Part shown: positions 1-35,809 of the stretch, in pieces
How the letters are laid out: each line of letters starts with the position of its first letter
Numbering within the stretch: the stretch's first letter is position 1
Assembly (NCBI GenBank): GCA_003159675.1
Contig: PLQC01000019.1
Coordinates: forward strand, 1 to 35,809
Direction: 5' to 3'
From: Limisphaerales bacterium
Lineage (GTDB): Bacteria > Verrucomicrobiota > Verrucomicrobiia > Limisphaerales > BOG-1460
Length of the DNA stretch: 35,809 nucleotides
Translations under genes and position numbers: made by a program
Notes under the pieces: generated by a model
Told to the model about the DNA's origin: nothing
Database searches by the model: none
The model's input: the letters and a program-made list of their open reading frames with translations, nothing else

Positions 1-75
1 AAGAATTTTGTCTCACACCCCCGTGAACCCTTGACCTTCGAAGTCTCTTGTCGGACACTCTGCGCAAACCAATCT

Positions 76-486
76 ATGCGTGTTCAAACCAAACTCGGGA
101 TTCTTGGCGGCATGAGCCTGGCTCTGATCGGCATTGCGAGGGACGTGGACGTGAGCAAACTTCCGCCGCCCTCGATGCGGAAGGATCTGACCTACCAGGC
201 GGACATCAAACCCATTCTGGACAAGTCTTGCATCAAATGCCACGGCGCCGAGAAACCTAAGGCGAAACTGCGACTGGACAGCCTGGCGGGAGTCTTCAAG
301 GGTGGGCACGACGGCAAAGTCATCCAGCCGGGTGGCAGCTCGAAGAGCCTGCTGGTCATCAACGTCGCGCACCTCGGGGATAAGGACGATTGGATGCCGC
401 CGCCCGCCAACAAGTTGAAAATCCCGTCGCTGACCAGCGAGCAGATCGGGTTGATCCGCGCGTGGATCGACCAGGGAGCGAAGTAG
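76..486 (+). CDS. Planctomycete-type cytochrome c domain protein
   Basis: This is a small (136 aa) probable c-type cytochrome acting outside the cytoplasmic membrane in electron transfer. Residues 1-21 form a basic then hydrophobic export segment. The haem-attachment motif is SCIKCHG (C52, C55, H56), and a Met in DDWMPPP (M108) is the likely second axial ligand. The pattern Y-x-DI-x-PIL before the haem motif, the LRLDS segment, GG-x-DGKVIQPG and a C-terminal WI-x-QGA match the family seen in Planctomycetes and Verrucomicrobia (PSCyt1 type). In those phyla the domain is often the N-terminal part of large proteins with DUF1549/DUF1553 domains; here it stands alone. I chose ATG 76 because 15 residues of an upstream in-frame extension (from 31) precede the signal and look non-coding. 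It converges on dnaG with a 23-bp gap. The upstream context is outside the window. Confidence 0.85.
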   Translation: MRVQTKLGILGGMSLALIGIARDVDVSKLPPPSMRKDLTYQADIKPILDKSCIKCHGAEKPKAKLRLDSLAGVFKGGHDGKVIQPGGSSKSLLVINVAHLGDKDDWMPPPANKLKIPSLTSEQIGLIRAWIDQGAK

Positions 487-509
487 AGAATTGGGGGCTT
501 CCCAGGCAC

Positions 510-2351
510 TCAGGCCGGGAGTTTTCCGGCATCCGGTTGCCCCGACTGCTGCGCCGTGGGCGCGAGCGGCTGCCGTTTCAATCCCCTGAGATCCTGTTGT
601 CGCCGCAGCATTTCGATGCGCGTTGCGTCGTCGGTCCCGGGCTGGTTTGCGAGCTGGATCAATTCATGGAGCCGCCGGTCGATGAATTGATTGCGCAATT
701 TGAGCGTGACATCGGCGAGCTGTTGAGTTGGATGGGGGATGGGGCGTTCTTCCGCCGCGGCTTCCGTGATTAGATGTTGCATTTCCGGCATCTCGCAACC
801 GTCCAGAAAGGTTCCAAGGTTTTTCCATGCCTGCGTTCGATGGGCCTCGATCCGCTTTGAAACCACCTGTCGCACGACAGGATGCTGGATCCAGTCCGAG
901 TCCAGATGCGCGGCGCACCATTCCACGAGTTCCTCGTGCAGGAACAGCAATTTGAGCAGCCAGTATTCGTGCGGCGAAGGGCGTTGCGGCTCCGGACCCG
1001 CCTCCGGTGCCTCGTCGCCGGCAGGATCGGCCGCAGGCGCTTTGTTTCGAAACGCATTCTTGAACTCGGCGCGCACGGCGTCGGAGGAAACTCCCAGTCG
1101 CAGCGCGGTTTTCTGCGCGAATTTGTCCACGAGCACGGGACTGCCGCTTTTCCGGACGGCTTCCGCCATGCCGCGCAGAATGGCCTGGCGCCCTCGGTCG
1201 GTCGCGGCATCGTTCGTCGAGCACAATCGGTGAAGGTAGAAGTCGAAGAATCCCTCCGCCTGGTCAACGAGTTTGCGGAACGCCTCGCCGCCATGGGCCT
1301 TGATGAAACTGTCCGGGTCGTGTGGAGCCGGCACGACCGCCACGCGGACGGCGAGGCCGGAGGCCAGGAGATGATCCAGGGAGCGCACCGCGGCATTCTG
1401 ACCCGCCTCGTCGGAATCGAAGCACAACACCACTTCATCCACGTAGCGTTTGAGGATGCGCGCGTGGTCGGCGGTGAACGCGGTGCCCTGCGGCGCCACC
1501 ACGTTCTGAACGCCGCCCATGAAGCACGCGATTAAATCAAGCTGGCCTTCGCACACCACCGCGCAGCCGGCGTCGAGAAGCGATCGTTTCGATTTGTCGA
1601 GCCCGAAGAAGATCCTGCTCTTGGTGAAAATGGGCGTTTCGGGCGAGTTGACGTATTTGGCTGCTTTCTCCGCGCCCGCCAGCATCCGGCCGCTGAAGCC
1701 AACCACCCTGCCCTGCTCGTCGCAGATCGGAAACATCAGGCGGCCGCGAAAACGGTCGTAGTAATGGTCGGCGCCCTCCTTCCGCAGAATGAGTCCGGCC
1801 TTTTCCACCAGCGCCAGTTCGTGTCCCTTGCTCCCGGCCCAATTCACCGTGTCGTCCCAGAGATCGGGCGCGTAACCGAGGCGGAACAATTTGACGGCCT
1901 CGGCACTCACCCCGCGCTGGGCAAGGTAATCGCGGGCGATCTGGGCGCCGGCTTCGCCGGCGAGCGCATTCTGCCAGCGCTGGGCGATCTGTTCGTGGAT
2001 TTGCAGGAGGGTTTCCTTGAGGTGCCTCGTCTGCTGTCCGCCGGGCCCAGACTCCTGTTCCAGCGGAATTTTAGCGCGGTCGGCCAGTCGTTTGACGGCT
2101 TCCGGGAACGAGACGTTTTCGTAGTACTCGATGAATTTGAACACATCGCCGCCCTTATGGCAGCCAAAGCAATGGAAAATCTGACGGTGGGGATTGACGT
2201 TGAAGCTGGGGGTCTTCTCCTTGTGAAACGGGCAGAGCGCGACGAAATTGGCGCCCGCGCGTTTGAGCGGCAGGGAGGAACCGATCACGTCCACGATGTC
2301 GCTGGCTGCGCGAATCTGTTCGAGCGTGCCGGAAGAAAACAAGCCGGGCAT
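510..2351 (-). CDS. dnaG: DNA primase DnaG
   Basis: DNA primase makes RNA primers for lagging-strand synthesis at the replication fork. The 613-aa protein has the expected order of domains. An N-terminal CHC2 zinc ribbon has ligands C40, H43, C61 and C64. The catalytic core contains the RFRGRLMFPI segment near residue 200, then a Toprim fold with the catalytic Glu in VVCEGQLDLI (E268) and the metal-binding FDSDEAG (D312, D314). A divergent helicase-binding C-terminal region follows from about residue 430. The length is normal for bacterial DnaG (about 580-660 aa). The common Toprim EGYMD motif reads EGQLD here, a mild change. It lies 42 bp downstream of the CvpA-like gene on the same strand and is probably co-transcribed with it. 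rpoD, the usual partner of dnaG in proteobacterial operons, is about 26 kb away. Confidence 0.97.
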   Translation of the reverse strand: MPGLFSSGTLEQIRAASDIVDVIGSSLPLKRAGANFVALCPFHKEKTPSFNVNPHRQIFHCFGCHKGGDVFKFIEYYENVSFPEAVKRLADRAKIPLEQESGPGGQQTRHLKETLLQIHEQIAQRWQNALAGEAGAQIARDYLAQRGVSAEAVKLFRLGYAPDLWDDTVNWAGSKGHELALVEKAGLILRKEGADHYYDRFRGRLMFPICDEQGRVVGFSGRMLAGAEKAAKYVNSPETPIFTKSRIFFGLDKSKRSLLDAGCAVVCEGQLDLIACFMGGVQNVVAPQGTAFTADHARILKRYVDEVVLCFDSDEAGQNAAVRSLDHLLASGLAVRVAVVPAPHDPDSFIKAHGGEAFRKLVDQAEGFFDFYLHRLCSTNDAATDRGRQAILRGMAEAVRKSGSPVLVDKFAQKTALRLGVSSDAVRAEFKNAFRNKAPAADPAGDEAPEAGPEPQRPSPHEYWLLKLLFLHEELVEWCAAHLDSDWIQHPVVRQVVSKRIEAHRTQAWKNLGTFLDGCEMPEMQHLITEAAAEERPIPHPTQQLADVTLKLRNQFIDRRLHELIQLANQPGTDDATRIEMLRRQQDLRGLKRQPLAPTAQQSGQPDAGKLPA

Positions 2352-2393
2352 GTAATGAATCGTTCGGCGCCGCTGACCCGCGCCACGCGACTA

Positions 2394-3005
2394 TTACAAT
2401 TGAACTTCGCGCCGTTTCAATTCTTTTTTCTCGGGAACGGCGGATTTGATCAGGAGGAAGCTCAGGTTGTCTTTGATCCAGGGACCCGCCAGCGAATGCT
2501 CGAACACCTGCGATTGCACGTTGTAGAGCTTCGGGAAGTAGGTGCTCCCGTAAATGTCGTTCTGGTAGTTGATGTCGGCCCGGATTTCGGCCTGGTTGAA
2601 ACTGCGGGCGTTCAGCAGAGCCATCCCCATGATGACCATGCAGGAGAACCGGACCATTCCGGCGAGCATGCCCAAATAGAATTCACTGCGTCCAAAAACC
2701 TCGCTGCTGACCACCTTTTCACCGGCCATCTTCTTGATCAGTGCAAAGAAGGCGGCGATCATCAGGGCGATGCCGACATAGGCGATGAGGTAACCGTTCA
2801 GCAAGCTGAAGACGGACGAGGACGTGGCGATGACACTCCCCATCGGCTCGTAAAGATAGGCGCAACCCAACATGAGGGCCAGCCACTTCAGCAGCAGCAT
2901 CAGTTCCTCTGACATGCCGTGCTTGCGTCCGCGTTGCACACCCACCAACAAGGCGACCACGATCAGCAGGTCAAACCAGTTAAACGGCATCTTGTCGAAC
3001 GTCAT
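2394..3005 (-). CDS. CvpA-family membrane protein
   Basis: This is an integral membrane protein of about 203 aa resembling the CvpA (colicin V production) family. Members have four to five membrane segments and a poorly defined role linked to envelope function. The N-terminus NWFDLLIVVALLVGVQRG, followed by a Gly-Arg-rich turn and two further hydrophobic stretches (about residues 38-85), matches the family opening. Another hydrophobic segment lies near residues 110-130. The tail after it is hydrophilic and ends with a charged KKELKRRE stretch. I prefer the ATG at 3005 because AGGA sits five bases upstream of it; an in-frame ATG at 3029 would add eight residues. It is followed by dnaG after 42 bp and preceded by the TPR lipoprotein gene on the same strand. 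No enzymatic motif is visible. Confidence 0.7.
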   Translation of the reverse strand: MTFDKMPFNWFDLLIVVALLVGVQRGRKHGMSEELMLLLKWLALMLGCAYLYEPMGSVIATSSSVFSLLNGYLIAYVGIALMIAAFFALIKKMAGEKVVSSEVFGRSEFYLGMLAGMVRFSCMVIMGMALLNARSFNQAEIRADINYQNDIYGSTYFPKLYNVQSQVFEHSLAGPWIKDNLSFLLIKSAVPEKKELKRREVQL

Positions 3006-3084
3006 TTTTGTCCTGTCGGCCGGCCTCAATGCGATTGATGGCCCTGGCCATAAAGGACTTTGACAGCGAGATCTGTGCCAGGAA

Positions 3085-4821
3085 TCAGGGGGGATTGTCG
3101 ATCAACCAGTATCGGATGGTGGCCGCCTGGGGGCTGTGCGGATCCGTTTCCAGGACTTTCTGGTAATGCTCGCGCGCCTTGGCGGGCTGGTGCAACTGTT
3201 GCGCGTAAATATTGCCCAGCGCGAGGTGCGCGCGAGGTTCATTGGGATAGATGGACAGCAGTTTTTGCAGCTCATTCACGGCGTCCTGGAGATAATTGGC
3301 CTTCTTGAGCGCCAGCGCAAAATTGTAGCGCGCGTCAGGAGATTCGGGCCGGATCGCCAGGGCGCCCTCGTAGGCCCCGAGCGCCTGTGACACGTTGCCT
3401 TGCGCCATCAAGGCCAATCCCAGATTGTAATTGGCGTCGTAATCGGCCGGATCCAACCGGGTCGCCCGCCGATAATCCTGAATGGCTTCCGGCAGATGAT
3501 CCGCCCTCTGCGCCCGCACCCCCTCCGCAAAGGCGTTCTCCGCGGCCGATGGATCGCCGCTCGCCGGTTTCCGCGGCGAGAGATAACTGTAGTGAACCGA
3601 TCCCGGCGACGCGGTTTCGGAGGAAGCGCCGGGGGCGGCACCCGGGACAGCAGCGATGGCGGGCGGAGTCGCTGACGCGGTGTGGTTCGTACCGGAGCTT
3701 CGGTGCAGCACGTTCAACGGGTTGATGCGAGAGAGGAAGCCCCGCTTTTCCGCTTTCTCCTTCTTGGAAGATACGGCCGTGGATTTGGTCTGCGAGGTGG
3801 ACGAAGACTGGGAGGATGAGGTGATGTCCCGCGCCGGTTTGGGCTCCGGTTCGGACGACAACCTGGTCACTTCGACATTCTGATCCTGCGGTGCCACGCG
3901 GGGTGCCGATTTGGCCTCGTTCGTCGCAGGTGCGGTTCCGGACGAATTCTCGGCGCGGGCTGGTGTTGTGGATGCGATTGCTGGCGGATTCGCGTGGGCC
4001 CGGGGCGGCGTTGAAACGGTCTGGGCGGCGGCGCGCGGCGGATTCAGCTCCAGCTCCAGTTGGCGCACGGCCGCCTGAACCGACTCCTCGCGCCCCGCGC
4101 GATTTGGCAGAGCGAGGTATTCCCGATATTTCTGGAGCGCCAGCGGAGGATTATTGAGATAAACCTGGGACACAACGGCCAGATTCAGAAGGGCGGGAGC
4201 GTAATCCGGCTGTTGCTTCAAAGCGTGGCTGAAGTAGAGAGCCGCCTCGCGGGGACGGTTGCGCTGCAATTGGATCAGGCCCAATCCATTGAAGGCCTCG
4301 GGATTTTGAGAAGCGAGACGGAGGGCCTGACTGAAACTTTGTTCCGCCGTCGCCAGTTCGGTCGCCCGGGGGGCGCCCCCCTGTCTCGAGATGCGCAGTT
4401 GGGCTATTCCCAGTTTAAGCCAGCCGTCTGCTGAACCTCTCCGGAGCGAGGTGTAGGTCGTCAATTCGGACTTGGCCGGCTCCAATCGGCCTTGCTCGAG
4501 CCAGAGGCAGCCCAGATTGTAATGCGCTTCCACGAGGTCATGGTCCAGCGCGAGCGCGCGTTGGTACCCCGCGACGGCATTCGTGATCTGACCTGCGTAA
4601 TGATAGGCCAGGCCGAGATAATTCCACGCCTGGGCGTTGGTGCTCAGGAGCGAAGCCGCGGTTTTCAACTCTTCGACCGCCTCGGGAAAATGGCCCTGGT
4701 CCATCAGCTTTTTCCCGCGCAACAGCGCACGCGGGCCGGGCGGCGAGCAGCCTCCGAAAAGAGCGGCAAGCGTCAGAACCAGGAGCATCCTGTTCCTCAG
4801 CCGGTTTTTGATGGTCAGCAT
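3085..4821 (-). CDS. TPR-repeat lipoprotein
   Basis: This is a secreted, probably lipid-anchored protein of about 578 aa with two TPR blocks. A basic N-terminus and the hydrophobic stretch MLLVLTLAALFGGC resemble a lipoprotein signal with the modified Cys at the end, although the -3 Phe is not ideal. The first TPR block covers roughly residues 35-255 (repeats such as AWNYLGLAYHYAGQ and AHYNLGCLWLEQGR). A Ser/Thr/Ala/Pro-rich linker of about 160 residues follows. A second block covers the last 150 residues (DANYNLGLALMAQG, ARYNFALALKKANY, AHLALGNIYAQQ). TPRs are protein-protein interaction helices, so a scaffold role at the membrane is the most that can be said. ATG 4821 was chosen to keep a charged n-region; 4839 and 4788 are alternatives and none has a clear ribosome-binding site. 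It leads the minus-strand group TPR-cvpA-dnaG. Confidence 0.75.
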   Translation of the reverse strand: MLTIKNRLRNRMLLVLTLAALFGGCSPPGPRALLRGKKLMDQGHFPEAVEELKTAASLLSTNAQAWNYLGLAYHYAGQITNAVAGYQRALALDHDLVEAHYNLGCLWLEQGRLEPAKSELTTYTSLRRGSADGWLKLGIAQLRISRQGGAPRATELATAEQSFSQALRLASQNPEAFNGLGLIQLQRNRPREAALYFSHALKQQPDYAPALLNLAVVSQVYLNNPPLALQKYREYLALPNRAGREESVQAAVRQLELELNPPRAAAQTVSTPPRAHANPPAIASTTPARAENSSGTAPATNEAKSAPRVAPQDQNVEVTRLSSEPEPKPARDITSSSQSSSTSQTKSTAVSSKKEKAEKRGFLSRINPLNVLHRSSGTNHTASATPPAIAAVPGAAPGASSETASPGSVHYSYLSPRKPASGDPSAAENAFAEGVRAQRADHLPEAIQDYRRATRLDPADYDANYNLGLALMAQGNVSQALGAYEGALAIRPESPDARYNFALALKKANYLQDAVNELQKLLSIYPNEPRAHLALGNIYAQQLHQPAKAREHYQKVLETDPHSPQAATIRYWLIDNPP

Positions 4822-4846
4822 CGAGGTTCGTGGTAGCATTCGCGCT

Positions 4847-4858
4847 TTGACGTGTCAA
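4847..4858. promoter_or_regulatory. Inverted repeat between divergent genes
   Basis: The bases TTGACGTGTCAA form a 5-bp inverted repeat around a 2-base centre between the divergently read TPR lipoprotein and DUF362-like genes. On the minus strand the same bases read TTGACA, a perfect -35-like hexamer, but the matching -10 (TACCAC, 17 bases on) is poor. With only about 12-30 bp between the two starts the site would have to overlap one leader. It may be an operator or chance. Confidence 0.25.
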
Positions 4859-5922
4859 GAAACGCACAGATTGGAAACCAGGCTTTACGCCGGCTGTTGC
4901 CGGTATTGATTGCGTGCGCCCTGCTGGCGACCGCTCTCCATCTCCCTGCCGCGAACTTTTCCCCGACGCACGGCATGGAGTCCCGGGCGCGGGTCGTCAT
5001 CGTTCAAGACCCGGAAGCCACGGAGGCGTTCGAACCGCGTCCCGACATCGTCCAGGCCATGGTGGACCGGGGGATCACAAACCTGACCGGGAAGGGCACC
5101 GTGACCGCAGCGTGGCTGAGCCTCGTTTCCACGCAGGACGTCGTCGGAATCAAGGTCTTTTCGGAACCCGGCCCGAACAGCGGCACGCGCACCGCGGTTG
5201 CGGCGGCCGTTGTCCAGGGATTACTCTCGGCCGGACTGCGCCCGGACCAGATCGTCATTTGGGACAAATACCAGTCCGACCTGCGACTGGCCGGCTTCTT
5301 CGATCTGAGAAAACGTTACGGAGTGCGTGTCGCCGGCAGCGCGGAGTCGGGTTACGATGAGACCAACTTCTACGCGATACCCTTGCTCGGCAACCTGGTG
5401 TGGGGCGACTACGAATTCGGCAAGAAGGGCGAAGGTATCGGCCGGAAATCGTTCGTCTCAAGACTCGTGAGCCGCGAAATGACCAAAATCATCAACATCA
5501 CCCCGCTCATGAACCACAATGAGGTGGGTGTTTGCGGGAATCTTTTCAGTCTCGCACTGGGCAGCGTGGACAACACCGTGCGATTTGAATCCCAGCCGGA
5601 CCGGCTGGCCACGGCGGTGCCCGAAATCTATGCCCTGTCATCGCTGAGTGACCGGGTCGTGCTGAATATTGTGGACGCGCTGATCTGCCAGTATGAAGGC
5701 GAGGAGCGCAGCCTGCTGCATTACTCCGCAGTGCTGAACCAGCTCCGGTTCAGCCGCGATCCGGTCGCGCTGGACGTGCTGTCGCTGGAGGAATTGGACC
5801 GGCAGCGCCAATTGGCCAAAGTCCCCGCGGTGAAGACGAACCGGGAATTGTATGCCAACGCTTCCCTGCTGGAACTCGGGGTCAGCGACGAGAAACGAAT
5901 CCAAATCGAGAACATCCCGTAG
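4852..5922 (+). CDS. Exported DUF362-like protein
   Basis: The 356-aa product has a Sec-type signal peptide: a basic n-region, the hydrophobic run PVLIACALLATALHL and a probable cleavage near PAANF. The mature part resembles the DUF362 family: VVGIKVFSEPG, then a T-R-T-A-V-A-A-A-V helix, GLRPDQIVIWDK, and later IINITPLMNHNEVGVCGNLFSLALGSVDN. DUF362 proteins are common in anaerobes and PVC bacteria, sometimes fused to ferredoxin domains; their biochemical role is not settled. No 4Fe-4S Cys motif is present here. The start is a GTG at 4852, kept because no later in-frame start preserves the signal peptide. It is 42 bp upstream of gluQ on the same strand, so the two may be co-transcribed. Confidence 0.65.
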   Translation: MSRNAQIGNQALRRLLPVLIACALLATALHLPAANFSPTHGMESRARVVIVQDPEATEAFEPRPDIVQAMVDRGITNLTGKGTVTAAWLSLVSTQDVVGIKVFSEPGPNSGTRTAVAAAVVQGLLSAGLRPDQIVIWDKYQSDLRLAGFFDLRKRYGVRVAGSAESGYDETNFYAIPLLGNLVWGDYEFGKKGEGIGRKSFVSRLVSREMTKIINITPLMNHNEVGVCGNLFSLALGSVDNTVRFESQPDRLATAVPEIYALSSLSDRVVLNIVDALICQYEGEERSLLHYSAVLNQLRFSRDPVALDVLSLEELDRQRQLAKVPAVKTNRELYANASLLELGVSDEKRIQIENIP

Positions 5923-5964
5923 AAATCCGCCGGCGCCGCCGGCGCCTCACCGCCCAGGAATTTC

Positions 5965-6831
5965 GTGCACACGAACGCAGAATCAGCCGGGAGCTATCGC
6001 GGCCGGCTTGCGCCCTCACCCACGGGTTATCTGCACCTGGGCCATGCGAGGACGTTCTGGGTCGCTCAGCAGCGCGCCAAAGCAAACAACGGCGTGCTCG
6101 TGTTGCGCAATGAAGATCTGGACGCAATGCGCTTCAAGCTCGAGTTTGTCGATGCCATGCTCGAGGACTTGAAGTGGTTTGGTTTCGAGTGGCAGGAAGG
6201 ACCGGATTGCGGCGGCTCTTTCGGGCCCTACAACCAGAACGAGCGGTCTCATTTCCACCGCGCCGCGCTGAACAAGCTGCGCGATGGCGGCTTCATTTAT
6301 CCCTGCACCTGCTCGCGGAAAGACATTCAATCGGCCGCAAGGGCGCCGCACGCCGCGGATGACAAGGAACCGATCTATCCCGGGACTTGCCGAAATAATT
6401 GCGAATCGCAAATGGCAAATAGTAAATTCTCGTGGCGCTTCCGCGTCCCTCACGGCGAAACGATTTCGTTTGCGGACGGCAGCTTCGGTCCGCAGCAATT
6501 TGTCGCCGGGAAGGATTTCGGCGATTTTGTGGTGTGGCGGCACGATGACGTTCCGGCTTACCAGCTTTCGGTCGTGGTGGACGATGCCGCCATGCGGATC
6601 ACGGAAGTCGTCCGCGGCGCCGACCTGCTCGTCAGCACGGCGCGGCAATTATTGCTCTACCGCGCTCTTGGCCTGGAACCGCCCCGGTTTTTTCACTGCG
6701 CTTTAATGACCGACGCGGCGGGCGCGCGCCTCGCCAAGCGTCACGACGCCCTGAGCTTGAGAACACTGCGTGCTCAGGGAGCCGCACCGGAAGATCTCCG
6801 CCGCTCCTGGTCTCTGGCGAACCCCGCTTGA
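5965..6831 (+). CDS. gluQ: Glutamyl-Q tRNA(Asp) synthetase
   Basis: This 288-aa protein is a truncated glutamyl-tRNA synthetase paralogue that attaches glutamate to queuosine at position 34 of tRNA(Asp), not to the tRNA 3' end. It has the GRLAPSPTGYLHLGHA opening with the HIGH-type motif HLGH (residues 24-27), LRNEDLD, the zinc site C114/C116/Y138/C142 typical of GluQRS, and RGADLL. A KMSKS-like loop LAKRHDA follows near residue 258. No anticodon-binding domain follows, which separates it from GltX. The spacing between the two halves of the zinc site is longer than in E. coli, with about 21 residues between C116 and Y138. The start is a GTG at 5965. It overlaps nothing and is read after the DUF362-like gene. 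Confidence 0.93.
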   Translation: MHTNAESAGSYRGRLAPSPTGYLHLGHARTFWVAQQRAKANNGVLVLRNEDLDAMRFKLEFVDAMLEDLKWFGFEWQEGPDCGGSFGPYNQNERSHFHRAALNKLRDGGFIYPCTCSRKDIQSAARAPHAADDKEPIYPGTCRNNCESQMANSKFSWRFRVPHGETISFADGSFGPQQFVAGKDFGDFVVWRHDDVPAYQLSVVVDDAAMRITEVVRGADLLVSTARQLLLYRALGLEPPRFFHCALMTDAAGARLAKRHDALSLRTLRAQGAAPEDLRRSWSLANPA

Positions 6832-6890
6832 GGGAGGATTCAATCCGGGGATTGCGACCGCGTTCGGACACTGAACCGCACAATGAGGCG

Positions 6891-7790
6891 TCATCCCAGC
6901 ATCGTGAGCAGCATGCCGGCGACGATGCCGATGACGGCCGGAAGTTTTTGCCAGCCGTTCGGTTCGCGGAACAGCCAGATGCCGCCGGCAAATGCCACGA
7001 GCGTGCTCCCGCGGCGCAGACTGATGACGAGCGACACCAGCGCCGCGGGATCGCGCAGGGCGGCGAAATAGACATAGTCACCCGCGAGCATGGACAGGGC
7101 GATGAGGGGGATGCTCCAACGCCATTGGAATTCGTTGCGCGGCCACCAGCGGCGTTGCCAGCCGATGGCCAGCGGCGCGAAGAACACCAGCATATAGATC
7201 GAATACCATGCCTGCACCGTCGGGACCGAGAGGTGGGCCGTCCCCAGCAGATACTTGTCGTAAATCGCGCTGATCGCGTTGAGCAGGGTTCCGGCCAGGA
7301 GGTAACCCACCCATTTGTTCCGATGAAAATGCACGCCTTCGCGCCGGCCGACGAACGAGAGGCCCACAAACGACCCCAGAGTCGTGATGATCCCAAGGGT
7401 TTCCAACAGGGTCGGGCGTTCCACCAGAACGATGACCGCACCCAGAAATGTCCACAGTGGGCCGGTGGCCCGGATCGGCGATGCGAGGGACACGGGCAGA
7501 TGTTTGAGTCCGAAATACGTGGTCGCCCATGCGGACGCGACGATCAGCGCCTTGAGCATCAACTGCAGATGCTGCAGCATTCCGATCCGGTCCGTAACCA
7601 GCGATGCGGGAAGAAGCCCCAGCTGGACCGCCTGCGCAGCCATCAAGACGATCCACGCCGCCGCACAGTAGAGCATGGAGTGGAACAAGACCGGGACGAC
7701 GGCGTTCTCCTGGAGCGCGTGCTTGGAAGAAAGCTCGTTGACGCCGGCAAACCCTGCCGACACCAGGCTTGCAGTGATCCAGTGCATCAA
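6891..7790 (-). CDS. DMT-superfamily (EamA-type) transporter
   Basis: This is a polytopic membrane protein of 299 aa with about ten hydrophobic segments arranged as two similar halves, the layout of drug/metabolite transporters with two EamA domains. The first half carries the usual FGLKHLPVSLASPIRATGPLW segment, and the second half has the matching YVYFAALRDPAALVSLV segment near residue 245. Both correspond to the small-residue-rich helix and turn at the end of each EamA unit. A charged cytoplasmic loop lies near residue 150 (GRREGVHFHRNK). The substrate cannot be inferred. It follows icd on the same strand, separated by about 150 bp that hold two hairpins. Confidence 0.85.
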   Translation of the reverse strand: MMHWITASLVSAGFAGVNELSSKHALQENAVVPVLFHSMLYCAAAWIVLMAAQAVQLGLLPASLVTDRIGMLQHLQLMLKALIVASAWATTYFGLKHLPVSLASPIRATGPLWTFLGAVIVLVERPTLLETLGIITTLGSFVGLSFVGRREGVHFHRNKWVGYLLAGTLLNAISAIYDKYLLGTAHLSVPTVQAWYSIYMLVFFAPLAIGWQRRWWPRNEFQWRWSIPLIALSMLAGDYVYFAALRDPAALVSLVISLRRGSTLVAFAGGIWLFREPNGWQKLPAVIGIVAGMLLTMLG

Positions 7791-7908
7791 GTCGGATGAA
7801 AAACGAGGGGTTCGAAATACAGCCCGTGATCAATCCAAGTCGCGCACTCCACGAACCGAGCCTCCGTAACTGCGGTTGTGAAACGGCGGAGGTTGGTGCA
7901 GGACGGAT

Positions 7909-7948
7909 CCGCCAATTCACATTGGCGGCTACCAGTGAGGAAACTCAC
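7909..7948. terminator. Two hairpins at the 3' end of icd
   Basis: A perfect 8-bp stem (CCGCCAAT and ATTGGCGG around a 4-base loop) lies at 7909-7928. A second 5-bp stem (GTGAG, loop GAAA, CTCAC) at 7935-7948 overlaps the icd stop codon. No T-run follows on the minus strand, so this is not a classical Rho-independent terminator. It may act as an mRNA 3' stabiliser or be part of a short dispersed repeat. Confidence 0.4.
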
Positions 7949-9261
7949 ATGTGCGCGGTGATGTTCTCCCCGAACTGGCTGCACTTGATCTCCGTCGCGC
8001 CCTCCATCTGCCGGGCGAAGTCGTAGGTGACGCGCTTGGAGCCGATCGCACCTTTCAGCCCCTTGACGATCAAATCCGCCGCCTCGGTCCAGCCGAGGTA
8101 GCGAAACATCATCTCGCCGCTCAACACAACACTGCCGGGATTCACCATGTCCTTACCCGCGTACTTCGGCGCGGTGCCGTGAGTGGCCTCGAAAATGGCG
8201 TGGCCGGTGATGTAATTGATGTTGCCGCCCGGCGCGATGCCGATGCCTCCCACCTGCGCCGCCAGCGCGTCGCTCAGGTAATCGCCGTTCAGGTTCAGCG
8301 TGGCGATCACGTCGAATTCGGCCGGCCGCGTCAGCACCTGCTGGAGCGTGATATCGGCAATGGAATCCTTGATGACGATCCCCGCGCCGGGTTTGCCTTC
8401 GGGGATTTTGCACCAGGGGCCGCCGTCGATTTCAACCGCGCCGAAGTATTTCTTGGCGGTTTCATAGCCCCAATCGCGGAACGCACCCTCGGTGAACTTC
8501 ATGATGTTCCCCTTGTGCACCAGCGTGACGCTCTTGCGCTTGAACTTGATCGCGTAACCGATGGCGCTGTGAATCAACCGGACGCTGCCGCTGTAACTGA
8601 CCGGTTTGATGCCCACGCCGACCCTGACGTCGCTCGGAAAATCCTTCGCGCCGACGGCTTCCCAGAATTCCTCGGCCTTCGGTTTGGTGGCAAAACGGAT
8701 TTTGTCGAATGCCTTTGGAAATTCTTTGGCCAGGAAATCCAAACACTTTTGGGCCTCGGGCGTGCCGGCGGCGAATTCGATTCCGGCGTAAATGTCCTCT
8801 GTGTTCTCGCGGAAGATGACCATGTCCACTTTTTCCGGGTGTTTCACGGGGGACGGCACGCCGGAGAACCATTGGACCGGCCTCAGGCACACGTAGAGGT
8901 CGAGCATCTGACGCAGCGCGACGTTCAGCGAGCGGATGCCGCCGCCGACGGGCGTGGTGAGGGGACCTTTGATGCCCACCAGGAATTCCCTGAACGCTTC
9001 GACCGTGTCGTCCGGCAGCCAGTTGTCGAATTTGTTCTTGGCGGCTTCGCCGGCGAACACTTCGAACCATTCGACCTTGCGTTTGCCGCCGTAAGCCCTC
9101 TGCACCGCGGCGTCAAACACCCGGACGGAAGCGGCCCAGATGTCCGGCCCGGTGCCATCGCCGCGAATGAACGGGAGGATCGGGTTGTCCGGCACGTTGA
9201 GTTTGCCGGTCTGAATGGAAATTTTGCCGCCCACAGGCGGCGTCACGTCTTTGTAAGCCAT
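7945..9261 (-). CDS. icd: Isocitrate dehydrogenase (NADP+)
   Basis: This cytoplasmic TCA-cycle enzyme oxidatively decarboxylates isocitrate to 2-oxoglutarate. The 438-aa protein aligns in order with the E. coli Icd type. It has [12 protein letters not shown] near residue 35 and the substrate-binding [13 protein letters not shown] (S111, the counterpart of the phosphorylated S113 of E. coli, with N113 and R117). DLYVCLRPV (R127) and [12 protein letters not shown] (R151) follow. NADP specificity is suggested by HGTAPKYAG, where the Lys-Tyr pair corresponds to K344/Y345 of E. coli. The protein is about 20 residues longer than E. coli Icd. It has its own upstream gap of 84 bp from the dxs stop and is probably separately expressed. 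No IDH kinase/phosphatase gene is in view. Confidence 0.95.
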
Positions 9262-9345
9262 GATCTTATTTGCGATTTACGGTTTTCAAATCGGGTGCGG
9301 GGGAGAGGAAAAGGCCGAATGCCCAGGAAATCAAGAAAAGAAAAA

Positions 9346-11331
9346 TTACGCCACCTCGATGAGCTTTGGCGTCATCGGCGAATCGGCAAACTGGGCATTC
9401 ACCCTGACAACGGTGTTCTCGACGGTCAATCCGTACTTGCGGCGCAGTTCGTCCTGCGTCGTGGCGTGCTCGATGAACTGGTCCGGCCAGCCAATGCGCA
9501 CGACGGGGGTGGACACGCCCTTTTCACTGAACAGCTCGAGCACGGCCGAGCCGTAGCCGCCCATCAGGGCATGGTCTTCCATCGTTACCACCACTTCCGC
9601 CGCGTGACCGAAGAACTCGTGGGTGCCGGCATCGAGCGGCTTCGTGAAGCGCGGGTTGATGACGGCGCAATCGAAGCCCTGGACCGTCAATTGTTCCGCC
9701 GCGAGCCGGGCGAGCCGGCTCATGTTGCCGAGACCGAACAGCGCCACCTTGCGTTTGCCTTTGTTGGAAAAACTCTGGAGGACTTCGGCCTTGCCGATTT
9801 CGAGCAGTCTTGGCTGATCCTTGATCGGCACGCCTTCGCCGGCGCCACGCGGATAACGGATGAACGTCGGATGCTGCTGGTGCGTTGCGGTGAACATCAT
9901 GTCCACCAGTTCGTCCTCATCCTTCGGCGCCATGGCGATCAGGTTCGGCATGCAGCGCAGGTAAGCGATGTCGAAGAGGCCGTGATGCGTCGGGCCGTCA
10001 TTGGCGGACAGACCGGCGCGGTCCATGCAGAAAATCACCGGCAAATCCTGCAGGCAAATGTCGTGATGAATGCAATCATAGGCGCGCTGCAGGAACGTGG
10101 AATAAATCGCCACCACCGGATGATATCCCATCGTCGCCATGCCCGCGGCAAAAATGACGGCGTGCTCCTCGGCGATGCCCACGTCGAAGTAGCGGTCGGG
10201 CATGGCTTTTTCGAGATGTTTGAGTCCCGTGCCGCTGGGCATGGCTGCGGTGATGCCGACGATCGTGGTGTTTTGCTGGCAGAGCTTCACGAGTGCCTGG
10301 CCCATGACGTCCTGGTAATTCGGCGGCGAGCCGGGTTTGGCGGGCACCGTGTCGCCGGTCCGAATGTCATAGGGCCCGGTGCCGTGGAATTTCTCCGGCG
10401 CCTTCAACGCGGCGTCGAAGCCTTTTCCCTTCTGGGTGAGAATATGAATGACAATCGGGTGATCGCACGTCTTGGCAAACTCCAGCGTGCTGATCAGCAG
10501 GGGGAGATCGTGACCGTCGATGGGGCCGAGGTAACGGACCCCCATTTCCTCGAAGAAAATCGGGCTGGCGAAGCCGCCGCGGCCGTCCGAATCCTCCGTT
10601 GGGGGGGTCTGACGCAGGCCGACGCCCGTGATCGCGCCCTTGAAACCCTCCTCGGCTTTATGGGCCAGTTTCAACGCGATTTCGCCCTTGGGCAGGCGCC
10701 GGAGAAAACCCTGGAAATCCTTGGCCAGCTTGTTGTACGAAGGGTGGGTGATGAGCTTGTTGAGGTAGTTGGCGACGGCGCCGACGTTCTTGGCGATGCT
10801 CCACTCGTTGTCGTTCAGGATGCCGATGAAGCGTTTGGTGGTGTGGGCGATATTGTTGAGCGCCTCGAAGGAAATGCCGTTGGTGAGGGCCGCGTCCCCG
10901 AAGATGCACACGACGTTTTCATCGGAGCCGAGCTTGTCGCGCGCCGCGGCCATGCCGAGGGCGGCGGAAAGGGCCGTGCCCGCGTGCCCTGCCCCGTAGC
11001 AATCGTGCGGGCTCTCGGTGCGCAGCGCGAATCCGTTCAATCCGTTGGTGGTGCGGATGGTGTGAAAGCGGTCTCTGCGGCCCGTGAGGAGCTTGTGGAC
11101 GTAAGCCTGATGGCTGACGTCCCAGACAAACTTGTCCTTCGGCGTGCTGAAAACATGGTGGAGCGCAATCGTCAGCTCGACCACGCCGAGGTTGGGCCCG
11201 AGGTGGCCGCCATTCCTGGAAAGCACGGTGATCAACTCGTAGCGGATCTCCTCGGCGAGATGGCGCAGTTGGTCCAGGGTCAGCTTCTTGATCTGTTTGG
11301 GCTCATCCACCAGGTCCAGATAAAGGCTCAT
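9346..11331 (-). CDS. dxs: 1-deoxy-D-xylulose-5-phosphate synthase
   Basis: Dxs condenses pyruvate and glyceraldehyde 3-phosphate with thiamine diphosphate, the first step of the MEP isoprenoid pathway. The 661-aa protein shows the family landmarks: GGHLGPNLGVVELT (H43), FVWDVSHQAYVHKLLTGR (H74), ILNDNEWSI, VGIAEEHAVIFAAGMA with the catalytic Glu, STFLQRAYDCIHHD, and DRAGLSANDGPTHHG. Several strongly conserved spots differ: the ThDP motif reads GDAALTNG instead of GDGALTGG, and GLNGFALRTES replaces the usual GLSGFPKR-type loop. These suggest a divergent but intact enzyme. It is the last gene of the unit YmdB-like, xseA, xseB, dxs; the gap to xseB is 34 bp. The association of xseA/xseB with dxs is common in bacteria. 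Confidence 0.95.
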   Translation of the reverse strand: MSLYLDLVDEPKQIKKLTLDQLRHLAEEIRYELITVLSRNGGHLGPNLGVVELTIALHHVFSTPKDKFVWDVSHQAYVHKLLTGRRDRFHTIRTTNGLNGFALRTESPHDCYGAGHAGTALSAALGMAAARDKLGSDENVVCIFGDAALTNGISFEALNNIAHTTKRFIGILNDNEWSIAKNVGAVANYLNKLITHPSYNKLAKDFQGFLRRLPKGEIALKLAHKAEEGFKGAITGVGLRQTPPTEDSDGRGGFASPIFFEEMGVRYLGPIDGHDLPLLISTLEFAKTCDHPIVIHILTQKGKGFDAALKAPEKFHGTGPYDIRTGDTVPAKPGSPPNYQDVMGQALVKLCQQNTTIVGITAAMPSGTGLKHLEKAMPDRYFDVGIAEEHAVIFAAGMATMGYHPVVAIYSTFLQRAYDCIHHDICLQDLPVIFCMDRAGLSANDGPTHHGLFDIAYLRCMPNLIAMAPKDEDELVDMMFTATHQQHPTFIRYPRGAGEGVPIKDQPRLLEIGKAEVLQSFSNKGKRKVALFGLGNMSRLARLAAEQLTVQGFDCAVINPRFTKPLDAGTHEFFGHAAEVVVTMEDHALMGGYGSAVLELFSEKGVSTPVVRIGWPDQFIEHATTQDELRRKYGLTVENTVVRVNAQFADSPMTPKLIEVA

Positions 11332-11365
11332 AGCTTTTCGTCACATCGTTCAATCGTCAAAGATC

Positions 11366-11641
11366 CTATCCCTCGCCCTCGTCTTCAACCGGCTTCAACT
11401 TCAATTCGCCGGACGCCTCCTTTTCCAACTGCTGAATCTTGAGGTCGGCTTCGCCGAGTTTGGCCTGGCACAATTGGGCCAGTTTCGTGCCTTCCTCGTA
11501 TTTCGCCAGCAGCGTTTCCAGGGGCAAATCCTCCGACTCCATCGTTTCGACGATGGCTTCCAGCTTCTTCAGAGCCTCCTCGAAAGGAAGCCCCGCTTTA
11601 CCGGGATTGTTTTGACCCGCGCCTTTTGATGGATTCGGCAC
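11366..11641 (-). CDS. xseB: Exodeoxyribonuclease VII small subunit
   Basis: XseB is the small helical subunit of exonuclease VII, a nuclease degrading single-stranded DNA from both ends; several copies bind the large subunit. The 91-aa protein has the defining motif LPFEEALKKLEAIVETMESEDLPLE in its first half (family pattern FEEALxxLExIVxxLExGxLPLE), then LAKYEEGTKLAQLCQAKL. A Pro/Lys/Asn-rich N-terminus of about 17 residues and an acidic tail complete it. It lies between xseA (114-bp gap) and dxs on the same strand, the expected neighbourhood. Confidence 0.93.
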   Translation of the reverse strand: MPNPSKGAGQNNPGKAGLPFEEALKKLEAIVETMESEDLPLETLLAKYEEGTKLAQLCQAKLGEADLKIQQLEKEASGELKLKPVEDEGEG

Positions 11642-11755
11642 GGGAAAAACCTAAAATAAAATCTTCCGGTCGTCCAGTTCGGATTGGGAACGCCCGATTT
11701 CGCGAGGCGCCGCACCTTTCTGCCCAAGCCGACAGTCCGCCGCGCGACTTTGGGA

Positions 11756-13174
11756 TCAGGCAATCCTCGCCCGCGACCCGGTCGAGGTGGACTCGACACG
11801 GCTCAGGACCTCACCCGCCTTGAGCCTCGTTTTCAGACGCTGCCCTGCCTCCACCTGCAGGGCCTCGCGCAGCACCTTGCCCGTCCGCACATCCGAGGTG
11901 ATGGAATAACCCCGCGCCAGGATCTGCTCCGGACCGAGCAATCTCAGGCGATCGCGGACGGCTTCCAGGCGGTTTTGCCGCTCCCGGAACCGGTGCCGTG
12001 CGAGTTCGCGCAGCCGTTGCCTGCCGCGCTCGAACCGTTCGCGGCGCTGGTTCAACAGTTGTACCGGACGCAACCGCAACAGCCGCTCGGCCAGGTTCCT
12101 GAACGCGTTCCGGTGCTCGCGGGCTGCCTCCCTGACCGAACGAAGCAGCCCGGTCTGAGCCTCATCCAGCCGCTGCAGCCATTCGTTGAAACGGCGCCGC
12201 GGGTGCGCCCGCGCAAGTCGCTGTCCGGTGCGATCGAGCCAGTCCCGTTTGCCGGCAAGTTGCCGGGCGGTCTGCTGCCCGATGCGGGCGGTGGACCGCG
12301 ACACGAACTGGAGACTGGAAAAGACTCCTTCGGTGATGATCTCAGCGGCGGCGCTCGGCGTCGCGGCCCGGAGGTCGGCCACAAAGTCGCTGATTGTGAA
12401 ATCGATTTCATGGCCGACCGCGGAAACGACGGGCAGGCTCGACTCGAATATCGCCCGGGCCACAATCTCCTCGTTGAATGCCCAGAGGTCCTCCTGGCTC
12501 CCGCCCCCGCGGGTGACGAGGATCAAGTCGATGACGGGTTGAGAACGGTGAAACTCATTCAGCAGGCCGATTGACGCCGCGATTTCCGCCGCCGCTCCCT
12601 GACCCTGCACGCGGCAAGGCGCCAGGATGATTTGAAGGGCCGGATTGCGCCGCCGCACGACGTGCAGGACATCCCGAATGGCCGCGCCGGTCGGCGACGT
12701 GACCAGGCCGATGCATTGCGGATATTTCGGCAACGGACGTTTTCGCTCGTGCGCGAACAGCCCTTCGGCCTGCAGTTTCTGCTTCAACTTCTCGAAGGCG
12801 ATCTGCAGCGCGCCGATGCCCTGCAATTCGACGGCGCGAACGATGAGCTGATACTGTCCGCGCGACTCGTAAACCGTCACGTCCCCCTGCAACAGGAGTT
12901 TCTGACCGTCCTGGAGCAACTCCCGATGAGTGGCGGTCTCGCCGCGGAACAGCACGCAACTCAGTTGCGCATTGGCATCCTTCAGGGTGAAATACATGTG
13001 GCCCGAACTTTGAACGCGCAGGTTGGTGACCTCTCCGGTCACCCAGATCGAGCCGACCTGCTGTTCGAGCAGCCGCCTGACCTGCGCCGTCAGTTCCGAG
13101 ACAGACAATACCTTTCGGGTCTGCTCCGCCGGGAACAACTCGCCAAAGTCCCATTTTGATTTGGCTTTCGCCAT
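11756..13174 (-). CDS. xseA: Exodeoxyribonuclease VII large subunit
   Basis: XseA is the catalytic subunit of exonuclease VII. The 472-aa protein starts with an OB-fold (LSVSELTAQVRRLLEQQVG, then IWVTGEVTNLRVQSSGHMYFTLKD). It continues with the catalytic core: IGLVTSPTGAAIRDVLHVVRRRNP, LVTRGGGSQEDLWAFNEE, and PVVSAVGHEIDFTISDFVADLRAATPSAAAE (the conserved GHExD motif). A long Arg/Gln/Leu-rich coiled-coil region follows from about residue 285 to 415. The C-terminus carries the usual ILARGYSIT segment. The length is typical of the family. It is read after the YmdB-like gene (59-bp gap) and before xseB. Confidence 0.95.
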   Translation of the reverse strand: MAKAKSKWDFGELFPAEQTRKVLSVSELTAQVRRLLEQQVGSIWVTGEVTNLRVQSSGHMYFTLKDANAQLSCVLFRGETATHRELLQDGQKLLLQGDVTVYESRGQYQLIVRAVELQGIGALQIAFEKLKQKLQAEGLFAHERKRPLPKYPQCIGLVTSPTGAAIRDVLHVVRRRNPALQIILAPCRVQGQGAAAEIAASIGLLNEFHRSQPVIDLILVTRGGGSQEDLWAFNEEIVARAIFESSLPVVSAVGHEIDFTISDFVADLRAATPSAAAEIITEGVFSSLQFVSRSTARIGQQTARQLAGKRDWLDRTGQRLARAHPRRRFNEWLQRLDEAQTGLLRSVREAAREHRNAFRNLAERLLRLRPVQLLNQRRERFERGRQRLRELARHRFRERQNRLEAVRDRLRLLGPEQILARGYSITSDVRTGKVLREALQVEAGQRLKTRLKAGEVLSRVESTSTGSRARIA

Positions 13175-13233
13175 TGCCCCAGTTAGCCACAGATTGACTT
13201 CCGCGCAAATGAGGAAATGGGGCTTGAAGCCAA

Positions 13234-14016
13234 TCAGGGAAGCGCCTCTGAAACCCGCTCGATCCCGACCGCTTTGCCGGTGGCCTCGTCGATTTCCACG
13301 ATGACGCCGTGGAGGAGGACCCGCCCCTTTGCCACCTCGAACCGCTGCGGCATGTTGCTTAGGAACCGCTGGATCACCGGGGCCATTTCGCGACCGAGGA
13401 CGCCGTCGTGCGGGCCGGTGAAGCCGGCGTCGGTGAGGTAGGCCGTGCCGCCGGGGAAAATCTGTTCATCCGCAGTCTGCACGTGCGTGTGCGTGCCCGC
13501 GACCGCGCTGACCTCCCCATCGAGCATCCGTGCGAGCGCAATTTTCTCCGAAGTCGCCTCGGCATGGAAATCCACGAAGATGATCCTTGTCTCCTGGCGC
13601 AGCCGGGCGACTTCAGCGCGCGCGGCATGGAATGGATTTTCGAGATCGGGCATGAAGGTGCGGCCCTGCAGGTTCAGGACCGCAACAGGCGGCAGACCTT
13701 CCTTGCGGACCACAACACTCCCCTGCCCCGGCGTCCCGGCCGGGTAGTTGAACGGACGGAGGAACCGCGGCTCGTGATGCAACAGGTCGAGAACCTCTCT
13801 CTGATCCCAAAGATGGTCGCCGCTAGTGATGACGTCCACTCCCGCCGAAAAAATCTCCTCGGCGGTTTTGGGGGTGATGCCGGAGCCGCCGGCGGAATTC
13901 TCACCATTGGCGACGACCAGGCCGATGCCGTGTTGACGGCAGAGCCGCGGCGTCAGTTCGCTGACAGCCCGGCGTCCCGGCTGCCCCACGATGTCTCCAA
14001 TGAAAAGAAGTTTCAC
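13234..14016 (-). CDS. YmdB-like metallophosphoesterase (TIGR00282 type)
   Basis: This is a cytoplasmic binuclear metallophosphoesterase of the family that includes Bacillus YmdB, which has 2',3'-cyclic nucleotide phosphodiesterase activity and affects biofilm and sporulation decisions. The metal-binding motifs appear in order: LFIGDIVGQPGR (Asp), VANGENSAGG (Glu, Asn), TSGDHLWD (His), IFVDFHAEATSEK (His) and AVAGTHTHVQTADE (two His). FTGPHDGVLGRE is also typical. I use the GTG at 14016, which gives 260 aa starting directly with KLLFIGDIVG and matches the family length; an ATG at 14076 would add 20 residues with no similarity. It heads the minus-strand unit leading to xseA, xseB and dxs. The start is 87 bp from the divergent RNA methyltransferase gene, so promoters for both directions should lie between them. 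Confidence 0.88.
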   Translation of the reverse strand: MKLLFIGDIVGQPGRRAVSELTPRLCRQHGIGLVVANGENSAGGSGITPKTAEEIFSAGVDVITSGDHLWDQREVLDLLHHEPRFLRPFNYPAGTPGQGSVVVRKEGLPPVAVLNLQGRTFMPDLENPFHAARAEVARLRQETRIIFVDFHAEATSEKIALARMLDGEVSAVAGTHTHVQTADEQIFPGGTAYLTDAGFTGPHDGVLGREMAPVIQRFLSNMPQRFEVAKGRVLLHGVIVEIDEATGKAVGIERVSEALP

Positions 14017-14103
14017 CCGGCCACAGTAATGGCGGCCGATGAATGAGCAAGTCAAAGAAACTCCCGGGCTCGACACCCCGCGGGCGGCTCCTTAACCTGG
14101 AGT

Positions 14104-15240
14104 GTGGCGTTAAAGATCGGAGACAAGCTGGTGTTGAGCATTTCCGACGTTGCCTTTGGCGGCGAAGGCGTGGGGAGGGTGGAGGATTTCGTCGTGTTCG
14201 TACCCTTCGTGATCGACGGCGAAGAGGTCGAAGTGGAAATCACCGCCGTCAAACAGCGCTTTGCCCGAGCCAGACCGCTGCGGGTCCTGTCGGCGTCCCC
14301 GCACCGTGTCGAACCCGTCTGCCGCCATTTCGGCGCCTGCGGCGGTTGTCAGTACCAGCACATCGCCTACGCGCATCAACTGGCCGTCAAGCAGAAGCAG
14401 GTTGCCGGCCTGTTCGACCGCATCGGCGGATTTGGCGGGGATCGGGTCGAGGCGGTGATCGCGTGTCCGCAGCCGTATGGATATCGCAACCGGGTCATGA
14501 TCCGCAGCCAGTGGAACAAACCGGAGCAGAAGTTGAACATCGGATTTGTCCGCTGGGACGGTGGTTTGGTGGAGGACATCGACGCGTGCAGCATTGCGGA
14601 GCCTGCCATCAACGAGCAGATCCGGCGCGTGCGGGCGAATCCACCGCCGAAAGGCGGGATCAAAGTGGTGTTGCGCATTCCACCCGACGGCTGGGAGGTG
14701 CCGCCGGACTCCTTCTTTCAGAACAATTTTTTCCAGCTTCCAAAACTGGTGGAGACGGTCCGCCAGGTCGTCCGGCAGGGCGGCTCCCGCCATCTGATCG
14801 ATCTTTACTGCGGTGTGGGGTTTTTCGGGATCGAGCTGGCGGATGCGGTCGAGTCCTTCGTTGGCGTGGAATACGACCGCCAGGCGATTGAATCCGCGCG
14901 GCGCAACGCCCGCGCGCGCGGGTGCGCCAATGGTGAATTCATCGCGGCGACGGTGGAACAGGCGCTGCCGGAGCTGCTGAAGCGGTTTTCGCGGGAACGG
15001 ACGGCTGTTGTGCTCGATCCGCCGCGCAAGGGCGTCCACCCGGAAGTGCTCCAGTGGCTGGGTCGCGAGCGGCCTGCCCAGATCATCTACGTCTCCTGCC
15101 ATCCGGCCACCATGGCCCGGGACTTGAACATTTTGTGCGGGGAAAGTGTCTTTGAGTTGGTCCGCGTGATTCCGCTTGATATGTTCCCCCAAACCCAGCA
15201 TGTGGAATGTGTGGCGGATGTCCGCTGCAGGGTAGAGTAA
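14104..15240 (+). CDS. RlmD/RumA-type RNA (uracil-5)-methyltransferase
   Basis: This is a SAM-dependent enzyme making 5-methyluridine in RNA, most like the 23S rRNA methyltransferases of the RumA group. An N-terminal TRAM domain covers about residues 1-58. A 4Fe-4S cluster site follows with C73, C79, C82 and C162 (Cx5Cx2Cx79C), the RlmD spacing. The Rossmann domain has DLYCGVGFFGIEL (SAM), VVLDPPRKGVHPEVL and the nucleophile Cys in IYVSCHPATMARDL. FFQNN before the SAM domain is also a family mark. At 378 aa it is somewhat shorter than E. coli RlmD (433). The start is GTG 14104, chosen because the protein begins at once with the TRAM fold. Whether the target is U1939, U747 or a tRNA site cannot be told from sequence. 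Confidence 0.87.
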   Translation: MALKIGDKLVLSISDVAFGGEGVGRVEDFVVFVPFVIDGEEVEVEITAVKQRFARARPLRVLSASPHRVEPVCRHFGACGGCQYQHIAYAHQLAVKQKQVAGLFDRIGGFGGDRVEAVIACPQPYGYRNRVMIRSQWNKPEQKLNIGFVRWDGGLVEDIDACSIAEPAINEQIRRVRANPPPKGGIKVVLRIPPDGWEVPPDSFFQNNFFQLPKLVETVRQVVRQGGSRHLIDLYCGVGFFGIELADAVESFVGVEYDRQAIESARRNARARGCANGEFIAATVEQALPELLKRFSRERTAVVLDPPRKGVHPEVLQWLGRERPAQIIYVSCHPATMARDLNILCGESVFELVRVIPLDMFPQTQHVECVADVRCRVE

Positions 15241-15284
15241 CTTCTTGCCAAGTGAACCCCCATTGTTTCTATTCTGCCTGACGC

Positions 15285-18221
15285 ATGACGACGCAAGCCG
15301 AACTCGGGCAGGAAAGCAGGTTTGTCCGCGTCCTTCTCCCGTGGCTGGTGGCTGCCGGTGCGCTGACCCTCTACCTCCTGACCCTCAACCAATGGGTTTC
15401 ATTCACGAGCCTGCCCTTTGTGGCCAGGGCGACGGGCCAGATGTGGACGCCCGAGCTGTGCGGCCTTTCTGCCGCGCTGGGACCATTTACGCCTCTGTAC
15501 TTCCTGCTGACATACCCGATCCGCCTGCTGCCGGAGGCATGGATCCCCCCCGCCCTGAATCTCTTTTCTGCTGTTTGTGCGGCCGGCGCGCTGGCCATGC
15601 TCGCCCGGTCCGTCGCGCTTTTGCCCCATGACCGGACCCACGAACAGCGCCAGCGCGAACATGGCGCGTTTGCGCTGCTCTCGCTCCGCAAGGCATGGAT
15701 TCCGCCGATCGTGGCGGTGGCCGTCTGCGGGCTGCAGTTGTCCTATTGGCAGGGCGCGACGGCCGCGTCCGGCAGCGCGCTGGACGTGCTGCTGTTTTCC
15801 TATTTGATTCGATGCTTGCTCGAATACCGGGTCACGCAGCGGGATTCGTGGTTGCTGCGCGCCGCGCTGGTGTACGGCGCGGGCATGACGGGAGACTGGC
15901 TGCTGATCGGCCTGCTCCCGGCCTTCATCGGTTCACTGATATGGATCCGCGGATTGAGTTTTTTCAATCTGCGATTCCTGCGGGGAATGGTGCTCTGCGG
16001 CCTGGCGGGACTGACGCTTTACCTGCTGCTGCCGCTGGTCTATCTGCGCGTGGGCAACGGCGACATGAATTTCTGGCAGGCCCTCAAAGCCAACCCGCTG
16101 ACGCAAAAAGCCTACCTCAAGACCATCTGGCATATCCCCAATTTTCTTCTTCTGTTGCTGGCCACCACCTCCCTTCTCCCGGTTGTGCTGATCAGTTTCC
16201 GTTGGGCCTCCTATTTCGGTGATCCGAGCAAGGTCGGCATCGCCATAACGACCGGCGTTCTTCATCTGGCGCACGGCGCGTTGCTGGTCATTTGTGTGTG
16301 GACGGCTCTCGATCCCGTGTTCAGCCCCCATCGCAAGGGGCTGGTGATCCCGGCCCTGGACTACCTGAGCGCCCTGTGCGTCGGTTATTTCACGGGGTAT
16401 TTTCTGCTGGTGTTCAAGCCATTGCCTAGTCGGATGGGCCGCAGTTCCGGCTCACAGACCGCGTTGAACAGGTTGTCGCAATGGGGGATCTTGGCACTGG
16501 TGATTTTGGTCCCGCTGGGATTGCTCTGCAAGAACCTTCCCCAGATCCGGGTGACCAACGGATCGGCGACGAAGGAATACGCCTCTTTGCTCGTACAGAA
16601 ACTCCCGCCGCATGCCGTGGTCTTGTGTGACAGTGAAAGCGCCCAGATCGATTATCCACAGAAGCTGTGGCTGGTCGAGGCCTGGCTGGCCCGCAGTGGC
16701 AAGACCCGGAACTACATGCTCATCGATACGCTGGCATTGCAAGTGCCGGCTTATCACGGAATGATGCGGCGGCGCTATGGCGACGACTTCCCAGTGGTGG
16801 TCAATCCCAAGAGCCTCAAGAAGGTTCCGGACGTCGCCCTGGTGAAACTGGCCTTGAAGCTGTCGGAACAGCATCCGATTTATTATTTGCACCCGAGCTT
16901 CGGATATTATTTCGAGTTCTTCTACCCTCAGCCTCACGGTCTGGTGATGGAAATGACGCGTTATCCGACGAACACGCTCAACGCGCCCCCGTTGACAGAC
17001 GGGCAGGTGGCGGAAAACGAGAAATTCTGGAAGGAGAGGCAACAGACCTTCTCAACCCTGCTTCCCTGGATCTCGGAGGACGCAACCAACCGGGCTACTG
17101 GCATCGGGCCGTTGCTGAGTCGCCGGCTGCATATTCCATTTCAGCCGAACGGGACGGCGGTGAATCTGGGGCGATTTTATTCGCAAGCCCTCGATCACTG
17201 GGGCGTGCAATTGCAGCAATCGGGACGATTGCGGGAAGCCGGGCGGCAGTTTGATTCCGCGCTGGCGCTGAACCCCGCCAATGCGGCCGCCAAGATCAAC
17301 GGCGACGCGAATCAGGAACTGCAGGCGGGGCACGTGCTCAGGGTTCCGAGCAACGATGTGCTCCGGCAAGAGCTTGGAAAATACAGCGACTGGTTCCAGA
17401 TTCTCCGCGACGACGGTCCGTTCGATGATCCGACCCATTGTTTTGCACAGGCGGCGGTCTTTGCCCAGGGCAATCTCTTGCGCGAAGCCGCGCAACAATT
17501 CGAACGGGTCCGGAGCTTCGATCCGGACAATTTCCTCCCGCGTTTCTGGCTGGCCCGGTTTTATGCCAATTCAATGCCCGCCAAATCGCTCACGCTCCTC
17601 TCCGAATTGCGGGCTCATCCGGACACATTGGAGGAAGCCGGGATCCGGCAGCAGGATCTTTCCGTTGTCGAGGCCATGGCACTCTTTTACTCCCACAAAA
17701 CACTCGAGGCCGAGCAGGTGCTCCAGAACTCCATGGCGCTGCACCCCGGGGACGAGGCCCTGCTGGCCACCGTTGCCCAGATCTCCTCAATGTTCGGCCG
17801 GGTCACCAACGCCCTGTCGGCCGTGGAACGCGAATTGGTCGTCAGACCAACCAACATGGCCGCCCTTGTTGTGGAAGGCTATCTCCAGATGCAGATGACC
17901 AACTTTTCCCAGGCCATCCCCCCACTCACGCGCGCGCTGTCAATCGATTCCAATAACTACACGGCCCGGTTCGATCGCGCCATTGCCAATCTATGTCTCG
18001 ATCAACTGGATCAGGCCCAGCAGGATTACCGGATTCTGGAAAGAGTCTTCCCAGGCTCGTTCAAGGTGTATTACGGACTCGGTGAAATTGCGTGGCGGAG
18101 AAAAGACACCAACACGGCGATCCGGTATTACCGGCTTTATCTGACCAATTCCGCCCCTGAGAGCCCGGAGGCCAAGATGATCGCCGAACGTTTGCAAAGC
18201 CTCACTCCCGCTCCACCGTGA
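15285..18221 (+). CDS. DUF2723-like membrane protein with C-terminal TPRs
   Basis: This is a large (978 aa) membrane protein. Residues 15-430 hold about ten to twelve hydrophobic segments and begin like the DUF2723/O-mannosyltransferase-type proteins of PVC bacteria and Bacteroidetes (LTLYLLTLNQWVSF, then TPLYFLLTYPIRLLP and SYWQGATAASGSALDVLLF). The Asp found after the first membrane segment in many polyprenol-dependent glycosyltransferases (typically in GDSGE) is absent, since the same place reads VARATGQM. A soluble part of about 200 residues (SATKEYASLLVQKLPPHAV onward) follows. TPR-like repeats then run from about residue 640 to the end. It sits 12 bp upstream of a GT4 gene, which is followed by a WecA-like gene, so a role in polysaccharide or protein glycosylation is plausible but not shown. 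Confidence 0.7.
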   Translation: MTTQAELGQESRFVRVLLPWLVAAGALTLYLLTLNQWVSFTSLPFVARATGQMWTPELCGLSAALGPFTPLYFLLTYPIRLLPEAWIPPALNLFSAVCAAGALAMLARSVALLPHDRTHEQRQREHGAFALLSLRKAWIPPIVAVAVCGLQLSYWQGATAASGSALDVLLFSYLIRCLLEYRVTQRDSWLLRAALVYGAGMTGDWLLIGLLPAFIGSLIWIRGLSFFNLRFLRGMVLCGLAGLTLYLLLPLVYLRVGNGDMNFWQALKANPLTQKAYLKTIWHIPNFLLLLLATTSLLPVVLISFRWASYFGDPSKVGIAITTGVLHLAHGALLVICVWTALDPVFSPHRKGLVIPALDYLSALCVGYFTGYFLLVFKPLPSRMGRSSGSQTALNRLSQWGILALVILVPLGLLCKNLPQIRVTNGSATKEYASLLVQKLPPHAVVLCDSESAQIDYPQKLWLVEAWLARSGKTRNYMLIDTLALQVPAYHGMMRRRYGDDFPVVVNPKSLKKVPDVALVKLALKLSEQHPIYYLHPSFGYYFEFFYPQPHGLVMEMTRYPTNTLNAPPLTDGQVAENEKFWKERQQTFSTLLPWISEDATNRATGIGPLLSRRLHIPFQPNGTAVNLGRFYSQALDHWGVQLQQSGRLREAGRQFDSALALNPANAAAKINGDANQELQAGHVLRVPSNDVLRQELGKYSDWFQILRDDGPFDDPTHCFAQAAVFAQGNLLREAAQQFERVRSFDPDNFLPRFWLARFYANSMPAKSLTLLSELRAHPDTLEEAGIRQQDLSVVEAMALFYSHKTLEAEQVLQNSMALHPGDEALLATVAQISSMFGRVTNALSAVERELVVRPTNMAALVVEGYLQMQMTNFSQAIPPLTRALSIDSNNYTARFDRAIANLCLDQLDQAQQDYRILERVFPGSFKVYYGLGEIAWRRKDTNTAIRYYRLYLTNSAPESPEAKMIAERLQSLTPAPP

Positions 18222-18233
18222 TTCCGGCAAAGG

Positions 18234-19406
18234 ATGCGCGTCACGCACGTCATCACGCGTTTGATCGTCGGTGGCGCCCAGGAAAACACCGTGGCAACCG
18301 TTCTGGGCCTGGGGCGCAGACCAGGATGGGAAGTGAACCTGATTTCGGGACCGTCCACCGGCCTCGAAGGATCGCTCGCCCCGGCGCTTTCCGGGTCCCC
18401 CGCGGCCCTGACAATCCTCCCGCAACTCGTGCGGCCGATCCGCCCGTGGAAGGATTGGATTGCGTTGTGGCGCCTCACGGAACTGTTTCGTGGAAGCAAA
18501 CCCGGGATCGTTCACACGCACAGTGGCAAGGCCGGATTCCTGGGCCGCCTCGCGGCCGCCAAGGCCGGCGTGCCGATCATCGTGCATACAATCCATGGAC
18601 CATCGTTCGGCCCGTTCCAGGGACCGCTCGCCAACACGCTGTTCAAACTGGCGGAACGGCGCGCCGGCCGGGTCACGACCCATTTCGTCGCGGTCGCCAA
18701 TGCCATGACCAGCCAATACCTCGACGCCGGCATCGGCAGGCGTGAGCAGTATTCCCGGATCGTGAGCGGGTTCGACGTCGGAGCCTGCCTGTCCGCCGTC
18801 AACGATCCGCAACGACGCGCGCGCTGGGGCCTGGCTCCCGAAGACATCGTCGTTGGCATAATCGCCAGGCTGTTTAAATTGAAAGGCCACGAGGATCTCT
18901 TCGCAATCGCGCCCGCGCTGCTGCGGCAGTGTCCGCGCATCCGGTTTCTCCTTGTCGGGGATGGGGCGTGGCGGGCGCGGTTCGAAAACAAAGCGCGTTC
19001 GCTCGGTTTGAAACAACAGTTTGTGTTCACCGGACTGGTCGATCCGCGCGAAATCCCGGGCCTGATCGGGATCATGGACATCGTTGTGCACCTGTCACGG
19101 CGGGAAGGTTTGCCCCGAGCCCTGCCCCAGGCGCTGGCGGCCGCCCGGCCGGTCGTCGCCTACGACTGCGACGGCGCAAGGGAGGTTTGCCTTGAAAACG
19201 AAACCGGTTTTCTCCTGCGCCCGGGTGATTTGCCGGGATTGACGGATCGGGTGCTCCGCCTGGCCGCCGATGCCGGCTTGCGCGAGAAACTCGGGAAACA
19301 CGGACGGAACCTGGTGAAAGACGAATTTCGTGTGGAACGAATGATCGACGACCTGGAACACCTCTATCGGAAACTCGCCGGATCCCACGGGATCCAATCG
19401 CCGTGA
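18234..19406 (+). CDS. Family 4 glycosyltransferase
   Basis: This is a retaining GT-B glycosyltransferase of 390 aa that would transfer a sugar from a nucleotide donor during envelope polysaccharide synthesis. The N-terminal half has the acceptor-side start VTHVITRLIVGGAQENT and IVHTHSGKAGFLGRLAA. The C-terminal half carries the donor site: VVGIIARLFKLKGHEDLF, RFLLVGDGAWR, FTGLVDPREIPGLIGIMDIVVHLSRREGLPRALPQALA and a DCDGAREV loop. In the EX7E donor motif the second Glu is a Gln (EGLPRALPQ), a variant seen in some GT4 groups. No signal or membrane segment is seen, so it is cytoplasmic or peripheral. Its stop overlaps the start of the next gene in GTGA, which indicates translational coupling with the WecA-like gene. 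Confidence 0.88.
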   Translation: MRVTHVITRLIVGGAQENTVATVLGLGRRPGWEVNLISGPSTGLEGSLAPALSGSPAALTILPQLVRPIRPWKDWIALWRLTELFRGSKPGIVHTHSGKAGFLGRLAAAKAGVPIIVHTIHGPSFGPFQGPLANTLFKLAERRAGRVTTHFVAVANAMTSQYLDAGIGRREQYSRIVSGFDVGACLSAVNDPQRRARWGLAPEDIVVGIIARLFKLKGHEDLFAIAPALLRQCPRIRFLLVGDGAWRARFENKARSLGLKQQFVFTGLVDPREIPGLIGIMDIVVHLSRREGLPRALPQALAAARPVVAYDCDGAREVCLENETGFLLRPGDLPGLTDRVLRLAADAGLREKLGKHGRNLVKDEFRVERMIDDLEHLYRKLAGSHGIQSP

Positions 19407-20425
19407 ATTTTCCAGTCGCTCTTTATCTGCTCGCCGGGCTGGCCGCGTTCGCGACGGCCCTGATCGCGCTGCCATTCTGGAGCAGGTGGTGCCTGCGTGC
19501 CGGCCTGGTGGACGATCCCGGCGGCCGCAAAACGCACGCAAACCGCATGCCTCTGGCGGGAGGGTTAACGATCATGACCGCCTTGATTGTCCCGACACTG
19601 GCGGGGGCGCTGGCGGTCATTCTCGCGGGCCTACACCCGGCCACGCAACCCGGCGTCCCACCCCATTCCGCGCCCTTTTTCGCCTCCAACCCGGTTCCGC
19701 TCCTCACTCACGGGCTCGAAAGGCGAGGCGTCGAACTCTCGGCCGTTCTCATCGGCGCCTTCGGCCTGCTCGTGGTGGGGTTGCTGGATGACAGGAACGA
19801 ATTGAAGCCCGCGACGAAATTCGCCGGCCAACTGCTGGTGGCTGCCCTCGTTGCCGCGGCGGGCGCCCGGATCACGCTGTTTGTGCCCAACCTGGTTTTC
19901 AGCTACACCGTGACCATCCTTTGGATCGTTACGGTCATCAACGCCTTCAATTTCATGGACAACATGAACGGCCTTTGCGGAGGCCTGGGAGCGATCGCCG
20001 CCTTTTATTTCGCGGCGATTTCCGCCGCGGCCGGGCAGTACCTTGTGACCCTCATCGCCGCGTTGACCTGCGGTGCGCTGCTCGGTTTTCTGCCGCACAA
20101 TTTTCCCCGCGCAAAGACGTTCCTGGGTGACTCCGGAAGTCACCTGGTCGGATACCTTGTCGCGATACTCGCGATTCTCCCCCATTTTTATACACGAAAA
20201 AATCCCCACCTCCTGGCAGTCTTGAATCCGCTGCTGATTCTGGCGGTCCCGCTCGGGGATTTGGCCTGGGTTGTTCTCCTTCGCTTGCGGACCCACAGGC
20301 CATTTTATGTCGGCGATACCAGCCATCTCTCCCACCAACTGGTCCGACTCGGGCTGTCGCGTATGGGGGCGGTGGTGTTGATCTGGCTTCTGGCGGGACT
20401 TCTCGGCGCGCTCAGTTTGATTTGA
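19403..20425 (+). CDS. WecA/MraY-family phosphoglycosyl transferase
   Basis: This polytopic membrane enzyme (340 aa, about ten or eleven helices) transfers a sugar phosphate from a UDP-sugar to undecaprenyl phosphate, starting a lipid-linked glycan. The signature motifs are present in order: RKTHANRMPLAGG, the Mg2+-binding LLDDRNELKP, VINAFNFMDNMNGLCGG, FLGDSGSHLVGY, and the His-rich loop near DTSHLSHQLVRLGL. This fits the WecA/TagO/WbpL branch better than MraY, because genes for peptidoglycan synthesis are absent around it and the loop sequences are shorter. The start is GTG 19403, overlapping the GT4 stop by four bases. With the upstream GT4 and membrane/TPR protein it forms a small envelope-glycan unit. 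Confidence 0.88.
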   Translation: MNFPVALYLLAGLAAFATALIALPFWSRWCLRAGLVDDPGGRKTHANRMPLAGGLTIMTALIVPTLAGALAVILAGLHPATQPGVPPHSAPFFASNPVPLLTHGLERRGVELSAVLIGAFGLLVVGLLDDRNELKPATKFAGQLLVAALVAAAGARITLFVPNLVFSYTVTILWIVTVINAFNFMDNMNGLCGGLGAIAAFYFAAISAAAGQYLVTLIAALTCGALLGFLPHNFPRAKTFLGDSGSHLVGYLVAILAILPHFYTRKNPHLLAVLNPLLILAVPLGDLAWVVLLRLRTHRPFYVGDTSHLSHQLVRLGLSRMGAVVLIWLLAGLLGALSLI

Positions 20426-20478
20426 ATCGGTGGCAGCGCCCGGTCGCAGACCCGTTCGAGGCCGAGGATGTCCCGGCA

Positions 20479-22299
20479 TCAATCGGCGGTCTTGTTGCTG
20501 GCGGCGATTGCCTCCGAGAAGAGGTTCAGCACTTCCGCGCGCGCCAGGGCTCCAATAAGCCGGTTCTCCTTGAGCGTGTTCACCACGGGAATATTGCGCT
20601 GCTCGCTCGCCAGCACCACCGGCAGCGCGTCCAGAAGCCGTTGGTTGGGCGTCACACACGGCGGAGGCGGCCGCATGACATCGTAGGCAATCACCGCGCT
20701 CAGCTCGCTGCCCGCATTCAAATACTCCTTCAAATCCTGCAAGGCGACGATCCCGACCAGTTGCTGCTTCCCATCCACCACCGGCAGGAAGTTGTTCGGG
20801 CTGGTCAGAAAGCGATCCGCAATTTCATTCAGCGTCGCCACTTCGCGGATCGGCGGCACCGGCGCGCGCATCAGGTCCCCGACGGCCTGTTCCGTGGGCA
20901 CGCCGGCCTGGGCGGGTTCTCCGCTCAGCGACAGTCCTTTCCGGCGCAGCGGTTCCGTGTAGATCGAATCCGAATGCAGCCGGTTGGCGACCAGGGTGGC
21001 GACGACGCAACCCAGCATCAGCGGCGGCATCAGGGAATAGTCGAGCGAAATCTCAAAAACCATGATCATTGCCAGAAGGGGCGAACGGGTCGTGGCGGCC
21101 AGCATGCTCCCCATGCCCACAACGGAGAAGACGGTGATCGGCAATTCGTGCGCGACTCCGAGGTATTGCAGCTCGGCCCCGAACAATGCGCCCAAACTGG
21201 CGCCGAGAAACAGTGTGGGAGTGAAGACTCCTCCGACCGCTCCCGATCCCACCGTTGCGAGCGTGGCCAGCAATTTGGCGAGCAGCAGCCCGAGCAGGAA
21301 CAGGCGGGGAAACTCCTCGTTCATGAAGTCATCGTGCAAAATCCGGTTGGTGACCGAGTAGCCGTTTCCCCACACACCGGGAAATTGCACCGCAATGATT
21401 CCGACGATCAGACCGCCCAAAGCCAGCTTGATGTAAATCGGAATCTTCAATTTGCCGAAGTATTCCTCGCTGCCGTGGAGCATTTTCAGGAACACCGCGC
21501 CCAGGACGCCACACGCGACGCCCAGCAACACAAACCACGGCAGTTGCGTCACACTGGTGAATTCAAACGGAGGAATCGAATACCAGGGCTTGATGCCAAA
21601 GAAGCTCCGCGACACCATCGTGGCCACCACGGAAGAGAACACCAGCGGCGCGAAGAGGTTCATCGAAAAGTTGCCCAGCACAATCCACGAGGCGAACACC
21701 GCCCCTGAAATGGGCGCGTTGTAAGCCGCGGCGATGCCCGAGGCCGCGCCACAGCCCACCAGCAAACGCAGTCGATAAGGCGGCCACTTCGCGAGTTGCC
21801 CCCACTTCGACGCCATCGTGGCGGAAAGCTGCACGATGCCTCCCTCGCGCCCGATGGAACCACCGGTGCCGATCGTCATCAGCGCCGACACAAACTTGAT
21901 CAGCCCGCTTCGGAGCGGCAGCCGGCCGTCGCCGGCCACGACCACTTCCAGGAGATTGCCCGACCCTTGTTGCCGGACCAATCGCAGCCCCCAATAGAGA
22001 ACCAGTCCGGCGCAAAGGCCCCCAACCGTCGGCAGGAGGACCCGGCTGGACCTGTCCATCATTTCCCCCACTTCAACAATGTCGCCCGGACGACGCAGGA
22101 ACAGCAGCTTCACCGACTCCGTCGCATAATAAAAAAACAGGTTGACCATGCCGCCGATCACCCCGACGCCGCCGGCCAGCACCAGATGAAACGCCGCCTC
22201 GCTGAACCGGAGCTTCTCGCGGATGCGCAACAGCCGCTGCCAATGACGGTGAAGAAAGGCTTGGATCGCGCCAATTCTTCCTTTTCCCAGTAGTTGCAC
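20479..22299 (-). CDS. ClC-family chloride channel/transporter with CBS pair
   Basis: This 606-aa protein has a ClC membrane domain (about residues 30-460) followed by two CBS domains (about 480-600) that usually bind adenine nucleotides. Key motifs are GSGNLLEV (112-119, in place of the canonical GSGIPE), GGSIGREGGIVQ with the gating Glu E152, and GSGAVGGVFTPTLFLGA. The position of the internal proton glutamate of the E. coli H+/Cl- exchanger (E203, in LFIIEEM) reads VFASWIV, so that Glu is missing. This is compatible with a passive anion channel or a non-canonical transporter. CBS segments such as VGDLMRAPVPPIREVATLNEI and AYDVMRPPPPCVTPNQRLLDALPV are clear. The start is a GTG at 22299. The gene converges with the WecA-like gene and diverges from metG. 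Confidence 0.9.
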   Translation of the reverse strand: MQLLGKGRIGAIQAFLHRHWQRLLRIREKLRFSEAAFHLVLAGGVGVIGGMVNLFFYYATESVKLLFLRRPGDIVEVGEMMDRSSRVLLPTVGGLCAGLVLYWGLRLVRQQGSGNLLEVVVAGDGRLPLRSGLIKFVSALMTIGTGGSIGREGGIVQLSATMASKWGQLAKWPPYRLRLLVGCGAASGIAAAYNAPISGAVFASWIVLGNFSMNLFAPLVFSSVVATMVSRSFFGIKPWYSIPPFEFTSVTQLPWFVLLGVACGVLGAVFLKMLHGSEEYFGKLKIPIYIKLALGGLIVGIIAVQFPGVWGNGYSVTNRILHDDFMNEEFPRLFLLGLLLAKLLATLATVGSGAVGGVFTPTLFLGASLGALFGAELQYLGVAHELPITVFSVVGMGSMLAATTRSPLLAMIMVFEISLDYSLMPPLMLGCVVATLVANRLHSDSIYTEPLRRKGLSLSGEPAQAGVPTEQAVGDLMRAPVPPIREVATLNEIADRFLTSPNNFLPVVDGKQQLVGIVALQDLKEYLNAGSELSAVIAYDVMRPPPPCVTPNQRLLDALPVVLASEQRNIPVVNTLKENRLIGALARAEVLNLFSEAIAASNKTAD

Positions 22300-22355
22300 G
22301 AATCGATTCTAGCAGCCGTTCGCTCCTTTGACGAGCCCGACTGCGAAACCCAACC

Positions 22356-22423
22356 CCGTCGGAGCGCGGCTGTGTCCGCCGAGGACCAGCCGCAGCACGG
22401 TGAGATACGGCGAAGGCCGACGG
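22356..22423. repeat. Nested inverted repeat, possible dispersed intergenic element
   Basis: Between the ClC gene and metG an outer inverted repeat (CCGTCGG at 22356, CCGACGG at 22417) encloses a strong hairpin: GCGGCT at 22366 pairs with AGCCGC at 22388, and GTCC at 22374 with GGAC at 22383 around a 5-base loop. The GC-rich palindromic layout resembles REP/MITE-like elements, and from memory similar segments occur in intergenic DNA of other Verrucomicrobia. No second copy was noticed in this window. Confidence 0.45.
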
Positions 22424-22526
22424 ATAGTGGTGATGAAGTCTGGGGCGCAGCGACTGGTGCTTCGCACAGTCGCGGTCCGTCATGAGCGTTGCCAATATCG
22501 GCTGTGTCCCTCAAACTGTCTGCCGC

Positions 22527-24083
22527 ATGAGCAAGAGATTCTATGTCACGACCGCGATCGACTACGTGAACGGCCAGCCGCACCTCGGCCATGCCTATGA
22601 AAAAGTCGCCGCCGACGTGATCGCCCGCTCGCGGCGGAGTCTGGGCCAGGAAGTGTTCTTTCTCACCGGCCTCGACGAACACGGGCAAAAAGTCGAGCAG
22701 GTGGCCGCGGCTCAGGGTAAAAAAACCCAGGCTTATTGCGATGAGATGGCGCAAAGCTGGAAGGTATTTGCCGGCAGGCTGAACCTGACCAACGATGATT
22801 TTGTGCGCACCACCGAGCCGCGGCACCAGGAAATCGTCCGGGCCTGCCTCTCGCGAGTCAATGCCTCGGGGCACATTTACAAAAAGATTTACAAGGGATT
22901 CTATTCGACCAAGGAGGAGACCTTTCTGACCGAGAAAGACCGCCGGCCCAACGGGACATTTGACGCTGCCTGGGGAGAGGTCATTGAACTGGAGGAGGAG
23001 AATTACTTCTTCAAGCTCAAGGATCAGCAGGCATGGCTGATCGAGTATATCGAGCAGAACCCGTCGTTTGTCCGTCCCGATTATCGGCGCAATGAAGTGC
23101 TGGGTTTTCTGAAGAACAACGTGTTGGAGGATCTCTGCATCAGCCGGCCGATTTCCCGGTTGAGTTGGGGGATTCCGCTGCCCTTCGATCCGAATTACGT
23201 CACGTATGTCTGGTTTGATGCGCTGGTCAACTACATCAGCATCCCCGCGGCGCACGGCGATCCGGAGGTGGCCGGCGGCTTGAACTGTGAACCCGCGCTT
23301 CCGAGCGCCCGCCTCTCCCTGTGGCCTGCCGACATTCATGTCATCGGGAAGGACATTTTGAAGTTTCACGCGGTTTACTGGCCGATCATGCTCAAGGCCA
23401 TGGGACTGCCGTTGCCCCGTCAGGTTCTGGTGCACGGGTGGTGGCAGAAGAACGGCGAACGCATGAGCAAAAGCACCGGCAACGTTGTGGACCCGGTCGC
23501 GGTCATCAATGAATGGGGCGTCGATGCGTTCCGGTATTACGTGCTGCGTGAGCTCGACATCGGCCCGGATGGGAACTGGACCGATTCCGGCTTTGCAGCG
23601 CGCTATTCCGCCGAGCTTGCCAATGGCCTGGGCAATCTGGTGAACCGTTCCCTCTCCATGCTGCGGCGCTACCGCAAAGGCCAGGTCCCGCCTCCCTCGG
23701 ATGAACTTTCCGCAGAGGCGCAAAAAGTCATCGCGGAAACACGGTCGCTCCTCGAACAGAATCGTCTCCAGGCCGCGCTGCAATCGATCTGGTCGTTGAT
23801 CACGCGCGCCAATCAGTACGTGGACCAGACCGCGCCCTTTAAACTGGCGAAAGATCCCGCCCAGGCCCGGCGGTTGGATGAAGTGCTCTATAATCTCGCC
23901 GAGGCATGCCGGATCCTGGCTGTGTTGCTCTGGCCGTTCCTGCCGGATACCGCGATCAAAATCTATTCCCAACTCGGGCTGTCCGACACGCCGGACAGAT
24001 TCTCCGCCACAAACTGGGGCGGACTGACCCCAGGACATCAAACGGGCGAACCGGCTCCGTTGTTTCCAAGAAGGGACGCCTGA
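22527..24083 (+). CDS. metG: Methionyl-tRNA synthetase
   Basis: MetRS charges tRNA(Met) and tRNA(fMet) with methionine. The 518-aa protein starts SKRFYVTTAIDYVNGQPHLGHAYE with the HIGH-type motif HLGH and has a FFLTGLDEHGQKVEQ segment. It also has YVWFDALVNYISIP, DIHVIGKDILKFHAVYWP and the KMSKS-type ERMSKSTGNVVDP. The knuckle region (GFYSTKEETFLTEKD) lacks the Cys pairs that bind zinc in other MetRS forms. The helical anticodon domain follows, ending near residue 500. There is no C-terminal tRNA-binding (Arc1p-like) extension, so this is the short form. I use ATG 22527 because it precedes the conserved start directly; an ATG at 22482 would add 15 unrelated residues. It converges with adk across a 14-bp gap. 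Confidence 0.95.
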   Translation: MSKRFYVTTAIDYVNGQPHLGHAYEKVAADVIARSRRSLGQEVFFLTGLDEHGQKVEQVAAAQGKKTQAYCDEMAQSWKVFAGRLNLTNDDFVRTTEPRHQEIVRACLSRVNASGHIYKKIYKGFYSTKEETFLTEKDRRPNGTFDAAWGEVIELEEENYFFKLKDQQAWLIEYIEQNPSFVRPDYRRNEVLGFLKNNVLEDLCISRPISRLSWGIPLPFDPNYVTYVWFDALVNYISIPAAHGDPEVAGGLNCEPALPSARLSLWPADIHVIGKDILKFHAVYWPIMLKAMGLPLPRQVLVHGWWQKNGERMSKSTGNVVDPVAVINEWGVDAFRYYVLRELDIGPDGNWTDSGFAARYSAELANGLGNLVNRSLSMLRRYRKGQVPPPSDELSAEAQKVIAETRSLLEQNRLQAALQSIWSLITRANQYVDQTAPFKLAKDPAQARRLDEVLYNLAEACRILAVLLWPFLPDTAIKIYSQLGLSDTPDRFSATNWGGLTPGHQTGEPAPLFPRRDA

Positions 24084-24097
24084 GGGTCCGCGTCAGA

Positions 24098-24790
24098 TCA
24101 ACCCGCCCGGCCATCCAACGCCTTGAGGCTGCGCTCGAAAATCTCCTCGGGCGTGCCCTCTGCCGAGACGGAGACTAGCAAGCCTTTGCTGCGGTAGAAC
24201 TCGGACAGCGGCGACGTGCTCGTCTCGTACGCCGCCATTCGTACGCGGATGGATTCAGGCCGGTCGTCTTCGCGCTGATACAGGGCCGCGCCGCAATGGT
24301 CGCAAATGCCGCTCATTTTCGGAGGACGCGTGCTAACATGAAAAACCGATTTACAGACGGAGCAAATCCGGCGGCCGCTCAGGCGCGCGACAACCTGTTC
24401 CAGCGGCAGGTCGTAGCTCAACACCGCCTCGAGCGCCACTTTCTGCTTCCGCAAAACCTCTTCCAAAGCCTCGGCCTGGGCGACGGTCCGCGGAAAGCCG
24501 TCCAGCAGGAAACCGCCGCGGCAACGAAGGCATCCGGAACGCTCGGCCACCAGTCCGAGAACGATTTCATCGGGCACCAGGTCCCCCCGACTCATGTAAC
24601 CCAGCGCGTTCGTCATGTTCGGAGTGCGGTCGCAGGCATCCAGGGTCTTGGCGGCGCGGAAAATATCTCCTGTGGACAGATGGCATGCGCCCAATCCTTC
24701 CGAAAGCAATTCAGCCTGCGTCCCCTTGCCCACGCCCGGGGCGCCGAGCAACACCAGCCGGTGCGGATGCGCCAGCTTCCGCGAAGCCAT
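24098..24790 (-). CDS. adk: Adenylate kinase
   Basis: Adenylate kinase interconverts ATP, AMP and ADP in the cytoplasm. From ATG 24790 it is 230 aa and has the P-loop GAPGVGKGTQ (16-25), the AMP-site STGDIFR, GFLLDGFPRTVAQAEAL, and a long LID with zinc ligands C143, C146, C163 and C166. DDRPESIRVRMAAYE after the LID is also typical. An extra CLRC pair before GGFLLDGFPRT is unusual for E. coli-type enzymes. The start is uncertain: ATG 24847 has AAGG five bases upstream and would add 19 residues, and the longest frame starts at 24931. adk is often near secY; here it stands alone opposite metG. Confidence 0.93.
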   Translation of the reverse strand: MASRKLAHPHRLVLLGAPGVGKGTQAELLSEGLGACHLSTGDIFRAAKTLDACDRTPNMTNALGYMSRGDLVPDEIVLGLVAERSGCLRCRGGFLLDGFPRTVAQAEALEEVLRKQKVALEAVLSYDLPLEQVVARLSGRRICSVCKSVFHVSTRPPKMSGICDHCGAALYQREDDRPESIRVRMAAYETSTSPLSEFYRSKGLLVSVSAEGTPEEIFERSLKALDGRAG

Positions 24791-25039
24791 CTTGCACCGC
24801 GCATCGCCACCTTTGAGCCACGCCGTTCGATCGGATTTTACCTGCATAATAGCCTTAAACATGACGCCCGGTGCGCCGCAACCATTCCCGCCCCTCGACG
24901 GGCACTCGGCGGCGTTTACACGAGCCTTCACGGGCTATTGAACCGGAACGGACAGGATTGCGACACACGAAGATTGGCCTTTTCTGGACATCTTTTGACC
25001 GGCAAGAAGGACGAACAGAACGCTACCCGATCCAGCCGA

Positions 25040-25750
25040 TCAACGCCGGCCCTGAAAAGAGCCGTGGGATCCGGAGGAGACACCGCCCCGGATCTGTCCC
25101 TGAGAGGAAGAGCGAAAACCGGGCTGACCGCCGAACCTGTTTGCGAATCCGGCCCGAACTCCAAATCCATGCCGATGAAAGCGGTCGAAGCCACCACCGC
25201 CGTAAAACCAGGGATAACCGACGGAATAACTGTAATACGGGTAATCCGAGTATCCGTAATACGGCATTGCCGTCTGATACGGGATGACATAGACGGTCGA
25301 GCCCGGCGCCTCCTGCGAATCGGGCTGACTGTAAACCGCCTGAGAGGAAGGCGGCGTTCCATAAGCGCTCGGCATCGGAGGATTTTGGGCAGCCATTCGT
25401 GCCGCCTGCGCCATGTATTTTTGCTTTTGGTTTAACATGGCCGATATCACGGGCTCGGAAATCCCCATGTCGTGTAGATAGACGATCTGATTGGCGTCGA
25501 GGTTGTACACCGTGCCCGCGTTGTCAATGTAAGCGAGAATCACGGAATCCCCCACCCTGGCGCTCTCCATTTTCACGATGTCCGCCACGCCCGGCGCCAG
25601 GTTGCGAGCCGGCGCTTGGGTCGAAACCGAAGGAATCGCAGCGGTTGCTCCATCTCCAGCATTTGCGCTGGAATACTCCCCGGCCACTGCAATCCGACAA
25701 AATAGTGCGGCAAGAGTCAATCCACCGAAACCGTGAAACACAGCGTTCAT
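25040..25750 (-). CDS. Secreted Tyr/Gly-rich protein of unknown function
   Basis: I do not recognise this 236-aa protein. It has a probable signal peptide (LTLAALFCRIAVAGEY, cleavage near residue 23). A central segment of about 90 residues (VADIVKMESARVGDSVILAYIDN then NLDANQIVYLHDMGISEPVISAMLNQ) resembles the short helical motif found in verrucomicrobial surface proteins that mention a 'start with the level of one and then rise' pattern only loosely, so no function is claimed. The C-terminal third is low in complexity: a Tyr/Pro/Ser-rich part (MPYYGYSDYPYYSYSVGYPW) followed by a Gly/Phe/His/Arg/Ser-rich tail ending SFQGRR. Such a tail suggests an exposed, possibly surface-adhering or matrix protein. 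It is transcribed alone, divergent from the receiver-domain gene, with about 290 bp between its stop and the adk start region. Confidence 0.6.
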   Translation of the reverse strand: MNAVFHGFGGLTLAALFCRIAVAGEYSSANAGDGATAAIPSVSTQAPARNLAPGVADIVKMESARVGDSVILAYIDNAGTVYNLDANQIVYLHDMGISEPVISAMLNQKQKYMAQAARMAAQNPPMPSAYGTPPSSQAVYSQPDSQEAPGSTVYVIPYQTAMPYYGYSDYPYYSYSVGYPWFYGGGGFDRFHRHGFGVRAGFANRFGGQPGFRSSSQGQIRGGVSSGSHGSFQGRR

Positions 25751-26084
25751 AACTTGGTTCTAATCTACTCTAGCACCACCCCGCCCGGGTTGCCAGTTGA
25801 ATCCGCCCAATTCGCCAGTCACGGCATCACAGGTTCCGGCTTCAGCAGGAATTGGGAGTGATCCATCGCCGGGTTCAGGTCTCCCGGCAGTACATCGGGC
25901 ACCGCGCCATGGTGCTTGATTTTTCGACATGTCAAACAATCACGGGCCGCGCGGGCGTCCTGTTCCTAAACATAATATCCTGGAGATCGGAATCCCGAGG
26001 CGAAACCGCGTTGGCCTTCGTATTGCTTCTGAGTCCGGGCGTCGGAACGGGCCTGGAAACGGCCCTGTCCAAACGAGACAGAGC
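25751..26084. other. Intergenic region with a minus-strand coding remnant
   Basis: This 334-bp region separates the divergent Tyr/Gly-rich and receiver genes. Its left third should hold the promoter of the secreted-protein gene; no convincing -35/-10 pair was found. The stretch 25819-25965 is protein-like on the minus strand (see separate entry). On the plus strand an open frame from 25852 ends in an ATGA overlap with the receiver gene, but its translation does not look like a protein. Confidence 0.5.
25819..25965 (-). pseudogene. Possible C-terminal gene remnant, unknown family
   Basis: Reading the minus strand from 25965 to the stop at 25819 gives 48 residues that look like the end of a real protein: a CLTC pair, KIKHHGAVPDVLPGDLNP, then MDHSQFLLKPEPVMP and a stop. 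A TAG lies directly upstream (25966-25968) and no ATG fits, so it is either a decayed 3' end or a frameshifted gene. I do not recognise the family. Confidence 0.3.
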
Positions 26085-26534
26085 ATGACAAAACACGGGA
26101 CAGTATTACTGATCGAAGATGACGCAGGCGACGTGTTGCGCATCAAGAAGGCATTTGCCGATGCCGAACTGGTTTACCCGCTGACGACGGTCAATTCGTG
26201 CAAAGACGCGGTCGCCTATTTCAGCGGCGATGGCGTTTACGCAAACCGTGACTCGTTTCCGCTTCCATTTCTCGTGCTGCTGAATTTGAAACTGGCCCGT
26301 GAAGAGGGCTTCGCCGTGCTGCGATGGTTGTACGAACGCCCGGGTCTGCGGAAGAAATTCCCCGTGGTGGTCTGGAGCGCAGGCGACCCGGCGCAGGACA
26401 TCCAATTGGCCTATGAACTCGGCGCGCAATCCTGCCTCGTGAAGCCGATCGACCACCAACAGTTGCGCACCGTCGTTCAACGCGTGAAGGATTATTGGAT
26501 CGAGCTGAACCTGCTTCCGGGAGATCTCCTTTAG
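26085..26534 (+). CDS. Receiver-only response regulator lacking the phospho-Asp
   Basis: This 149-aa protein is a single CheY-like receiver domain of the Rcp1 type with no output domain. The acidic pocket is present (LLIEDDAGD, E11-D12-D13), as are the switch Ser (VVVWSAGD, S98) and the conserved Lys (CLVKPID, K120). The phospho-acceptor position, normally Asp in LLDLNLP, is Asn (VLLNLKLAREEG, N67; codon AAT). It therefore probably cannot be phosphorylated in the usual way and may act as a constitutive or ligand-controlled adaptor. I chose ATG 26085; an upstream in-frame ATG at 25929 adds 52 Arg/Gly/Pro-rich residues unlike a receiver. pdxH follows after 55 bp on the same strand. No histidine kinase is adjacent. 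Confidence 0.85.
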   Translation: MTKHGTVLLIEDDAGDVLRIKKAFADAELVYPLTTVNSCKDAVAYFSGDGVYANRDSFPLPFLVLLNLKLAREEGFAVLRWLYERPGLRKKFPVVVWSAGDPAQDIQLAYELGAQSCLVKPIDHQQLRTVVQRVKDYWIELNLLPGDLL

Positions 26535-26589
26535 TCACGCCCGCGTCATCCTCCGACGTGGACAGAGCCGCTCCCATCATTGTACAATC

Positions 26590-27309
26590 GTGGGTGACAT
26601 TATGGGCATTGCGGACATCCGAAGAGAATACAACCTTTTGGGCCTGCGCCGAAGCGACCTGGATGCGGACCCTGTCCTGCAGTTCAGGAAATGGTTCGAC
26701 CAGGCAGCCGGCACCCGATCGGGCGGGCGCGGGCGCAAGTTTTTCATCGGTTTGTACAAGAGCCTTCTCCTGCTGACGGGCGCGGAGCCGGCGGACCTCA
26801 ACGCGGCGACGTTGGCTACAGCGGACAAGAGCGGTCGTCCGTCCGCGCGAACCGTTCTCTTGAAAGGCGTGGACGAGCGCGGGTTTATTTTCTTCACGAA
26901 CTACGACAGCCGCAAGGGACGCGAGCTCGACGTGAATCCACACGCAGCCCTCGTCTTTTATTGGTCGGATCTGGAACGCCAGGTCTGCGTCGCCGGTACG
27001 GTCAGCAAACTGTCGCGGGAGCAATCCGAGGCGTATTTCAACTCCCGACCCAAAGGAAGCCGGCTCGCCGCCTGGGCTTCCCAACAAAGCGCCGTCATCC
27101 CCAACCGCGCGGTGCTGGTGGAAACCTGGAATGGGTTGAAGGCAAAGTACGCCGGTGAAACGGTTCCCATCCCGCCCAACTGGGGCGGTTATGTTGTCTC
27201 CCCCACCCGCATCGAATTCTGGCAGGGACGCCCCAGCCGGCTCCACGACCGTTTCTGCTACTCCAAACAATCCGACAACACCTGGCGAATCGACCGGCTT
27301 TCGCCTTGA
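26590..27309 (+). CDS. pdxH: Pyridoxamine 5'-phosphate oxidase
   Basis: PdxH is an FMN enzyme that oxidises pyridoxine or pyridoxamine 5'-phosphate to pyridoxal phosphate. The 239-aa protein has the expected chain: DPVLQFRKWFDQA, LATADKSGRPSARTVLLKGVDERGFIFFTNYDSRKGREL, ALVFYWSDLERQVCVAGTV, YFNSRPKGSRLAAWASQQS, and the C-terminal WGGYVVSPTRIEFWQGRPSRLHDR. Between the KWFDQA helix and GAEPADLNAATLATA there is an extra segment of about 23 residues (basic GGRGRKFF, then hydrophobic IGLYKSLLLLT) that usual family members lack. The start is GTG 26590; ATG 26602 four codons later is equally possible. The FMN- and substrate-binding residues appear intact. It follows the receiver gene by 55 bp. Confidence 0.93.
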   Translation: MGDIMGIADIRREYNLLGLRRSDLDADPVLQFRKWFDQAAGTRSGGRGRKFFIGLYKSLLLLTGAEPADLNAATLATADKSGRPSARTVLLKGVDERGFIFFTNYDSRKGRELDVNPHAALVFYWSDLERQVCVAGTVSKLSREQSEAYFNSRPKGSRLAAWASQQSAVIPNRAVLVETWNGLKAKYAGETVPIPPNWGGYVVSPTRIEFWQGRPSRLHDRFCYSKQSDNTWRIDRLSP

Positions 27310-28014
27310 TGAGGGATCCTCCTCATCGGCGACCCGGCGCCGCGCTCGAAACGCGGTCGCGCCGATGCGCGCCCTGGAATGAACCCACAGAGTGTCCCCG
27401 CGGTCCGGCCCGCGAGGCACCAAGGTTCCTCGGGCGACGAAAACCCGAGATTCCATCGATGCCAGAGCCCTTCGGGCACTTTGGTGCACCGAATCGAATG
27501 AGAACCAGATTTCCCGGGTTTTTGAATCATAAGTGTTTTATACATAATTAGTTATAACTGTAAATGGCGGCCAGGAAGGCTTCACACAAGCCAATGCCCG
27601 CGATCTGAAAATAATTTACTTTTCCTGCTTGCAAGCCGCCGCGGTGTGTGATGGAGTCGTTCGCGCGAGGTTTGCTGGCGTAACTCGTTGCACAGGATCG
27701 GCTCATACCTTGGGATCAAACGAATGCATGCAATTTGGAGCCAGGTGGAGTGCTGCCTGCGGAGTTTTTGAATTTGACCGCTCGTGGTGTATAGTCTATG
27801 AGCGTCAGCCTTCCGGTGTTTGCGGTCTTCAAACGCCTGTTGCAGATATGCCGAGCGTGACAACTGTCGATAGGGTTTGCGGTGATTGAATGCCGCAGAA
27901 ATTTCTGAACCAAAACGAATTGCGAGCGTCTGATTATTACTTATGCTGAATAGAAAAGGGAACAAAGCGCCGAATGACCGGTCCAAAGACCGGCGTCACG
28001 GCGGTGAGCAGAAG
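27310..28014. other. Long rpoD leader and intergenic region
   Basis: About 700 bp lie between pdxH and the preferred rpoD start. The first 210 bp are GC-rich, with a 6-bp hairpin (CTCGGG at 27429, CCCGAG at 27444) and a short GCCC/GGGC stem near 27468, but no T-run. An AT-rich stretch (27520-27565) follows. Promoter-like elements lie near 27768-27802. Open frames here, such as 27629-27889, have no protein-like character. Confidence 0.5.
27768..27802 (+). promoter_or_regulatory. Two overlapping sigma70-like promoters for rpoD
   Basis: TTGAAT (27768-27773), a 16-base spacer and TATAGT (27790-27795) make one candidate with a 5/6 -10 match. TTGACC (27774-27779), a 17-base spacer and TATGAG (27797-27802) make a second, shifted by seven bases. 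Either would give a leader of about 140-210 bases before rpoD. Confidence 0.5.
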
Positions 28015-29805
<1,791 letters not shown>

Positions 29806-30116
29806 CGGATGGAAGACCGAGCCCCTGCTCCCCGGCCAGCCAAAGGCGCCGGCTGCGCGGACCAAGCGTGGCCTAGGGATACGGACAATCGTTCCCCTGA
29901 TCCGAACCGCTGGCGTTGCGTTGCTTCTCCAATTGCTGGGAACGCGTTTGCCAATAGAAACGCACGGCTTCACGTGTGTATTTCGGCAGTTCGGCAAGAA
30001 TGCTCAGTTTGGCCATTGCGGCAAGTGCGGCAGATTCGGTCTGCTGTGGCAATTGTGCGGCGCGGTGCCTCCAATGCCCGATAAAGCCAAGACCGAATAG
30101 ACAGGTGCGACGTGGA
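29806..30116. other. Intergenic region holding an endonuclease remnant
   Basis: This 311-bp gap lies between the rpoD stop and the tandem-receiver gene stop, two genes that converge. Apart from the XhoI-type fragment at 29873-30016 I see no gene. A weak CAGCC/GGCTG stem near 29837-29855 without a T-run is the only candidate rpoD terminator. Confidence 0.45.
29873..30016 (-). pseudogene. N-terminal remnant of an XhoI/PaeR7I-type restriction endonuclease
   Basis: The minus strand from 30016 encodes 47 residues before a TAG at 29873. The sequence (PKYTREAVRFYWQTRSQQ, LEKQRNASGSDQGND) matches the N-terminal pattern of type II enzymes of the XhoI/PaeR7I group: REAV-x-x-[FY]W-x-x-R, then KQ and SG-x-x-DQG. 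In full proteins a GERAGVTGG-like catalytic-domain start would follow; here the frame instead reads CPYP and stops. About 200 codons of nuclease are missing and rpoD occupies the DNA beyond. No partner methyltransferase is in the window. It is best read as debris from a lost restriction-modification system; the family call is from memory of the motif. Confidence 0.5.
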
Positions 30117-32366
30117 TCAGGCTGGGCAGAATTCGATTGTGCCAGATTCGTGCCGCTCGGGGATGAACTCCTGCGCCGTCTTGAGTTTCTCGAGCCTGTG
30201 GCGCAGGGCAAACGTGAGTGCTTTGACGGTGATCTCAGCTTTGAGGAATGGTTTCGGGGTGATGTCGCTCGCACCGCACAGCGCGCATTGGCTGAGGAAC
30301 TTCGAGTCGGTGTAATTGGTGACCAGCACCACGGGCGTATGGCTGTTGGCTGTGGTCTTGTGAATCCTCGAGCAGGCCGTGAAACCATCCATGCCCGGCA
30401 TGAGCACGTCCAGGAAAATCACATCGTAGAATTGTTGTGCGGCCAGGACGAGCGCCGCCTCGCCGTTCTCCGCGAGGTCGGGTTTCTCGAAGGACATTTG
30501 CAGCGCGCCGGCGATTGCGCGGCGGGCGATGAGGTCGTCATCCACCACCAGGATGCGGATAGGCGGGTTGGCAACCCTGTCCATTTTAACCCCCTTCACG
30601 CACAAATCATTGAGCAACTCCACCGCAGCGGCGACGGTCTGAAGCGCGGCCCCGGTAAAATATCTGGGTCCCTCAAGGAGTTTCTTGAGCAGCCCTTCCA
30701 GAGCGGCACTCATTTGAAACACAGGACGCAGTCCGGCAAGATCGGCATTGAGCGTCAAAGAGTGGATGCGGAGGAACAGATTTCCCAACATTTCCAGCCG
30801 CACGTCCGCATCCGCATTTTGACTTATCTCCTGGATGAAATCCCGCAGCGCTCCAACCTGCGCAGGTGCGCGGGTGAAAAACGCCTCGGCATACGCGTTT
30901 GACTCCTGAAATGTATTTCGCGCCTGGACAGGTCTGTCGCCGGTGGGCGGGGCGGGCGACGCATCCCGCAGGCCGGAGACAACCAAACCAACGGGTTCCG
31001 GAAGTGACGATGGAAGCCCGTCCGAATCGACGGATCCCTTGGAAGCATCGGCGAGCGGGTCGTTTGCAAACAGCCGGCGGTGCAGGGCGAGCGTGAGTGC
31101 TTTTACAGTGATTTCAAAAGTGAGGAATGGTTTTGCGATGAGATCGTTCCCGCCGCAGAGGGTTGATTCGGCGCGCGCTTTGAAATCGCTCTGGCAGGTG
31201 ACAAACACCACCGGCGTGGCACCGTTGCACTCGGTGGCACGGATTTTTGAGCAGAGTTCAAAACCGTCCATACCCGGCATCTGCACATCCAGGAAAATCA
31301 CATCGTAGGGATGTTCCGAGGCCAGAACCAGCGCCGCCTCGCCATTCTCCGCGAGGTCGGGCTGATTGAACGCCCTCTTCACCGCGCAGGACACAGCATG
31401 CCGGCTGATGCGGTCGTCGTCCACCACAAGAAGCCGGAATGGAGGATTGGTCACAAGGTCCGAGTTCAATCCGTACACGCATAGTTCGTGGAGAAGATCC
31501 AGGCCGCTGCCGACGGTTCGCAGGGTGGATTGGGTGACGTCGCTGGCTTTGCCGGTGAGTTGTTTGACAAGCCCCTCCACGGCGCAGGCCATTTGCCACG
31601 CGGGGCGTAATTCCTGAAGGCCGGCCAGGCCTTTCAGATCACCGATGAGACGGCAGAGGTCGGCCAGAGCTTTTTGCCGGGCCGCCGTGCCTGATGCCCG
31701 GCAGATTTCCTCATGACACTTGTGCAACGCCACGAGCAGTTCTGGTGATCTGCCAAAGAATTCTTCGAGCGTATTGCATTCCGTCCTGCGCCCCGCATTG
31801 CCTGCCTCCCGCGGCACTGCGTGATCGGGGATGACGGTGGAGGAGCGGCGCGCAGGAGTCGGTCCAACCCGGAATGTCGCAAGAAACTCCGAAAAGGCTT
31901 CCTCCTCCGCGCGAACGTTCGACGCAAAGCCTTCCCCAGCCGGGCGTGAATACATCCAGGGGTTGAATTTCGTGTTGATGGAATCAAGGATTTGAGGGCC
32001 AAGTTTCCGGGCGGCCAGGATCCCGGCAAGGACACACACGGTGGCGAGCAAAAGATTCTGGAAGACCACTCCGGCAGGGGCACCCAAGTGCTGCGCTCCG
32101 GTCGTCTCTCTGGTCCGGGTGCCTGACTTGCGTGCAGGGGCGGATGCCACGGCACCTTCCCCGACGGCAGCAGGGATCGACACCCGTTTCCGGAAGCGTT
32201 CCTGTTCCGCTCTGGCTATCCGCTGATACATCTCCCGATCATGAGAAGTCGGCTCAGGCGGCGACCTTTCGAACTCGGAGGAATAGGGGTCAGGGGCTCC
32301 GCCTGTTTGGACGCAACAAAACACTGCCACGAGAACAAGGAATCGGAACAGGAACGCCGATCTCAT
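30117..32366 (-). CDS. Membrane-anchored tandem Hpt-like/receiver protein
   Basis: The 749-aa protein begins with a signal peptide (hydrophobic 5-20), a charged exported or linker part, and a membrane segment at about 104-119. Two copies of one module follow: an Hpt-like four-helix domain (about 198-302 and 490-595) and a CheY-type receiver (310-430 and 603-722). Both receivers are complete: DDD 316-318, D360 (VIFLDVQMPGMDG) and K412 in the first; DDD 609-611, D653 and K705 in the second. The Hpt signature HxLKGxA is split: copy 1 keeps LKG-x-A but has Gly (G242) at the His position; copy 2 keeps the His (H535, HSLTLNA) but not LKG. No kinase or output domain is present, so it may be a phosphate sink or scaffold. 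It lies 109 bp downstream of the prepilin-like genes on the same strand. Confidence 0.8.
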   Translation of the reverse strand: MRSAFLFRFLVLVAVFCCVQTGGAPDPYSSEFERSPPEPTSHDREMYQRIARAEQERFRKRVSIPAAVGEGAVASAPARKSGTRTRETTGAQHLGAPAGVVFQNLLLATVCVLAGILAARKLGPQILDSINTKFNPWMYSRPAGEGFASNVRAEEEAFSEFLATFRVGPTPARRSSTVIPDHAVPREAGNAGRRTECNTLEEFFGRSPELLVALHKCHEEICRASGTAARQKALADLCRLIGDLKGLAGLQELRPAWQMACAVEGLVKQLTGKASDVTQSTLRTVGSGLDLLHELCVYGLNSDLVTNPPFRLLVVDDDRISRHAVSCAVKRAFNQPDLAENGEAALVLASEHPYDVIFLDVQMPGMDGFELCSKIRATECNGATPVVFVTCQSDFKARAESTLCGGNDLIAKPFLTFEITVKALTLALHRRLFANDPLADASKGSVDSDGLPSSLPEPVGLVVSGLRDASPAPPTGDRPVQARNTFQESNAYAEAFFTRAPAQVGALRDFIQEISQNADADVRLEMLGNLFLRIHSLTLNADLAGLRPVFQMSAALEGLLKKLLEGPRYFTGAALQTVAAAVELLNDLCVKGVKMDRVANPPIRILVVDDDLIARRAIAGALQMSFEKPDLAENGEAALVLAAQQFYDVIFLDVLMPGMDGFTACSRIHKTTANSHTPVVLVTNYTDSKFLSQCALCGASDITPKPFLKAEITVKALTFALRHRLEKLKTAQEFIPERHESGTIEFCPA

Positions 32367-32475
32367 TCACAGTGCCCTCGCCGCGCGAACAGTTCCACGA
32401 AAGCTCCGGTTTCGGGTAACTGATTCGGAGCGGCCTTTCAGGCTGGAGTTCATTGGCGTGCCTAAACAATGGCTG

Positions 32476-34212
32476 TCAGTTGACCGGAGGTGTTGTCTGG
32501 TTGGGAGCCACGGTGGCCCACTGACCGCGAATTACAGTCTCCAAACTGGGAGTCAGCGGAGGAAGCTTCGCGGGGTTGTTGAAGTTGACGTCAAAAGTCC
32601 AGTTACGCGCCGGGGGTGCGTAAACGTTCGCGTTGCCCCAGATATTGGTGGCATACTGGCTTGGAAACATCTTCACCATCGAACCGTTATAAGTGAAAGG
32701 GTTGGCCAGACCCCAGGTCTCAAGGAAACGAGGGAAGTTTTCCATTCCGCCGCCGTAATTGCCTCCGGCCGTGTCCACCGCACCGGCCAGGATGGCGGCG
32801 TTCACCGTGGTCGGAGTTGCATTGCGCGAGGCCACGGCGGCCTGGCTGTTTGCATCGGTCCAGTTCGCGGATAAAATCGTGACTGCATCGGCCACCAGCG
32901 ATGCGGGCAGTGTGGTCGTGGTGTTCGAGGTGCCCAGGTTCGCCGCGTTGGTCTGGTTGTAGTTTCCAAAGACGTAGAGTGGACTCGCGGTGGCGACCGT
33001 GAGTCCGCGCGGAGGCAGTTGCAGGCCGTTGAACACGCGAACGGCTCCGAGGTCGGTCCCCGTCAACGTCCGCTTATCCAAGACATAAATCGAGGACACA
33101 TCGAGCCCCCCCAGGGCGGTGCGCTCACTGGAATTGGTGGCGCTCCAGGCCGTGAGGCCGGCGATATTGATATCGATCGGCCGGATCGTCTTGCCCTCAC
33201 GCGCGTCGAAGAAGCTGTTTGTGGTTGAGACAAAGCCGTTCAACTGGTCAGCGGGGATGACGGTTGCGAAAGAGTTGAAGTCGCCGCTGGTCCCGCTGAT
33301 TCCGCTGCTGGAGACCACCAGCACCACATCGGACAGGTTATAATAACGTTCCCGACCCAGCGGCGAGTTGGGGTCTTCGAACGGCGGTGGGGGCTCGATG
33401 ATTTCCCGGACTGCGGTCGGGGTATTGGTGATGCCGATTGGAAGGCTCAACGCAGGCTGGTTGGGATCATGCACCCCATCGTAGGCCACCGAACCGGCGG
33501 GAGGCCCGCGACTGTCGAGCGGGCTGCGCTGAAACAGGATGTCGCCCACGGCAGTAACGGAGGATTCAAAGATCATAACGTTGTCCGGCTCGACATAGAG
33601 CTGACCGTTGGAATGGACCAGGCCGGTGATGGCGAAGGGTTGGCCGCAACTGATTTCCATGTCTCCCGTGGTGTACATGGCGAACTGGAATATCGGGATG
33701 CGGGTCAACTCCAGTTGCTGGAGCACTCCCCCGACGACGTCCTGGGCTGCGGAAGTCTGCCGGGCGTCGGAAACGATCGTGTAGAAGGAGGCGTAAGCAT
33801 TCAAGCCGGCGTAGCTGGAATTCTGGAGGATGAAATTGCTCGAGACGCCGGGTTGGACATAGGTCTGGCCGGTGTTTCCGCTGGCATCGTTGAACTCCCA
33901 ATCGGCCCAATAGGAAGAGTCCGACGCAAGGAGCGTCGTCTGGCGGTATGCGGTCAGATTGGCATTGACCAGGCCCTCGCCGCCGCTCAGAAAATCCCTT
34001 GAGATCATGGTGATTACTTTCTCGGTGTCGCCTTCGGCGGCGGCCACCGCACGGTAGTACTGATTCGACCGATAGTTGAGTCGTGCATTATTGGCCGAGT
34101 AGCTCAGAACACCGGCCACCGTGGCCAGGGCAATGCTGGTCATGATCATCGTCAGCGCCAGGGCGCTGCCGCACCGGCCACGCTTTTGAGTTGGGAGAAG
34201 AGTCGTCATCAT
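32476..34212 (-). CDS. PilX-like pilus assembly/secretion protein with long tail
   Basis: The 578-aa protein opens with a short basic segment and one hydrophobic helix (SALALTMIMTSIALATVAGVLSYSANNARLNYRSN). YYRAVAAAEGDTEKVITMISRDFL follows, the usual opening of PilX-like minor pilin or assembly proteins that lack the G/A-FTLVE prepilin site. The remainder is a long exported Asn/Thr/Ser/Gly-rich region, probably beta-rich, with a segment describing directional text such as FAITGLVHSNGQLYVEPDN typical of this group in Verrucomicrobia. It starts two bases after the PilW-like stop, so it is the third gene of a tight operon. Its exact role (minor pilus tip component or pseudopilus cargo) cannot be told. 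Confidence 0.65.
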   Translation of the reverse strand: MMTTLLPTQKRGRCGSALALTMIMTSIALATVAGVLSYSANNARLNYRSNQYYRAVAAAEGDTEKVITMISRDFLSGGEGLVNANLTAYRQTTLLASDSSYWADWEFNDASGNTGQTYVQPGVSSNFILQNSSYAGLNAYASFYTIVSDARQTSAAQDVVGGVLQQLELTRIPIFQFAMYTTGDMEISCGQPFAITGLVHSNGQLYVEPDNVMIFESSVTAVGDILFQRSPLDSRGPPAGSVAYDGVHDPNQPALSLPIGITNTPTAVREIIEPPPPFEDPNSPLGRERYYNLSDVVLVVSSSGISGTSGDFNSFATVIPADQLNGFVSTTNSFFDAREGKTIRPIDINIAGLTAWSATNSSERTALGGLDVSSIYVLDKRTLTGTDLGAVRVFNGLQLPPRGLTVATASPLYVFGNYNQTNAANLGTSNTTTTLPASLVADAVTILSANWTDANSQAAVASRNATPTTVNAAILAGAVDTAGGNYGGGMENFPRFLETWGLANPFTYNGSMVKMFPSQYATNIWGNANVYAPPARNWTFDVNFNNPAKLPPLTPSLETVIRGQWATVAPNQTTPPVN

Positions 34213-34214
34213 CG

Positions 34215-34823
34215 TTATAGAGCACGCCGGGTCACCGAAGTTTCAAGCTTGTAGTAATCGGGAACCGGGAGCAGGGGTTGTGGCTGATAGAATTCGAGGG
34301 TCAGGTGGATCACGCGGTTGTTCTGGCTGTTGGTCAGCACATTGCCCAGATAGTCCTGAGCGCGAAAGACCATCGTGTTGGTGACCGTCTGCGCAATAAT
34401 CGCGGTGGTTCCCGGTGTGCTCGTGGTGCGCCGGAAGCTGTTGTCGATGGGGTCGACAAAATAGACGATGAAGTTTGCGGCATTTGTCGTCGGCTGGATC
34501 AACAAACCGCTGCCTGTCTGCGATACTCCATCGAGCAGCGCTGTGAATTCGCCATTCGTCGAAACGTTGCCGATCCAGACGCTGGTGCAGGTCCGGATTT
34601 CATCAGTGATTTTCCCGAGGGCGTTGCGGGCGCCGTCGCTGGCGTTGAGCTTGGTTTCGACTGTCTTCTCCATCTTCAAGCCGAACACATGGGCGGTGAG
34701 GATTCCGGCCACCAGGAGGAGGAACACCGACACCGCGACGAGGAGTTCCGCCAAGGTGAACGCGGCAGTCGACTTTGTCGGGGTGCTCTGGCGTGAGCCT
34801 GGAAAACGAAGATGCACTTTCAT
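34215..34823 (-). CDS. PilW-like prepilin
   Basis: This 202-aa protein has a type IV prepilin N-terminus: a basic leader of 21 residues ending in Ala, then FTLAELLVAVSVFLLLVAGILTAHV with the conserved Glu at +5 of the mature chain. The cleavage residue is Ala rather than the usual Gly (AAFTLAE). The soluble part (EKTVETKLNASDGARNALGKITDEIRTCTSVWIG) is like PilW/PulJ minor pilins. Its ATG overlaps the stop of the preceding PilV-like gene (ATGA), indicating translational coupling. The prepilin peptidase needed to process it is outside the window. Confidence 0.8.
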   Translation of the reverse strand: MKVHLRFPGSRQSTPTKSTAAFTLAELLVAVSVFLLLVAGILTAHVFGLKMEKTVETKLNASDGARNALGKITDEIRTCTSVWIGNVSTNGEFTALLDGVSQTGSGLLIQPTTNAANFIVYFVDPIDNSFRRTTSTPGTTAIIAQTVTNTMVFRAQDYLGNVLTNSQNNRVIHLTLEFYQPQPLLPVPDYYKLETSVTRRAL

Positions 34824-35287
34824 TGGTCAGGAGCGCGGCAAGTCTCGATCGTGTTGGTAAATAGCTGAGAACCCTTGAAGCTCCAGATGCAGTCCACGCG
34901 AACGCGCCTTAGGGGCGGGTTGGCGGAGATTTGTGAGATCTGAGTGATATTGGTGGCATAGACGATCCCCGAACCCGAACCGGAATGGTCCAACACGACG
35001 ACTTCATTTGGAAAATTCGTGACTACGAGATCATCGACGTTCGGCCAACTCGCCGTATCCCATGTGGCACTGCGTATTTCCTCGATGCGGGCCATCGCCT
35101 CGGCGTTGGCCGCAAGCGATAGAGCCCATTTCTGCGCGGAAGTTATGCTGAAGATGTACCCCGAGACAATGCCTGCCACCGCCATGGTGGCGAGGGCCAA
35201 TGCCACGACCACCTCCACCAGCGTCATCCCGGCCTGAATACGCAGTGGCAGCGACCCACACGTCTGCTTTAAATATCTCATTTCCAT
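34820..35287 (-). CDS. PilV-like prepilin
   Basis: This 155-aa protein is the first gene of the prepilin-like operon. A basic leader is followed by QAGMTLVEVVVALALATMAVAGIVSGYIF, the classical prepilin cleavage site after Gly with Met at +1 and Glu at +5. The globular part (KWALSLAANAEAMARIEEIRSATWD) resembles PilV/GspI-type minor pilins that help prime pilus assembly. I use ATG 35287, which has GGAAG six bases upstream; ATGs at 35281 and 35323 are alternatives. The stop overlaps the PilW-like start by four bases. Upstream lies a 0.5-kb leader with inverted repeats. Confidence 0.8.
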   Translation of the reverse strand: MEMRYLKQTCGSLPLRIQAGMTLVEVVVALALATMAVAGIVSGYIFSITSAQKWALSLAANAEAMARIEEIRSATWDTASWPNVDDLVVTNFPNEVVVLDHSGSGSGIVYATNITQISQISANPPLRRVRVDCIWSFKGSQLFTNTIETCRAPDQ

Positions 35288-35323
35288 TTGATTCTTCCGC
35301 TTCTGGTGGACTGGGAAGAGCAA

Positions 35324-35809
35324 GTCCTTTGCCTTTAACGCAATAAAGATTCAAATGGTCCGGAGGAACCGTTGACGGCTGTCGCGGAGACTGATGCGAA
35401 CGAATTTGGTCGACATTAGACTGAATCGGTCAACGGGAGGAGGTCTGAGAATCAATGATTTGCAGAGCCGTGCGCACCACCAACCCGGTCAGGGAAGACA
35501 GATTTGTCCATAATTGAAAAGACAGTCCTGCATCGGCACACATGATTTAATGACCCTTTCGTGGCACGGAGGACTGGTTTCTCCCCCGGCCCGCCAGACA
35601 CGGCAACGCTCTGGCTCCAGGCTGTGAGTCTGTCCTCCCCTGACAGTCCAAAGAGCATACAGTTTTCCGTAAATGCATAAACGGGTCCTCGCTATTCACA
35701 CTAAGCGGGTGCTTCGGGAATGGTAAAGGGGTCGCCCATCAGGGCGCGTGGTCAACAGCAAAACGTTATCCCTTCCCGCTTTTTCCTAAAAGATAACATG
35801 GGGTGGTCA
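35324..35809. other. Non-coding leader upstream of the prepilin-like operon
   Basis: This 486-bp stretch reaches the window end and has no convincing gene; the minus-strand frame 35452-35658 lacks protein character. It contains inverted repeats near 35571-35649 (separate entry) and a direct repeat of GACAGTCC (35521 and 35642). It probably carries the promoter and leader of the minus-strand prepilin-like operon. Confidence 0.5.
35571..35649 (-). ncRNA. Possible structured leader RNA element
   Basis: Three inverted repeats are visible: GGACTG (35571) with CAGTCC (35644) as a closing stem, GCCAGA (35593) with TCTGGC (35610) as an internal hairpin with an 11-base loop, and CTGTC (35630) with GACAG (35642). 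The last stem uses bases of the closing stem, so the two would be mutually exclusive. I compared it with the c-di-GMP-I (GEMM) consensus and saw no match. Confidence 0.3.

What the first reader, a model, noticed from the sequence alone, without database searches (positions are those of the whole stretch)
30117..32366. Membrane-anchored protein with a duplicated Hpt-like/receiver module and no kinase
Two Hpt-like plus REC units are repeated inside one gene behind a signal peptide and membrane helix. The receivers are complete (D360, D653), while each Hpt-like domain keeps a different half of the HxLKGxA signature (G242-D-L-K-G in copy 1; H535-S-L-T-L-N-A in copy 2). The DNA also shows the duplication: about 33 of 36 bases agree between the stretch near 30463-30500 and that near 31335-31370. 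The lack of a kinase or output domain suggests a phosphate sink, scaffold, or a partner of an unseen kinase.
Basis: partly seen in the sequence, partly recalled or inferred. Interest (0 to 1): 0.65.

Follow-up and report, generated by a model that had tools for sequence, protein, structure and literature searches.

The report
Membrane-anchored double Hpt–receiver pseudopilin-operon protein
This gene encodes a membrane-tethered signalling protein with two working receiver switches and two worn-down phosphotransfer modules but no kinase; it belongs to a small, apparently unnamed family whose gene sits last in operons for pilus-like secretion parts, so it probably connects kinases encoded elsewhere to that surface machinery.

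Summary
The 749-aa protein (minus strand) has an N-terminal hydrophobic segment, a membrane helix, and two tandem Hpt-like + receiver units, 48% identical over 248 aa. No kinase or DNA-binding domain was found.

Homologues add three facts. (1) It is a family: 22 anchored loci in 18 genomes of the same order were examined, 18 with two units and 4 with one. Unit 1 and unit 2 form separate clades, so the duplication happened once, before the family spread. Unit 1 has lost the phospho-His (1 of 18) but keeps Leu-Lys/Arg. Unit 2 mostly keeps His (12 of 18) but never the Lys. Receiver sites are kept in 35 of 36 units. (3) The gene is the last of an operon (prepilin, prepilin, HpsA-C-terminus-like or PilX-like protein, then this protein) at 15 of the 16 loci whose upstream DNA I examined.

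The sister family is a soluble REC-Hpt-REC protein, next to a hybrid kinase at every locus where I read the neighbour. Best reading: a membrane-bound dual-receiver module, phosphorylated in trans, acting on a pseudopilin/type IV pilus-like apparatus. Architecture and linkage are shown; phosphorylation and pilus control are inferred. No existing family name was found.

The parts
30117..32366 (-). Whole gene, 749 aa (P0001): N-terminal hydrophobic segment, periplasmic segment, TM, pseudo-Hpt1, REC1, linker, Hpt-like 2, REC2
   Evidence: ORF and translation; Pfam; self-comparison; family alignment
32292..32366 (-). Signal-peptide-like N-terminus (residues 1-25, then PDPY)
   Evidence: hydropathy; [A/S]DPY-type motif after it in several relatives; no SignalP-type predictor run
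32070..32291 (-). Predicted periplasmic segment (residues 26-99) with (R)QExxRxRxxI-type motif shared by a subset of relatives
   Evidence: alignment; location inferred from hydropathy
32007..32069 (-). Transmembrane helix (residues about 100-120), followed by positively charged ARK: N-out/C-in
   Evidence: hydropathy (mean 2.26); a second hydrophobic segment near the same place in most anchored relatives, absent from soluble relatives
31449..31781 (-). Hpt-like domain 1 (residues 196-306), pseudo-Hpt without phospho-His
31641..31643 (-). Codon of G242, the position of the phospho-His in Hpt domains (His in 1 of 18 unit-1 domains)
31071..31436 (-). Receiver domain 1 (residues 311-432), complete
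   Evidence: Pfam; DD/D/T/K sites
31287..31289 (-). Codon of D360, phospho-acceptor of REC1 (18 of 18)
30570..30902 (-). Hpt-like domain 2 (residues 489-599), keeps His535 but not the Lys
30762..30764 (-). Codon of H535 (His in 12 of 18 unit-2 domains; Asn in 5, Gln in 1)
30189..30557 (-). Receiver domain 2 (residues 604-726), complete
   Evidence: Pfam
30408..30410 (-). Codon of D653, phospho-acceptor of REC2 (17 of 18)
32476..34212 (-). Operon gene 3 (P0003, 578 aa): PilX-like N-terminus, HpsA-like C-terminal stretch
   Evidence: NCBIfam NF038301 HpsA E 9.1e-13, 46.8 bits, below its cut-off of 400; syntenic homologues
34215..34823 (-). Operon gene 2 (P0004, 202 aa): prepilin-type protein
   Evidence: N_methyl E 0.0019; weak ComGE, Verru_Chthon C and HpsC matches
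34820..35323 (-). Operon gene 1 (P0005, 167 aa): prepilin-type protein, GspI/PilV-like
   Evidence: N_methyl E 1.9e-4, over cut-off; TIGR02532 over cut-off

Best explanation
The gene encodes an inner-membrane-tethered dual-receiver protein that forms part of a prepilin/HpsA-like operon. The protein crosses the membrane once, with a short periplasmic segment and a cytoplasmic tail of two Hpt-REC units [predicted]. A kinase encoded elsewhere (a hybrid kinase with its own Hpt, or the CheA) phosphorylates D360 and/or D653 [inferred]. The first Hpt bundle has lost its phospho-histidine and serves as a spacer or docking/dimerisation helix bundle; the second may still pass phosphate through H535 in lineages that keep it [inferred]. 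Phosphorylation changes how the tail engages the pseudopilin/type IV pilus-like machine whose subunits are made from the same operon, turning assembly or export up or down [inferred]. It evolved from a Hpt-REC module shared with a soluble REC-Hpt-REC kinase partner, by gaining a membrane anchor and one internal duplication [topology shown by the tree; direction inferred].
For: Receiver sites (DD, D, T/S, K) are kept in all 18 unit-1 and 17 of 18 unit-2 receivers, while the Hpt His is kept in 1 of 18 and 12 of 18. Receivers are also far better conserved than the Hpt parts (63% against 42% in unit 1, 54% against 33% in unit 2). Unit 2 is one clade (97/96), unit 1 plus single-unit proteins another (99/98), and soluble REC-Hpt-REC a third (100/100): a single duplication. 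The operon order prepilin, prepilin, PilX/HpsA-like, anchored protein is seen at 15 loci in 14 genomes (window, G022, G106, G108, G132, G130, G212, G227, G247, G219, G105, G264, G102 at two loci, G217), and third-gene homology was checked. The closest P0003 homologues (58-69% identical) are mostly those lying beside this gene. The gene-3 proteins match the HpsA C-terminus (E 9e-13 to 4e-22). [quoted passage not shown] The soluble sister lies beside hybrid kinases, and in the window's own genome one soluble copy heads a second prepilin-prepilin-HpsA-like cluster with a PilM-like gene. The genome has kinases that could donate phosphate (hybrid kinases on C47 and C52, CheA on C52) and PilB/PilT-family ATPases.
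Against: No kinase of this operon is known, and neither phosphorylation nor any effect on pili is shown. Upstream neighbours suggest co-transcription, but in the window a 109-bp gap precedes this gene. Some members lose a site (P0002 REC2 is degenerate; G217's single receiver has lost its Asp), so no site is essential in every lineage. G266 has an anchored single-unit protein without the prepilin genes directly upstream.
Confidence: 0.45

Rival explanations
1. Phosphorelay shuttle: phosphate goes REC1 -> H535 -> REC2 (or the reverse) inside one membrane-bound protein, ending on an unseen partner.
For: His535 with Leu at +2 is kept in most unit-2 domains (His in 12 of 18); the soluble sister keeps H-x-L-T-G-x-A in most members, matches PF01627 in 14 of 14 (best E 2.8e-10) and lies beside hybrid kinases.
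Against: The His is Asn or Gln in 6 of 18 unit-2 domains with intact receivers; the Hpt Lys/Gly is gone in all unit-2 domains except one Arg.
Confidence: 0.2
2. Phosphate sink: the two receivers drain phosphate from a kinase or CheA and have no output of their own.
For: Complete receivers with no output domain; CheY-like domains in CheA proteins are reported sinks (PMC10542144).
Against: A sink does not need a membrane anchor, a conserved pseudo-Hpt or a fixed place in a pseudopilin operon.
Confidence: 0.15
3. Structural scaffold or assembly factor of the pseudopilin apparatus; the receivers are used mainly as binding domains and phosphorylation is secondary.
For: Pseudo-Hpt bundle, membrane anchor, shared periplasmic motif in a subset, recurring operon place, tolerance of receiver loss in P0002 and G217.
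Against: Nearly universal retention of the active-site set (DD/D/T/K) in 35 of 36 receivers of two-unit proteins points to phosphorylation.
Confidence: 0.15
4. Ordinary REC/Hpt paralogue whose operon place is incidental and which serves a general relay.
For: The genome has many REC/Hpt proteins.
Against: The same four-gene order recurs in 14 genomes from several GTDB families.
Confidence: 0.05

Closest known systems
Soluble REC-Hpt-REC proteins of the same order (no family name found; P0006, P0007, P0008 and relatives in L003-L023)
   Same: Homologous about 240-aa Hpt-REC unit found as one continuous profile match; Hpt parts match profile-to-profile at E 9e-32
   Different: They begin with a receiver instead of a membrane anchor, have one Hpt-REC unit, mostly keep the Hpt His, and are encoded next to a hybrid kinase at the loci where the neighbour was read
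CheA P1 (Hpt) domain, and multi-Hpt ChpA of the Pil-Chp system
   Same: Same Hpt fold (1tqg); multiple Hpt copies, some without His, together with a receiver and type IV pili; in ChpA, Hpt domains lacking His are not phosphorylated in vitro (PMC10542144, PMC12632253)
   Different: No kinase core, no CheW domain, membrane-anchored, alternating Hpt-REC-Hpt-REC order
hps operon (hpsA-D) of filamentous cyanobacteria
   Same: Pseudopilin genes with an HpsA-like gene; P0003 and relatives match the HpsA C-terminal part
   Different: P0003 is 578 aa and far below the HpsA cut-off (46.8 of 400 bits); the signalling protein is not part of the hps genes as described in the paper read (PMC6495340)
Verru_Chthon cassette pseudopilins B and C (TIGR02598, TIGR02599)
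   Same: Weak N-terminal matches of the prepilin genes
   Different: Below the family cut-offs; similarity is mainly the prepilin leader

Membership tests
Receiver domain (PF00072) | Family profile above cut-off with Asp, acidic pair, T/S and Lys | tested here: met
   151 bits over two stretches; sites D316/D317, D360, T390, K412 and the matching copy-2 sites
Hpt domain (PF01627) | Profile score above gathering cut-off | tested here: not met
   12.5 bits against 24.6 for copy 2, no match for copy 1
Hpt domain (PF01627) | Phospho-histidine, copy 1 | tested here: not met
   G242; His in 1 of 18 relatives
Hpt domain (PF01627) | Phospho-histidine, copy 2 | tested here: met
   H535; His in 12 of 18 relatives
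Hpt domain (PF01627) | Four-helix-bundle fold homologous to known Hpt | tested here: met
   Family profile to CheA P1 1tqg E 4.7e-8; low-confidence model has four helices and superposes on CheA P1, no Foldseek hit below E 0.001
Soluble REC-Hpt-REC family | N-terminal receiver, soluble, one Hpt-REC unit | tested here: not met
   Signal-like segment and TM instead, two units, separate clade
Hybrid histidine kinase / CheA | HATPase_c kinase core | tested here: not met
   No such match at E up to 10
HpsA (NF038301), for operon gene 3 | Score above equivalog cut-off of 400 bits | tested here: not met
   46.8 bits, C-terminal stretch only
Prepilin-like proteins (TIGR02532/PF07963), operon genes 1 and 2 | Prepilin leader above cut-off | tested here: met
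   P0005 21.3 against 21.2 and 16.5 against 16.3; P0004 slightly below cut-off (18.1 against 21.2); homologues in L036 and L097 mostly above
Any named family with this whole architecture | A full-length named model or a described protein | tested here: inconclusive
   None found in Pfam, NCBIfam or PHROGs; three literature searches found no description; InterPro, CDD and subscription papers not available

The most novel reading that the evidence does not exclude
A lineage-specific class of membrane-bound, kinase-less double-receiver proteins (pseudo-Hpt/REC/Hpt/REC) is an operon-encoded control subunit of an HpsA/pseudopilin export or motility machine. It would connect phosphorelay kinases directly to the machine at the membrane rather than through soluble CheY-like regulators. 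The internal duplication would have split the Hpt signature so that one bundle is purely structural and the other an optional relay.
Probability: 0.35. Interest if true: 0.7.

Novelty: new variant of a known kind. Interest (0 to 1): 0.5.

Why it matters
If right, it is a direct, operon-encoded link between two-component signalling and a pseudopilin/HpsA-like export machine in a little-studied bacterial order, and a clear natural case of an internal domain duplication followed by unequal loss of phosphotransfer sites. It also bears on why so many pilus-linked Hpt domains lack their histidine, a question left open for ChpA.

Tried and rejected
Structure prediction of the full protein from one sequence failed (mean pLDDT 37.7) and was not used. 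The two-row unit model (mean pLDDT 48.5) is weak: only its four-helix part (about 56-77) was used, and its receiver part did not fold well. Hhalign of the anchored Hpt profile against the order's hybrid-kinase Hpt domains gave nothing (probability 0.5), and the soluble ones only weak support (63.9); CheA P1 is the closer relative. A Pfam PDE8A_N match overlaps a receiver and was set aside. Genome contigs gave only two distant Shewanella receiver proteins. The idea of a kinase gene beside the anchored protein was tested on ten neighbouring ORFs in nine loci and found none. A pure frameshift or assembly artefact is rejected: the two-unit architecture recurs in 15 genomes. The host could not be named; a DUF1549-type neighbour in one relative (recognised from memory) and the weak Verru_Chthon matches suggest the Planctomycetes-Verrucomicrobia group, untested.

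Full report
What is there. The finding lies on the minus strand: one ORF, 32366 to 30117, 749 aa. Two complete receivers are found by Pfam (E 1.5e-44), no kinase or DNA-binding domain, and only a sub-threshold Hpt match on copy 2. The two Hpt-REC units are 48% identical over 248 aa (E 3e-68). At DNA level they are 60% identical over 729 nt at offset 879, against 26% on average elsewhere. Hydropathy shows an N-terminal hydrophobic segment and one membrane helix near residues 100-120 followed by ARK, so the Hpt-REC tail should be cytoplasmic (prediction).

Are the Hpt-like regions Hpt? Yes by descent. Corresponding regions of the soluble relatives match PF01627 in 14 of 14 (best 2.8e-10). The anchored and soluble Hpt profiles match at E 9e-32. 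A profile of the anchored domains matches T. maritima CheA P1 over the whole domain at E 4.7e-8. A weak two-sequence model of copy 2 has four helices that superpose on CheA P1 (1tqg TM 0.76 by target, rmsd 2.7). No Foldseek hit reached E 0.001, so this is support and not proof.

It is a family. A profile of the protein and its G022 orthologue was run on 320 genomes of the same order. It found anchored homologues in 17 genomes at E <= 1e-70, plus three genomes with only the soluble form; an eighteenth (G217) was found through its operon. I examined 22 anchored loci: 18 with two units, four with one. In a sample of 384 genomes of the class, hits in other orders at E <= 1e-40 cover only one Hpt-REC unit of the model. 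So the two-unit anchored form was seen only in this order; other classes and phyla were not searched.

One duplication, then division of labour. In a tree of 56 Hpt-REC units, unit 2 forms one clade (97/96), unit 1 with the single-unit proteins another (99/98), and the soluble proteins a third (100/100). The duplication therefore came once, before the family spread, and single-unit proteins lost unit 2. Site counts: phospho-His in 1/18 unit-1 and 12/18 unit-2 domains; Lys at +3 in 13/18 unit-1 (Arg in 4) and 0/18 unit-2; soluble 12/16 His but 0/16 Lys (Thr in 13). Receiver Asp in 18/18 and 17/18. Exceptions run both ways: G022 keeps both His but its second receiver is dead; G217's only receiver has lost its Asp.

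Operon. In the window the gene follows P0005 (prepilin-type), P0004 (prepilin-type) and P0003, all on the same strand. The same order is found at 15 loci in 14 genomes; the gene order there was read from ORF positions, the third gene's homology was checked, and the prepilin leader was checked by profile only in the window, G022 and G106. G266 is the one locus with examined upstream DNA that lacks it; the remaining loci are cut by contig ends or their upstream DNA was not examined. The third gene comes in two sizes: about 580 aa (P0003 type) and about 430-485 aa, sharing a PilX-like N-terminus. P0003-type proteins match the C-terminal part of HpsA (E 9e-13 to 4e-22, well below the HpsA cut-off). 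[quoted passage not shown] The window's genome carries a second such cluster, headed by a soluble REC-Hpt-REC protein and followed by a PilM-like gene (PilM-like by eye, not by profile), and has several PilB/PilT-family ATPases.

Kinase. None of ten neighbouring ORFs tested around nine anchored loci is a kinase. By contrast the soluble sister genes lie beside hybrid kinases at the loci where I read the neighbour, including the window's own genome (C47: REC-HisKA-HATPase-REC-REC-Hpt). The genome also has a CheA and another hybrid kinase on C52. These are candidate phosphodonors; which one acts is unknown.

Mechanism. I favour a membrane-tethered, kinase-less dual-receiver module of the pseudopilin/HpsA-like apparatus, phosphorylated in trans. 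Shown: architecture, duplication history, site conservation, gene linkage. Inferred: topology, phosphorylation, direction of control. The nearest precedent for His-less Hpt domains beside receivers in pilus control is ChpA, in which Hpt domains without the His are not phosphorylated in vitro and their role is open (PMC10542144, PMC12632253).

Novelty. Every part is of a known kind, but no named family with this architecture was found in Pfam, NCBIfam or PHROGs, nor a description in the open literature searched. I call it a new variant of a known kind.

Noticed in passing
L035 (G000:C141:12000-22000): A second prepilin-prepilin-HpsA-like cluster in the same genome, preceded by a soluble REC-Hpt-REC protein (P0006, 584 aa, Hpt His replaced by Arg) and followed by a PilM-like gene.
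   Followed up: partly
window 25929-26534 (+): Small stand-alone receiver protein (201 aa, Response_reg E 9.6e-10) between a 379-aa protein without Pfam match and a PNPOx-like oxidase.
   Followed up: no
L105 5101-7782 (-): Anchored homologue with a long predicted extracytoplasmic N-terminus containing CxxCxGxG-like repeats reminiscent of DnaJ zinc fingers.
   Followed up: no
L102 4061-6883 (-): Anchored homologue (941 aa) with a predicted extracytoplasmic extension of about 250 aa before the membrane helix.
   Followed up: no
L159 (G000:C52:33000-45568): Chemosensory cluster: MCP, two CheW, CheA with C-terminal receiver, then a hybrid kinase ending in Hpt; possible phosphodonors.
   Followed up: partly
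window 27943-29805 (+): RpoD-like sigma factor gene convergent with the gene of the finding, ending about 310 bp from it.
   Followed up: no

What the first reader, a model, noticed from the sequence alone, without database searches (positions are those of the whole stretch)
32476..35287. Prepilin-like trio without assembly machinery, next to a signalling protein
PilV-like, PilW-like and PilX-like genes overlap or abut (ATGA overlap, then a 2-bp gap), and the tandem Hpt/REC gene follows 109 bp downstream on the same strand. No ATPase, secretin or prepilin peptidase is in view. The PilX-like protein has an unusually long Asn/Thr/Ser-rich exported tail, which may be a pseudopilus tip cargo regulated by the downstream protein.
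Basis: partly seen in the sequence, partly recalled or inferred. Interest (0 to 1): 0.55.

Follow-up and report, generated by a model that had tools for sequence, protein, structure and literature searches.

The report
Pilus-tip genes with dedicated membrane switch
Three genes for what looks like the tip of a bacterial surface filament are followed by a fourth gene for a membrane-bound signalling protein, and because this signalling gene sits beside such tip genes again and again in related bacteria, the cell probably uses it to control or monitor that particular tip.

Summary
The machinery is missing only locally: the genome encodes ATPases, PilC-like proteins, a prepilin peptidase and, beside a paralogous B-C-A set, PilM-N-O-P and a secretin. 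A is not a loose tail: its model (pLDDT 92.9) is a pilin with a beta-solenoid inserted before the last strand, closest to the Thermus tip pilin ComZ. R is predicted to be membrane-anchored, with two four-helix/receiver units, conserved phospho-acceptor pockets and no output domain. A search of 293 same-order genomes gave 23 strong R genes. Twenty have testable flanks: 17 lie directly behind a co-directional B-C-A trio (9 helped build the profile; 8 did not) and 3 border pilin genes in another arrangement. In one genome R is fused to X, the gene that follows A in many other loci. The R-trio link is therefore real and apparently order-specific. That R gates or senses this tip is inference; the ligand is unknown. 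The acidic solenoid argues against a simple DNA receptor.

The parts
34820..35287 (-). B: PilV/GspI-like prepilin, 155 aa, class III signal ...QAG/MTLVEVV with Glu+5
   Evidence: 36% to in-genome paralogue
34215..34823 (-). C: PilW/GspJ-like prepilin, 202 aa, ...TAA/FTLAELL with Glu+5; ATGA overlap with B
   Evidence: 34% to in-genome paralogue
32476..34212 (-). A: 578-aa PilX/GspK/ComZ-like large pilin; no Glu+5; 2 bp after C
   Evidence: weak HpsA C-terminal match E 9e-13; AlphaFold model; ComZ match
33961..34173 (-). A residues 14-84: long pilin alpha-1 helix
32548..33693 (-). A residues about 174-555: beta-solenoid insertion, ice-binding-protein-like fold, between the penultimate (160-173) and last (556-568) strands of the pilin sheet
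32367..32475 (-). 109-bp gap between A and R; no promoter- or terminator-like consensus site found
30117..32366 (-). R: 749-aa membrane-anchored protein, hydrophobic N-terminus - about 80 aa - TM - (four-helix bundle - REC) x2, no output domain
32013..32069 (-). R residues 100-118: predicted transmembrane segment
   Evidence: hydropathy
31482..31769 (-). R Hpt-like four-helix bundle 1, residues 200-295, without the His
31068..31433 (-). R REC1, residues 312-433 (VDDD, FLDVQM, KPF)
30603..30920 (-). R Hpt-like four-helix bundle 2, residues 483-588, with His (RIHSL)
30168..30554 (-). R REC2, residues 605-733 (VDDD, FLDVLM, KPF)

Best explanation
B, C and A are the tip (priming) complex of a type IV filament: B in the GspI/PilV place, C in the GspJ/PilW place, and A at the very tip in the GspK/PilX/ComZ place, with its beta-solenoid facing outward. 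The filament would be assembled by the shared machinery encoded elsewhere in the genome. R is an inner-membrane response regulator dedicated to this tip. Its N-terminal part faces the periplasm, where the prepilins wait in the membrane. Its two receiver domains are phosphorylated in the cytoplasm by a kinase encoded elsewhere. With no output domain, R most likely works by protein contact, letting phosphorylation decide whether this tip, rather than a paralogous one, starts a filament. Shown: gene order, fold of A (model), domain make-up of R, conservation of the R-trio link, the X-R fusion, presence of machinery. Inferred: topology, tip position, contact between R and the trio, the gating direction, the kinase. 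About 0.85 for the anatomy and genetic link; about 0.4 for gating as against sensing.
For: A models at pLDDT 92.9; Foldseek's best solved match is ComZ, E 1.7e-7, VIA Z 14.4 over 368 residues (rmsd 10.8, two domains). The insertion lies between penultimate and last strand, as PMC6561018 describes for ComZ (passages). A lacks Glu+5 in 70 of 70 relatives; B has it in 53 of 65 and C in 52 of 64 (some misses there are over-extended frames). R genes of at least 377 bits: 23 places in 17 of 293 same-order genomes. Of 20 testable, 17 lie directly behind a co-directional trio and 3 border pilin genes otherwise; of the 11 testable places not in the profile, 8 and 3. X-R fusion E 5.9e-42. REC pockets VDD[DE], FxD and KP are kept in nearly all of 40 receivers listed. 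Machinery. Precedent for minor pilins acting on a membrane two-component protein: FimS-AlgR (PMC5979040, passages).
Against: No experiment. Most trios have no R (R directly downstream in 8 of 78 and 8 of 68 testable loci of two overlapping sets), so R is not needed for the trio as such. In this genome the paralogous trio has its R-like gene upstream, not downstream. R's model is modest (pLDDT 67.6), its N-terminal part is poorly modelled, and topology rests on hydropathy alone. Bundle 1 lacks the His and bundle 2 has Asn or Gln in some relatives, so phosphotransfer by the bundles is doubtful.
Confidence: 0.5

Rival explanations
1. R is an inventory sensor, not a gate: its membrane part binds free B-C-A in the inner membrane and changes the phosphorylation state of its receivers, feeding a wider phosphorelay that adjusts gene expression, in the manner of FimS or PilS with pilins.
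For: In P. aeruginosa FimS interacts with minor pilins and responds to their loss (PMC5979040, passages). R has no output domain, which fits a relay part; bundle 2 keeps its His in the window and several relatives.
Against: R has no kinase domain, so it would need a separate kinase; none is encoded beside it. His is Asn or Gln in several relatives.
Confidence: 0.25
2. The trio is a competence tip: A is a ComZ-like DNA receptor and the quartet serves DNA uptake.
For: A's closest solved fold is ComZ, a DNA-binding tip pilin. A ComEC-family protein is encoded in the genome.
Against: The last 495 residues of A are acidic (pI 4.4, 4 Lys, net -16), while ComZ binding was assigned to two lysines (PMC6561018). 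ComEC is widespread: 10 of 14 control genomes. A shared fold does not show a shared ligand.
Confidence: 0.15
3. The trio is the tip of a secretion pseudopilus (type II-like, or HpsA-D-like polysaccharide export) rather than of an extended pilus.
For: All 70 A-family rows match NCBIfam HpsA, 4 match GspK. HpsA-D are a membrane protein and pseudopilins thought to help polysaccharide export (PMC6495340, passages). Sequence alone does not separate pilus from pseudopilus.
Against: The window's HpsA match is to a short C-terminal stretch, 46.8 bits against a cut-off of 400. No cargo gene is linked; the window's glycosyltransferase genes at 18234-20425 are over 9 kb from R.
Confidence: 0.2
4. R is an unrelated regulator that happens to follow the trio.
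For: 109-bp gap, larger than those within the trio; most trios have no R.
Against: Genome-wide R search: 20 of 20 testable strong R genes are beside pilin genes; 0 of 4 examined weaker relatives are; X-R fusion. The trios before R include very different A types.
Confidence: 0.05

Closest known systems
ComZ (with PilA1-3) of Thermus thermophilus
   Same: Large pilin with a beta-solenoid inserted between the last two strands of the pilin sheet, encoded beside a smaller minor pilin; best match of A's model (PMC6561018 abstract and passages)
   Different: 12% identity over the structural alignment; A's tail is acidic; no receiver protein is described with ComZ in the passages read
GspI-GspJ-GspK / PilV-PilW-PilX tip complexes
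   Same: Three prepilins in a row, the largest last and lacking Glu+5
   Different: A has a beta-solenoid where GspK has a helical insert (PMC6561018 passage); the R gene follows
HpsA-HpsD (hormogonium polysaccharide system)
   Same: A-family proteins match the HpsA model in 70 of 70 rows; pseudopilins encoded together
   Different: A is 578 aa against a 1503-position model and scores far below its cut-off; no Hps-type glycosyltransferases adjoin
Verru_Chthon cassette (NCBIfam TIGR02598, TIGR02599, TIGR02600)
   Same: Pilin-type cassettes of Verrucomicrobiota (the name's meaning is recalled); weak matches of B and C, and of 1 of 70 A rows
   Different: Matches of B and C are far below cut-off
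FimS-AlgR with PilVWX in Pseudomonas aeruginosa
   Same: Membrane two-component protein tied to a minor-pilin operon (PMC5979040 passages)
   Different: FimS is a sensor kinase; R has receivers and helical bundles but no kinase or DNA-binding domain

Membership tests
Type IV filament minor-pilin (tip) operon | Prepilin N-terminus: class III signal, hydrophobic alpha-1, Glu+5 in all but the tip subunit | tested here: met
   (window B and C with Glu+5; A without, 70 of 70 in the family)
Type IV filament minor-pilin (tip) operon | Assembly ATPase, platform protein, secretin and prepilin peptidase in the genome | tested here: met
   secretin ORF assigned by reading and by its place after PilM-N-O-P, not by a Pfam scan
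Type IV filament minor-pilin (tip) operon | Subunits incorporated at the filament tip | not testable with these tools
   Needs microscopy or biochemistry
ComZ-type solenoid pilin | Beta-solenoid inserted between penultimate and last strand of the pilin sheet | tested here: met
   Model secondary structure and alignment to 6qvi; predicted, not solved
ComZ-type solenoid pilin | DNA binding | not testable with these tools
   Acidic tail makes it less likely
HpsA equivalog (NF038301) | Score above the curated cut-off of 400 bits | tested here: not met
   46.8 bits
Verru_Chthon cassette B/C (TIGR02598, TIGR02599) | Score above the curated cut-offs (51.4, 256.5 bits) | tested here: not met
   14.3 and 14.1 bits
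Response regulator (receiver) proteins | REC fold with acidic pocket, phospho-acceptor Asp and Lys | tested here: met
   Pfam E 1.5e-44, fold, residues
Hpt phosphotransfer domain | Four-helix bundle with phospho-accepting His | tested here: inconclusive
   Bundles modelled; Pfam E 0.19; His absent in bundle 1, present in bundle 2 of the window, variable in relatives

The most novel reading that the evidence does not exclude
These bacteria carry several interchangeable pilus-tip cassettes for one shared assembly machine, and some cassettes bring their own membrane-bound receiver protein with a swappable periplasmic part. The receivers would form a tip-selection code: kinase signals choose which tip, and so which ligand, the next filament carries.
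Probability: 0.3. Interest if true: 0.78.

Novelty: new variant of a known kind. Interest (0 to 1): 0.52.

Why it matters
Minor pilins decide what a type IV filament binds, but how a cell with several tip sets picks one is poorly understood (my judgement). A receiver family with no other visible output, found beside tip trios in every testable strong case and once fused to the gene that usually follows A, is a direct candidate for such a switch. Relatives of the solenoid pilin A are also common here: by sequence profile in 109 of 293 same-order genomes, with the fold modelled for one member.

Tried and rejected
Extending the contig to the right: impossible, the window is the whole contig C60. 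Family-level comparison: only the own genome is held. Wider distribution: no R at E 1e-100 or better in the other 386 genomes of a phylum sample, of which only one besides our own is listed as of the same order, so 'order-specific' rests on about 385 genomes outside it.

Sequence search of solved structures with the A profile gave nothing credible (4 hits, E 0.16-0.31). Promoter/terminator scan: promoter-like matches no more than in shuffles and nothing in the A-R gap; this does not show co-transcription. A ComEA-type HHH_3 search gave two hits on contigs that also carry pilus ATPase genes, which I did not interpret. Contig-end overlap tests for other split loci gave none; one exact 141-bp overlap was found. 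Literature: searches for HpsA with pseudopilins, Verrucomicrobia with pili and PilM, ComZ/solenoid tips, Verru_Chthon, Verrucomicrobi with pilins and response regulators, membrane response regulators, ComZ with Verrucomicrobi, and Verrucomicrobi+pilin+Hpt listed no title or abstract describing this quartet; the held library lacks most subscription papers. VIA search of R's model was filled by receiver domains, so the bundles were barely tested. Idea dropped: R as a mere chance neighbour.

Full report
What is there. On the minus strand, B (34820-35287), C (34215-34823) and A (32476-34212) are packed by a 4-base overlap and a 2-bp gap, and R (30117-32366) follows after 109 bp. B and C carry prepilin signals with Glu+5. 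A has the hydrophobic prepilin-like start without it, as is usual for the tip subunit GspK (recalled). R holds two receiver domains; Pfam sees Hpt only at E 0.19.

The machinery is elsewhere, not absent. The window is an entire 35.8-kb contig of a 4.1-Mb, 182-contig genome. The same genome has 12 T2SSE stretches, one frame with two prepilin-peptidase stretches and 10 T2SSF stretches. A second B-C-A set lies on contig C141 (A 36% identical; C 34%; B 36%). There the order is R-like, B, C, A, X, PilM, PilN, PilO, a short gene in the PilP place and a secretin-like ORF. PilM is supported by Pfam and PilO weakly; PilN, PilP and the secretin are assigned by position and reading.

What A is. With 70 family members the model reaches pLDDT 92.9, pTM 0.87: helix 14-84, sheet strands, a solenoid, and a closing strand 556-568. 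Foldseek's only solved structure below E 0.001 is ComZ (two chains, E 1.7e-7 and 2.7e-7). VIA-align gives ComZ Z 14.4 over 368 residues with rmsd 10.8, so the domains probably agree but their relative placement does not. The solenoid alone matches ice-binding proteins (Z about 9-10, rmsd 3.2-4.6) and, more weakly, tapirin-type adhesins (Z 8.2, 7.2). In ComZ the solenoid is inserted between the penultimate and last strands, the nearest fold is GspK, and a tip position was argued (PMC6561018, abstract and passages). A therefore works like a tip pilin with a binding head. It is not shown to bind DNA, and its acidic tail speaks against a simple copy of ComZ's role.

What R is. Hydropathy puts two hydrophobic segments near the N-terminus (1-19 and 100-118). 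Of the 24 other R sequences listed with L003 and the weaker relatives L226-L229 set aside, 13 also show two there, 7 show one and 4, all fragments, show none. The model shows bundle-REC twice. The acidic pocket, phospho-acceptor Asp and Lys are kept in nearly all of the 40 receivers listed; L139, whose receiver has Thr for the Asp, was missed by that script's filter. Bundle 1 lacks His in the window and nearly all relatives. Bundle 2 has it in the window but Asn or Gln in six others.

Is the link real? Maps of 82 regions and 79 named loci (the two sets overlap) show B-C-A order nearly everywhere and two main followers of A: X, often with PilM-N-O-P-Q, or R. To lessen the bias of starting from A, I searched 293 same-order genomes with R. 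Twenty-three places in 17 genomes score at least 377 bits; the next is 312, and below it comes a widespread Hpt-like/REC protein, which in the four loci examined (L226-L229) lies by other receiver-bearing genes and not by pilins (one neighbour is a hybrid kinase by Pfam). Of the 23, three are cut by contig ends at the side that matters (L216, L218, L220). Seventeen have a trio's large gene directly upstream on the same strand; two of these show only A's end at a contig start (L213, L214), one relies on a contig overlap (below), and in L212 the large gene is a PilX-like ORF recognised by reading. The other three border pilin genes differently: L217 divergent from B-C, L215 upstream of B, L223 between a divergent trio and PilM-N-O-P-Q. 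Nine of the 17 had served to build the profile; of the 11 testable others the split is 8 and 3. Four of those eight trios carry A proteins that the A profile barely sees; two of them scanned hit DUF7305, and L212's has a different tail. So R keeps company with trios whose heads differ.

Fusion. In L130/L170 (one place) R is a 943-aa frame, and its N-terminal part is an X domain (E 5.9e-42 with a profile of 46 other X proteins). X sits directly after A in many trios, so R stands in X's place, and the fusion suggests that the two work at the same spot. In one genome the end of L133 and the start of L165 share exactly 141 bases, which gives B-C-A-R-B-C-A.

History. In a tree of 71 A proteins the window, eight R-linked relatives and L141 (contig ends before R) form one strongly supported group (SH-aLRT 100); the tenth R-linked A, L170, lies elsewhere. 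R joined trios, or was lost, more than once. The tree is a quick one without bootstraps.

How it may work. The tip complex is assembled first and primes the filament (recalled). An inner-membrane receiver protein that touches waiting prepilins could permit or block this. A precedent for signalling between minor pilins and a membrane two-component protein is FimS-AlgR (PMC5979040, passages). Gating is my first choice, inventory sensing second. No kinase is encoded beside R; the hybrid kinase next to the widespread Hpt-like/REC protein on C47 is a candidate donor, untested.

Novelty. Tip trios, ComZ, GspIJK and pilus-linked two-component systems are known. A dedicated membrane receiver family tied to solenoid-tip trios was not found in the searches made. 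I class it as a new variant of a known kind.

Noticed in passing
L133 end / L165 start: Two contigs of one MAG share an exact 141-base end, giving B-C-A-R-B-C-A in tandem.
   Followed up: partly
L212:8101-10800 (-): This R carries repeated CxxCxGxG-like motifs (DnaJ-type zinc finger, read by eye) in its predicted periplasmic part, unlike the window's R.
   Followed up: no
L222:7654-9892 (-): A shortened A (425 aa) is followed at once by only the second half of R (334 aa), as if a deletion or misassembly had joined them.
   Followed up: no
L227:8688-12427 (-), own genome contig C47: Hybrid kinase (HisKA, HATPase, three REC, Hpt) beside a 431-aa Hpt-like/REC protein related to R; similar-sized receiver-bearing pairs in two other genomes examined (L228, L229).
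   Followed up: partly
window 25929-26534 (+): Small 201-aa protein with a receiver domain upstream of a pyridoxamine oxidase gene.
   Followed up: no
window 18234-20425 (+): Two glycosyltransferase genes in a row after a 978-aa TPR protein, possibly a polysaccharide cluster.
   Followed up: no
L135, L164, L174, L179: Records titled Akkermansia muciniphila carry trio genes grouping with those of Limisphaerales-type MAGs; the labels look doubtful.
   Followed up: no
L219:6508-7824, L224:2324-3613: Large pilins before R with a DUF7305 domain, one also weakly like an ice-binding adhesive domain: other head types in the same slot.
   Followed up: partly
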